From: a virus
IMG/VR virus record: IMGVR_UViG_3300049032_000033
Coordinates: 1 to 39,774 of that record
Length of the DNA stretch: 39,774 nucleotides
Direction: 5' to 3' (one strand)
The translations under genes were made by a program, and so were the position numbers. Numbering within the stretch: the stretch's first letter is position 1; each line of letters starts with the position of its first letter. The notes under the pieces were generated by a model that was not told the DNA's origin, made no database searches, and worked only from the letters and a program-made list of their open reading frames with translations. This document shows, piece by piece, positions 1 to 39,774 of the stretch.

Positions 1-193
1 GATGTAGCCGTTGACCACTGTCTTGTAACCGGCCAACGTCTTGGGCCGGATCTTCTGCGGGGCTATGTCGTCCATCCAATGCTCCATCCACTTGGCCACT
101 GTGATGGAGTTTGTTGCGAGGTCGCCGTGTTTCTCTAGCTCGGTTTTGGCTTTCCGCAGCTCTGCAATGACCGCCGCTTTATCACGCCGGCAC
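1..193. repeat. Terminal redundancy, left copy
   Basis: The first 193 bases are the same as the last 193 (39582-39774), apart from T at 66 against A at 39647. The repeat lies inside the integrase gene, which only becomes complete when the two ends are joined. The simplest reading is an assembly overlap of a circular or circularly permuted genome of about 39581 bp. A true long direct terminal repeat is less likely, because it would cut a gene. Confidence 0.93.
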
Positions 194-450
194 ACCACCT
201 TCCTGCGCCGTTTCCCGTCGAGTCCTTCGGGGAGTTCAAGCGACACGCACCAGAGCCCGTCTGCCCTCTGATACACCCCGCCGTCTCCTTTGCGGCGTCG
301 TGGTTTGGCTAGTTTCCGCCGCTCGGTCAGTTCGTTGTACTCAGCCAGCAGCCACGCGGATGGTTCTTCCCCCATGGCCCGCATCTTCCGTATCACGGCA
401 CGGTCAGCGGCCAGGTTCGCCTCATCCGTGGCTGTCCACTTAGCGGGCAT
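1..450 (-). CDS. int: Tyrosine integrase, N-terminal part (gene crosses the window ends)
   Basis: The minus frame opens at ATG 450 and stays open to base 1. It continues in frame at 39581 down to the stop at 38700, giving a 443-residue protein, a normal size for an actinophage tyrosine recombinase. This part begins MPAKWTATDEAN and holds the arm-binding region (GDGGVYQRADGLW, then a basic RKVVCRRDK stretch) and the start of the core-binding domain ([15 protein letters not shown]). It recombines attP with a host tRNA-Met attB. The start overlaps the stop of the gene at 440-724 by 11 bases, so the two are translationally coupled. It ends an operon of small genes that begins next to attP. The left copy encodes Ile where the right copy encodes Leu. 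Confidence 0.93.
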   Translation of the reverse strand, partial: MPAKWTATDEANLAADRAVIRKMRAMGEEPSAWLLAEYNELTERRKLAKPRRRKGDGGVYQRADGLWCVSLELPEGLDGKRRRKVVCRRDKAAVIAELRKAKTELEKHGDLATNSITVAKWMEHWMDDIAPQKIRPKTLAGYKTVVNGYI

Positions 451-724
451 CGCCTACAGCACCATTAGCTTCCGTTGGCCAGTACCCAAATCGATCTTTG
501 AACGCATAGCCCGCCTGTATCGGGGTCGCAGCTTGAACGTAAACCTTTTGCTGATCCACAACGAACTCAAACACATGGATGACATCCTCGGTCTTGGTGG
601 CTCCCCAAATAGTGAAATGCCCCGTTGCTTCTGAGTGGGCAGCCGCCGCCATTGATGCATCGTGTCGCGTGAGTGGGTGCCCGCCTGCATCGCAGACGCT
701 ACAAGCCCAGTGATGATCTTTCAT
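440..724 (-). CDS. Small Cys/His protein upstream of integrase
   Basis: A 94-residue protein with an N-terminal zinc-finger-like pattern, C8-x2-C11 followed by His17, His21 and His30 (WACSVCDAGGH). The rest is a short alpha/beta domain. The start shares ATGA with the stop of the ribbon-helix-helix gene upstream, and the end overlaps the integrase start. Its place just ahead of int is compatible with a DNA-binding accessory or directionality role, but that is inferred from position only. I do not recognise the family. Confidence 0.7.
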   Translation of the reverse strand: MKDHHWACSVCDAGGHPLTRHDASMAAAAHSEATGHFTIWGATKTEDVIHVFEFVVDQQKVYVQAATPIQAGYAFKDRFGYWPTEANGAVGDAR

Positions 725-882
725 TTTTCTGCCTCTCCCTTATTCTTGTCTACCCATTCCCTTACGAGCCCGCGTATAACCTCTGACGGGTTGGTGCCGG
801 CTTGTTGGGTTGCTGCCTGGAACTCGTGCCACAACGCGTCGTCACACCGGAACTTACGATGCGGCGTCCCCTTAGACGGCAT
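721..882 (-). CDS. Ribbon-helix-helix DNA-binding protein
   Basis: A 53-residue protein (start MPSKGTPHRK). The pattern FRCDDALWHEFQAATQQAG, then NPSEVIRGLVREWV, fits an Arc/CopG-type ribbon-helix-helix: a short beta strand and two helices with SEVIR at the start of helix 2. I chose ATG 882 because AGGAAG lies about 10 bases upstream and the overlap with the previous gene is then short; GTG 906 is possible. In the int operon it could be a transcriptional regulator or a recombination directionality factor (inference). Confidence 0.75.
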   Translation of the reverse strand: MPSKGTPHRKFRCDDALWHEFQAATQQAGTNPSEVIRGLVREWVDKNKGEAEK

Positions 883-1018
883 CCTTGCAATCTTCCTGAC
901 GTTCACAGCTCCAGTATTCGCAGTCGCCGCACCATTCCTCAGCCTCTTGCGTCACTCGGCACTTGCCGCAGTCCTCGCACTGGATATGTGCCGCCTCGAC
1001 AGCCCGTGCCGGGATCAT
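872..1018 (-). CDS. Small cysteine-rich protein
   Basis: A 48-residue protein, MIPARAVEAAHIQCEDCGKC, with two CxxC pairs (CEDC, CGDC) and further cysteines, likely binding one zinc ion. The start is coupled to the previous gene by ATGA, and the end overlaps the next start by 11 bases. Function unknown. Confidence 0.65.
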   Translation of the reverse strand: MIPARAVEAAHIQCEDCGKCRVTQEAEEWCGDCEYWSCERQEDCKDAV

Positions 1019-1155
1019 GACCGCTTCCTTCTATTTGCCAGAACGCCTCTGATGTTCCACCATTTGGGAACGAGCGCGCAGGGCCCCTCTGCGTGAGCCA
1101 GCCGCTTGCACCGCCAGCCAGGAAACGTGCCATCACATGGTTTACGTTCGCTCAT
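1015..1155 (-). CDS. Small hypothetical protein
   Basis: A 46-residue basic protein, MSERKPCDGTFPGWRCKR, with a C-x8-C and a third cysteine. Short proteins with a similar CDG-pG-CKR/CALVPKWWN pattern occur in actinophages, but no function is known to me. ATG 1155 overlaps the upstream stop as ATGA, which is why I reject the longer frame from 1227. Confidence 0.68.
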   Translation of the reverse strand: MSERKPCDGTFPGWRCKRLAHAEGPCALVPKWWNIRGVLANRRKRS

Positions 1156-1277
1156 TTCTTGCCTGCCCTGTCTTGTAGCTCTGCCCAATATTCGGGGCTC
1201 TTGTACTCGATACCCTTCTCTCGCCATCCCGCGTCTTCTGCACGAAGCTCAGCGTTCACTTTCTCTGGATCGGTCAT
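1152..1277 (-). CDS. Small acidic hypothetical protein
   Basis: A 41-residue, mostly helical protein (MTDPEKVNAELRAEDAGW). AGGAGG lies upstream of the ATG, and the stop overlaps the next start by ATGA. There is no recognisable domain. Confidence 0.65.
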   Translation of the reverse strand: MTDPEKVNAELRAEDAGWREKGIEYKSPEYWAELQDRAGKK

Positions 1278-1299
1278 TGTCTTTCCTCCTAGATGTTTT

Positions 1300-1422
1300 C
1301 TACCGTGGGGGCGTCTTGTGCCACTTACCATTCGCCCAAATCTTGAAACATCGGGCGCAGCGTGGGAAGGAGTGCGCCGATGCGTGTGCGCGGTGCCCGA
1401 ACATCCAACAAACTATGTTCAT
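1300..1422 (-). CDS. Small CxxC/His protein
   Basis: A 40-residue protein, MNIVCWMFGHRAHASAHSFP, followed by a CARC knuckle. With the upstream Cys and His residues it could bind zinc. TGATG coupling to the gene upstream supports it being real despite its size. Function unknown. Confidence 0.58.
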   Translation of the reverse strand: MNIVCWMFGHRAHASAHSFPRCARCFKIWANGKWHKTPPR

Positions 1423-1580
1423 CAACCATCCTCTTCCTTTGCTGCTTGTCGGATGTTTTCGCGTAGTGGTTCCATGACGGTGTTTTGGTATTCCCAGAAT
1501 GCTTCTTGGTCTAGCCGTGCGGGGCAGTGGTGCGCGGCTGCTAGTAGCGCGTGGATCGCTTCTCGTTTTGCTGTCTTCAC
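1422..1580 (-). CDS. Small hypothetical protein
   Basis: A 52-residue helical protein, MKTAKREAIHALLAAAHHCP, starting at GTG 1580 with AAGGAG eight bases upstream. The stop overlaps the next ATG (TGATG). No family is recognised. It sits second in the int operon. Confidence 0.62.
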   Translation of the reverse strand: MKTAKREAIHALLAAAHHCPARLDQEAFWEYQNTVMEPLRENIRQAAKEEDG

Positions 1581-1623
1581 TGGTACTCCTTGGGGGGCCG
1601 GTTTCCCGGCCCCGCTTCCTTGG

Positions 1624-1848
1624 TTACTTGACCTGTTCGATGATGCCGCCGACGTTCATGACGCGGATGGCGTTGCCCTTCTTTGTGAGGGGGGATCCGC
1701 CGGGGAAGGAAACCGGCTGGGAGATGCCTTCAGCGATCATGTAGGCGGTGCCTCGCTTGGAGATGAGGACCGTGTCGCCATGCCAGTTCTCGACGGTGTA
1801 GTCAGCGCCTGCGATGGTTACGATTTCGAGCTCCTGGACCTTGTTCAT
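1624..1848 (-). CDS. First gene of the int operon, hypothetical
   Basis: A 74-residue protein, MNKVQELEIVTIAGADYTVE. Alternating hydrophobic residues and glycines suggest a small all-beta fold. A GGGGAAAGG Shine-Dalgarno precedes the ATG, and a good promoter lies just upstream (1888-1916), so it leads the operon that runs through seven more small genes to the integrase. No catalytic motif is visible; function unknown. Confidence 0.75.
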   Translation of the reverse strand: MNKVQELEIVTIAGADYTVENWHGDTVLISKRGTAYMIAEGISQPVSFPGGSPLTKKGNAIRVMNVGGIIEQVK

Positions 1849-1887
1849 TTTCTTGCCTTTCCCCTATCGGCTTGTTCCGATATGACC

Positions 1888-1916
1888 ACTGTAGCCTATC
1901 CGTTAGCCTACGGCAA
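1888..1916 (-). promoter_or_regulatory. Promoter of the int operon
   Basis: On the minus strand, TTGCCG (-35, 1911-1916) and TACAGT (-10, 1888-1893) are separated by exactly 17 bases, about 40 bases upstream of the first gene. The whole element lies among TAGCCTA repeats that look like integrase arm sites. Integrase bound there could therefore repress its own operon (inference). Confidence 0.6.
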
Positions 1917-1930
1917 CACCCGCTAGCCTA
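1892..1930 (+). repeat. attP left arm: three TAGCCTA arm-type sites
   Basis: TAGCCTA occurs at 1892-1898, 1904-1910 and 1924-1930, all in the same orientation and 12 and 20 bases apart. Matching sites with 12-base spacing lie on the other side of the attP core (2149-2167). Paired sets of short direct repeats on both sides of a core are the layout of arm-type sites bound by the N-terminal domain of lambda/L5-type integrases. Confidence 0.65.
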
Positions 1931-1951
1931 TTCTGCTCAATTTTTTCAGTT

Positions 1952-1973
1952 CCAAAAACCGCTAGATTCCGCG
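1952..1973 (-). repeat. Recurring intergenic motif, site A
   Basis: On the minus strand it reads CGCGGAATCTAG then CGGTTTTTGG. Close relatives lie at 3691-3715, 25180-25204 and 37362-37384. This copy lies between the int-operon promoter and the attP core. It may be a repressor or host-factor site (inference). Confidence 0.5.
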
Positions 1974-2020
1974 TGTTTTCGCGCCAGAACGGTATTAAAT
2001 CGAATGGATTAATTATACGC

Positions 2021-2069
2021 CGCACGACTCATAATCGTGAGGTCTCGGGTTCAAGTCCCGACTCCGCTA
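2021..2069 (+). other. attP core (3' half of tRNA-Met CAU)
   Basis: The sequence forms the 3' half of a tRNA. The anticodon stem CACGA/TCGTG encloses CTCATAA (anticodon CAT), then come AGGTC, a T arm (TCGGG, TTCAAGT, CCCGA) and the 3' acceptor strand CTCCGCT plus A. The 5' half of a tRNA is absent: the bases upstream do not form a D arm. Temperate phages often carry such a fragment to rebuild the tRNA gene they integrate into. The int-operon promoter, the integrase 1.6 kb away and flanking arm sites support attP. The exact crossover limits need the host sequence. Confidence 0.88.
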
Positions 2070-2076
2070 CAACCCG

Positions 2077-2102
2077 AAAACCCCCGGAAATCCGGGGGTT
2101 TT
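2077..2102. terminator. Rho-independent terminator next to attP
   Basis: AAAACCCCCGG and CCGGGGGTTTT form an 11-bp stem with loop AAAT, with T-runs usable on both strands. It follows the tRNA half directly, so it may have been taken from the host tRNA gene. It could also end the minus-strand transcript that finishes at 2165. Confidence 0.75.
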
Positions 2103-2148
2103 CTTGTGTCTAGGGTCCGTTCTGGGGGCCTCTAGGTCGGGCCTTTTT

Positions 2149-2167
2149 TAGCCGATCCTTTAGCCTA
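2149..2167 (+). repeat. attP right arm: two TAGCC(T/G)A sites
   Basis: TAGCCGA (2149-2155) and TAGCCTA (2161-2167) are 12 bases apart, in the same orientation and spacing as the first two left-arm copies. The second overlaps the stop region of the gene at 2165. Confidence 0.6.
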
Positions 2168-2401
2168 AGCCTCATTCGGGGGCTGGGTGTTCACGTCCTC
2201 CGCAAACCGCTCGATGAAAACCGCAGCGTCTCGCATTCCGCGGATGTAGTCGGGCGCAATTCCAGGTTCTTTATCAAGACCGTCCGCTATGTCCCGCAGC
2301 GTCTTCGCACCGAACTTTATCCCCAGCCTCATGCCGTCATTCTGGGCACCAAGTATCTGCTCCTGCATGAGTTCACGCAGCGCTTCTGGCAGTTGGGTCA
2401 T
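2165..2401 (-). CDS. Hypothetical protein
   Basis: A 78-residue, mostly helical protein (MTQLPEALRELMQEQILG). ATGA coupling to the Ntn hydrolase gene upstream suggests the two act together or are at least co-translated. It is the last gene before the attP terminator. No known domain. Confidence 0.75.
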   Translation of the reverse strand: MTQLPEALRELMQEQILGAQNDGMRLGIKFGAKTLRDIADGLDKEPGIAPDYIRGMRDAAVFIERFAEDVNTQPPNEA

Positions 2402-2922
2402 GCTAGGAGTTCCTTGTCTGTGGTGGCTGTCAGTTCGTACCCAGTGTATGGGTCATGCTTGGCTGCTATGGCTAGGGCTTGCTCCAGCGAAGCCCCTGCA
2501 CTGATGGCTCCTGCGGCATACTGCCCGCCGGATCCGATGGCGTAGACGCCTGTAGAGTTCCTGACCCAGCCCGTGTTACCGCCTATCTCGTAGGCTCTGC
2601 CGTTGGCTATGACAACCATGTGCAACTCAAAGTCACCATCATCGTCGCCTTTGAGGGGGAGTTGTTCGATGATGGCCCGCAGCGCCGGGGTCATCTCTCG
2701 CGTCATCCACTTGTCCGTTTGGCTGGTATCGGCAGGCGGTGTTGGCAAGTCTGCGTAGCGCAACTCGTTAGCAAGCAGGGCCACCCCCGCCACTCCGTAG
2801 ATCGCGCCGTTGTTAGCAAATACCTTTGGCTGTTCCATCTGGATTTTGTCAGGTCCGGTGGCTTGCGAGTCGCAGCCAACCTGCACTCCTGCGAGTGTTT
2901 CGATTGCCAAGATAGTGGTCAT
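2398..2922 (-). CDS. HslV/proteasome-like Ntn hydrolase
   Basis: A 174-residue protein close to HslV length. After Met removal it starts TTILAIE, giving an N-terminal threonine nucleophile. Asp falls at position 17 counted from that Thr (GCDSQAT), and a lysine (QPKVF) lies at position 32-33, matching the Thr1/Asp17/Lys33 catalytic set of HslV and proteasome beta subunits. The glycine-rich AIGSGGQYAAGA segment and the helix that follows also match the fold. No ATPase partner (HslU) is encoded in the window. Possible roles are processing of phage proteins or interference with host proteolysis (inference). Start ATG 2922 is preferred because the frame upstream of it lacks family features. Confidence 0.85.
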   Translation of the reverse strand: MTTILAIETLAGVQVGCDSQATGPDKIQMEQPKVFANNGAIYGVAGVALLANELRYADLPTPPADTSQTDKWMTREMTPALRAIIEQLPLKGDDDGDFELHMVVIANGRAYEIGGNTGWVRNSTGVYAIGSGGQYAAGAISAGASLEQALAIAAKHDPYTGYELTATTDKELLA

Positions 2923-3152
2923 GCGGCATCCTTCCGATTGTTGAGAGTTGCCGCGCCGTATGCCGCTAAGAGCTGGTCGCGTTGCTTGTTGCGCTCCCAC
3001 CCGTCCACAAAGATGAACTGTGAGTGGTCGAGGCTCAGGTCCTGCAACTGGTCAAGCGTCCGCACGAATACCGCATGGTTCTGCTTGACTCCATTCCGGG
3101 CGCACCATCCGGCGTATGCCTGCCGGTGTTCGGCCATTGCGTAGAGCTTCAT
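2919..3152 (-). CDS. Hypothetical protein
   Basis: A 77-residue protein, MKLYAMAEHRQAYAGWCARN. It overlaps the HNH stop upstream by ATGA and the Ntn hydrolase start downstream. The VFVRTLDQLQDLSLDHSQF segment may form a small alpha/beta unit. Function unknown; the coupling places it in the same operon as the hydrolase. Confidence 0.75.
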   Translation of the reverse strand: MKLYAMAEHRQAYAGWCARNGVKQNHAVFVRTLDQLQDLSLDHSQFIFVDGWERNKQRDQLLAAYGAATLNNRKDAA

Positions 3153-3616
3153 GCGGCTTTCCTGTTCTGCTTGATTCGGTCCTGCGTGTTGCAGGTGAAG
3201 ACCTTGTTTCGCTTGACCCGGATGGCCTCGGCAGCCTCGTCGAGGTCGTGGAACATGCCGACGTAGATGGAGCGCCCGTTGTGCTTGAACTGGGCACACC
3301 ACATCTCATGCCGCTTGTTCCAGTGGACGCCCAGCACGCCGCTAGTGTTGTTCCGGTTGGGGCCGGCGCGGTTCTCGCCGTTCTGCTTATTCGTCACGGA
3401 ACGCAGGTGGCCCGGGTTTACGCACGCCCTGTTATGGCAGATATGGTCTATCTGACGGCCTGGCTTTATCATCTTGCCCGTGTGTAGCTCGAACGAATAC
3501 CGGTGGGCGTAGACGGCCTTGTAGCGCCCGTAGCCGATCTTGTCCACGTGGCCGGTCCAGATCCAGCACTCGCCGGACTTGTCCACATAGTTCCAGAACG
3601 TAGTACCCTTGGACAT
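3149..3616 (-). CDS. HNH homing-type endonuclease with AP2 domain
   Basis: A 155-residue protein. Residues 13-50 carry the GECWIWTGHV and YGRYKAVYAHRYSFE segments common in phage HNH_3 nucleases. The HNH core is IDHICHNRACVNPGHLRSVT (Asp-His, Cys pair, Asn, His), followed by NKQNGENR. The C-terminal part GVLGVHWNKRHEMWCAQF, then YVGMFHDLDEAAEAI, is an AP2 DNA-binding domain. Such proteins cut DNA and spread as homing elements. The gene has the structured leader shared with three other HNH genes here and its own promoter-like motif, and it leads the Ntn hydrolase operon. Confidence 0.9.
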   Translation of the reverse strand: MSKGTTFWNYVDKSGECWIWTGHVDKIGYGRYKAVYAHRYSFELHTGKMIKPGRQIDHICHNRACVNPGHLRSVTNKQNGENRAGPNRNNTSGVLGVHWNKRHEMWCAQFKHNGRSIYVGMFHDLDEAAEAIRVKRNKVFTCNTQDRIKQNRKAA

Positions 3617-3670
3617 ATCGACTCCTTAACAGTCGGTCACAGCCCCGGATGGTTACCGCCATCGCGGGGC
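3617..3670 (-). promoter_or_regulatory. Structured HNH leader RNA, copy 1
   Basis: Read on the minus strand. Hairpin 1 (3642-3670) pairs GCCCCG with CGGGGC and GATGG with CCATC around loop CGGTAA. Next comes TGAC. Hairpin 2 pairs CGACT with AGTCG, with the Shine-Dalgarno TTAAGG in its loop, and ATATG follows, ending in the start codon. The same order occurs upstream of the HNH genes starting at 22388, 25094 and 38008, with different but still complementary stems. Confidence 0.65.
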
Positions 3671-3684
3671 ACTTTAATTAGTCC

Positions 3685-3715
3685 ATTCTACCGCAAAAAC
3701 CCCTAGAATACGCGG
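3685..3715 (-). promoter_or_regulatory. Promoter with recurring motif, site B
   Basis: The minus strand has CCGCGTATTCTAG then GGGTTTTTGCGG (3691-3715), which directly abuts TAGAAT, a good -10 hexamer (3685-3690). Transcription would begin shortly before the HNH leader. The same motif-plus-hexamer arrangement lies upstream of the HNH gene that starts at 25094. Confidence 0.5.
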
Positions 3716-3857
3716 AATTTGAGGGGATATTGCCCCTTCCGCCGTCACAGCACACCACAGCACACCCCAGCCCACCCCACACAAAACCGGGCACGCAAAA
3801 AATCCCCCACCAACCCGTGAAGGTCAGTGGGGGATTTGGCTTTGTAGCAGCCGGGCC
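3716..3857 (-). terminator. Intergenic region with terminator of the late operon
   Basis: At 3801-3836, AATCCCCCAC pairs with GTGGGGGATT (10 bp) on the minus strand and is followed by TTTTTG, a clear Rho-independent terminator after the tail-fibre gene. The rest is C/A-rich, with CACAGCACACC-type short repeats at 3745-3785, and holds no gene. Confidence 0.85.
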
Positions 3858-5705
3858 CTACGTGTGGCTGGTGGAGGTAATCATTACGAGTCGCCCAACA
3901 TAGGTGGACCAGTCGCCAGCGGTTGAGAGTTCCCAGCCCTGGTTAGATGACCCGCCACCGGCAAGGGTGATCGGGTTGGACCCGTACCCCTCAATGTAGA
4001 GCTTATCCCCGGCAACGGTGGTGGTGTTCCAAAGGGATGAGCTGACAGCAGTCCCGGGCAGCGTTTCGCCCAGCGTTGTCTCGGTGACACGCAGGAAACC
4101 CGCGCCGCCCGTGTGGATACGCCCGACACGGCGGTAAGTGATCATAGTGTCCGCGGCGGCATCGTTGAACACGCTGTCACCGGAGAACCGGCGGCGCCAC
4201 ACCTTCACATCACCCTTAGTGGTGGTGTTGGTTGGCACCGTCTCACCACTGGCTAGGGTCAAGTCCGTGTAGGCACCATTGGCGTTTGTATTGAATCCGC
4301 CCTTGAGGCTGATGCTTGTCCCGTCCGGAAGTTCCAGAATGTCCAGGGGCCGGATGTTTGCTTTGCGTCCGGGCGGGTACTTGAAGCGGACAAAGTTGGT
4401 TCCCTGCGTGGCGTACTCACCGGACGCTATCAGGATGTAGCGGGCAGGGTCTTCAACTTCGCGCCCGTAGACAGTCCACGGCGTGTAAGGTGCTGCCGCC
4501 CGTGCTGCGACGGCGAGGGCCTGCACGTAGGGTTTGACGTAACCGATCATGGCAGCGAGTTCGGCCGCTGATGCGTCCGTGCCCGCTGTGGACGGGTGCA
4601 ACTGGTCGCCCATGAACGGCGAGGTCGCGGGAGAAACGGTGCCGAAGATCGTTTCCTGCGTGTCGCGGACCAGCACGTCGGGCCAACGGTCCATCATCCG
4701 CAACCATGCGGCCCGGAGGATAGTGGACTTCGCCTGCGCGTCCCCGTTGGGCACCACGGAACCGGCCCCGCCCACATCGGTGGTGAGGAAGCTGTTCGGG
4801 ATGGTTCCAATGATCGGAACGCCCGGGACCGCTGCACGGATAGCCTCGATACCCGCAGCTAGGATCGTCTCCATCTGGTCCGTGGTGAGTGCCGTGGCCC
4901 GGATGTTGTTGATGCCCATGCTGACCTCAACGAGGTCAGGTGCGGCGGCGGTGAGCGCTGCCATGTTCGCCGTGTTCGTGATGAACTGGACGGTCGCACC
5001 GTTGAACGCATGGTTCAGGACGTTGGCGGGCGTCATCCCTTCAAGGAGTCGCCCCTGTGCGATGTGGAACTTGATCGAGTTGTGGAACAGGAGGCCAGCC
5101 GCAGCGCTGTCACGGGTGGAGTCACCAATGAGCGCGATCTTCGCCGCTGCCGGGGACTCAGCGAACTTCTGCCGCCACGGGGCCAGCACGAACGCCGCCT
5201 TACCCCCGGCTTCACTCTTGAGGGCATAAGTGGCTGATAGTGCCGCCTCGGTCTGGGTGCCGGGTGTGGTGATGGCGTTCTTTATCGCGGTGTCTGTGGG
5301 GAGGACGTTGGATCCGTCGTTACCCTTATCGCCCTTGAACTCGCCGGCTGCGATACGTGCGGCAAGGTCGGCGGTAGCAGCCTGCCCCGCCTCAGTGGCG
5401 GCGGTCTGCGCTGCCACCCGTGCGGCTACGGCTTCTTCTTTCATGCCCTCGTATGAGGTGAAGACGCCGGACATGCCCGCGCCTTCCCACGCGAGCCGGT
5501 CCAACGTGGCGTGTTTGATCGCGGGACCGAAACCGTGCTGATTGACCGTGATCGGGTTCGTGATAGGCGAACCGGTGATGTCGGTGAGGGTGACGGGGGT
5601 TTTCGTTGCGTCGTTCGGATCAAAAATCAGGATCGACGCGTTACGCGCAACGTTCGACGGGCTGTTGGGATCCACGGCGAAGATCGCATCGTAGGTGTAG
5701 GCCAT
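3858..5705 (-). CDS. Tail fibre/minor tail protein with SGNH hydrolase domain
   Basis: A 615-residue virion protein. Residues 1-75 form a virion-attachment-like N-terminus and 85-125 an Ala-rich helical stretch, with a short GEFKGDKGNDG collagen-like bit. From about 185 comes an SGNH/GDSL esterase-like domain with ALIGDSTRDS (block I, serine) and GDQLHPSTAG (Asp...His block V) near residue 365; MGINNI fits block III. The C-terminal 200 residues are beta-rich and probably receptor-binding. Such esterases in tail tips act on host surface glycans or acyl groups (family knowledge). It is the last gene of the late operon. Confidence 0.82.
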   Translation of the reverse strand: MAYTYDAIFAVDPNSPSNVARNASILIFDPNDATKTPVTLTDITGSPITNPITVNQHGFGPAIKHATLDRLAWEGAGMSGVFTSYEGMKEEAVAARVAAQTAATEAGQAATADLAARIAAGEFKGDKGNDGSNVLPTDTAIKNAITTPGTQTEAALSATYALKSEAGGKAAFVLAPWRQKFAESPAAAKIALIGDSTRDSAAAGLLFHNSIKFHIAQGRLLEGMTPANVLNHAFNGATVQFITNTANMAALTAAAPDLVEVSMGINNIRATALTTDQMETILAAGIEAIRAAVPGVPIIGTIPNSFLTTDVGGAGSVVPNGDAQAKSTILRAAWLRMMDRWPDVLVRDTQETIFGTVSPATSPFMGDQLHPSTAGTDASAAELAAMIGYVKPYVQALAVAARAAAPYTPWTVYGREVEDPARYILIASGEYATQGTNFVRFKYPPGRKANIRPLDILELPDGTSISLKGGFNTNANGAYTDLTLASGETVPTNTTTKGDVKVWRRRFSGDSVFNDAAADTMITYRRVGRIHTGGAGFLRVTETTLGETLPGTAVSSSLWNTTTVAGDKLYIEGYGSNPITLAGGGSSNQGWELSTAGDWSTYVGRLVMITSTSHT

Positions 5706-5778
5706 GTGTTACTCCTTGGGGCTGGGCAAAAGAAAAGCGCCCCAAAGGACGCCGCGGACTTCGGAGGGAAAAGGTGGG

Positions 5779-5967
5779 TTAGGCTTCGTGCTTGCCCTTG
5801 GACGCGTCGGCGCTCGTCAGGTAGCCCGCAACGAACACCAGCAGTGTCGTGATAGCGCCCTGAACCTCGTTCGGCAGCTCGATACCGGCCGTCTTCAGCA
5901 GCCACGCGATGATCGTTGTAACAGCGGCGGCGAGTACCGCGGCGGTAACTTTCGGGTTCACGTTCAT
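5779..5967 (-). CDS. Holin
   Basis: A 62-residue protein with two hydrophobic segments (about 8-25 and 36-52) separated by a short loop, and a charged C-terminus (KGKHEA), as in small class II holins. ATGA overlap with the endolysin stop and its position right after the lysin support this. It would permeabilise the membrane and release the endolysin. Confidence 0.82.
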   Translation of the reverse strand: MNVNPKVTAAVLAAAVTTIIAWLLKTAGIELPNEVQGAITTLLVFVAGYLTSADASKGKHEA

Positions 5968-6836
5968 TTGCGGTCCTCCACGGTTACGGTTGCTTCGACT
6001 TTGACGCCCTCAGCGAGCCCTTCACGGACAGCGGCCTTCACAGCCTCAAGGTCAGCGGACGGTGCCACGGCAGCGACCGCCCGGACAATCGCCTCGACGT
6101 GCGCGTCATTCCACGCCACGAACGACGCCAGAGACGTTTCCCCACCGAGCCCCGAACCCTGCCGCCCAATCGGCGTATTCAGGGTCTTAGACGCCGCACG
6201 CCCGCCCACCAACTCGGCCAGGTAATCCCGGCCATCAGGGGCGCACAGCATCCAGTAAATGTCTTCCTGCTGCTTATCAGTCAGTGCCATGAGGAATCCT
6301 CCAGGTTGGTTGGTTGTGGTGGTGCCAGTCGTTACCGTGCCCGACGTGACAAGGGACGTGCCGAAGAGGGTTGCCGGGTTGATGCGCCCGTACATGTAGG
6401 AGTTGAGGACATAGCCGTCTGGTAGTGCCTCAAAGTGGAGGTGATCGCCGGTTGATGCGCCCGTGTTACCGGACAACCCAAGGACTTGCCCCTCGTCCAC
6501 CTGCTGCCCCACGCGGACCCGTGCGGCGCCGTCCATGCAATGCCCGTAAATGCCGATAAACCAGCCATGATCCACAACATAGGTGAACCCGGCGAACCCC
6601 GGCGCGATCCACCACGGATTATCCGCATAGGACCCGCTGAAGTAGCCCACATGCCGGACAATCCCAGACGTGACAGCCTTTACAGGCGTGCCGGCCGGGC
6701 AAGGGTAGTCCTCGCCCGTGTGACCGTCCGGCTGATAGTTACCGAACGTCTGGATAAGCCACGAATCCCACGGCAGCCAGCGGGTAGGGTTCGCGCCGTA
6801 CAACTGGGTAGGCGCGTAAGGTACAGGACGAATCAT
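5964..6836 (-). CDS. Endolysin, M23-family metallopeptidase
   Basis: A 290-residue protein. The N-terminal catalytic domain has the LytM/M23 zinc ligands: HTGEDY (His and Asp) near residue 39, a conserved IYGHC near 97, and the DHLHFE HxH motif near 131. A Thr/Gly-rich linker (about 160-175) leads to a C-terminal region beginning [15 protein letters not shown], probably for wall or virion binding. It cuts peptide cross-links in host peptidoglycan. The start (ATG 6836) overlaps the upstream stop by ATGA; the longer frame to 6923 is not needed. Confidence 0.9.
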
Positions 6837-7627
6837 GGCGTGGCCCCTTGTCCGGGTGGAATAAGTGTTGCGCGGCATTGCCCGCCGTCCGATGTGGCGC
6901 CGTCCGTGTAAGTAACCGTCCAACGCCCGTTATCGCCGCAGAACGCAGACGAGATGCCGCGCCCCTCTTCACCCTGCGGACCAGCAGGACCGGGCGCACC
7001 ATCAGCACCCGCAGGACCAGCAGGACCCGGCACCGTAGAATCAGCACCAGCGGGGCCGGCAGGACCAGCAGGACCCGTCGCCCCCGTCAAACCATCCAAA
7101 CCCTGCGGACCAACAGGCCCCACAGGACCCGGCGGGCCAACAGGGCCAGTGCCGCCAGTCAAACCCAGCAGCCCCATGATTCCCTGATCGCCCTTGTCAC
7201 CCTTCGCCCCAGCAGGGCCAGTAGCGCCCATAGGTCCGGGGAAACCCTGCTCACCGCGAGGACCCGGAACGCCCGGAATACCCTGCGGCCCAGCCAACGG
7301 TGTGGACGGTTCGGCCGCTACCTGCTCCGCCTTCTGACAAATATTCGAACCCACAGGCGACTGCGGAAAGTCAGCGGACTTACACGCCGCGTCGAACTCC
7401 TCAGCAAGGCTCTGTTTCTCCTGCTGCTGCGTGTCCCCATACGTCGCATTCACAGCCGCCAGCCGCGCATTATCAAGCGCAAAAAACAGACACGCAATAC
7501 CAAACGCAATCGACACCACAGCAAGCGCCCAAATCAGCATGTTCCGCCGCCGAGCCGCCCGGTGAGAACGCGCCAACTCCTCCTCCTGCGCGTCCAACGA
7601 CTTATTAAACTCCGTGTCGTTACTCAT
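6833..7627 (-). CDS. Membrane-anchored collagen-like repeat protein
   Basis: A 264-residue protein. Residues 1-28 are charged, 29-52 are a clear transmembrane helix ([20 protein letters not shown]), 53-100 are a helical region with two cysteines, and about 113-215 are Gly-X-Y repeats ([16 protein letters not shown] and similar). A cysteine-containing beta tail follows. Collagen-like repeats usually occur in tail fibres, but the N-terminal membrane anchor next to the lysis genes is odd and suggests a lysis or envelope role. Start ATG 7627 has GGAGG at good spacing and overlaps the upstream stop. Confidence 0.75.
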
Positions 7628-7898
7628 CGTCATCCTCCGGCCACGCGTCAGGGTCAGGCTTGATATCATGCGCCACAAGCTGCTCCCGCCACCGATCACC
7701 AGCACGAGTCCGCTGATTCAACCTGCGGGTAACACGGGCAAGCTGAGCCTTCAACTCCTCAATGCGATCCTTCAACGTCTGAATCACAGCGCCCTCCCGA
7801 GCTTCCCGCTTCTTATCAAGCCGGTTAATCCACCAACCAACACCGCCACCAACAACGCCCAGGAAGGTGCCGAGCGGTACAAGCCATTGAAGATCCAC
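7620..7898 (-). CDS. Small membrane protein with coiled coil (holin-like)
   Basis: A 92-residue protein with an N-terminal transmembrane segment (about 5-24, [18 protein letters not shown]), a basic/coiled-coil region (27-70) and an acidic tail. This design is common next to actinophage endolysins and may be a second holin or spanin-like accessory (inference). It overlaps the next gene. Confidence 0.7.
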
Positions 7899-7922
7899 AC
7901 CGCTGACCCTCCTAGACTTTGG

Positions 7923-8837
7923 TTAGAACAGCGGCCAGGTAGCCGAGAACGACGTAACCCCGGAACCCGCGTTAATCGTCACGTTCCCCACAGTCGGCTC
8001 CACCTGAACATCGGACCCCTGCACCCTGTAGCCGGGCTTGTACGCGGACGGGATCACGGCGATGGCCTGATCATTGCCCCACGCATTAGCACGCGACACG
8101 GACCCGTTCACAATGACCCAGCCGTTCTTGACCGCGTACTTGATCCCAGACCAGCCAGAAGTGTTGTTCGGTGTGAAGCCCTGCACCGTGGCAAGGTTCG
8201 TCCACGGCACATCCGGGAACGTTGATACGTCACCGACCTTCACCCATTCCGGCGTGTCGTTCGCACCAGAGCGGCGGATCCAGTCGATGCCGTTGATGTT
8301 AATCCGGGTGCCGGTCTTGTTCAGGAAGGACCGCACCAGATCGTGCGCGCCGATCAGCCCGCCACCATCACCGGCCCACGTCCGCAAATCAATGAACCCT
8401 GTAGGCTGCGTCTGCCCCGCCGTGACCTGCACGAGCGCGAGGGGCTGGTCATCAATGCCGCCAGGGTTAGAGTTCCTGCCGCCAGGAACAACAGCCGTCG
8501 CCCCGCCGTTCACCTTCACGAACTTTGATTCACCCGCGGTAGGTGTCCAGTCGCGGCGCACAGCGATAAGGTCCCAGCGTGAACCAGACGCGATAGTGTC
8601 AAGCTGTAACGTGTCATTCGCGTAAGTCTCATCCGTGACGCCGTGCCCGAACCCCTTACCTGCCGCGATAGACACGGTGCGGTCGGCCCCAGCAACAGCA
8701 GTGACCTTCCAATGCCCCGGCGAACGAACACCATACGTCGCAAGGCCGATACTCGGGTGAGCGTCCGCCCAAGAGCCTTCGGTGTACGGGGCGGTACTGG
8801 TTGTGTCGTAACCCCTGGAATAAAACTCAACAGCCAT
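7923..8837 (-). CDS. Minor tail protein
   Basis: A 304-residue beta-rich protein starting MAVEFYSRGYDTTSTAPYTE. The region around 60-150 (GFGHGVTDETYANDTLQLD, then WDLIAVRRDW) resembles the tail-appendage proteins encoded after the Gp37-like protein in many actinophages. The C-terminus (PNNTSGWSGIKYAVKNGWV) looks like a host-interaction domain. Adjacent to the Gp37-like gene; part of the baseplate or tail tip. Confidence 0.78.
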   Translation of the reverse strand: MAVEFYSRGYDTTSTAPYTEGSWADAHPSIGLATYGVRSPGHWKVTAVAGADRTVSIAAGKGFGHGVTDETYANDTLQLDTIASGSRWDLIAVRRDWTPTAGESKFVKVNGGATAVVPGGRNSNPGGIDDQPLALVQVTAGQTQPTGFIDLRTWAGDGGGLIGAHDLVRSFLNKTGTRININGIDWIRRSGANDTPEWVKVGDVSTFPDVPWTNLATVQGFTPNNTSGWSGIKYAVKNGWVIVNGSVSRANAWGNDQAIAVIPSAYKPGYRVQGSDVQVEPTVGNVTINAGSGVTSFSATWPLF

Positions 8838-9962
8838 TTAGCGGCGCTCCTGATCTCGTTGTGCCCGCGCTACGGCGGCTAGTCTTTGTGCTGTGACGCG
8901 TTCCGGCCGGTCAGTCATTTCACCAATGGCCGGTTCCACGGAGGCGTAATCACGGGACACCCATTTGAGGGTGCATTCCCTGATCACTTCTGTGATGGTG
9001 ATGTCGTCCGTTACCTTCACCGGGATCCGGTCGCCAACATGGAACCCGCCCGGCCCGTACTTGAAGATCCCCGAACCAGCCAGCGTGAGTGACACGCCAT
9101 TTTTGGGGCCGTTCTCGGCCAGTGCCTCGGCGCCGCGTGCGTCCATTACTTCGGCGCCGCCGTCATCCCGTGCGTCCTTGAACACTTCGGCGCGCATCCC
9201 GTAGGTTGCCTCGCGTGCCGTGTCCGTCAGGTAGCGGAACGTTCGCGCAGTGCCCTCGCCCTGCCCGCCAATGATCACGCGGGAAGCTTTGGGCCGGGTG
9301 CGGGTCATACTGACCTGCTTCAACGTCCGCCCGGCTGTGGAGAGTGTTCGGGGGTGGGTGACTGGTTCGTACACGTCCATGACGAGCGCGGTCCCCTGCT
9401 GCTCAACAGTGACCCCAATCCCGGCCTCTTCCAGCGCCGGGAACAACCTGTCAGCCAAGGGGTGCATACGCAGCGCAACACCGCCGGGAATGACAGCGCC
9501 ACGGTTCAGGTTCGGCGCGATGGTCAGGCCCGGAATGCCGAGCCTGAAAACACCGTTCTCTTCCACCGCGGACTTCACCACGTTCTCGGCGGTACCCGTG
9601 TAGGTGCGGTACTCCTGGCCTGACTGGTCAGAGATGAGTGCGACGGGTACGGGCCAGCCAGCGATGTCCCACAGGATCCGCTTGTCGTCCTCAACGGAAA
9701 CCGTGTAACTGCCTGACTTGCCGTCTGTAGTGAGTTCGTCCGCGACAATCGGCCCGGACATCAGAAACTCGCCCTTGAACGACACCCGCAACCGGGCACC
9801 GTCCGCCATGAGCTTCGGCAGCTCCTTATGCCCCAGCGGAACCGTCATGGAGAGCGTGCTGATCAGGTTGTGCCGGACAGTGGCAGTCAGTGAGGATGGG
9901 TTGCCGATCTGCCCTTGAAATACCCGGTCCTTGTCGTAGACCGAGATGCGAAACGCGCTCAC
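8838..9962 (-). CDS. Minor tail protein, siphovirus ReqiPepy6 Gp37-like
   Basis: A 374-residue protein. RISVYDKDRVFQGQI at the N-terminus, followed by a hub-like beta domain (SMTVPLGHKELPKLMADGA) and DDKRILWD, is the signature of the Gp37-like tail-hub family. It probably forms the tail tip with the Dit-like protein upstream, whose stop it overlaps by GTGA (GTG start). Residues EVIRECTLKW and after are typical of the family C-terminus. Confidence 0.83.
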   Translation of the reverse strand: MSAFRISVYDKDRVFQGQIGNPSSLTATVRHNLISTLSMTVPLGHKELPKLMADGARLRVSFKGEFLMSGPIVADELTTDGKSGSYTVSVEDDKRILWDIAGWPVPVALISDQSGQEYRTYTGTAENVVKSAVEENGVFRLGIPGLTIAPNLNRGAVIPGGVALRMHPLADRLFPALEEAGIGVTVEQQGTALVMDVYEPVTHPRTLSTAGRTLKQVSMTRTRPKASRVIIGGQGEGTARTFRYLTDTAREATYGMRAEVFKDARDDGGAEVMDARGAEALAENGPKNGVSLTLAGSGIFKYGPGGFHVGDRIPVKVTDDITITEVIRECTLKWVSRDYASVEPAIGEMTDRPERVTAQRLAAVARAQRDQERR

Positions 9963-10939
9963 CAGGGCCTCCGGTACAGGGTAGGTAGCAGCGCTTCAAC
10001 CTTCCCTAACCCCACAAGAGTCAGAGAAAGCGGAACAGCGGTGCCGGCCGGGATGGGTGCGAAGTCCGCCTCACCCAACGCCGCCGTCATGTCCACAGGG
10101 TTGATCAGGTCAACACCGACAACACGCTCAGACGGCTTAGACGGCGCCCCCGCAGCAACGTCATACATCGTCGCGCCGATAAGGTCCGGGTCCGACTCGA
10201 TAACAAGGCACTGCCCCTCGGGAACCTCAAACGGCACATCAACAACCGTTGAGCCCACACCGACAGAAGCCGTAACAGCAGGCCCCTCCACAAACCAGCG
10301 CGGGTAAGACTCAACATCGCCGGGGTTGTCCATTGACGCGTTAGCCACCGAATAGCCCGACGCGATATTCACAATCTGCGGGCCAGTAGGGTCAAAGAAC
10401 GGCAGCGGGGGAGCCTGCCCGGCGAACGAACGGACTACCGGCTCGCCCTCCCAAAACGGCCGCTCAGCAACCAGTGTGATCCCATACGAAGACCAGCCAG
10501 ACCGCAGCGGGTCCAGATCCAACGCCCTATCCCCGTCAGACTGGAACCGGAGCCGCAACGAACGATGGTTCCCGTCCGGGTGCGTCACCGTCCAAACACC
10601 CGTGTCTTCCGGGTCCATCGTCCGCCAAAACGCCCGGTCACGGTGCATCCAATCAACCGAACCAGCATCCGAGAAAATGTGCAGCGGCCAAAACACCTCA
10701 CGGTCAAGAAACGACGCGCCCTCAAACCGTGAACCAGCCACCGCCGGGGACTCAGTAGCGTGACGCTGAGACGCAACACTCCCAAGCCCCCGAACACCAG
10801 GCATCAAAAACAATCCCGTAGAAGGATCAGTAAGAACCCACTCCGTACCCTTAGACGCCCACCGCATCCCCAACCCAGCCCAAGCCGGAGCGGCAGGCAC
10901 AGGCGGCAAATACGGGGCACCATAAACAATGTTCGCCAA
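9959..10939 (-). CDS. Distal tail (Dit-like) protein
   Basis: A 326-residue protein directly after the tape measure, the usual Dit position. MRWASKGTEWVLTDPSTGLF and GSRFEGASFLDREVFWPLHIF fit the N-terminal ring domain of siphovirus Dit proteins, and TLVAERPFWEGEPV is a recurrent element of this family. It joins the tail tube to the tip. The start is TTG 10939, with GGGAGAG upstream. Confidence 0.8.
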   Translation of the reverse strand: MANIVYGAPYLPPVPAAPAWAGLGMRWASKGTEWVLTDPSTGLFLMPGVRGLGSVASQRHATESPAVAGSRFEGASFLDREVFWPLHIFSDAGSVDWMHRDRAFWRTMDPEDTGVWTVTHPDGNHRSLRLRFQSDGDRALDLDPLRSGWSSYGITLVAERPFWEGEPVVRSFAGQAPPLPFFDPTGPQIVNIASGYSVANASMDNPGDVESYPRWFVEGPAVTASVGVGSTVVDVPFEVPEGQCLVIESDPDLIGATMYDVAAGAPSKPSERVVGVDLINPVDMTAALGEADFAPIPAGTAVPLSLTLVGLGKVEALLPTLYRRPW

Positions 10940-10951
10940 TGGGCTCTCCCT

Positions 10952-13285
10952 CTATCTGTAAACCGCTAGAGCGTCCTGCTGACGCGTCAAAATAACCCGC
11001 GCCATCTCGTCCTCATCGCGGACATGGATCGTCCCGTAATTGTTGAAACCAGCGCCGCCCGCAGACACGCCTGTGAGCGCGCCAGCGGGGGTGTAAGCGC
11101 CCGCACTATAGGAGGGAACCTGCGGGACCTGCACAAGCCCATTCACCGCCGCGGTAACGCCAGGCTGAGACGCGTTCACACCAGCGATCACGCCCGCGCC
11201 GATCATCATGCCAACCTGCGCCTTGAACACACGGCTGGGCGACTTGATACCAAGGAAACCCTTGATCCCGTCAAGCATCGCCCCGCCAACGTTCCGCACA
11301 GCAGCCACGGCGTTGTCGATCATCCCGCCAACGCCATTAATGAGGCCCTGAATAATGTTCTGACCGATACCCAACATTTGCCCCGGCAAGGCACTCAACG
11401 CGCCTGTAATCCTGGATGGCAGGGAAGTGAAGAACCCAACAAGCGTCCCGATAAACCCCGACACGCCGCCAATGACGTTGTTCCACGTACTGGAAAAGAA
11501 ATTGCCGATGCTGCCCAAGGTTGAAGCGACGAAGTTGCCGACCAGCCCGAGCCCGGAAATGACCACCTGACCGATAAGCTGCAACGCGCCCCGAACAATG
11601 CTCCCAATCGTGTTCCAAACACCCTGGAAGATGTTCTGTACACCGGTCCACACGTTCTGCCAGTCGCCCCGGATAGCACCCGACACAACCTGAATGACAC
11701 CCTGCACTATCTGCATGGCCGACTTGATCACGTCAGCGACCACAGAGAACACCGTCACCACAACAGGCATGAGCGCCTGAATGATCGGGATAAGCAGCCC
11801 GGCAATGATAGTGACCAGAGGGGCAATCGCGTTCACAACATTGCCGAAGATCGACATAAGCGGCGGCAGGATCGATGTGACAAGGCTCGTGATGATCGGC
11901 GCCAACTGCCCAATAAGCGCCGCCACCAGCGGCATGATCGCACCAAGCACACCCATCAACACCGGGACCAGCGTCACCAGCGCCTCAGAGAACACAATGA
12001 ACATCGCATTGATGACCGGCATGATCGACACCAACACGCCCGACAGTGCCCCGACGAGCAACTGAATGATCGGCGTCAACTGCTGCAACGCGCCAGTCAG
12101 AACCGTGCCCAGAGTCAGCGCAAGGACCTGAAAGAGCCCCGCAATCTGCGGCAACACAGGACCAAGCGCCTGAAAAATCAGAGACAAAGGAGAGAACGAA
12201 GACACCAGCGCGAACACCTGCGGGATCAGCGGACCCCACGTCGCACTAAGCGAACTAAACATCGGCCCAACCACAGACAAGGCAGACTTGATCTTCCCGC
12301 CAATGTCTATCGCCGCGTCACGGACATTGAACAGGAAGTTAACCAGACCGGAATCTTCCTCAACCCGGAACGCCTGAGCGAAAGCGCTAGAAAAATCACC
12401 CTTCACCAGCAAGTCATAAAGACCCTGCGCGCCGCCTACAAGCGTCCTGATCGCTACGACGGTCCCGTTTATAGCCGGGCCTAGGGCGTTAGACAAGGCC
12501 CCAGTGAACGCGGCAACAACCGGCAGCAACTCCTTGCCGACCACAGCCTTACCGTTCGCCCACTGCGCGTTTAGTACCTGCTGCTTGTGAGCGAGCGTGT
12601 CACTCTCGCGGCCGAAGTTACCGTGCGCGTCCGCCGTCTGCTTCATAATCAGAGACAGGGTTGCCGCCTGGGTAGCCTCGTCAGAGAGCGACCCGCCAAC
12701 CTTCGAGAACCCAAGCGCCGCGGCCTCAGCATCAATCTTCGCCTGATTCAGCGACACGCCATAGCGCTCAATTGGGTCGCGTTCGCCCTTGAGGGCCGAT
12801 GAAAGAGCCTCGACAGCCTCGGAAGTCGTGCCCCCGAACATTGATGACAAATCAGCGCCGAGGGTAATAAGGTTCTGCGTCTTCGGCGCCAACTCATCCA
12901 TCGCCGTGCCGCCATTTTTGAGCTGCGAACCAATCAGCGTGCCCAGCTCATTAAATTCATTCATGCTCAGACCAACATCGTTGGCCGCGGAATCAGCCCA
13001 CGCGTGCATATCCGCAGCCGACTCACCAAACACGGTACTAATAGCGCCTACCGACTGCTCCAGATCCGCAGCACCAGACACCGCAGACTTGAAAAACGAG
13101 CCAATACCCAGCGCACCAATAGCAGCAGCGGCGATACCAACAGCCCCGCCAAACCGTGAACCGGCTTCCTTGCCCGCAGACTCGCCAACATCGCCGGCGC
13201 CACCAAAGGCTTGCTTGATTTCAGCGCCAAGCTTGTTGGTGCCCAATCCAACGGAGATAAACGCCGCGCCAATTTCCGTTGCCAA
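10952..13285 (-). CDS. Tape measure protein
   Basis: A 777-residue protein, the longest gene, which sets tail length and enters the host during injection. The N-terminus has AFGGAGDVGESAGKEAGSRF and a glycine/alanine hydrophobic stretch (49-66). TMP core segments around DLEQSVGAISTVFGESAADM and SALKGERDPIERYGVSLN are typical. About 350-540 is very hydrophobic with repeated Val/Leu/Pro patterns (several predicted membrane helices), and the C-terminal part LGIKSPSRVFKAQVGMMIG is a widespread TMP motif. The start is an unusual TTG at 13285, forced by an in-frame stop just upstream. Confidence 0.93.
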   Translation of the reverse strand: MATEIGAAFISVGLGTNKLGAEIKQAFGGAGDVGESAGKEAGSRFGGAVGIAAAAIGALGIGSFFKSAVSGAADLEQSVGAISTVFGESAADMHAWADSAANDVGLSMNEFNELGTLIGSQLKNGGTAMDELAPKTQNLITLGADLSSMFGGTTSEAVEALSSALKGERDPIERYGVSLNQAKIDAEAAALGFSKVGGSLSDEATQAATLSLIMKQTADAHGNFGRESDTLAHKQQVLNAQWANGKAVVGKELLPVVAAFTGALSNALGPAINGTVVAIRTLVGGAQGLYDLLVKGDFSSAFAQAFRVEEDSGLVNFLFNVRDAAIDIGGKIKSALSVVGPMFSSLSATWGPLIPQVFALVSSFSPLSLIFQALGPVLPQIAGLFQVLALTLGTVLTGALQQLTPIIQLLVGALSGVLVSIMPVINAMFIVFSEALVTLVPVLMGVLGAIMPLVAALIGQLAPIITSLVTSILPPLMSIFGNVVNAIAPLVTIIAGLLIPIIQALMPVVVTVFSVVADVIKSAMQIVQGVIQVVSGAIRGDWQNVWTGVQNIFQGVWNTIGSIVRGALQLIGQVVISGLGLVGNFVASTLGSIGNFFSSTWNNVIGGVSGFIGTLVGFFTSLPSRITGALSALPGQMLGIGQNIIQGLINGVGGMIDNAVAAVRNVGGAMLDGIKGFLGIKSPSRVFKAQVGMMIGAGVIAGVNASQPGVTAAVNGLVQVPQVPSYSAGAYTPAGALTGVSAGGAGFNNYGTIHVRDEDEMARVILTRQQDALAVYR

Positions 13286-13309
13286 AGGGCACCAACTTTC
13301 GCTATGTAG

Positions 13310-13965
13310 TTACCAGCCCAACCACTCTTTGATGGCGGTCATACTCTCGGCCTTGCCGCCGAACTTCTTAGCCTCAGGCTCAACACCAGGACGGGGGATC
13401 GGCTTCGGACGGTTCCGGTTCTTCTGCCCGTCCTTCGACTGCATCCAATTCCCGGCGATCACCGCATCAGCAACAACCGCCAACAGGTGCTCAGACAGGC
13501 CCCACGGCGCCGCGTCAGGGTGCATCGCACGATGCAACGCACTATCCGGCGACTGATACTGCACAATGTCGCGCAGGTCCGCCCAAGACACCAGTTCGGG
13601 CACATCCGCGGCCCGGTAGCCGATCCTCAGCAGGTCATAATTCAGGGCTCCCCGAAACTCCCGAAGGAGAGTTAGGAGCCCTCGGATTCCCCCGCCGACA
13701 CTCCACTGTCAGACTGCCAAGCCGTGATCAGGCCGACGAGCTGTTCCTTATCGAGGGTGCGGATCGCCTTACCAACCGGCGTATCCTTCGAACCGAAGAT
13801 ATCCAGGTACGGACCGATAGCGTTCTCCGGCGCAGACTCAATGATCTCCGCGACACTCACCGGCAGATGCTCGAACTTCGGGACGTTGTACGTCTTCCCG
13901 CCGATCTTGAACTCAAAAACGTTCTGCTTCAATGACCGCTTAGCGGCCGGCACTTCATAAACCAT
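13310..13965 (-). CDS. Tail assembly chaperone, long form by -1 frameshift
   Basis: Joining the 13672-13965 frame to the downstream frame by a -1 slip at 13687-13693 gives about 218 residues: 92 from the first frame, then GIRGLLTLLREFRGALNYDL into MPELVSWADLRDIV-type sequence down to GGKAESMTAIKEWLGW. The -1 frame is open through the slip point. This is the gpG/gpGT arrangement, in which the long form helps load tail-tube subunits on the tape measure encoded next. The linked downstream frame has no start codon with a good Shine-Dalgarno of its own. Confidence 0.85.
13672..13965 (-). CDS. Tail assembly chaperone, short form
   Basis: A 97-residue product, MVYEVPAAKRSLKQNVFEF, followed by GGKTYNVPKFEHLPVSV, a pattern typical of siphovirus gpG-like chaperones placed between the major tail protein and the tape measure. 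It ends GVSAGESEGS just after the slippery site. Most ribosomes should make this form. Confidence 0.87.
   Translation of the reverse strand: MVYEVPAAKRSLKQNVFEFKIGGKTYNVPKFEHLPVSVAEIIESAPENAIGPYLDIFGSKDTPVGKAIRTLDKEQLVGLITAWQSDSGVSAGESEGS
13687..13693 (-). promoter_or_regulatory. -1 ribosomal frameshift site
   Basis: On the minus strand the heptamer GGGGGAA is read GCG GGG GAA in the first frame. A slip of one base back keeps a GGG codon in the P site and puts GGA in the A site, entering the open downstream frame. The position, near the end of the short chaperone and ahead of the tape measure gene, is where siphoviruses place this signal. Confidence 0.75.
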
Positions 13966-13967
13966 GG

Positions 13968-14038
13968 GGTGACTCCAAAGGTAGGGTGACTGATTGGTTG
14001 GGTGACTATTGGGTGACCTCGGGGCGGGGAGTCACCAC
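13968..14038. repeat. Four short GGGTGAC repeats and a 12-bp hairpin
   Basis: GGGTGAC(T) occurs four times between about 13972 and 14017 in the gap between the major tail gene and the chaperone gene. Next to it CCTCGGGGCGGG (14017-14028) pairs with CCCGCCCCGAGG (14041-14052). No T-run follows on the minus strand, so this is more likely an attenuator or an mRNA-stabilising 3' structure for the highly expressed tail gene than a plain terminator. Confidence 0.55.
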
Positions 14039-14060
14039 AACCCGCCCCGAGGGGTCTTCA

Positions 14061-14636
14061 CTAAGCGGCGAACTTGCCGTCGTCGAGGTACTTGTACGCT
14101 TTGTTGCCGTCAGCGTCCTCGAATGCCTCTACAGTCACCTGGTAGCCGATGACTTCGGTGTCGGAGTACGTGATGTCCCCAACTTCGGTAATCTGGCCGT
14201 CAGGGATGTGGATGCGGATCTTCGCGTCGCCGTCCTTGACCTCGAACGCGAACGGCATGTGCGGCAGAGTCGCGCCGTTGACCTTGACCGCGTGCAGAGT
14301 GCCAGTGGAAGCGGTCGCCGCCGTGGTCTCCACGTTGTCTTCGCCGTAAACAGCCCGGAGTACGTCACCATTCAGGGTTTCCAGGAAGGTGAACTGATAC
14401 GAGACGTTATGCTCGGTCTGGACGATCTTGACGACAGAGCCGCCCCACGCCCGGATGCGGTCGCTTGACCGCTCGTTGGTTTCGGTGACGCCGTCTTCAC
14501 CGATGTAACCGGCAGCATTGAAGCCGGTAAGCGCCGAAGTCGCGTCAGTAGGTGCTACAGCGGCGTCCGTGCCAAGCAGGACACCGCCAGTCGCCAGCGG
14601 GACGCCGGCAACTACGTTGGAAGCTGTGTTAGCCAT
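14061..14636 (-). CDS. Major tail (tube) protein
   Basis: A 191-residue protein with a conserved actinophage major-tail pattern: N-terminal GGVLLGTDAAVAPTDATS, then GYIGEDGVTET, WGGSVVKIVQTEHNVSYQF and a C-terminal beta domain (VIGYQVTVEAFEDADGNKAY). It lies between tail terminator and chaperone genes and is followed by a strong hairpin, as expected for a highly expressed tube subunit. Confidence 0.9.
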   Translation of the reverse strand: MANTASNVVAGVPLATGGVLLGTDAAVAPTDATSALTGFNAAGYIGEDGVTETNERSSDRIRAWGGSVVKIVQTEHNVSYQFTFLETLNGDVLRAVYGEDNVETTAATASTGTLHAVKVNGATLPHMPFAFEVKDGDAKIRIHIPDGQITEVGDITYSDTEVIGYQVTVEAFEDADGNKAYKYLDDGKFAA

Positions 14637-14657
14637 GTTTCCTCCAAAGGAAAGTAG

Positions 14658-15056
14658 TTAGGGTTTTGCCGGACGTACGTGCCAGCGGACAGTGAATTGG
14701 TAGCGCGGTTTGGTTGTGTCGGGGTCGGGGAAGAACTGCACGCCACCAACGGAATCGACGCGGCGAACAAACACCCCGCCGGCCGAAGTCCACGCAGCGG
14801 AGAACATGTGCGCCTGGGCGGTACGGGCAAGCTGGGACGTGGTTGGTTCGTCAGGGCCCCAACACTCCACCGTTAACTGCACGGTGTCAGTGGCGACGTT
14901 GACCCGCGTACCGCCCGTAAGCGACACCTTGACCATCCTGTTAGGCATCGTCGCGGGGACCTTCGTAGCGACCTTGTCAGCCAGTGCGCCAAGCTTGGCC
15001 CGGAGGAACGTCACAGCCGCAAGTTCCGCGTCGGGGGTAACCAGCATTTCAGCCAT
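14658..15056 (-). CDS. Tail terminator protein
   Basis: A 132-residue protein just upstream of the major tail gene, the usual place for the terminator ring. It has an alpha-beta pattern: helical start (TFLRAKLGAL), strands (MVKVSLTGGTR, QLTVECWGPDE), helix (LARTAQAHMFSAAW) and the final YQFTVRWHVRP strand typical of this family. It caps the tail tube and joins it to the head. Confidence 0.78.
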   Translation of the reverse strand: MAEMLVTPDAELAAVTFLRAKLGALADKVATKVPATMPNRMVKVSLTGGTRVNVATDTVQLTVECWGPDEPTTSQLARTAQAHMFSAAWTSAGGVFVRRVDSVGGVQFFPDPDTTKPRYQFTVRWHVRPAKP

Positions 15057-15059
15057 TGA

Positions 15060-15320
15060 CTACCCCAACCTGTCGAAAATACGCATAAGCGTCTGGTTCC
15101 GGCTGTTATCAAGGATCGCCTTGAACGTGTCCGTATAAACCGTGCCAATCGCACGGCCCAACGTCCCACGCCCAACACCCTGAACAACCGAACCCACATA
15201 ACCCGGACCAGCAGCAGCCGCCGCAGCATCCACCTTCGACTCAAGCAACGACACCGCAGCAGGAGAACGACGAATAGCCTCAAACCCCGCCGCTTTGAGA
15301 GTGATCTTCGTCTTACCCAT
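15060..15320 (-). CDS. Head-tail joining protein (HK97 gp10-like)
   Basis: An 86-residue protein, MGKTKITLKAAGFEAIRRSP, with an Ala/Gly-rich middle and an amphipathic C-terminus. It is shorter than typical HK97 gp10 relatives but in the same position, between the connector and tail terminator genes. TGATG coupling fixes the start at 15320. Confidence 0.65.
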   Translation of the reverse strand: MGKTKITLKAAGFEAIRRSPAAVSLLESKVDAAAAAAGPGYVGSVVQGVGRGTLGRAIGTVYTDTFKAILDNSRNQTLMRIFDRLG

Positions 15321-15697
15321 CAGCCAGTCACCAACCTCAAAGACACAACACAACCCAACCGGCGACCACTAAACGGGTTCTCCCAACGCCGCGCCACACC
15401 CTCAACCTCAAACGTCTGATCATGAACAATCAACCGATCAGCGGCCTCAACAGGAGCGTCATACGCGGCATAAAGAGTAGGCTCAACAATCACCCTCTCC
15501 TGACCCGCCAAACGCGGCTCAGAAGACGAACCAGGATCAAACGCGCACCCCTTCAGGAGCGCCCACTCAGTCCAAGCCGACGAAGCATTCCCGTAAGCAT
15601 CCTCAACGCCCGCAACGTACTTCATAAGCGTGGCAGTCACGCCCCGACGATGCCGCGGAAACAAGTACGCAGGCAGGCCCATAGCAATGTTTGCCAT
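15320..15697 (-). CDS. Head-tail stopper/connector protein
   Basis: A 125-residue beta-rich protein, MANIAMGLPAYLFPRHRRGV. The patterns GCAFDPGSSSEPRLAGQERVI and ADRLIVHDQTFEVEG match the small beta-barrel stopper proteins of actinophages. The start is set by TGATG overlap with the adaptor gene. It probably closes the connector after DNA packaging. Confidence 0.72.
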   Translation of the reverse strand: MANIAMGLPAYLFPRHRRGVTATLMKYVAGVEDAYGNASSAWTEWALLKGCAFDPGSSSEPRLAGQERVIVEPTLYAAYDAPVEAADRLIVHDQTFEVEGVARRWENPFSGRRLGCVVSLRLVTG

Positions 15698-16137
15698 CAG
15701 ATCCACCATCCGTCAGGCGGCAGATACGCGGGCGAATAAGGCGAGAGCGCAGGGATGGTGTCAACGGTGAACGCGCCACCACGGGAACCCGTCAAAGAGA
15801 TCCGCGCCAACTCGTCATCAGTGATCCACAACTCACCAGGCTGATCACCGCCAAGAGTCACCGAACCACTAAACGGGCCTGTGCTCTCCTGCCTGGTCCG
15901 CACGCCCTCCGGGTTACGGAAGACACGCTGAACCATCGAACTGACAATGTCCTTGACGTTGTCCAGAAGGTCAGGCTCGGTCACGGGGTCAGCATCAACA
16001 CGCAACGCCAACCCCGGAACCTTCGCCCTCAAAAGACGCTCAGCACGCCCCACCCAGCGGTCAACCAAAGCCAGATCAGTCGGCGCGTCATCGCCAATCC
16101 AAACAGCCACAACATCAGCAGCGGTAGTCCAAGCCAT
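15697..16137 (-). CDS. Head-tail adaptor (gp6-like)
   Basis: A 146-residue, mostly helical protein. DVVAVWIGDDAPTDLALVDRW and AERLLRAKVPGL followed by DIVSSMVQRVFRNPEGVR are typical of the head-completion adaptor that binds the portal. It is encoded right after the capsid block, as expected. Confidence 0.8.
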   Translation of the reverse strand: MAWTTAADVVAVWIGDDAPTDLALVDRWVGRAERLLRAKVPGLALRVDADPVTEPDLLDNVKDIVSSMVQRVFRNPEGVRTRQESTGPFSGSVTLGGDQPGELWITDDELARISLTGSRGGAFTVDTIPALSPYSPAYLPPDGWWI

Positions 16138-16148
16138 GACGCCTCCTA

Positions 16149-16319
16149 CTATTCAGCCGTGCGGGGTTTGCGAGGTGACCGCTTCGCACGCGGCGCAGAA
16201 TCACTCTTGGACTCCACGACTTCCGATTCCTGCTCCTTGAAACCGGCCTCCCGGAAGCGGTCAACAAGCCCATCAGGCACGTCAACCGCTTTCCGGGAAT
16301 AAGGGGAGAGCATCAGCAT
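16149..16319 (-). CDS. Small hypothetical head-region protein
   Basis: A 56-residue protein, MLMLSPYSRKAVDVPDGLVD, with a charged, Lys/Arg/Ser-rich disordered tail (RAKRSPRKPRTAE). It starts within the capsid stop (TAATG). Small genes of this type often sit between capsid and adaptor genes in actinophages; the function is unknown. The basic tail could contact DNA (inference). Confidence 0.68.
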   Translation of the reverse strand: MLMLSPYSRKAVDVPDGLVDRFREAGFKEQESEVVESKSDSAPRAKRSPRKPRTAE

Positions 16320-17215
16320 TAGGCCGTGGTAGCGCCAGTCAGCTTCACGAAGTGGGCGCCATCGCGGACGATGAAACCGACCTCAACCTCAGCGAGGATC
16401 GCAAACATGTTGCGCTGCCACAGGTTGAGCTGCGTGCCGTTCTTGTTCACGGTCGCGGTGTCGCTGATCTTCACGCGGACATCTTCAACCACGCCGTAGA
16501 TGGCGGAGTTGGCGAAGTCGCCAGCGTAGCCGATCACGTCAGCACCCGTAGCCGGGTTGTTGTACACAGCGCGGGACTTGAGGACCTGACGGCCGAACAG
16601 CGAACCGATGGCGCCGGTGGAAGCCTGCACGTCGCGGAGCAGTGCGTAGTTACCCGCAGCGTCCTTCGCGGTCATGACAAGGCCCTCAGCCTGCGGGGAC
16701 AGCAGCCAGTGGCTCAGGTCGCCGCCGGCAGCACCGACAGTGGACAGTGCGCCAACCAGGTCCCCGACAGTGTCAGTGGAATCCACAGCGACAGCAGCGG
16801 AACCGGACAGGACATCGAAGTTCGAGCCCGGCGCGGTGCCGTGCAGGATCGTCTCGTCGAACTTGCGTCCCAGAGCGGACGGAAGGCGGCGGGCCAGTTC
16901 TGCGTACAGGGCAGGCAGGTCACGGCGGAACTCTTCAGAGAACGTCTCAATGACAGCCAGCTTGTAGCCGGTCATCGACTTGTTCGAGAGAGCCACATCG
17001 GAGACGGGCTTCTCGTCCGTCTCCGCAACCCAGTCAGCCTCGGCGTCGCCGGTGATGATCGGGATGGTCAGCCCGGAAGCGGGGAGGTTGATCCGGCGAG
17101 AAGCCCGCATGATGACGGACTCTTCAACGGCGGTGTTCCAGATCTCGGAAGAGATCTCCTTGGGCAGCAGGGCCCCAACGTTAGTAGAGGTACGGTTCAG
17201 GTCAATTCCAGCCAT
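16319..17215 (-). CDS. Major capsid protein (HK97 fold)
   Basis: A 298-residue protein. LLPKEISSEIWNTAVEESVI at the N-arm, WVAETDEKPVSDVALSNKSM (E-loop region), a spine helix with FSEEFRRDLPALYAEL, and a C-terminal part with RVKISDTATVNKNG and MFAILAEVEVGFIVRDGAHF fit actinophage HK97-fold capsids. No long cleavable delta domain is visible; a separate scaffold is encoded just upstream instead. Confidence 0.93.
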   Translation of the reverse strand: MAGIDLNRTSTNVGALLPKEISSEIWNTAVEESVIMRASRRINLPASGLTIPIITGDAEADWVAETDEKPVSDVALSNKSMTGYKLAVIETFSEEFRRDLPALYAELARRLPSALGRKFDETILHGTAPGSNFDVLSGSAAVAVDSTDTVGDLVGALSTVGAAGGDLSHWLLSPQAEGLVMTAKDAAGNYALLRDVQASTGAIGSLFGRQVLKSRAVYNNPATGADVIGYAGDFANSAIYGVVEDVRVKISDTATVNKNGTQLNLWQRNMFAILAEVEVGFIVRDGAHFVKLTGATTA

Positions 17216-17228
17216 AACGGCTCACTCC

Positions 17229-17741
17229 TTAAGAGGAAAGTTGGTTAGCGAAGAAGTCTGCGAACTGGTCACCAGTCGAGCCCTTCACCGTGTTCTGATT
17301 CACTCGGGCGAGTGAACTAGAGGACGGGCCGGCAGATTTCTGCTCACCCCGGAAAGCGATAAGCGCATCAGCCGCAGCCTCAAGCTCCTCCTGCGTGCTG
17401 CCAGTCAGCAGCGCGAAAGGGACACCCTTAGCAGCAGCAACCTCAGCGCGGAGAGCCTTAGCCTCAAGCTCGGATGCACGCTTCTCAGCAGCAGCCAAAC
17501 GCTCGGCAGTCTTCTCAGCCTCGGTCTTATTGGCTTCCTCAATCTCTGCGAGCTTCGCGGCCTTAGCCCTCAACTCGTCATAATCGACAGGAAGCTTCTT
17601 GCGCTCCCGATCAAGCCGCGCCTGGATGATCCGATCAAGTTCCTCCTGCGAAGCAGGGGCCTTGTAGCCGGAGTCCTCGGAAGACTGATCGGTGTGTTCT
17701 CCCGCGTCAGCGGTAATGTCATCAGACATAGGTGTATCCAT
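17229..17741 (-). CDS. Scaffolding protein
   Basis: A 170-residue, highly charged protein. Residues 30-110 form a long Glu/Lys/Ala coiled coil (LDRERKKLPVDYDELRAKAA and following), then FALLTGSTQEELEAAADALI, the typical C-terminal element of siphovirus scaffolds. It lies directly before the capsid gene. ATG 17729 is a possible alternative start. Confidence 0.87.
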   Translation of the reverse strand: MDTPMSDDITADAGEHTDQSSEDSGYKAPASQEELDRIIQARLDRERKKLPVDYDELRAKAAKLAEIEEANKTEAEKTAERLAAAEKRASELEAKALRAEVAAAKGVPFALLTGSTQEELEAAADALIAFRGEQKSAGPSSSSLARVNQNTVKGSTGDQFADFFANQLSS

Positions 17742-17818
17742 CCGTTTAGAGCCTGTCGGCTGTTTACTAGGGCCACACTTACGGCGTGCGTAACCGCTTC
17801 ACGGGAGACCGTGGAAGA

Positions 17819-18472
17819 TTAAGGGGCGTCTACGGACGCCCGGTAGAGGTCATAGAGGGCGTCGGGGTCATAGCCGTACTCAACGCGAGCCCGCGTCTCG
17901 TCCCAGACGGGCATCGCATTGCAGCGGCACTTGCCATGGAACTTCTTCGACTCACCAACAGTCGATTTGGAGTAAACGAACCCGCGAGAGGCCAGCATCA
18001 AGCAGAACTTGCAAGCGCCAGGCTCGGGAACTCGTGCGTACGCGGCCTTGTCTTTGTGCGCGGCTTGGATGACTGTGTCCCGGCCAGGCTGTAGCGCGTA
18101 CTCGTTCGCCATCATGCCTATAAAGGCAGTCAGCGTTGCGCTATCACCAAGCCACAGAGGCCCACTAGCACGCGTCGCAAACCCGAGACGGGCATTCACC
18201 TGTTCATCAGGCACAAGGGGCGCCAGGGGAGCCCTAAAGCTCCCCGGCACACCCTCAGCAGACCGCATCTCATCGAACCAGTCAGCCGCAACAGACGCAG
18301 CCATGTCGCCATACTCAGCAACCAGTACCGGGACGAAATCGAACAGAGCCAACTGGACAGCATCAGGACGCTCAAAGTTCAGCGCACCAAGAAAGTCCGT
18401 CAAATCCTGCTCAACCAGTGACGCTATGCCATCATTCGTCTGCTCGAACTGCCGCAGGAGTTGCATTGACAT
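17819..18472 (-). CDS. MuF-like minor capsid protein
   Basis: A 217-residue protein after the portal gene. The C-terminal part GACKFCLMLASRGFVYSKST and KFHGKCRCNAMPVW, with paired Cys and His residues, is the MuF/VG15-type zinc-binding motif. No extra toxin domain is fused. It probably enters the head with the portal and may be ejected with the DNA. The start ATG 18472 has AGGAGG six bases upstream; the frame overlaps the portal end by about 40 bases. Confidence 0.83.
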   Translation of the reverse strand: MSMQLLRQFEQTNDGIASLVEQDLTDFLGALNFERPDAVQLALFDFVPVLVAEYGDMAASVAADWFDEMRSAEGVPGSFRAPLAPLVPDEQVNARLGFATRASGPLWLGDSATLTAFIGMMANEYALQPGRDTVIQAAHKDKAAYARVPEPGACKFCLMLASRGFVYSKSTVGESKKFHGKCRCNAMPVWDETRARVEYGYDPDALYDLYRASVDAP

Positions 18473-19859
18473 CAACAACCTCCTGAACAGGGGCCTTCAC
18501 AGCAGAACGAATAGCGTCCATCCGGGCGCCGGCAGTAGCGCGGCGCCGGTCAGCAACAATCCGGTCAATCGTCGTCTGATCAAACCCGAGCTGCTCCAAC
18601 GTCACCGCAGAATCAGCAGGCAGAACGCCCGCCGTCACGAGTTTCATCACAGCATCGGCCGCAGCGGACTTAGTCGGGGTAGCTGGGTCCCGCCACTTGG
18701 TAGTCAGCAGCTCCAGACCCTCACTGGAGCCATCGACAATCTCAACAGCCATCCGCATCGCATCAACCCACGCCGAACCGAACGGCTCATGCGCAGACTC
18801 AGCATCAGCGTTCAAGTCAAGGTAAGCCGTGTGCATCGCAGCATCAGACGCCGGGTTGTCATGGATGATACCGAGCGCATTGACAGGGATATTCGTCTCG
18901 CCGGCGAACTTCGCACCAATCGTCCGCAACATCTCAGCGTGCGGCTGCATCGACATCTGCTGGAACTGACCAACAGAAGGAAGCTCGCCATCCTCATCCC
19001 GACCAATCGCCAACAGCCGGCCCAGGACAGCATCCCAACCCGTGCGCTGCGTACCATCAGCAGACATAAAGGCGGACTCGTCAGCACCCAAAAGATAACG
19101 CTGTGGCGAGCTGTAGAACTCCGCTGAAACTTCCATACGCAGTGACGTGCGGATCGCCTCATCAGTGATCCGCATAACGCCCTGAGTGATCCGCGAACGG
19201 CCGAACGGGTACTCCGGGCTGGAGTCATACGCCAACACCACGACAGGGCACCTGCCGAGACTGTGGGCCGCTTCCTCCAACACCCACCGACCCTGAATGA
19301 ACTTGGCCGTCACAATCTTGTCCTCAAGGTACAGAATGAACTCAGTAGGGTAGCCGCCCTCAACCGTGACAACCGAAACAGCAGCAACAGCACGCCGCTT
19401 ATTCGCATCCCACAAAGCCGTGGAAGAAGTAGGGGACAGCGCCCGGATAACAGCCTCAGGCTCACCCGGGCCGCCAGCCATCACAGCCACAAACGACACA
19501 CCATAAGTCAGTGCCGACATGTGCGCGTGATGCGCCTCAATACCCATCCGGTTATCAGCCCAGATCCGGTCGATACCGAACTCCGCAGAATCAGCGCCAG
19601 GAACCGCAAACCCGCCGAGCTTCACACGAGTAGCCAAAGACTTCACAGCCTTATACGGCCAACCCAACACAGTCTCAAACGAGTTCAACTGCGGCGGAAT
19701 AGCAATACCAAGCTGACGCACACGCTGCTTCGACTCAAAATAGCGCCGGCGCGTCTCATTAATACCCGCAACCGAACGCAACTGACCAAGGCACTCGTTC
19801 AGTTTCTTGTTGTCGTCTTCGGAGAGGCCCGGAATAACCAGAGTGTCAATCACGGACAA
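18432..19859 (-). CDS. Portal protein
   Basis: A 475-residue protein. RRRYFESKQRVRQLGIAIPP and ETVLGWPYKAVKSLATRV at the N-terminus, HAHMSALTYGVSFVAV, PFGRSRITQGVMRITDEAIR and QFQQMSMQPHAEMLRTIGAK are typical of actinophage SPP1-type portals. It forms the dodecameric DNA channel and the docking site for terminase. The start is TTG 19859 or GTG 19853. Confidence 0.92.
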   Translation of the reverse strand: MSVIDTLVIPGLSEDDNKKLNECLGQLRSVAGINETRRRYFESKQRVRQLGIAIPPQLNSFETVLGWPYKAVKSLATRVKLGGFAVPGADSAEFGIDRIWADNRMGIEAHHAHMSALTYGVSFVAVMAGGPGEPEAVIRALSPTSSTALWDANKRRAVAAVSVVTVEGGYPTEFILYLEDKIVTAKFIQGRWVLEEAAHSLGRCPVVVLAYDSSPEYPFGRSRITQGVMRITDEAIRTSLRMEVSAEFYSSPQRYLLGADESAFMSADGTQRTGWDAVLGRLLAIGRDEDGELPSVGQFQQMSMQPHAEMLRTIGAKFAGETNIPVNALGIIHDNPASDAAMHTAYLDLNADAESAHEPFGSAWVDAMRMAVEIVDGSSEGLELLTTKWRDPATPTKSAAADAVMKLVTAGVLPADSAVTLEQLGFDQTTIDRIVADRRRATAGARMDAIRSAVKAPVQEVVDVNATPAAVRADE

Positions 19860-19867
19860 CCCACTTT

Positions 19868-21307
19868 CTACATAACAAGGACACGGCCCGTCTTAGCCGG
19901 ATCGCGGGGAGGCTTAGCGAACTTCACGACGCCATAATGGGCGCAGGTAGCAGCAAGCAAGGGAGTAAGGTCAATTTCCAAGGTCTTACGCGACCACTTC
20001 CAACCGCCCGCGTCCCCAAGGTTGGCCTTCTTAGCGCCAGCCAGAGAAACGTTGAGTTGGTGCTGGTCAAAATGGGTTAGCGTCTTGTCCTTCGTGGCAG
20101 CGTCATAGAAGCCGCCACACGCCTGCATAAGCTCGTTACCTGACAGGGCTCGCACCGTCACGCCGCGGCGCTTCAGGATCGGCTCCAAGGACCGGGCAGG
20201 GCTATAAGCGTCCATCACCACAGGGGTACGCTTGCCGGCGCGTTTCACAATCCAGTCAACGAGCGCGTCAGTGTTATCCGCCGCGCCCTTTAAGTCCACA
20301 AGCTCCACATGGATGCCAGAATCAGAGCGGAGGCCCACGGAAACTGAGGCCGCCGTCCGCTCCATATTCATATCAATCCCGTAAGCCGAAACCGGCACGT
20401 CAGGAACATCCATTACCGCACGGTCAGCCCACGCAGGCGCAGGGATCACAGAAAGCTGTTCATCCGAACTCCACATGCCGAGGCGTTCACGGGCGAACGT
20501 CTCCTCAGACATCGCACCGAACTCGTCTTCGATGGTGGTCTGATTCAGACGGATACCAAGACTAGGATTAGTCGCCGCCCATAACGTCCGGTCAGAAACG
20601 TCAACATCACCAGCTACAGACCATTCAACCCACGCGAGGCGCTTGTCCTTACCGTTGATACCCGCGGTACGCATGCGAGTGAACACGTCACCGTCCATAT
20701 TCGGCGCCGGCGGTGTCCCCAAGAGGATCTGCAGCGGATCACCAGACGGGGCCGAAGAAATAGTGGGCAAAAGCGCGGCCTGCGCGTCCTCACCGTATTC
20801 CTGGGCCTCGTCAGCTACCAGCACATCCACAGTGAAGCCACGGCCGGAACCTTTTGAGCGGGCAATGAACTCAACCGAGCCACCGTTATGCAAGATGATG
20901 GCCTCTTGGCCGTTCGTCTTCCGAATGTCACGGACCAGCGCCGCAAGCTCCGGGTACTTCCGCTCATTCTCAAAGAAGGACGCGATACGCAGGAAAGCCT
21001 TACGGGCTGTCTTGACCTCGTGCGCCGTGTGGAGGATCTTTAGGCCGAGTTGAGCCATGAAGAACAGCTCGACCATTTCGAGGATTCCGTTTTTTCCGTT
21101 TTGACGCGGCACCGTGATGCCCCAGCGACCAGCAGCCCACTTGCCGGCACGGTCACGATTCATCCACGCATTCAGCACGTTCATCTGCCACGGATCAGGA
21201 GTCAGCCCGTAAGCCGTAGCCAGAAACGCGCAATCATCAGCATCCGACCACTTAGTCTTCGGATGATTAGCAACACGCGGCGACTGCACACCAAGGAGAG
21301 TCGCCAC
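19868..21307 (-). CDS. terL: Terminase large subunit
   Basis: A 479-residue protein. The ATPase domain has Walker A-like VPRQNGKN near 67, Walker B VLVADEAQE near 162 and a coupling motif around LLGTPPAPN. The RNase H-like nuclease domain has acidic residues in SAYGIDMNMERTAAS and VMDAYSPARSLEP, and a C-terminal Asp-rich segment (LGDAGGWKWSRKT). It cuts concatemers and pumps DNA into proheads. The start follows the small gene at 21314 closely. Confidence 0.93.
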   Translation of the reverse strand: MATLLGVQSPRVANHPKTKWSDADDCAFLATAYGLTPDPWQMNVLNAWMNRDRAGKWAAGRWGITVPRQNGKNGILEMVELFFMAQLGLKILHTAHEVKTARKAFLRIASFFENERKYPELAALVRDIRKTNGQEAIILHNGGSVEFIARSKGSGRGFTVDVLVADEAQEYGEDAQAALLPTISSAPSGDPLQILLGTPPAPNMDGDVFTRMRTAGINGKDKRLAWVEWSVAGDVDVSDRTLWAATNPSLGIRLNQTTIEDEFGAMSEETFARERLGMWSSDEQLSVIPAPAWADRAVMDVPDVPVSAYGIDMNMERTAASVSVGLRSDSGIHVELVDLKGAADNTDALVDWIVKRAGKRTPVVMDAYSPARSLEPILKRRGVTVRALSGNELMQACGGFYDAATKDKTLTHFDQHQLNVSLAGAKKANLGDAGGWKWSRKTLEIDLTPLLAATCAHYGVVKFAKPPRDPAKTGRVLVM

Positions 21308-21313
21308 GAAACA

Positions 21314-21553
21314 TCACCCGGTCTTCTTAGCCCTAGCCTCACGGCGCTTATTCAACTCATCAAGCGCCGTCAAAGGCTTCTCAACAGTCGGCGCCTCGAT
21401 CTCCTCGATCTGCAACAGCACATCCGTAAACTGCCGCGAGAGGGCCGCAACATCCCGCGACTGCTCCGCACTATCAAGCTCCAACGCCAGCCGCTCACGC
21501 AGCGCCACAAGGCCAGCCAGGCGACCCTTAGGGGCCTCATCAACCAGGCTCAT
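21314..21553 (-). CDS. Putative terminase small subunit
   Basis: A 79-residue protein, MSLVDEAPKGRLAGLVALRE. RLALELDSAEQSRDVAALSR and then QFTDVLLQIEEIE form two amphipathic helices with a basic tail (RREARAKKTG), a pattern often found immediately before actinophage terL. It is much shorter than classical small subunits and lacks an obvious HTH, so the DNA-recognition role is inferred from position. Confidence 0.65.
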   Translation of the reverse strand: MSLVDEAPKGRLAGLVALRERLALELDSAEQSRDVAALSRQFTDVLLQIEEIEAPTVEKPLTALDELNKRREARAKKTG

Positions 21554-21650
21554 GACACCTCCAAACGTGAAAAGCAGGAGTCGGGGGGATATTTTTCGCT
21601 ACGCCAATGGTGCGAACGCAGCGCGCTTTGGGGGTCGCCTCCCCACCCCT

Positions 21651-22388
21651 TCATGCCGCTGAAACTGTGCCGGGGGTGCCTATCTGCATCAGCAGTGGGT
21701 GTAGGGGCTCCAAGAGCATTAATGCTTGCTCCAGTTCAGCTATTCGCGCTTCGTAGGACTTGCGCGCCTTCATCTCTGCGATGTTCTCAACATGGGTTGC
21801 TGCCTGAAGGTGGGAAGGGTTAACGCACATCGTGTTTGCGCAAGTGTGATGTGCTTGCTGACTTCCGAGGGGCTTGCCATGTTTAGCTTCGAGGGCCAGT
21901 CGGTGAACCTGTAGCTGCTTACCTGCCCACCTCTGCGTTGGGTAGGAACTTGATGACTTTGACGGCTTATTCTTTCCGCCTTGCCACTGCCAGCACCCGT
22001 CTGCGGTCTCTGTGCTCTTAGCTCGTAGCTCGACGATAAAGTCAGCCCATCGTCCATCTTCGTAGGCGGCGCGGAGTTCGCTTCGTTGCGCTCTCCAAAG
22101 AGCGGCAAGCTCGTCTGCGGTTCGCGGCTTTGACTTCGGCGCTGCACTGGCTACCTGAGCTGCGATGCGCTTCTGCATTCCCTCGGTTGAGAGAGTTAGC
22201 GCCTGGTGGCATTCATCTGAACAGGTCCTTCGATCTTTACGATTGTGCGCAAAGGTTTCGGTACATACCGCGCAGACTAGAGCGTGCTGAACGTGGGCCC
22301 GGTACCAGTTTGAGTAGTGCGTTGTGCACATGCCGCGGGACTGTACTTTGCGCTGGCAATCTACTTCTTTACATGGGACAGTTGTCAT
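21651..22388 (-). CDS. HNH endonuclease with N-terminal zinc fingers
   Basis: A 245-residue protein. The N-terminus has the finger CKEVDCQRKVQSRGMCTTHY and a second Cys group (CAVC...CSDEC). The middle is helical. The nuclease part has GCWQWQG, QVHRLALEAKHG and AHHTCANTMCVNPSHLQ (HNH core), then a C-terminal coiled coil. It separates the packaging-linked HNH gene (22458) from the terminase genes, so it looks inserted. Start ATG 22388 follows the shared leader; an in-frame ATG at 22415 lies inside the leader and would bypass it. Confidence 0.85.
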   Translation of the reverse strand: MTTVPCKEVDCQRKVQSRGMCTTHYSNWYRAHVQHALVCAVCTETFAHNRKDRRTCSDECHQALTLSTEGMQKRIAAQVASAAPKSKPRTADELAALWRAQRSELRAAYEDGRWADFIVELRAKSTETADGCWQWQGGKNKPSKSSSSYPTQRWAGKQLQVHRLALEAKHGKPLGSQQAHHTCANTMCVNPSHLQAATHVENIAEMKARKSYEARIAELEQALMLLEPLHPLLMQIGTPGTVSAA

Positions 22389-22445
22389 ATCGAACTCCTC
22401 TGAAAGTTCGGTCATGGCCCCGATCTGTTAGCGCAGATGCGGGGC
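22389..22445 (-). promoter_or_regulatory. Structured HNH leader RNA, copy 3
   Basis: Minus strand. Hairpin 1 (22417-22445) pairs GCCCC(G) with CGGGGC and ATCTG with CAGAT around loop CGCTAA. TGAC follows after CA. Hairpin 2 pairs CGAACT with AGTTCG, with the Shine-Dalgarno AGAGG in its loop, directly before ATATG. Compared with copy 1 both stems have changed on both strands and still pair. Confidence 0.65.
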
Positions 22446-22457
22446 TTCTCTATTTGG

Positions 22458-22754
22458 TTACCAGTTACGGGAAGTCTTGATTGGCTTTAGTGCGAGTATC
22501 TTGGGCGCTGACCGATTGCCCTTGGATTGGTTGCATTTGCGGCAGCAGACGCGGACATTGTCGTGTGTGTCGGTCCCGCCGAGGCTGTGAGGAATAACGT
22601 GGTCCACTTCGGCACTTGCTGGCGTCTGTCCGACGTCGTAGTCGAGTAGCACGTCACAGTCGGGGCAGTTTGTTAGTCCGCCACGCTTAGCACGGTAGAG
22701 AGCTTGACCGCGCAATCTCTTCCAGACTGTTGTGCCTGTGCGTGAGGTTGCCAT
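22458..22754 (-). CDS. HNH endonuclease, packaging-associated
   Basis: A 98-residue protein with CPDC and CCRKC zinc knuckles around EVDHVIPHSLGGTDTHDNVR, the canonical HNH core (Asp-His, Asn, His-equivalent). Small HNH proteins next to terminase genes are needed for cos cleavage in several siphoviruses (HK97 gp74 type). It lacks the leader and the fingers of the other four HNH genes here, which separates it from the homing-type group. Confidence 0.87.
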   Translation of the reverse strand: MATSRTGTTVWKRLRGQALYRAKRGGLTNCPDCDVLLDYDVGQTPASAEVDHVIPHSLGGTDTHDNVRVCCRKCNQSKGNRSAPKILALKPIKTSRNW

Positions 22755-22765
22755 GTCACCGCCCC

Positions 22766-22794
22766 TGTTAATCGGGTGTGCGTGTCGCTATCAT
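22766..22794 (+). promoter_or_regulatory. Weak promoter for the plus-strand membrane gene
   Basis: TGTTAA and TATCAT with a 17-base gap lie upstream of the plus-strand gene at 22829. The -35 is poor. The gene is isolated on this strand, so it must have its own promoter in this interval, probably this one. Confidence 0.35.
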
Positions 22795-22828
22795 GGTGTG
22801 ACTTAGTCATCTACCCGTTGGGGGAATC

Positions 22829-23059
22829 ATGTTGGATCAGGCCGTAGCTCAGCACGTAAACAATGGATGGACTGTAGAAAGCCGCACTGAGACTCAGGCT
22901 GTGTTGACCAGAAAGCAGAAGCTTGGCTGGTTCTGGAACATCCTGCTTAGCGTGTTCACTGGCGGTCTGTGGTTGGTCGTGGTGTTCTTCAAGCTGGTGA
23001 ACCGGAAGGTTGAGCGCAAGGTCCTGACCGTGGATGCTGCGGGTAACCTGGTTCGTTAG
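22829..23059 (+). CDS. Small membrane protein on the plus strand (possible lysogenic gene)
   Basis: A 76-residue protein. Residues 1-30 are a soluble alpha/beta part (GWTVESRTETQAVLTRKQ), 33-55 a hydrophobic segment (FWNILLSVFTGGLWLVVVFF), and the end is a positive/beta tail (RKVLTVDAAGNLV). Similar proteins are widespread in actinophages and their hosts. GGGGGA precedes the ATG. It is opposite to all neighbours and lies at the edge of the late region, the usual setting of a gene expressed from the prophage, such as superinfection exclusion (inference). Confidence 0.75.
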   Translation: MLDQAVAQHVNNGWTVESRTETQAVLTRKQKLGWFWNILLSVFTGGLWLVVVFFKLVNRKVERKVLTVDAAGNLVR

Positions 23060-23226
23060 CCTTTGAGGTAGCCGCTCTCGTTGCCCCAGAGTAGGACGCC
23101 GTAGTAGTTGCCGTTGTCTGAGACGATGCAGTCACAGCCGCCGCATACGAGCCAGATGCACTCGGCGTTTTGGCAGTGGAGTTTGGCTAGGCGCATGTTC
23201 ACTCCGCACGCTGGGCAATGCTCCAC
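23056..23226 (-). CDS. Small cysteine-rich protein
   Basis: A 56-residue protein starting at GTG 23226 (MEHCPACGVNMRLAK), with a CPAC knuckle, C-x4-C and a CGGCDC group, likely binding one or two zinc ions. It overlaps the stop of the gene before it (TAGTG), and its 3' end overlaps the convergent plus-strand gene by four bases. Function unknown. Confidence 0.65.
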   Translation of the reverse strand: MEHCPACGVNMRLAKLHCQNAECIWLVCGGCDCIVSDNGNYYGVLLWGNESGYLKG

Positions 23227-23351
23227 TAGTCTTCCTCGTCGCCGGTCATGAGCGCCCAGTCCGCGTTGTCGAACTCGTTCTCTAGCGTTTCGGTTCGGAG
23301 GCGTGCGGCGTAGCTCTCTAGCACGTCGCAGATGGCGTTGTAGATCCTCAT
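23226..23351 (-). CDS. Small acidic hypothetical protein
   Basis: A 41-residue protein, MRIYNAICDVLESYAARLRT, helical with an acidic tail (MTGDEED). AGGAGGCAC precedes the ATG, and its stop is shared with the next start. No known family. Confidence 0.6.
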   Translation of the reverse strand: MRIYNAICDVLESYAARLRTETLENEFDNADWALMTGDEED

Positions 23352-23428
23352 GCGGTGCCTCCTGGTGTTGAAGGGTGGATTACTTGATCGGCTGCGTTTC
23401 CTATAGTTGCCCAGCGTCGTTCATCCAG

Positions 23429-23499
23429 CGCAGCGTGTAGGAATCGAACCTACGATTACGGTTTTGGAGACCGTCGTGATACCACTTCACCAACTCCAC
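23429..23499 (-). tRNA. tRNA-Trp (CCA)
   Basis: A 71-base cloverleaf on the minus strand. The acceptor GTGGAGT/ACGCTGC has one A-G mismatch and two G-U pairs. D arm GTGA-AGTGGTA-TCAC, anticodon arm ACGGT-CTCCAAA-ACCGT (anticodon CCA), T arm GTAGG-TTCGAAT-CCTAC, discriminator G, and no encoded CCA end. The imperfect acceptor is typical of a diverging phage tRNA. Confidence 0.88.
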
Positions 23500-23784
23500 T
23501 TGAGCCCCTACCCGGCATGATGATGGTGAGCCAGGTGCCGCTTACGAGCCGGTGGCTTCTCTCGTAAACCTATTCAGTTGTGTTCCCGCCTCGCCCGCAG
23601 GCTTTCAGTGGGGGAGTGTTCGGGGTCAGTGGCGCATCCGACGCGCATGGCCCCAAGGAACCGTGCGCCCCATGGGGGTTGGCGCACGGTTCCGGTCAAA
23701 GGTCCGGGTGGAAGTTCCGGATTAAACAAAGAAGGCCCTAGAAATTTCGAGACTTCTGGGGCGGTGGCATCAGTGTACCAGATT
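23500..23784. other. Non-coding gap with strong hairpin; candidate cos region
   Basis: No convincing gene lies on either strand in these 285 bases. At 23657-23693 GGAACCGTGCGCC pairs perfectly with GGCGCACGGTTCC (13 bp, 11-base loop). There are also GC-rich short repeats (GGTCCGGGTGGAAGTTCCGG). It lies shortly before the HNH/terminase block, where many siphoviruses have cos, but the termini cannot be read from the sequence alone. Confidence 0.45.
23735..23762 (-). terminator. Rho-independent terminator of the early operon
   Basis: On the minus strand GCCCCAGAA pairs with TTCTAGGGC (9 bp with one G-U), followed by CTTCTTTGTTT. It lies 23 bases after the stop of the gene at 23785, so it ends the replication-region transcript before the late genes. 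Confidence 0.72.
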
Positions 23785-24393
23785 TTAACTCGATTGTGTT
23801 AACTCTTTCGTTGGCGTGTCGAGAGCGGCAATGAGGTTATGCATCTCCTCGTCCTCCCAGCGCGCTTGGCAGTAATCGCAGGCAACCCACATACTGCCTG
23901 CTGTTGCGTGACCCGTTAGTGTCGGCTTGCGGATGTTCTCGCCTTCCTCCACCACCAGGTAGTAGGCGTATCCGCATTGAGGGCATGGTCCGCTAATGGT
24001 AAGTGGTTTCGGGGGACGGAAGTAGGCTTCGATGTCACGGACCCAGCCGGTGACGTACTTCTCGGCTTCGGCTGCCTTGTCTGGGCTTGCGGATGCGATT
24101 CGAGTCCATGCCTGGATCTTCCCTTCGAGCGTTGCCCGTTCGCCGCCGCTGTGGGTATTCCAATAAAAGCGCGTGCTAACAGCTTCGATACGGAGGTACA
24201 GGTCATAGGCATTAAGACTGATCGGCGCCGGAGTTCCACCGCCTCCTGTGCGTTGTCCACTAAGCCCCTCGAATGCTTCCCTGAGTTGGTCAAGCAGTGA
24301 CGCGGCTTGGTGGTACGTCTTGCCATCGTCGCGCTGCACGGCACCAGCGTGAGGTCTGGTAAGACGGTGGACCGCGTCAAACAGTGCACTCAT
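23785..24393 (-). CDS. Zinc-ribbon hypothetical protein
   Basis: A 202-residue protein. The N-terminal two thirds are helical (MSALFDAVHRLTRPHAGAVQ, then YHQAASLLDQLREAFEGL). The C-terminus carries CPQCGYAYY and WVACDYCQARWEDEE, a four-cysteine zinc ribbon. Proteins of this build recur at the end of actinophage early operons; no function is established that I can name. It is coupled to the HNH gene upstream by ATGA. Confidence 0.75.
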   Translation of the reverse strand: MSALFDAVHRLTRPHAGAVQRDDGKTYHQAASLLDQLREAFEGLSGQRTGGGGTPAPISLNAYDLYLRIEAVSTRFYWNTHSGGERATLEGKIQAWTRIASASPDKAAEAEKYVTGWVRDIEAYFRPPKPLTISGPCPQCGYAYYLVVEEGENIRKPTLTGHATAGSMWVACDYCQARWEDEEMHNLIAALDTPTKELTQSS

Positions 24394-25094
24394 GAGTTCC
24401 GCCTGTCTAGTTCGTTGTGCGTAAAGAGTTCGAGACGTTTTGCGGTTGCCGCAGCATCTGCGGCCTCGGCGGTTTCGTGGTATCCGAGGAAGTAGTTCCT
24501 GCCGTGGTGCACCACGTAGGCGTGCCATTTTCCTATGTCTTTGCGATAGTGCACGCCGCGGATTCCGGAACCGCTTGCAATCGACGCCCCGGCGCGGTTC
24601 TCCATGTTCTGCTTGCGGGTTGTTAGCCGGAGGTGGTCAGGGCGGACGCATCCACGGTTCAGGCAACGGTGGTCAACTTCGGCGCCTTCCGGGATTTCTC
24701 CAATGAAGGCTTGAAACGCGAATCGGTGGGCGCTTGTTGCGGGGGAAGTAGCGTTGAATACGCCGTACCCCTTCTTGCTCTTGTAGCCAGTCCATTCCCA
24801 GCAGTCGCCGGACTTGTCCACGTAAATCTCGAACCGATCTTTGACCGGCATTCCGAGGGTCCTTGACGGACGTAACTCTGTACCTGCTCGGCGCTGTGCA
24901 TAGTGCGCTGCGCACAACCCGCCAGCCAGGTGCTTCTTGCCGCAATCCTCGAATTCGCAGGTTAGGCGCGTGGGAGTTCGCGGTGTTGTCTTAAACTCTC
25001 CACGCAACCTCGCGCTGTTGTAGTGGACGGTGCAGAAGCCTCGTGCGGTGGGCTTCTTATCACAACTGTCAACTGAACAAATTTTGGGTACCAT
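24390..25094 (-). CDS. HNH homing-type endonuclease with zinc fingers and AP2 domain
   Basis: A 234-residue protein. Two tandem fingers come first: CSVDSCDKKPTARGFCTVHY and CEFEDCGKKHLAGGLCAAHY. Then follow the EIYVDKSGDCWEWTGYKSKK segment, the HNH core VDHRCLNRGCVRPDHLRL, RKQNMENR, and a C-terminal AP2 domain (GIRGVHYRKDIGKWHAYVVH). It combines the fingers of the 38008 and 21651 proteins with the nuclease/AP2 half of the 3149 protein, so the four look like shuffled modules. ATG 25094 follows the shared leader; the long upstream extension is not coding. Confidence 0.88.
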   Translation of the reverse strand: MVPKICSVDSCDKKPTARGFCTVHYNSARLRGEFKTTPRTPTRLTCEFEDCGKKHLAGGLCAAHYAQRRAGTELRPSRTLGMPVKDRFEIYVDKSGDCWEWTGYKSKKGYGVFNATSPATSAHRFAFQAFIGEIPEGAEVDHRCLNRGCVRPDHLRLTTRKQNMENRAGASIASGSGIRGVHYRKDIGKWHAYVVHHGRNYFLGYHETAEAADAAATAKRLELFTHNELDRRNS

Positions 25095-25167
25095 GTCTGG
25101 TAGCCCCTTCCTGCTAGTACCAGAAAACGGGTCAGGCTCCAGGCGGTGTTGACGCACCTCTGGGGCC
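25095..25167 (-). promoter_or_regulatory. Structured HNH leader RNA, copy 4 (divergent)
   Basis: Minus strand. Hairpin 1 (25135-25167) pairs GGC-CCAG with CTGG-GCC and GGTG with CACC around loop CGTCAA. TGAC follows directly. Hairpin 2 pairs TCTGG with CCAGA (with TAGC/GCTA inside), placing the Shine-Dalgarno AGGAAGGG in the loop just before the start codon. The sequence differs almost everywhere from copies 1-3, but the order of elements is the same. Confidence 0.55.
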
Positions 25168-25173
25168 GTTCTT

Positions 25174-25204
25174 ATTATCCCATGAAACCCCCGTATTTCC
25201 GCGG
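25174..25204 (-). promoter_or_regulatory. Promoter with recurring motif, site D
   Basis: The minus strand has CCGCGGAAATACG then GGGGTTTCATGG (25180-25204), abutting GATAAT, a good -10 hexamer (25174-25179). Transcription would start close to the first base of the leader hairpin. The arrangement matches site B. Confidence 0.5.
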
Positions 25205-25213
25205 ATTTTAGGG

Positions 25214-25375
25214 TCATTCTAGGCCTAACCTTTCGGTTATTTGCTGGAGTAGTTCTTGGCGAAATTTCATGGTTATGGACCATGTCCCGTCGATGTCTGT
25301 GAACTCCGGGGTATGCATGAGGGCGATGAGATTTGCTGTGCGCTGTTCATAAGCGGCGTTGTCAGCGAGTCCCAT
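25214..25375 (-). CDS. Small hypothetical protein
   Basis: A 53-residue helical protein, MGLADNAAYEQRTANLIALM, with GGAGGAAG seven bases before the ATG. It overlaps the previous gene by 14 bases. It is the last gene before the promoter of the HNH gene. Confidence 0.65.
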   Translation of the reverse strand: MGLADNAAYEQRTANLIALMHTPEFTDIDGTWSITMKFRQELLQQITERLGLE

Positions 25376-25691
25376 TGGCTTCCTCCTGGTCTAGTTCGCG
25401 GCAACGGTTCAGCCATTCGTCGTGCGTCTCGGCGTAGATGTATTCGCGCTTCGGTTCTGGCGGTGACACGGATGACCGCTCATCGGGTCCGCCGTCATCG
25501 AAGTAGGGCGACTCAAGTAGGAAGTCGTGCGCGGCCTTGGCTTTGCGGTAATCAGCCCAGTCGGCCTCTGTTGGCTGCGTGATGTCGATGCGCTCAACAA
25601 TCCGGCTGTAGCGGCTGTCCCTGAATCCGCGCTCCCAATAAACCTGTTCCGCGGATAGTCGGATGGCTACGTAGTTCTTATGGAGCTTCAT
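25362..25691 (-). CDS. Hypothetical protein
   Basis: A 109-residue protein, MKLHKNYVAIRLSAEQVYWE, with an Arg/Asp-rich helical middle and an acidic, aromatic C-terminal part (REYIYAETHDEWLNRCREL). ATGA coupling to the resolvase gene. No recognised family. Confidence 0.72.
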   Translation of the reverse strand: MKLHKNYVAIRLSAEQVYWERGFRDSRYSRIVERIDITQPTEADWADYRKAKAAHDFLLESPYFDDGGPDERSSVSPPEPKREYIYAETHDEWLNRCRELDQEEANGTR

Positions 25692-26104
25692 TCGCTGTCT
25701 CCTAGTTCAATGATTTCGAGCACGATTTCCGGGTTCCCGACCCCGCCGTGCCTGTGGTCTGGTCCGATGACATGGTGGTAGTCGTCCGCAGCGAGGAACC
25801 CGCACGAGACCAGCGCATCGACACACGCCTTCGATGTCACATTGAGGTTGTTCGGGTCGTAGATCCCGCCACGTGCTTTGAAGATGTGGGCGATGATGTG
25901 GACCGGCGTTCGCATTGGTGCGATACCCTCAGCGGCTTTCGTGGCAGCCTCACGCCACGCCGCGATCTTCTTAGCTTCTGCCATGCGGTGCCCGCGGTGG
26001 TTTGCGTTCAGCCAGGGATTGACCGGCTTCAGCTTCCCCGTTTTCCGGTCCTGCACCGGCTTGAAGTACGGCGCCGGGATGTCCAGGGTTACATGACGCC
26101 TCAT
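25688..26104 (-). CDS. RusA-like Holliday junction resolvase
   Basis: A 138-residue protein. PWLNANHRGHRMAEAKKIAA at the N-terminus, the central RGGIYDPNNLNVTSKACVDA (Asp and Asn/Asp metal ligands) and FLAADDYHHVIG (second acidic pair) are the conserved parts of RusA endonucleases, and the length fits. It would resolve branched replication or recombination intermediates before packaging. Start ATG 26104 is coupled to the upstream gene by ATGA. Confidence 0.87.
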   Translation of the reverse strand: MRRHVTLDIPAPYFKPVQDRKTGKLKPVNPWLNANHRGHRMAEAKKIAAWREAATKAAEGIAPMRTPVHIIAHIFKARGGIYDPNNLNVTSKACVDALVSCGFLAADDYHHVIGPDHRHGGVGNPEIVLEIIELGDSE

Positions 26105-26379
26105 AGAACACCCTTCCAGCGGCATTGGCAGCCGTCGCGTTCTCCGCAGTCTGGGCAGCCGAAGTGCGTTTCCTTTGGCGCTACCTCAAGGAATGGCGCT
26201 GCGGCTTCTAGGGCTTTGCGTGCATGGTCGTCTGCGTAACGGTCCAGGTCGTCGCGGCCAGGGTGGCCCTCTGGGCGATACGCGTAGCACCCGTGGGTTT
26301 GCTCCCGAATGAGTACCTTCGCCGCAGCTATAACCGCTTCCTTGGGGATGCGGACTTGGGTGTTGGGGCCGGGGGTCAT
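26101..26379 (-). CDS. Hypothetical protein with C-terminal Cys cluster
   Basis: A 92-residue protein, MTPGPNTQVRIPKEAVIAAA, then a helical ARKALEAAAPFLEVA and an end with CPDCGERDGCQC, a probable zinc knuckle. ATGA coupling on both sides. Similar short proteins are common in actinophage early regions; role unknown. Confidence 0.7.
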   Translation of the reverse strand: MTPGPNTQVRIPKEAVIAAAKVLIREQTHGCYAYRPEGHPGRDDLDRYADDHARKALEAAAPFLEVAPKETHFGCPDCGERDGCQCRWKGVL

Positions 26380-26621
26380 TTTGTCCTCAGCTTCTCGATT
26401 GCTCCGCGAATGTCAGCGCACATAGCCTCTGTGCTGGCAACATCCCGTTCGGTACGGGCTATAGCCTCCAGCAGAGCGTCGGTCGGCCGAGTCGCCCACG
26501 TTGCAGACGGAAGGAATGTGCGCAGATGGTTGAGACGCCTCCGCTCGTTTGTGGCGGCGATTACGGCTACGTCAAGTTGATCGAAAAGCAACTCCGCAGC
26601 CCGCGGAAATTCGTAAGTCAT
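26376..26621 (-). CDS. Hypothetical helical protein
   Basis: An 81-residue, probably coiled-coil protein (MTYEFPRAAELLFDQLDVAV, then TERDVASTEAMCADIRGAIE). The start lies in the stop of the methyltransferase gene (ATGA). No known family; might be a methyltransferase accessory by position only. Confidence 0.7.
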   Translation of the reverse strand: MTYEFPRAAELLFDQLDVAVIAATNERRRLNHLRTFLPSATWATRPTDALLEAIARTERDVASTEAMCADIRGAIEKLRTK

Positions 26622-27856
26622 GCGGCTATCTCCTGTCGTTGAAACGCTGCGAGCATGTCACGTAGAGCAGCGGCGGCTTGTTGTTTTACGACGCCGTTTC
26701 CAAGGGCTTTTAGTTGCCCGTTGCGGTTGACGCCTGGCACGTCGGTAACCCAGCCCGAGGGAAGCCCCATCATCCATTCGACGAAGGCGGGGCTTAGGCG
26801 GTGTCCGTTATCGCGTCCAGTAGGTTCAGTTGGCCGGGGAGCTGGTCCGTTGACTCGTTCCCATCGGCGGACGGCTGGCTCGTAGACTCCCCAAGCTTGC
26901 TCAACTCGTTCTCGGCTATCTCGTTCAGGTTCCACACCCCATGGCCTTTTGCACGCATGGCAGCTACCTGAGCCACTGTCTTGCCCTTCTGCGCGTCGTG
27001 AGCCTGCGGGGTCGGCAAGAGATGAGCTATGGCCGGTAGGGGCCTGTCGCCCTTCGAGCCGCGCATATTCGGCCCGCCCTTGTCCCCGTCCGAGGCTTTC
27101 GGCGTCGGCAACAGATGCTCGATCTCGTCCGCCAGCGTCGGCCCGTGCCCGCCCTGCTTGCGCTTGTCCGGGTGCTGGCTTCCACCGTTCACCGCTAACT
27201 GCGAGGTGGGCGTTTTGAAGTAGTGACTGATGGTTGGGAGGTTCGGGGATTTCCTGAGCCGGTCGGCTGGGTAGTCGTCCCGCTTCCAGTCCGACGCTGC
27301 CGGTGTTGGGTAGAGCGGCGAGGAGAAAGACGCGGAACCTGTTGTGCGTTGCTCCCACGTCGGCAGCTCGTAGGCCACGCCATTCCGCATCGTACCCGAG
27401 GTCGGCCAGGTCTCCGAGTACACGTCCGAGGGCCCGAAGATTGGGGTTTCCGCTGTCTCCCACACGTCCCTCTGACTGTTCCAGTTCGCTAATGGCTCCT
27501 GCACTTAGTGCTCCTCTCACGTTTTCCCAGACCACGTATCGGGGTCTGATGGTTGCTATTCCTTCGCGCATGGATTCCCATAGGTTTGAGCGGGTTCCTT
27601 CGGTCATGCCTTTGCGGCGTCCGGCGAGGCTTAGGTCTTGGCAGGGTGAGCCGCCGCTAATAATGTCCACGGGTTCAATGGCGTTCCAGTCGATCTTGGT
27701 TACGTCGCCATAGTTCGGGACGCTTGGCCAGTGGTGGGCGAGGATCTTGGATGGCGCAGGCTCCCACTCAGACACCCATGCGAGTTCGGCGCCGAAGACT
27801 TCCTCAACCGCTAGGCCTAAGCCGCCGTAGCCCGCGAATAGTTCACCGAGTCTCAT
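26618..27856 (-). CDS. DNA (cytosine-5) methyltransferase
   Basis: A 412-residue protein with motifs in order: I LFAGYGGLGLA, IV GGSPCQDLS (catalytic Cys near 72), VI ENVRG, VIII VGATHNRFRVFLLA, then a variable target-recognition region (about 190-340), IX-X near the C-terminus with FVEWMMGLPSGW and QLKALGNGVV. It methylates cytosine, probably to protect phage DNA from host restriction; no partner endonuclease of a restriction system is visible. The variable region is also open in another frame (26794-27504). Confidence 0.93.
   Translation of the reverse strand: MRLGELFAGYGGLGLAVEEVFGAELAWVSEWEPAPSKILAHHWPSVPNYGDVTKIDWNAIEPVDIISGGSPCQDLSLAGRRKGMTEGTRSNLWESMREGIATIRPRYVVWENVRGALSAGAISELEQSEGRVGDSGNPNLRALGRVLGDLADLGYDAEWRGLRAADVGATHNRFRVFLLAALPNTGSVGLEAGRLPSRPAQEIPEPPNHQSLLQNAHLAVSGERWKPAPGQAQAGRARADAGGRDRASVADAESLGRGQGRAEYARLEGRQAPTGHSSSLADPAGSRRAEGQDSGSGSCHACKRPWGVEPERDSRERVEQAWGVYEPAVRRWERVNGPAPRPTEPTGRDNGHRLSPAFVEWMMGLPSGWVTDVPGVNRNGQLKALGNGVVKQQAAAALRDMLAAFQRQEIAA
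26794..27504 (-). other. Overlapping 236-codon frame inside the methyltransferase gene
   Basis: Open from GTG 27504 on the same strand but in a different frame from the methyltransferase. The product contains ETWPTSGTMRNGVAYELPTW, LYPTPAASDWKRDDYPADRL and repeats LLPTPKASDGDKGG and LLPTPQAHDA. LPTPxASD-repeat proteins of this kind are found as stand-alone entries near phage methyltransferases. The same DNA read in the methyltransferase frame gives VADAES, so one of the two frames may be derived from the other. No good ribosome-binding site is visible, so expression is doubtful. Confidence 0.3.
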
Positions 27857-28094
27857 TGGAACCTCCTTTAAAGTCAGAAGCCGCCTCGTGGGCGGCTGCG
27901 TTGGTGTGGGCTTGTATCGCTAGAGCTAGGTGCCTCTGGTGCTCTTCGCGGGGAAAAACGCTGGGGTATTGGTCGGTCAAAGTGTGACCACAGCGGCAGT
28001 CCCAGCCGAGGTGGCGCGCACGCGTTCCTGGTTCTCGGTGTTCGCGCAGGATGGCGACAAGAGCGGCAAGGGCTTCTTCGTTTGTGCTACTCAT
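27843..28094 (-). CDS. Hypothetical protein with zinc-like motif
   Basis: An 83-residue protein (MSSTNEEALAALVAILREHR). WDCRCGHTLTDQYPSVFPRE with EHQRHLALAIQAH may bind a metal through Cys-x-Cys and His residues. Overlaps the neighbouring genes at both ends. Confidence 0.68.
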   Translation of the reverse strand: MSSTNEEALAALVAILREHREPGTRARHLGWDCRCGHTLTDQYPSVFPREEHQRHLALAIQAHTNAAAHEAASDFKGGSNETR

Positions 28095-28423
28095 GTCTGT
28101 TCCTTAACTGAAGATGCCGCCTTGTTGGCGGCTTTGGTTTTGAGTTGTGCTACGTATTGGGCTTCGGCTACCCGGCATTTGAAGCAGGTTGGTTCGCCGT
28201 GTCGTTGGTGTCGTTTGGCTGCTGCGTTGGTGCCGCATGGTTTGGGTGTTCGGGGTTTGTGTGCGCCGCGGCGGTGTTCGCGTTGGTAGTGGTTTTGTGA
28301 TGCTTGGCAGGGTGGGCAGGGGGTTTGTTTGTTGCGGTAGTGTGCGCGTGCCCCTGACCGGCCGTAGAGTCCGTTACAGCCGAGCGGGCGGGCGGCAGGG
28401 TCATGGGTCAGGTCCCAGCTCAT
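28091..28423 (-). CDS. Basic Cys/His-rich protein
   Basis: A 110-residue, strongly basic protein from ATG 28423. It holds two similar units, ARAHYRNKQTPCPPCQASQN and KRHQRHGEPTCFKCRVAEAQ, each with a His-Arg-rich helix followed by CxxC. The pattern recurs in actinophage early proteins and suggests nucleic-acid binding. Coupled to the loader-like gene by ATGA. Confidence 0.7.
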   Translation of the reverse strand: MSWDLTHDPAARPLGCNGLYGRSGARAHYRNKQTPCPPCQASQNHYQREHRRGAHKPRTPKPCGTNAAAKRHQRHGEPTCFKCRVAEAQYVAQLKTKAANKAASSVKEQT

Positions 28424-28794
28424 AGCAGGCCCCTTGCTTGGAGGTCGGCGCGTCGGTCTGCGGCGCCTTGTCCCATGAGCCGGTCCCACTCTTCAGGGTT
28501 GCGGGCACGCCAGGACATGGGGTGTTTGCTGGACTGCTTCGGGCTCGCTTCGATGGCTGATTGCCGGCCGGTGCGTTGGCTGCGGACGAGTTCGGCGCGT
28601 TTGCGGATCTTCGCCGGGGAAACGGACTCGTCATCGTTGAGCCTGTAATGGTCAAGGACGGCCTGCATGCACTCGTCATAGGAGTACGGCTGGAGTGCGT
28701 TGGCCCAGATGTCACGGGATGGTTTGTTGAGCTGCACGCGGGGATCATGCTGGTTGACCCACGTCATGATCGCCACGGTTTCTTCAAGGTTCAT
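28420..28794 (-). CDS. Putative replicative helicase loader
   Basis: A 124-residue protein. MNLEETVAIMTWVNQHDPRV followed by IWANALQPYSYDECMQAVLD resembles the N-terminal fold of G39P-like helicase loaders (Trp-x-x-x-Leu, Tyr, then an EALxxY-type helix). DESVSPAKIRKRAEL and a disordered basic C-terminus fit. Its place immediately after the initiator gene supports a loader role. Family assignment is by pattern only. Confidence 0.55.
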   Translation of the reverse strand: MNLEETVAIMTWVNQHDPRVQLNKPSRDIWANALQPYSYDECMQAVLDHYRLNDDESVSPAKIRKRAELVRSQRTGRQSAIEASPKQSSKHPMSWRARNPEEWDRLMGQGAADRRADLQARGLL

Positions 28795-28795
28795 G

Positions 28796-29608
28796 TCATG
28801 CCCCTAGTTCTAGTTGGCCGGACATTTCGGCGCGGGTTTCTTGGAGTAGGTCATATCCGGCCTGCAAGCGGGTTTGAGAGCCTGTGGGGCGCTGCTGCTG
28901 GCCTCTGGTAGGCAATGGGCCGTCTTCCCAGCACTTGCCGTTTAGCCAGGTGGCAGGGAGCTTGGTGAACTGGTCTTCCCTGTTTGGGTCATCCCTATAC
29001 CGGATGGCACCTTCGACGAGTTCTTCAGCCGTGGCTATCTTCCGGGCCTTTGCGTATGCCTTCTCTGCCACGCCTTTGGATTCTTTGCGTGGGTATTCGA
29101 GATACCAGTCGAGGAACTCGTCAGCGTTCGGCTTTGCCGGACTAGAAGAACTGTTCCCCTGTTCCACTGTTCCTCTGTTCCTCTGTTCCCCTGTTACGGG
29201 CGCGAGGGTTTCGGGAGGGCTCGCGACACTCTCGCGAATTTCGGACTCTTTATAGTCCAAAGTCCCGTCAGGACGCGGATTTCTACCTTTACCGGGCTTG
29301 TCTATTCGCTGTATGGACTCCCAGAAGGAAATGTAGATGAGAGGGTCTCCGTTGGCCTCGTATCGGTGCACTAAACCGGCTTGGTGTAGCTCGGAAATGG
29401 CTTCGGACACCCTCGCGACGGTCTCGCGAGTGTTCGCGAACATGTCGCGAGGAAATACGTCGGTGACGATTAGTTCAATGTCGTCCACTCCGACGCCGTT
29501 GTCATCGACGTAGGACTCCAGGCCCTTGAGTACTAGGCGGGCATCCCATGAGACGGAGCTGATGCGGCGGGACTTCCAGAACTCCGGCTTAGTTCCACGT
29601 ATCCTCAT
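28796..29608 (-). CDS. Replication initiator/replisome organiser
   Basis: A 270-residue protein from ATG 29608. Residues 1-105 (RGTKPEFWKSRRISSVSWDA, then RLVLKGLESYVDDNGVG and SEAISELHQAGLVHRY) form a winged-helix domain as in phage replisome organisers. A repetitive linker follows (about 140-160), then a C-terminal helical domain (FLDWYLEYPRKESKGVAEKA). It should bind iterons and recruit the helicase through the loader encoded next. The iterons lie inside this gene, in the linker and winged-helix coding parts. GTG 29644 in the same frame is possible but lacks a usable SD. Confidence 0.8.
   Translation of the reverse strand: MRIRGTKPEFWKSRRISSVSWDARLVLKGLESYVDDNGVGVDDIELIVTDVFPRDMFANTRETVARVSEAISELHQAGLVHRYEANGDPLIYISFWESIQRIDKPGKGRNPRPDGTLDYKESEIRESVASPPETLAPVTGEQRNRGTVEQGNSSSSPAKPNADEFLDWYLEYPRKESKGVAEKAYAKARKIATAEELVEGAIRYRDDPNREDQFTKLPATWLNGKCWEDGPLPTRGQQQRPTGSQTRLQAGYDLLQETRAEMSGQLELGA
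29151..29198 (+). repeat. Six tandem 8-bp repeats (candidate iterons)
   Basis: CTGTTCC plus one base is repeated from 29151 (C, A, T, T, C endings), with a sixth partial unit CTGTTACG at 29191. It lies in the linker-coding part of the initiator gene, where lambda-type phages place origin iterons. Confidence 0.7.
29221..29450. repeat. Helically phased TCGCGA sites
   Basis: TCGCGA occurs at 29221 and 29232, and again at 29413, 29424, 29434 and 29445, with spacings of 11, 11, 10 and 11 bases inside the groups. About one helical turn between palindromic sites suggests a protein-binding array inside the initiator gene. Confidence 0.6.
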
Positions 29609-29634
29609 TCGGTGCCGCCGTTGGGTAGAATCAT
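29605..29634 (-). CDS. Nine-codon leader peptide of the initiator gene
   Basis: ATG 29634 has the Shine-Dalgarno AAGGAG nine bases upstream and encodes MILPNGGTE. Its TGA overlaps the initiator ATG (ATGA). The initiator itself has no SD, so its translation probably depends on reading this peptide. Confidence 0.55.
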   Translation of the reverse strand: MILPNGGTE

Positions 29635-29720
29635 TTGTAGCCACTCCTTATTAGTGGTTTAGACCCCGGATTGTGTTAGCAGCACGTCCGGGGTCGTTTT
29701 ATTCGAGCCGTACCACTAAT
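29635..29720 (-). promoter_or_regulatory. Structured leader of the initiator gene
   Basis: On the minus strand ATTAGTGGT (29712-29720) can pair with ACCACTAAT (29650-29658), enclosing a hairpin GACCCCGGA/TCCGGGGTC (29662-29695). The same CCACT can instead pair with AGTGG just downstream, placing the SD AAGG in a hairpin loop. On the plus strand the GACCCCGGA hairpin is followed by GTTTTATT and could also act as a terminator. Confidence 0.55.
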
Positions 29721-29745
29721 TGTATTTTGTTCGCCGGAATAAGGG

Positions 29746-29754
29746 TTATCCACA
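29746..29754 (+). promoter_or_regulatory. DnaA box
   Basis: TTATCCACA, a perfect match to the bacterial DnaA-box consensus, lies in an AT-richer intergenic stretch 112 bases upstream of the initiator leader peptide. One box could be chance in 40 kb, but the place next to the initiator gene makes a role in origin function or control plausible. Confidence 0.5.
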
Positions 29755-29784
29755 GCAACATTTTTTCGTTGTCCCAGCGGTGAA

Positions 29785-30138
29785 TCATGACCAGCATCCG
29801 GGTGGGAAGTATTGACGAATTGTCATTCTGGACATGCCCGTTTTGCGTTGCACTTCTGCCTGGGTTGCACCTTTAGCGAATAGCGCCTCAGCTTTTTGGA
29901 GCTTTTCGATGGTTGCGAGGCGCATGTATTTGCGGGGCTGGTCTTTGTTTTCTTGCCAGTTGGCGCGGCGTGCGGTGTTTGATGCGTCCCGGCATTTAGG
30001 GCATAGGGTTTCTTTGTTGTATCGGTGCCGCCAGATACCTTTTGGGGTTCCGCACATTTCGGGGGTTACGGGAGTCGGCTTAGGCCCCATTGTCGGCTTA
30101 GCGTCGAACCCTTTTCCCCTGTACACGTAACCGGGCAT
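29785..30138 (-). CDS. Zinc-knuckle and helix-turn-helix protein
   Basis: A 117-residue protein. The first half has CGTPKGIWRHRYNKETLCPK followed by C, a Cys-x-x-Cys unit also seen in other actinophage proteins. The second half, LQKAEALFAKGATQAEVQRK and TGMSRMTIRQYFPP, is a clear resolvase/HTH-7-type helix-turn-helix. Probably a DNA-binding regulator acting near the origin region (inference). Confidence 0.75.
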   Translation of the reverse strand: MPGYVYRGKGFDAKPTMGPKPTPVTPEMCGTPKGIWRHRYNKETLCPKCRDASNTARRANWQENKDQPRKYMRLATIEKLQKAEALFAKGATQAEVQRKTGMSRMTIRQYFPPGCWS

Positions 30139-30479
30139 TACGCAGCCTTCCGGCGGGGCTTGTCTGCCTGTCCGGTGAGTTGCCGGCGGCGTTTGTCGTA
30201 GCGTGCTGACTCTTTGGCGGCTTCGATGAGCCCGTCTGGTCCGCCCCAGATAATGGGTGGTGCTGCAAGTTTTTGGGCGGCGAGTTCTACCCGGTTCTTC
30301 GCTTCCTGGATGCGGCGTGCGGTGTCGATCTTCCGCTTTTGCAGTGTGACTATTTCGCGTTCCTGCGCCTCGATTTCCGCTAACTCTGCTTCGGCTTTTT
30401 CGAGGGCAGCGGCGGCGATTTGCTGTTGGATGCGGAGGGCTTCAAGGTTCCGCTTCGGTGCGTTCCTGATGTATCCCAT
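30138..30479 (-). CDS. Coiled-coil hypothetical protein
   Basis: A 113-residue protein. Residues 10-75 form a long coiled coil rich in Ala, Glu and Gln (LEKAEAELAEIEAQEREIVT). The end is basic (RYDKRRRQLTGQADKPRRKA). The ATG overlaps the previous stop as TAATG. Function unknown; a structural or DNA-associated adaptor is possible. Confidence 0.72.
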   Translation of the reverse strand: MGYIRNAPKRNLEALRIQQQIAAAALEKAEAELAEIEAQEREIVTLQKRKIDTARRIQEAKNRVELAAQKLAAPPIIWGGPDGLIEAAKESARYDKRRRQLTGQADKPRRKAA

Positions 30480-30658
30480 TACTTCTGTCCTTTCATCACG
30501 TTTTTGATGGCTTGGTTAGCTGTCGGATCGGCAAACTTGCGTGAGTCGCCTGTGTTGCGTGGTGCGGGCTTTCGGTCATCCCAATGGCAGGCGCACGAGC
30601 GTTGGCGGCTGCATACCTGGAAGGCAGTCCAGCAACAGCCGCGGGCGCACGGGGTCAC
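30479..30658 (-). CDS. Small Cys-rich basic protein
   Basis: A 59-residue protein from GTG 30658 (MTPCARGCCWTAFQVCSRQR), with at least six cysteines in the first 30 residues, then a basic tail. GTGA coupling to the stop upstream decides the start. Function unknown. Confidence 0.62.
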   Translation of the reverse strand: MTPCARGCCWTAFQVCSRQRSCACHWDDRKPAPRNTGDSRKFADPTANQAIKNVMKGQK

Positions 30659-30882
30659 TCGACGGGCTTTCGGTAGTCGTGTTCGTCCTCGTATCCCTTG
30701 CAATTCGCACATGGTCGCAATCCGCATCCATGGACGACATCAGAAGGGACATATTGCTCGCACGATCCGTGCACCGGGCAGCCGGGATGCTCGTAAGCCA
30801 CGGGATCGCCTGCCACGTAGACACCGACATCGCTTGCTCGCATACACAGGTGGTCGCAAGGCAGGTAGCTAGGGTCTGTCAT
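30655..30882 (-). CDS. Small Cys-rich protein
   Basis: A 75-residue protein, MTDPSYLPCDHLCMRASDVG, with CDHLC, CPVHGSC and CGLRPCANC groups, likely a metal-binding fold. It overlaps the genes on both sides. No known family. Confidence 0.68.
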   Translation of the reverse strand: MTDPSYLPCDHLCMRASDVGVYVAGDPVAYEHPGCPVHGSCEQYVPSDVVHGCGLRPCANCKGYEDEHDYRKPVE

Positions 30883-31097
30883 GAGTGTTCCTCATGACTT
30901 TTCTTGTGTTCCGGGTAAAGAGTTCGAATAGCGTCCGTTGCCAACAGCAGCGCGCTTAGTTCCGACGCGTCGGCTTGCAAGCTAGCTGGCGAACCGTTTT
31001 GATCGGCGATGATGTCTACTAGGTACGCGGCTCGGCGCTCCAGTCGTCCTAGCTGACGGCGCACTTTGGCTGTCCGTGGTTTGGGGTCGATGCTCAT
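30879..31097 (-). CDS. Hypothetical helical protein
   Basis: A 72-residue protein (MSIDPKPRTAKVRRQLGRLE) of two probable helices with a basic N-terminus. ATGA coupling to the next gene. Function unknown. Confidence 0.68.
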   Translation of the reverse strand: MSIDPKPRTAKVRRQLGRLERRAAYLVDIIADQNGSPASLQADASELSALLLATDAIRTLYPEHKKSHEEHS

Positions 31098-31121
31098 TGT
31101 AAGAAGTCCTTAGCTACGACG

Positions 31122-31148
31122 AAGGGCGCCCCGTGTTGGGACGCCCTT
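31122..31148. terminator. Strong hairpin between early genes
   Basis: AAGGGCG and CGCCCTT form the base of an 11-bp stem, extended by CCC/GGG with one G-U. Neither strand has a T-run after it. It lies in the only sizeable gap between SSB-side genes and the downstream Cys-rich genes, so it may be a processing or attenuation site more than a strict terminator. Confidence 0.45.
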
Positions 31149-31164
31149 CCGTGATGGGGGTGGG

Positions 31165-31329
31165 TTATTTACCGAGCGCGAACCTGATCTGTTCGAGCGT
31201 GACGGGTTTGTTGTCGCGGCAGTCGTGCGGGGTGACGCGACCGTTACTGATCGACAGTTCGCCACGACATCGGACGCATTCGGTCAGGAACGACAGTTGA
31301 TCGCCGCGGGGCTTCGTCTTGAAATTCAT
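31165..31329 (-). CDS. Small zinc-knuckle protein after SSB
   Basis: A 54-residue protein, MNFKTKPRGDQLSFLTECVR, with C-x2-C and HDC downstream, likely binding zinc. It starts just after the SSB stop. Function unknown. Confidence 0.68.
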   Translation of the reverse strand: MNFKTKPRGDQLSFLTECVRCRGELSISNGRVTPHDCRDNKPVTLEQIRFALGK

Positions 31330-31332
31330 GGC

Positions 31333-31767
31333 CTAGAAGGGAGGCTCGGAGTCGGGGCCATTACCCCAGGTGTCCGCGCTGGCTGCTTCCTTCTTGCCGC
31401 CCCAGTTCCCGCCGCCATTGCTGCTGTTCTGTGCTGCCGTTGGGATCAGGCCAACAATGTCCGCGACGACTTCAAGGCCGCTGCCGGTGGTGCCGTCATC
31501 GTTGGTCCATTCACGGGTTTCCTCACGGCCGATGACTACTACCTGCTGCTTAGCCCCTTCGCGGAGTACATCGGCGAGGGTTTCGGCGCGTTTGCCGAAG
31601 ACGGTCACGCGCCGCCACGTGGTGCCCGTGTCCTTCCATTCCTTCGCCTGCTTGTCGAACCTGGAGTGTCCTTCTGCGACGGTGAAGCTGAGCCGGCACT
31701 GTCCCTCATTACTGAATGCGGGTTCTTTGACCTTGCCGATGTTGCCGTGGAATGCTGCCTGTGCCAT
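31333..31767 (-). CDS. ssb: Single-stranded DNA-binding protein
   Basis: A 144-residue protein. The OB-fold residues 1-105 include HGNIGKVKEPAFSNEG, CRLSFTVAEGHSRFDKQAKE and WRRVTVFGKRAETLADVLRE, then GREETREWTNDDG and a Gly/Asn-rich linker. The acidic tip DSEPPF matches the SSB C-terminal tail that binds partner proteins. It lies beside the exonuclease and partner genes, as in recombination-dependent replication modules. Confidence 0.92.
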   Translation of the reverse strand: MAQAAFHGNIGKVKEPAFSNEGQCRLSFTVAEGHSRFDKQAKEWKDTGTTWRRVTVFGKRAETLADVLREGAKQQVVVIGREETREWTNDDGTTGSGLEVVADIVGLIPTAAQNSSNGGGNWGGKKEAASADTWGNGPDSEPPF

Positions 31768-31769
31768 GT

Positions 31770-32333
31770 TCAGTTGCTCTCTTCTTCAGTGGGTGCGGCG
31801 AGTGCCGCGATGGTTTTGAGGTGCGCTTCGGGTTCGCCTGCGTCCTTAGCTGCCTTCCAGAGGGCCCGGAGTAGGTCGCGGTCACCCTCTGCCTGTTCGG
31901 CTTCTGCCAGGAAGTCACGGGCGGGCTGCGGTGCCTGCTTGGGCGCGTCAGGCAACGGCTTGACACTGAAGCTCTTACGCTTACCCCTCGTTGCGGTGAG
32001 TGCAACGGTGAGCGGCTTCTCAATGTGGGACAGGTGGCTTATTTCGATGCCGCCTACCTTGTCTTTGCCGAACGTAATTTCGGGGTTGCGGTAGAGGGTG
32101 AGGCGCCGTCCTGTGTAGGTGGCTGCGTCAACACCCCACGCCATGACCATCACCCTTCTCATGGACTTGGATGGTCGGTAGGCGCGTCCGGGGAACTCAA
32201 CCAGGCGGACATCCACGGGCTGCTCAGCCAGTCCGGGGACAACCTCATGGATCGTCACAGTCACCGGCCCGCTAATCAGGTCGTCCGCGTTGAGCTGGTC
32301 ACTGCGAGGGGCAATACTCTCGGTTAGGTCCAT
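31770..32333 (-). CDS. Conserved phage protein, putative recombination partner
   Basis: A 187-residue protein from ATG 32333. A beta-rich part (VTVTIHEVVPGLAEQPVDVR, then GRAYRPSKSMRRVMVMAWG) precedes a helical C-terminus (EAEQAEGDRDLLRALWKAAK). Similar proteins are found between exonuclease and SSB genes of actinophages, the place where a single-strand annealing protein is expected, but it has no obvious RecT/Erf motif. TGATG coupling to the exonuclease supports a shared function. Confidence 0.65.
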   Translation of the reverse strand: MDLTESIAPRSDQLNADDLISGPVTVTIHEVVPGLAEQPVDVRLVEFPGRAYRPSKSMRRVMVMAWGVDAATYTGRRLTLYRNPEITFGKDKVGGIEISHLSHIEKPLTVALTATRGKRKSFSVKPLPDAPKQAPQPARDFLAEAEQAEGDRDLLRALWKAAKDAGEPEAHLKTIAALAAPTEEESN

Positions 32334-33013
32334 CAGTAGATCTCCATCTCTGCGAAGTGGTCCAGCCGTTCGGTGGCTGGGAGGTCTTTGGTGGCTTCGG
32401 TGTAGCGGCTGACCATGTCGGCGGATGCTTCCTCGAATGTGGCGACGGCGTTGAAGATCGCGTCGAACCACTTGGGGTCACGCTCTACCCGCTTGACGTA
32501 GAGTGGCATTCCGGAGCAGAAGGAAACGTAGTCGATCCATTCACGCCCGGACACGAGTAAACCCGCCTGGCACTGGGCCATGTTCTCTAGCGGCACCTCA
32601 TCAGCGAGGATCGTGGCGAGGTGCTTCTTCTGCCGGCGGGACTTGATTTCGATTAGCCCGTCATCACCAACCAATCCATCGGGGGAGTAGCCGATCCGGA
32701 ATCCCCAGTCATTGCGGACCATAAAACCCAACTGATCAACGGGCGCGAAGTGTTCGCTGTAGATGTCACGGGCGAACGGCTCATCAAGCGTTCCCCTGAG
32801 CATGTCCTGGTTTTCGTGGATGGGTTCGACATGGCCCGTGATGCGTTCGGCCGTCAGTGTGACAGCGAGGGCGCGTGAGTAGTCGTTAGCGGCAGGCTTG
32901 ACCGTCTTCGGCGTGATCAACTGCCCGACAACCGAGGCCGTGACGATGCCGCAGCGTGCAGCCAACCACTCGTCGCTGCCCTGCTCAAGTTCGATGTACG
33001 TGGTTAGGCTCAT
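32333..33013 (-). CDS. YqaJ-like (lambda-type) exonuclease
   Basis: A 226-residue protein. The N-terminal QGSDEWLAARCGIVTASVVG and the nuclease motifs (GTLDEPFARDIYSEHF with Glu; GYSPDGLV with Asp; LIEIKS with Glu-x-Lys) are the YqaJ/lambda-exonuclease PD-(D/E)xK set. QCQAGLLVSGREWIDYVSF is the typical C-terminal block. It degrades one strand of linear DNA for recombination. Start ATG 33013 is coupled to the upstream gene by ATGA. Confidence 0.92.
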   Translation of the reverse strand: MSLTTYIELEQGSDEWLAARCGIVTASVVGQLITPKTVKPAANDYSRALAVTLTAERITGHVEPIHENQDMLRGTLDEPFARDIYSEHFAPVDQLGFMVRNDWGFRIGYSPDGLVGDDGLIEIKSRRQKKHLATILADEVPLENMAQCQAGLLVSGREWIDYVSFCSGMPLYVKRVERDPKWFDAIFNAVATFEEASADMVSRYTEATKDLPATERLDHFAEMEIY

Positions 33014-33255
33014 GCTTCTTCCCACTTTCCGTAGGTTATGGTGCGCTTCATGACGGCGCCGCCGGAGTTTGTCGCCATCTCGCGGGCTTCGTTCTCATCG
33101 AATGCGGCGTGCAGGTCGATCCGCTGCCACGCCCACTGATCTACTTCTTTGACCCCCGCGTTGTCCCGCAGGATCTTCTTGAGGTACTGGACGCTGGCGA
33201 ACTCGCATCCGTGGAGGTTGCCGAGTAGCTGGGCGAGGTCTTTCTGTAGGCTCAT
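33010..33255 (-). CDS. Hypothetical protein
   Basis: An 81-residue protein, MSLQKDLAQLLGNLHGCEFA, helical, followed by VDQWAWQRIDLHAAFDENEA. ATGA overlaps at both ends put it in the recombination operon, directly before the exonuclease gene. No known family. Confidence 0.7.
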   Translation of the reverse strand: MSLQKDLAQLLGNLHGCEFASVQYLKKILRDNAGVKEVDQWAWQRIDLHAAFDENEAREMATNSGGAVMKRTITYGKWEEA

Positions 33256-33536
33256 TTGCGTGCTTCCTGTAGGACCCATTGGAGGGCTTCGGGGTGGGTT
33301 TTGAAGGCTCGGAAGTCGATGGCTGTGAACGCGGTCCACGGCTTCGTGTAGTCCGCGTATTTGGTGCCGTCTGCCATGTAGTTGGCGTTGTAGATCTGGG
33401 CGCGGCGAGCTTCCGTGCTGGCGCCGATCCGGATGCGCGGCCTGGAATTGGGCAAAAAAGAAGGACCATTGCTGGTCCCGAGTTCGGTTGCTATTTCGTA
33501 TAAATCACGCCGTGGCGGTTGGCTCGTGTGGCACAT
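33252..33536 (-). CDS. Hypothetical protein
   Basis: A 94-residue protein from ATG 33536 with GGGGAGA upstream. An N-terminal CHTSQPPRRDLYEIATELG is followed by ARRAQIYNANYMADGTKYAD and a terminal helix. It overlaps the previous gene by 32 bases. Function unknown. Confidence 0.65.
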   Translation of the reverse strand: MCHTSQPPRRDLYEIATELGTSNGPSFLPNSRPRIRIGASTEARRAQIYNANYMADGTKYADYTKPWTAFTAIDFRAFKTHPEALQWVLQEARK

Positions 33537-33681
33537 TTTCTGTCTCCCCATGGATTGGACATTGTGGGTTGGTGGGTCGTACGTTGCGCGGGTCATACCT
33601 TGATGGTGGGCAGTCGCAGTACCGGTTGGTTTTGCGGGTCCACCAGTCACCCCCGCAACCAGGCTTCGTGTTGGGCATCAT
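33505..33681 (-). CDS. Small Cys-rich protein
   Basis: A 58-residue protein, MMPNTKPGCGGDWWTRKTNR, with CDCPP and CPIHGETE: a zinc-binding pattern similar to other small proteins of this region. The start is ATG 33681 or the next codon; AGTAGGG lies upstream. Function unknown. Confidence 0.6.
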   Translation of the reverse strand: MMPNTKPGCGGDWWTRKTNRYCDCPPSRYDPRNVRPTNPQCPIHGETENVPHEPTATA

Positions 33682-33691
33682 CGCCCTACTT

Positions 33692-33937
33692 TCACTCGTC
33701 GTCGTAGTGCGGATAATTTGCAAAGCGTTCTATGACCATGTTTCTGCGCGCTTCCTCTGCCGCTCCAGGCCCCGGAAGCAGGCCGTTGAATCGAACAATG
33801 GAGTGCCATACTTCAGCGGCCAATTCGCCATCCCGGAACCTCTTGTTTTGGCTGACGAGGCAGTAGGGGGAGTATGACCCGCCCACCCGGTAAGCGTCCG
33901 CCGTCGGGTGCTTCACGAAAATGCGGAAGGCGGTCAT
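33692..33937 (-). CDS. Hypothetical protein
   Basis: An 81-residue protein, MTAFRIFVKHPTADAYRVGG, a beta start, then RDGELAAEVWHSIVRFNGLL and a helical end with an acidic tail. ATGA coupling to the gene before. No known family. Confidence 0.68.
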   Translation of the reverse strand: MTAFRIFVKHPTADAYRVGGSYSPYCLVSQNKRFRDGELAAEVWHSIVRFNGLLPGPGAAEEARRNMVIERFANYPHYDDE

Positions 33938-34152
33938 GGGTTCAGCGCGTTCTCTATGGCGCGCCGGAAGTCACGTACAGCCCTCTCATACCCGACTGTT
34001 GCCAGCCCGTGCGGTTCGGGTAGTTCCGCGTGCAGAGCGTCCGCGTTGTCAGCTATGGCCAGCACGGCTTCGATGGCTTTGGTGAGGCGTACTTCCCTGT
34101 CGGTGTAGGGCTCGAAGTTGTTGGGGGACGGGTAAAGTCCGTGGTCGTTCAT
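33934..34152 (-). CDS. Hypothetical protein
   Basis: A 72-residue protein from ATG 34152, MNDHGLYPSPNNFEPYTDRE, then two helices (KAIEAVLAIADNADALHAEL). GGAGAGG lies upstream and ATGA joins it to the gene before. Function unknown. Confidence 0.68.
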   Translation of the reverse strand: MNDHGLYPSPNNFEPYTDREVRLTKAIEAVLAIADNADALHAELPEPHGLATVGYERAVRDFRRAIENALNP

Positions 34153-34301
34153 GGCCTCTCCTTTGGTAGTTGGATGTCGCGGGTTGCGGTGTGGATGGTG
34201 ACGTGGCCGGCGAGGGTGGTCTGGTCGGTGATGCCGCGGACAAGGTTCACGGCCTGCTCCAGTTCGGCGGCGAGGGCTAACATTTCGGACGCGAGAGTCA
34301 C
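34149..34301 (-). CDS. Small hypothetical protein
   Basis: A 50-residue protein from GTG 34301 (MTLASEMLALAAELEQAVNL), one long amphipathic helix and a strand. Its start and stop are both shared with neighbours (GTGA, ATGA), which is the main evidence that it is translated. Confidence 0.6.
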   Translation of the reverse strand: MTLASEMLALAAELEQAVNLVRGITDQTTLAGHVTIHTATRDIQLPKERP

Positions 34302-34438
34302 GATGAATGCTCCTCACGGTTATGGGTGCTTGCCCAGATATGAGCGTCAACCTGGCGAATAACGTTTACGCCGTCCTTGCACAGGTCGCACCACGCTTGG
34401 TATTTGCGCTGACTCACGCGATGCACGGTCGCGCTCAT
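34298..34438 (-). CDS. Small CxxC/His protein
   Basis: A 46-residue protein, MSATVHRVSQRKYQAWCDLC, with CDLC and later His residues (HIWASTHNREEH), a possible C2H2-like zinc finger. Start at ATG 34438 by ATGA coupling. Confidence 0.65.
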   Translation of the reverse strand: MSATVHRVSQRKYQAWCDLCKDGVNVIRQVDAHIWASTHNREEHSS

Positions 34439-34626
34439 GGCAGGTACCTTGGTGCGGCGGTGACTGTGCGGCGGGCTTCTGCGCGTTCGTGGTCGGTGAG
34501 TGCCCGCCACTGGTCCGCGTCCAACCCCCACGCAGACGCCACCAACGCCTCAGCAAGTAGCAACGGCTCGGCACGGTGATAGGGCTTGCGGTGCTGCGGG
34601 GAACGGCGCTTGAACAGTTTCAGCAT
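34435..34626 (-). CDS. Hypothetical protein
   Basis: A 63-residue basic protein, MLKLFKRRSPQHRKPYHRAE, then the helical LLLAEALVASAWGLDADQWR. It starts directly after the previous stop (TAGCCATG). Function unknown. Confidence 0.66.
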   Translation of the reverse strand: MLKLFKRRSPQHRKPYHRAEPLLLAEALVASAWGLDADQWRALTDHERAEARRTVTAAPRYLP

Positions 34627-34628
34627 GG

Positions 34629-34949
34629 CTAGGCTCCTTCGTGGATTAGGGTGAGTGCGCCTTCTTCTGCAAGGACTTCCTGATAGCCGAGCAGTCCCAA
34701 CCCGATCTCATCAAGAGCCCCGCGATCCTTCCGGTAAATGTGCGTTCCGGCCAGCAGGATTGAGGCGTTAGGGAGGTTTTCGAGTTCCTCGGCGGTCGTG
34801 ATCGTGCGGGGCTTAGAGTAACCGGCGGCAAGGATCGCGTAGGAGAGTGAGTCCGCGGTGTTGTCGATGTCGGAACCGTTGACTAAGATCCCAAGTTCGC
34901 CGTCAATGACAGCGCGGGAAATATCGAATAGTTCATCTCGTTCGCTCAT
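34629..34949 (-). CDS. Hypothetical protein
   Basis: A 106-residue protein from ATG 34949 (MSERDELFDISRAVIDGELG). The second half (TAEELENLPNASILLAGTHI, then IGLGLLGYQEVLAEEGALTL) looks like a small alpha/beta unit; the pattern of "asking a value and setting a default" type proteins of actinophages is similar but of no known role. ATGA coupling on the 5' side. Confidence 0.68.
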   Translation of the reverse strand: MSERDELFDISRAVIDGELGILVNGSDIDNTADSLSYAILAAGYSKPRTITTAEELENLPNASILLAGTHIYRKDRGALDEIGLGLLGYQEVLAEEGALTLIHEGA

Positions 34950-35101
34950 GCTCGAACCTCCAGAATCATTGAGCGGGGGACTTTGTAGTCCAGGAAGTCG
35001 CCAACAATGACGACACTGTCCGGGGTGGTGTTGTAGAACTCGAACCAGCCGCACTGGGTACGGATCTGGCGGGCCGTCGATAACTCGGTGTCGGTGATCA
35101 T
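34946..35101 (-). CDS. Small hypothetical protein
   Basis: A 51-residue protein, MITDTELSTARQIRTQCGWF, then EFYNTTPDSVVIVGDFLDYK. It shares ATGA with both neighbours. A small beta-rich fold is likely; function unknown. Confidence 0.65.
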   Translation of the reverse strand: MITDTELSTARQIRTQCGWFEFYNTTPDSVVIVGDFLDYKVPRSMILEVRA

Positions 35102-35439
35102 GACGTCTCTCCTTTGAGTAGTTTCGGTTCGATTGCGCGGCCCCGTGATCGGAGGTACGCGACGAGTTCACCCGTGATGTACCGGGCACGCTCAGGGGTG
35201 ACAAGGACGCCCGCGTTACTACACGGGTCACAAAGCTCACCATTACGGATGCGGGTGTTAGGTGCGTCCGCGTACTTCACCGTCTTCGGCCGCGTAGGAT
35301 GACCGCACCGTTCGCAATCCCGAAACTTGGGCAGCTTCGGCCAATCACGCGCCCGGTAACACTGCCGGCACATGCCCCGCGCATACCAGCCAGTCCGCCC
35401 ACAAGCGCCCAGACACGGGTCATCCTTCCTAACCGTCAT
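35098..35439 (-). CDS. Zinc-binding hypothetical protein
   Basis: A 113-residue protein from ATG 35439. Cys groups CLGACGRTGWYARGMCRQC, CERCG and CDPC give two zinc sites; the first resembles the finger at the start of the HNH proteins here. The C-terminus VTPERARYITGELVAYLRSR is helical. Possibly nucleic-acid binding (inference). Confidence 0.7.
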   Translation of the reverse strand: MTVRKDDPCLGACGRTGWYARGMCRQCYRARDWPKLPKFRDCERCGHPTRPKTVKYADAPNTRIRNGELCDPCSNAGVLVTPERARYITGELVAYLRSRGRAIEPKLLKGETS

Positions 35440-35620
35440 AACGGGCCTCCTTGAACGCCTCGTAAGCGTCATCGTCTGACGTGTCCGTTTCGTGGTTCTC
35501 GGCGTCATGAGCGGCTGCCCATTCGTGCGCTTCGTCCTCATCGATAAAGGGACCTGCACCGGTAGCGCATTCGTCACAGTCAGCGTTGTACTGGGTGAAA
35601 GAATAAACATCCGCGCTCAT
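35429..35620 (-). CDS. Small acidic protein
   Basis: A 63-residue protein from ATG 35620 (MSADVYSFTQYNADCDECAT) with CDEC and a strongly acidic second half (DTSDDDAYEAFKEAR). TAATG overlap with the stop upstream sets the start. Confidence 0.65.
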   Translation of the reverse strand: MSADVYSFTQYNADCDECATGAGPFIDEDEAHEWAAAHDAENHETDTSDDDAYEAFKEARYDG

Positions 35621-35844
35621 TACCAGCCCCTCGACTTCTTGAGAACGCCGAGCTGGGCGCAATGCGAAATAGCCTTCAGGTCACGCATGGCAGAGTCGAA
35701 CATTTTGCCAAAGTCGCCCGTGTTGTCAGACGCCAGCACGTTGCCGGTATCCGTGTTGTAAACCCGGTAATACCAGCAGTAGATGTACCCGCGCCGGTCG
35801 AACTTGTTGTCATCTTTGTGGGCGTAAATTTGTGCGCGGATCAT
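35620..35844 (-). CDS. Hypothetical protein
   Basis: A 74-residue protein, MIRAQIYAHKDDNKFDRRGY, beta-rich with many Tyr/Trp, then a helix (KMFDSAMRDLKAISHC). ATGA coupling to the membrane protein gene before it. Function unknown. Confidence 0.7.
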   Translation of the reverse strand: MIRAQIYAHKDDNKFDRRGYIYCWYYRVYNTDTGNVLASDNTGDFGKMFDSAMRDLKAISHCAQLGVLKKSRGW

Positions 35845-35993
35845 TTGTCTTCACACTCCGGGCAGCCCGACTTGGGCCCATGGAGAAGATGCGCCTCTTC
35901 CCAGTCGTCGCGCCGGTCCAACGCCATCGCCCACGGGATCGCGATCATGAACGCCAACGCCAACATGGCAACGAAAAAAGTTAGACCGTTCAT
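35841..35993 (-). CDS. Small single-pass membrane protein
   Basis: A 50-residue protein. Residues 3-24 are a hydrophobic helix (GLTFFVAMLALAFMIAIPWA). A soluble part follows, with RRDDWEEAHLLHG and a CPEC pair near the end. ATGA overlaps on both sides. Possibly an early membrane-acting protein. Confidence 0.65.
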   Translation of the reverse strand: MNGLTFFVAMLALAFMIAIPWAMALDRRDDWEEAHLLHGPKSGCPECEDK

Positions 35994-36274
35994 GCGGCGG
36001 CGCTCCTGTCAGTTTTGCGGCGCCAGATTTGGTGGCTGCCACTGTTGCGAGTCTTGGTTGCGGACTGCTTGTAACCGGCGGACTCAATCAGACCTTGCGC
36101 CCGTGCTGAGGTGAACGCCGCACCCCACTGGGCCGGCCGGTTCGGTTCGCGCATATGCTTACGCAAGTCATCCGCGCTGAACGTCTCGTGATCGAGCGAA
36201 AGGCTGATGATCGCGGCGACCGCATCGTCCTTCCAATCACGGTCGTAATGGTCATCAAGAACTGCTGCTTTCAC
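35990..36274 (-). CDS. Hypothetical protein with winged-helix look
   Basis: A 94-residue protein from GTG 36274 with AGGAAGGAA upstream. LDHETFSADDLRKHMREPNR, then RAQWGAAFTSARAQGLIESA and the basic YKQSATKTRNSGSHQIWRRK read like a winged-helix DNA-binding domain with its wing. Found in many phages near replication genes; the role is not established. Confidence 0.7.
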   Translation of the reverse strand: MKAAVLDDHYDRDWKDDAVAAIISLSLDHETFSADDLRKHMREPNRPAQWGAAFTSARAQGLIESAGYKQSATKTRNSGSHQIWRRKTDRSAAA

Positions 36275-36420
36275 GGTGTTTCCTTCCTGGTGATGGTTGC
36301 CAGCAGGTCCGCGGGCATGTTTCGGAGTTTCGCTATCAGGTGCTCGTCGCACGGTGGGAGGCCGAACGTCTCCGTACGCGGCGGGGCTGACAGGGCGGTC
36401 GTGGCTGCTGAAGCCGTCAT
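36271..36420 (-). CDS. Small hypothetical protein
   Basis: A 49-residue protein, MTASAATTALSAPPRTETFG, then LPPCDEHLIAKLRNMPADLL. It shares ATGA with the previous stop and its own TGA lies in the next GTG start, so it is likely to be translated. Function unknown. Confidence 0.62.
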   Translation of the reverse strand: MTASAATTALSAPPRTETFGLPPCDEHLIAKLRNMPADLLATITRKETP

Positions 36421-36668
36421 GCGGCGCGCCGCCTGGCTGCGTTGGTCTGGTTCTGCTTGGCGCGTTCGGCCATAACGTTGTCCGTGGCTTCCTCACCTGT
36501 CGGGTCACTGTGAAGCAGGAAGAACGCCTCGACATCAACGGGGCCTTGTTCGTCTGCGAGCTTCTGCATCCGGCGTGCGGTCTTCTTCATCTCAGAGAAC
36601 GTGGCGGTGATGCCGTTGTCTTGGTTGTAGGTGGCGAGTTTGGACAGGTAATCAGTGTTCGAGGGCAT
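36417..36668 (-). CDS. Hypothetical protein
   Basis: An 83-residue protein from ATG 36668 (MPSNTDYLSKLATYNQDNGI), with AGAAGGGG about 11 bases upstream, followed by a helical TFSEMKKTARRMQKLADEQG and a basic tail. First gene of the long coupled chain after the regulatory genes. Confidence 0.7.
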   Translation of the reverse strand: MPSNTDYLSKLATYNQDNGITATFSEMKKTARRMQKLADEQGPVDVEAFFLLHSDPTGEEATDNVMAERAKQNQTNAARRRAA

Positions 36669-36806
36669 GACAAATAAGCCCCTTCTTCTCGCAAGGAACA
36701 CGAGAGTATGGTTTGGGATGTTTGGGTGGTTTAGGACGCTTTATGCGTTCCCTATAAAGTGGCCGGCTCTAACGGCTGCGGCGGGTGATGCGGGGTCTAG
36801 CGGGGT
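36669..36806. promoter_or_regulatory. Intergenic region with inverted repeat and motif fragments
   Basis: No gene. CTTTAT and ATAAAG are inverted nine bases apart (36739-36759). A 10-bp direct repeat, GGGGTCTAGC twice, lies at 36791-36810 and continues as GTTTCTGCGG, so it partly resembles the recurring TCTAGCGGTTTTTG motif. A promoter for the downstream small-gene chain may lie here, but no clear -35/-10 pair stands out. Confidence 0.4.
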
Positions 36807-36989
36807 CTAGCGTTTCTGCGGCTCTGACGGGAGCGCTTCGGCCCACGCTTGGAGTTCGGTAGCCAAGATAATTGGCTTCGTGTTTGCGTACTTGACCGCA
36901 AGCTCACTGTTGCGGATGGCGCGCCTTACGGTATCCGTCGAGTACCCAACCGCTTCGGCGGCTTCCTCGATTGAAAATGCAATTTTCAC
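36807..36989 (-). CDS. Excisionase-like/HTH DNA-binding protein
   Basis: A 60-residue protein, MKIAFSIEEAAEAVGYSTDT and VRRAIRNSELAVKYANTKPI, ending in a helix with a basic tip: the MerR-type helix-turn-helix with wing used by excisionases and small regulators. It overlaps the Cro-like gene by ATGA and is early, as expected for a recombination directionality factor, although it is far from int. Confidence 0.8.
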   Translation of the reverse strand: MKIAFSIEEAAEAVGYSTDTVRRAIRNSELAVKYANTKPIILATELQAWAEALPSEPQKR

Positions 36990-37204
36990 GCTGCGTCCTC
37001 CACCGTCACGATGTCTTCCATGCGGACGGGGTAGGTGGTGAGTACTGCTGCGATGAATCCGGGGCCGGGACGTGAGAGCCCGTGGCGGATCCGTGAGATT
37101 GTGCCGGCGTCAACGCCGATATGGTTTGCGAACTCTCCCCAGGGCTGGCCTTCGCGGAGTCGTTCTAGCGTCTCAAGATTGACGCTAAGTGTTGGCTTTG
37201 CCAT
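36986..37204 (-). CDS. Cro-like HTH regulator
   Basis: A 72-residue protein. LERLREGQPWGEFANHIGVD and AGTISRIRHGLSRPGPGFIA form an XRE-type helix-turn-helix. It is first on the rightward-facing minus operon, divergent from the repressor gene, so it most likely acts as Cro, shutting off repressor synthesis to favour lytic growth. It has its own promoter at 37284-37312. Confidence 0.85.
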   Translation of the reverse strand: MAKPTLSVNLETLERLREGQPWGEFANHIGVDAGTISRIRHGLSRPGPGFIAAVLTTYPVRMEDIVTVEDAA

Positions 37205-37283
37205 TTCTATTTAGCTCCCCAGCTTTGTGTGTTTGGTCTGCTACAAGCTGGACTTTCGCAACCCCAACTTGCTGATACCGAGT

Positions 37284-37312
37284 ACTCTAATCCGCCACTT
37301 GGACAAGCGCAA
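37284..37312 (-). promoter_or_regulatory. Early promoter of the cro-like operon
   Basis: On the minus strand TTGCGC (37307-37312) and TAGAGT (37284-37289) are 17 bases apart. CTTGTCCAAG lies in the spacer and shares half-sites with the operator at 37333, so repressor binding would block this promoter. Confidence 0.6.
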
Positions 37313-37332
37313 GCCCAATCGGTTCTGTTAAT

Positions 37333-37351
37333 TAACAAGCGCACCTTGTTA
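37333..37351. promoter_or_regulatory. Palindromic operator in the immunity region
   Basis: TAACAAG-N5-CTTGTTA is a perfect 7-bp dyad between the divergent repressor and cro-like genes, partly overlapping GTTAATTAAC, another perfect palindrome (37327-37336). A related dyad CACAAG-N5-CTTGTG lies at 37907. HTH dimer proteins bind such sites. Confidence 0.65.
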
Positions 37352-37361
37352 GACCACAAAA

Positions 37362-37384
37362 CCGCGTAATCTAGCGGTTTTTGG
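37362..37384 (+). repeat. Recurring intergenic motif, site C
   Basis: CCGCGTAATCTAG followed by CGGTTTTTGG in the immunity region, reading towards the repressor gene. It is the best match to site A at 1952 (21 of 22 positions nearly the same). Confidence 0.55.
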
Positions 37385-37453
37385 GGGCAGGTATGTACTC
37401 GGGTACTAGAACGCGGTCGGGCGTGTTGCTCGGTTACTTGTGGGTAAATTGCG

Positions 37454-37483
37454 TTGACGTGTTGCGCTGGCGCAAACTAAAGT
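37454..37483 (+). promoter_or_regulatory. Repressor promoter giving a leaderless mRNA
   Basis: TTGACG (37454-37459) and TAAAGT (37478-37483) are 18 bases apart. The -10 lies only seven bases before the repressor ATG and no Shine-Dalgarno is present, so the transcript should start at or next to the A of ATG. TTGCGC-TG-GCGCAA (37462-37475), a perfect dyad, lies in the spacer and could be an autoregulatory operator. Confidence 0.65.
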
Positions 37484-37490
37484 TGCCCTC

Positions 37491-37832
37491 ATGCCTAATT
37501 CACCAGAAACCAGTCAAGTAACGCGCTGGTACGACTACATCACCCGAGTTACCGAAGGAATGACAGCGCGTGAAGTGGCAGCCCGCGCAGGATTCGACGA
37601 GTCAGCAATGACCCGATGGAAAAAGGGAATGAACGCGGACCCGAAATTCGTTGTCCAGTTCGCCCGCGCATTCCACCAGAACGTTCTCTTGGCCCTCGCG
37701 GAAGCGGAACTCATTACCGACGACGAGGCCAACCTCCACGAGGTGCGGATCGGTGTTGAGGATATGACGACACACCAACTCCTGGAAGAGCTTGCCCAGC
37801 GCATCGACAACGGCGGCGGCAGACACCCCTAG
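37491..37832 (+). CDS. Immunity repressor
   Basis: A 113-residue protein. WYDYITRVTEGMTAREVAAR, then AGFDESAMTRWKKGMNADPK and FVVQFARAFHQNVLLALAEA, form an XRE-type helix-turn-helix with its support helices. The C-terminal IGVEDMTTHQLLEELAQRI helix may mediate dimers. There is no LexA-like cleavage domain, so induction must be by another route. It is on the strand opposite to the lytic genes with its own promoter and a strong terminator, as expected for the lysogeny-maintenance repressor. Confidence 0.87.
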   Translation: MPNSPETSQVTRWYDYITRVTEGMTAREVAARAGFDESAMTRWKKGMNADPKFVVQFARAFHQNVLLALAEAELITDDEANLHEVRIGVEDMTTHQLLEELAQRIDNGGGRHP

Positions 37833-37842
37833 AACCAAAAAA

Positions 37843-37886
37843 CAAGAGAGCCTCGTCGCCAACTTTCTGGCGACGAGGCTCTCTTG
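37843..37886 (+). terminator. Terminator of the repressor gene
   Basis: CAAGAGAGCCTCGTCGCCA pairs along 19 bases with its complement, loop ACTTTC. The T-run after it is poor (TTGCATTC), but such a long perfect hairpin directly after the repressor stop should end the transcript or protect it. Confidence 0.75.
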
Positions 37887-37906
37887 CATTCGCCGGATTG
37901 TGGCGA

Positions 37907-37923
37907 CACAAGCTATACTTGTG
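37907..37923 (+). promoter_or_regulatory. Operator-like dyad over the promoter of the HNH gene
   Basis: CACAAG-CTATA-CTTGTG is a 6-bp dyad with the five-base spacing of the operator at 37333. It includes TATACT, a good -10 hexamer (37914-37919), but no clear -35. The repressor or the Cro-like protein could therefore control the HNH gene at 38008. Confidence 0.55.
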
Positions 37924-37950
37924 GAGTAACAAGCAGTAAGGCAACAAAGT

Positions 37951-38007
37951 GCCCCGCGATGGCTGGAACCACCCGGGGCTGTGACCGACACATAAGGGAG
38001 TGCCGAT
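37951..38007 (+). promoter_or_regulatory. Structured HNH leader RNA, copy 2
   Basis: Hairpin 1 (37951-37979) pairs GCCCCG with CGGGGC and GATGG with CCACC (one mismatch) around loop CTGGAA. TG and TGAC follow, then hairpin 2 pairs CGACAC with GTGCCG (one mismatch), with the Shine-Dalgarno AAGGGA in its loop, and ATATG. It is nearly the same sequence as copy 1 for about 50 bases, starting at AAAGTG. Confidence 0.65.
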
Positions 38008-38703
38008 ATGGCCAAGTCTACATGCAGCACCGATAGCTGCCACCGAGCGATCTACTTCCGCGAGAAATGCTACGTGCACTACGTCCGCGTAGGGCCGAAG
38101 CTCCGCGGCACCTGCAAGATTGACGGGTGCGACGCAATAACCACCGCCAAGGGTTTATGCGATAGGCACTACACGCGCCTCCGGCGACACGGCGATCCAA
38201 CATTCACCGAACGCACACCACAGGACGCAAGCCTTGCTGAGCGCCTGGAGTTCGGCGGTTGGACCGAAGTGGTACGCCGTCCGGATCTCGGCCCCTGCTG
38301 GGAATGGAATGGGGCGCGTCATCCAAAGACCGGATACGGGTACGTGAGCGTTGGCGATAGTAAGACCAAGCATGCCAGTCGGGTAGCGTACTTGGCGTGG
38401 GTCGGGCCGATTGGAGACGACAAGTTCGCATGCCACCGTTGCGACAACCCGCCATGCATCAACCCCGCCCACCTTTTCGCCGGCACCCCCAAAGAGAACT
38501 CGCAGGACGCCGCCGCTAAAGACCGTAGCGCATACGGTGAACGGCAGGGAGGTCACAAGCTGACCGAGGCAGAAGTCCGCGCCATTAGGGCGGACTATGC
38601 AACCGGCAAATTCAAGCAGATAGAGCTTTCCCGCAAATACAAAACATCGCCAATGAATGTGAGTCTCATCGTTCGCGGGAAAGCGTGGGTTAGGGCTGCC
38701 TAG
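38008..38703 (+). CDS. HNH endonuclease with zinc fingers and C-terminal HTH
   Basis: A 231-residue protein. Two N-terminal fingers, [20 protein letters not shown] and [20 protein letters not shown], precede [20 protein letters not shown] and the HNH core [20 protein letters not shown] with [10 protein letters not shown]. The C-terminus, [20 protein letters not shown] and [20 protein letters not shown], is a helix-turn-helix of the kind found on homing endonucleases. It faces the integrase: the stop codons overlap by four bases. Confidence 0.88.
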
Positions 38704-39774
38704 ACCTGCCCTAGGAGCCTGGAAAGGCTGGACATTGCGGCTTCGAGTTGGGGGGTGTTGCCTTTTGTCTTGTATTTGCGGGTCATGGCAACGGTGGAGT
38801 GTCCAACAATTTCCTGCGTGAGGGTTTCGTGCACTCCCGCGTTAAACATTAATTCCACGACTGTATGCCGGGCGCCATGCAGTACGATGTCGCCCGGCAG
38901 GCCAGCTTCAGCGAGTAGTTTGTTCCATTCTTTGGTGGCCCTGTCTGGGTCCCATGGTTTGTTGTTGCGGGTGAAGACTAGCCCTTGTGTTTGGTTGCCC
39001 ATTTGGAGTTTGAGGATGGAACGTAAGGGCTCGACTAGTGGGATGACTCGCCAGCCTGCGTTTGATTTGGGGCGGGTGAGATATAGGGTCCCGCCCAGTT
39101 CTCGGTATTCCCAGTCCGCGGGGGCCTTGGAGATGTCCGTGATGCGCTGGAGCTGCCAACTCAAATCGAGTTCGCCTGTCACCCTTTCCGCTTCGAGCCC
39201 GAGGATTTCCCCGCGCCTGGCGCCCGTCAAGAGATAGCAAGCCCAGAGCGGGCCGTCTGCGCGTGTTGCGAGGTGTTGTAGGAGCCGGATGGCCTGCTCA
39301 AGGGTCAGCGCTTTCTGTTCCGTTATACGGGCGCGTGGCCGGTCTACTAGGTCGCAGGGGTTGGTGTGTATTTTTCCTTCCCGTAGCGCGACTTTGAGCG
39401 CGGCACTAAGGGCGTTGTGGGCGAGGAGTGTGTAGGTGCTGGAGAGCATGACGGTTCCGGGCGGGAGGTCTTTCTGCCCGCGTAACTCTGGATCCTTGGG
39501 TGTGGTTTGCATGACGGTGTGGAGGGTGCGGACGTCTTGGGCGGTGAGCTTGTCTATGCGCTTCTTGCCGAGCGTGGGGATGATGTAGCCGTTGACCACT
39601 GTCTTGTAACCGGCCAACGTCTTGGGCCGGATCTTCTGCGGGGCTAAGTCGTCCATCCAATGCTCCATCCACTTGGCCACTGTGATGGAGTTTGTTGCGA
39701 GGTCGCCGTGTTTCTCTAGCTCGGTTTTGGCTTTCCGCAGCTCTGCAATGACCGCCGCTTTATCACGCCGGCAC
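38700..39774 (-). CDS. int: Tyrosine integrase, C-terminal part (continues at 450 on the left)
   Basis: This part runs from the right edge to the stop at 38700 and holds the catalytic domain. The tyrosine-recombinase residues are seen in order: Arg in [14 protein letters not shown], His-x-x-Arg in [12 protein letters not shown], His in [13 protein letters not shown] and the nucleophile Tyr at the end of that motif. The bases 39582-39774 duplicate 1-193, so the full gene is 450-1 joined to 39581-38700 (443 residues). The gene converges on the HNH gene at 38008. Confidence 0.93.
39582..39774. repeat. Terminal redundancy, right copy
   Basis: Same as 1-193 except A at 39647 in place of T at 66. 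On the integrase strand this changes a Leu codon (TTA) to Ile (ATA) between copies. See the left copy for the interpretation. Confidence 0.93.

Follow-up and report, generated by a model that had tools for sequence, protein, structure and literature searches.

The window analyzed here, an entire virus record of 39,774 bases, carries a structured leader upstream of HNH endonuclease genes that, judged from its sequence, is probably the complement of a cis-encoded antisense RNA of ~62 nt that would extend over the whole 5′ UTR of its target gene and probably block translation. Homologous leaders precede more than 100 genes in Arthrobacter, Brevibacterium, and Gordonia phages and in IMG/VR contigs. 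Little is known about the control of free-standing homing endonucleases in phages outside the T4 group; if the antisense reading is true, many actinophage selfish genes are controlled by a single small RNA that lacks annotation and can be seen in published genomes, and it can be tested for in Arthrobacter phages grown in teaching laboratories.

Hairpin anatomy and covariation of the leaders

Four leaders, at positions 3617–3670 (−), 22389–22445 (−), 25095–25167 (−), and 37951–38007 (+), were described in the first-pass annotation as sharing one order, namely hairpin 1, a TGAC linker, hairpin 2 with the Shine–Dalgarno sequence in its loop, and the start codon, and both this order and the listed stems can be read directly in the sequence. 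The description of the hairpins was incomplete: hairpin 1 is composed of an outer stem, P1 (GCCCCG/CGGGGC type and variants), which had been left out, a bulged C, an inner stem, P2, and a six-base loop, and hairpin 2 is longer on the antisense strand than first stated (AUCGACU...AGUCGGU and relatives, mostly 7–9 pairs). In all copies, the Shine–Dalgarno sequence lies inside hairpin 2, and the structure thus does sit over the ribosome-binding site, as had been proposed.

The paired changes on both sides of the stems had been taken as the mark of a selected RNA structure, and this interpretation holds in larger sets of leaders. Among 35 leaders read on the gene strand, hairpin 1 shows both-side changes at 7 of its 11 pairs, and its covariation score is 0.43, compared with 0.10 after shuffling (0 of 500 shuffles equal the observed value) and with at most 0.07 for slid registers. 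The antisense reading of 48 leaders gives 11 covarying pairs; the corresponding score is 0.47 versus 0.14 shuffled (0 of 500), and hairpin 1 is 99.6% paired. When arms are swapped among leaders, the observed pairing of P2 is reached in 0 of 20,000 shuffles, and that of hairpin 2 is unreached in 500 to 2,000 shuffles. Kinship among leaders can inflate covariation counts of this kind, for which the strand test described below (A·C versus G·U) was used as support.

Hairpin 2 closes with an outermost pair between the linker and the base that precedes the start codon. This pair itself covaries (26 A-T and 8 G-C), with the linker TGAC pairing with GAT and the linker TGGC pairing with GAC, AAC, TAC, or CAC. 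It is this pair that accounts for the conservation of the linker and of the bases preceding the start codon. The possibility that the linker contains a conserved upstream start codon (NTGACC) was rejected by eye, as the linkers TGGC, TGGT, and GGCGAACC break that motif; a pseudoknot between loop and linker was likewise rejected by eye, as the loop bases vary independently of the linker. A search of the five leader sites against Rfam 15, on both strands, returned no match at the gathering score or at E up to 5, and the structure is therefore new to Rfam.

The folding strand and the predicted antisense transcript

The imperfect pairs of the two hairpins distinguish the strands. On the gene strand, hairpin 1 (P1/P2) contains 19 A·C against 2 G·U pairs in 94 leaders, among the matches listed, and both G·U pairs trace to one doubtful leader; hairpin 2 contains 29 A·C against 1 G·U pair in 21 variants, under a scoring that treats A·C and G·U equally. 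Because an A·C mismatch on the gene strand is a G·U wobble on the antisense strand, the conserved fold, and with it the selected secondary structure, appears to belong to the strand opposite the target gene. A mismatch count of this kind reads the functional strand of a structured element from sequence alone. Several copies of hairpin 2 have two or three mismatches on the gene strand and zero on the antisense strand, and for both hairpins the mean folding energy is lower on the antisense strand. Most of the pairing is nevertheless retained on the gene strand, and some additional role of the hairpins in the mRNA is possible.

The strand that folds also carries a predicted −10 box. After a conserved CGAT, coding positions 8, 12, 13, and 14 show base-level conservation across many unrelated proteins, and positions 8–13 read ANNNTA, which gives TANNNT on the antisense strand, inside codons 3–5. 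An antisense TANNNT starting at coding position 7 or 8 is present in 88 of 94 leaders, compared with 8 occurrences in about 2,726 other positions (both among the matches listed), and the set gathered through hairpin 1 has the antisense −10 box in 38 of 48 leaders. Of 10 leaders with a displaced start codon, 8 have the box at an unchanged distance from the hairpin, and the conservation of the box is therefore not a coding effect. No antisense −35 box was seen in the leaders; the usual promoter of M. tuberculosis is TANNNT without a −35 box and with a purine start (PMC3898074). The predicted start of the antisense RNA is a purine opposite the base preceding the start codon. By these features, the antisense RNA has a predicted promoter of its own on the opposite strand, represented by the −10 box only. 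A canonical promoter scanner applied to three copies reported no promoter.

At its 3′ end, the predicted antisense RNA has a GC-rich hairpin and then a U/C-rich tail: in the 8 nt that come after hairpin 1, the number of U averages 4.3 on the antisense strand versus 1.2 on the other strand, with U runs mostly of 2–3 bases. In three copies, a canonical terminator scanner did not report this terminator and gave only an overlapping alternative stem, at one copy.

From the conservation, the covariation, the folding strand, the fixed position of the −10 box, and the association with gene starts, all of which are observed directly, we infer that the antisense RNA is made and that it represses its target. 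Host RNA polymerase would start transcription from the TANNNT within target codons 3–5, on the opposite strand, and the RNA would begin at the purine just ahead of the target start codon. It would fold into a 5′ hairpin of 7–9 bp, with a loop that begins with CCU and is complementary to the Shine–Dalgarno sequence, followed by a short GUCA-type linker and then the bulged GC-rich hairpin, with the U/C-rich tail terminating transcription. Such an RNA would be complementary to the entire 5′ UTR, and the mRNA promoter, where visible, would lie just past its terminator. A loop–loop contact, in which the antisense CCU meets the Shine–Dalgarno loop of the mRNA, would come first; full antisense–mRNA pairing would come next and block ribosome binding, and the nuclease or replication initiator would thereby be held low in proportion to gene copy number. 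Among the distinct 7-nt loops, 25 of 36 contain YUNR, the motif reported for loop–loop antisense pairing (PMC4485353).

The first-pass annotation had instead proposed a ribosome-binding site-hiding hairpin in the gene's own mRNA, of the type found at T4 homing endonuclease genes such as I-TevI. In the fuller form of this explanation, hairpin 1 would shield the 5′ end of the mRNA and hairpin 2 would hide or present the Shine–Dalgarno sequence, whose location within hairpin 2 agrees with such a role, as do the gene-strand −10 boxes of about half the leaders, which lie ~14 nt upstream of hairpin 1 and would render hairpin 1 nearly 5′-terminal. The T4 genes do have RNA structure at the ribosome-binding site (PMC2988022); there, however, it is the mRNA that folds into the hairpin, and transcription from late promoters avoids this hairpin (PMC2988022), whereas the actinophage fold appears to have been selected on the opposite strand. 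On the gene strand, recurrent A·C mismatches interrupt both hairpins, with almost no G·U, such that a fold conserved on the mRNA strand is not what is found, and the copies of hairpin 2 that are mismatched two or three times on the mRNA strand are never mismatched on the antisense strand, which pairs throughout and has the fixed-distance −10 box and the terminator-like tail. The gene-strand −10 boxes found (−10 boxes alone were considered) all lie upstream of both hairpins, and none lies inside a hairpin, where it could give hairpin-free late transcripts. As the TANNNT in codons 3–5 would also be left unexplained, we regard action of the structure in the mRNA as unlikely.

Less likely again is that the antisense transcript acts by transcription itself, as polymerases converge, or in trans, as a small RNA directed at the mRNAs of other genes, and not by pairing to the mRNA of its own gene. 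The predicted promoters do face each other, about 80 bp apart, and the RNA parts conserved between copies would permit cross-pairing, but transcription alone needs neither two covarying hairpins nor a terminator, and every annotated match examined is at a gene start, with none alone. A reading of the inverted repeats as sites in double-stranded DNA (operator, nuclease cutting site, or recombination site) and not as RNA is very improbable: very similar leaders do precede different proteins, and the ESAS repeats of Cluster K mycobacteriophages have been interpreted as DNA sites (PMC3203893), but nothing in a double-stranded site would favor A·C rather than G·U on a given strand, and the stem bases change freely with pairing retained.

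Copies in the window and their target genes

The first predicted antisense RNA of the window (3617–3678, +; 84.9 bits and E = 1.8e-16 with a covariance model that has this copy in its training set) lies opposite the 5′ UTR of an HNH endonuclease gene with an AP2-like end (3149–3616, −; Pfam HNH_3, 5e-13). Its predicted fold (−28.3 kcal/mol) comprises a 5′ hairpin (3617–3637), a terminator-like hairpin (3642–3670), and a U/C-rich tail (3671–3678). The predicted −10 box, TACCCT (3604–3609, +), is within codons 3–5 of the HNH gene, where the 88 of 94 listed homologues have TANNNT, and a possible −10 box for the gene's own promoter, TAGAAT (3685–3690, −), is located at a distance at which TANNNT is enriched in homologues.

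The second predicted antisense RNA (22389–22453, +; 60.4 bits, E = 2.8e-11, in the training set) would target the HNH endonuclease gene at 21651–22388 (−; Pfam HNH_3, 3e-6), and its −10 sequence, GACAGT (22377–22382, +), is one base short of TANNNT. Antisense RNA 4 (37943–38007, −; 61.1 bits, E = 2e-11, in the training set) is predicted opposite the 5′ UTR of the HNH endonuclease gene at 38008–38703 (+; Pfam HNH_3, 6e-6), with the −10 box TAGACT (38015–38020, −). The leader at 37951–38007 has one A·C mismatch per hairpin, and the predicted fold of this RNA is −32.3 kcal/mol on the antisense strand versus −20.0 kcal/mol on the gene strand. A divergent copy, possibly decayed (25095–25173, +; 15.3 bits, E = 0.095), precedes the HNH endonuclease gene at 24390–25094 (−; Pfam HNH_3, 4e-16) and has no antisense −10 box at the expected place. 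Two of the five copies in the window, those at 22.4 and 25.1 kb, thus lack a perfect −10 box; those at 3.6, 29.6, and 38.0 kb have TANNNT.

The four leaders first described were not the complete set, as the covariance model finds a fifth copy, overlooked in the first-pass annotation and outside the training set (29639–29701, +; 25.5 bits, E = 6.6e-4), with a predicted fold of −31.3 kcal/mol and the −10 box TAGAAT (29626–29631, +). This predicted antisense RNA is opposite the leader not of an HNH gene but of a replication initiation protein gene (28796–29608, −; phrog_2149, E = 1.7e-70). After the ribosome-binding site of the fifth copy, there is a possible 9-codon leader frame (ATG ATT CTA ... 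GAA TGA; 29605–29634, −), the end of which overlaps the ATG of the replication gene and which, by its position, may be translationally coupled to the start of that gene. The arrangement of copy and 9-codon frame before the replication-initiation gene (28796–29701, −) recalls plasmid copy-number control. In plasmid R1, there is translational coupling with a leader peptide at the replication gene, and CopA, its counter-transcript, is likewise a small antisense RNA opposite a replication-initiation leader. If the antisense reading is true, phage replication initiation is tied to antisense control of the plasmid type.

The packaging-type HNH gene at 22458–22754, from which the element had been reported missing, indeed gave no match in the covariance model search of the window. 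Between the gene at 37491–37832 and the fourth leader, a long near-perfect inverted repeat, GAGAGCCTCGTCGCCA...TGGCGACGAGGCTCTC (37838–37888), is terminator-like; the mir-9447 match of Rfam to these positions is under its threshold. A tRNA-like sequence at 1998–2069 (+) scores 28 bits against an Rfam threshold of 29 and was unreported by ARAGORN.

Distribution among viruses and relation to known systems

Distant blastn matches to single leaders were found in Arthrobacter phages, Brevibacterium phage Rousseau, and Gordonia phages, mostly at annotated HNH endonuclease genes. A pattern that fixes hairpin 2 only, TGACCGACTN{4,9}GGAGTCGAT, searched in viral contigs, gave at least 94 leaders after removal of redundancy, in which hairpin 1 is present upstream though it was unasked for; the listed matches are mostly true. 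The hairpin-1 pattern matched 20 places in a collection of bacterial and archaeal genomes, of which 1 is true, on a Propionibacteriaceae contig, and with one true member in that collection the element is essentially viral. The window pattern GGGGCNNTGACCGA with 3 mismatches was uninformative (60 found versus 59.6 expected), and matches to a TTGGC-linker pattern in viral contigs were mostly due to chance. Records searched hold one to four copies each, compared with five in the window.

In 11 annotated phages, the covariance model gave 16 matches with E < 1e-4, and those that were set against the annotation are each placed directly before the start of a gene that is HNH, GIY-YIG, or unannotated, with none free-standing. 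The leader is common to HNH genes of actinophages; its restriction to them is ruled out by the other gene families downstream. Pfam assigns the 118 downstream proteins, in overlapping counts, to HNH_3 (38), HNH (28), HNH_5 (23), T5orf172 (10), MUG113 (9), endonuclease VII (4), and NUMOD4 (2), with single Bro-N, DNA methylase, and primase/polymerase matches, and PHROGs adds the endonuclease family phrog_16945, an antirepressor, and a DNA primase. GIY-YIG, endonuclease VII, primase, replication-initiation, antirepressor, and methyltransferase genes thus have the leader as well. Two leaders, L004 and L006, are near-identical yet have different proteins downstream, and leader and gene are therefore exchangeable.

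Tentatively, these leaders may represent a mobile antisense-RNA control module of actinophages, a single design carried by or exchanged among selfish nucleases of unrelated kinds (HNH, GIY-YIG, endonuclease VII, and one further endonuclease family) and captured also by replication and lysis–lysogeny genes. The module would serve as a copy-number sensor and would possibly act in trans between copies and co-infecting phages through its conserved parts. Four contigs (L033, L055, L074, and L087) have a variant with the same type of hairpin 1 followed by AGTC...GGAAAGGACTGACCTGCAATG; this variant may have branched off from the family and diverged, and L055 scores 25 bits with the covariance model. 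Outside the actinobacteria, an unannotated stretch of Microcystis phage MinS1 (MZ923504.1, 40408–40450) is 91% identical over 43 bases to the hairpin-1 part of leader L169.

In working principle, the predicted RNA resembles the RNA-OUT/RNA-IN system of IS10, in which a short antisense RNA of a selfish element is directed against the translation start of the gene for a DNA-cutting enzyme, blocks ribosome binding, and exerts control that rises with copy number (PMC5006887). RNA-OUT is a single long 69-nt stem-loop with 35 nt paired (PMC5006887), whereas the actinophage RNA would have two hairpins, span the whole 5′ UTR, and be common to unrelated enzymes in actinobacterial phages. Antisense control of a selfish enzyme is thus already known; what would be new here is the RNA design, the hosts, and the set of unrelated targets.

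RNAII of pMV158 is also a small antisense RNA that ends in a terminator hairpin and lies opposite a replication-initiation leader (PMC4485353), as one copy in the window is predicted to do. It consists of a single hairpin and a 17-nt tail (PMC4485353), whereas the actinophage RNA would have a 5′ hairpin instead of the tail and has mostly nucleases as its targets. In cyanophage S-PM2, the antisense RNA CfrI likewise lies opposite the gene for a homing endonuclease, and it was the only case of antisense RNA with homing endonucleases that we found in the open-access papers searched; unlike the actinophage RNA, it is about 225 nt long, joins psbA and the endonuclease gene, and forms no family at translation starts (PMC2984593).

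Closest in anatomy are the SAS/ESAS elements of Cluster K mycobacteriophages, in which an inverted repeat and then a conserved Shine–Dalgarno sequence precede selected actinophage gene starts (PMC3203893); ESAS contains a promoter in the gene direction (PMC11373665). The 13-bp SAS motif, GGGATAGGAGCCC, is absent from the leaders, no SAS of phage Anaya has an antisense −10 box where one would be expected, and none of the Anaya sites is found by the covariance model; membership in SAS/ESAS is rejected on these grounds. The published SAS motifs, GGGATAGGAGCCC (PMC3203893) and GGGAAAGGACCCC (PMC7302621), have the potential to form a GGG...CCC mini-hairpin whose loop contains the Shine–Dalgarno sequence, and such a hairpin might account for the conserved SAS flanks that the authors left unexplained.
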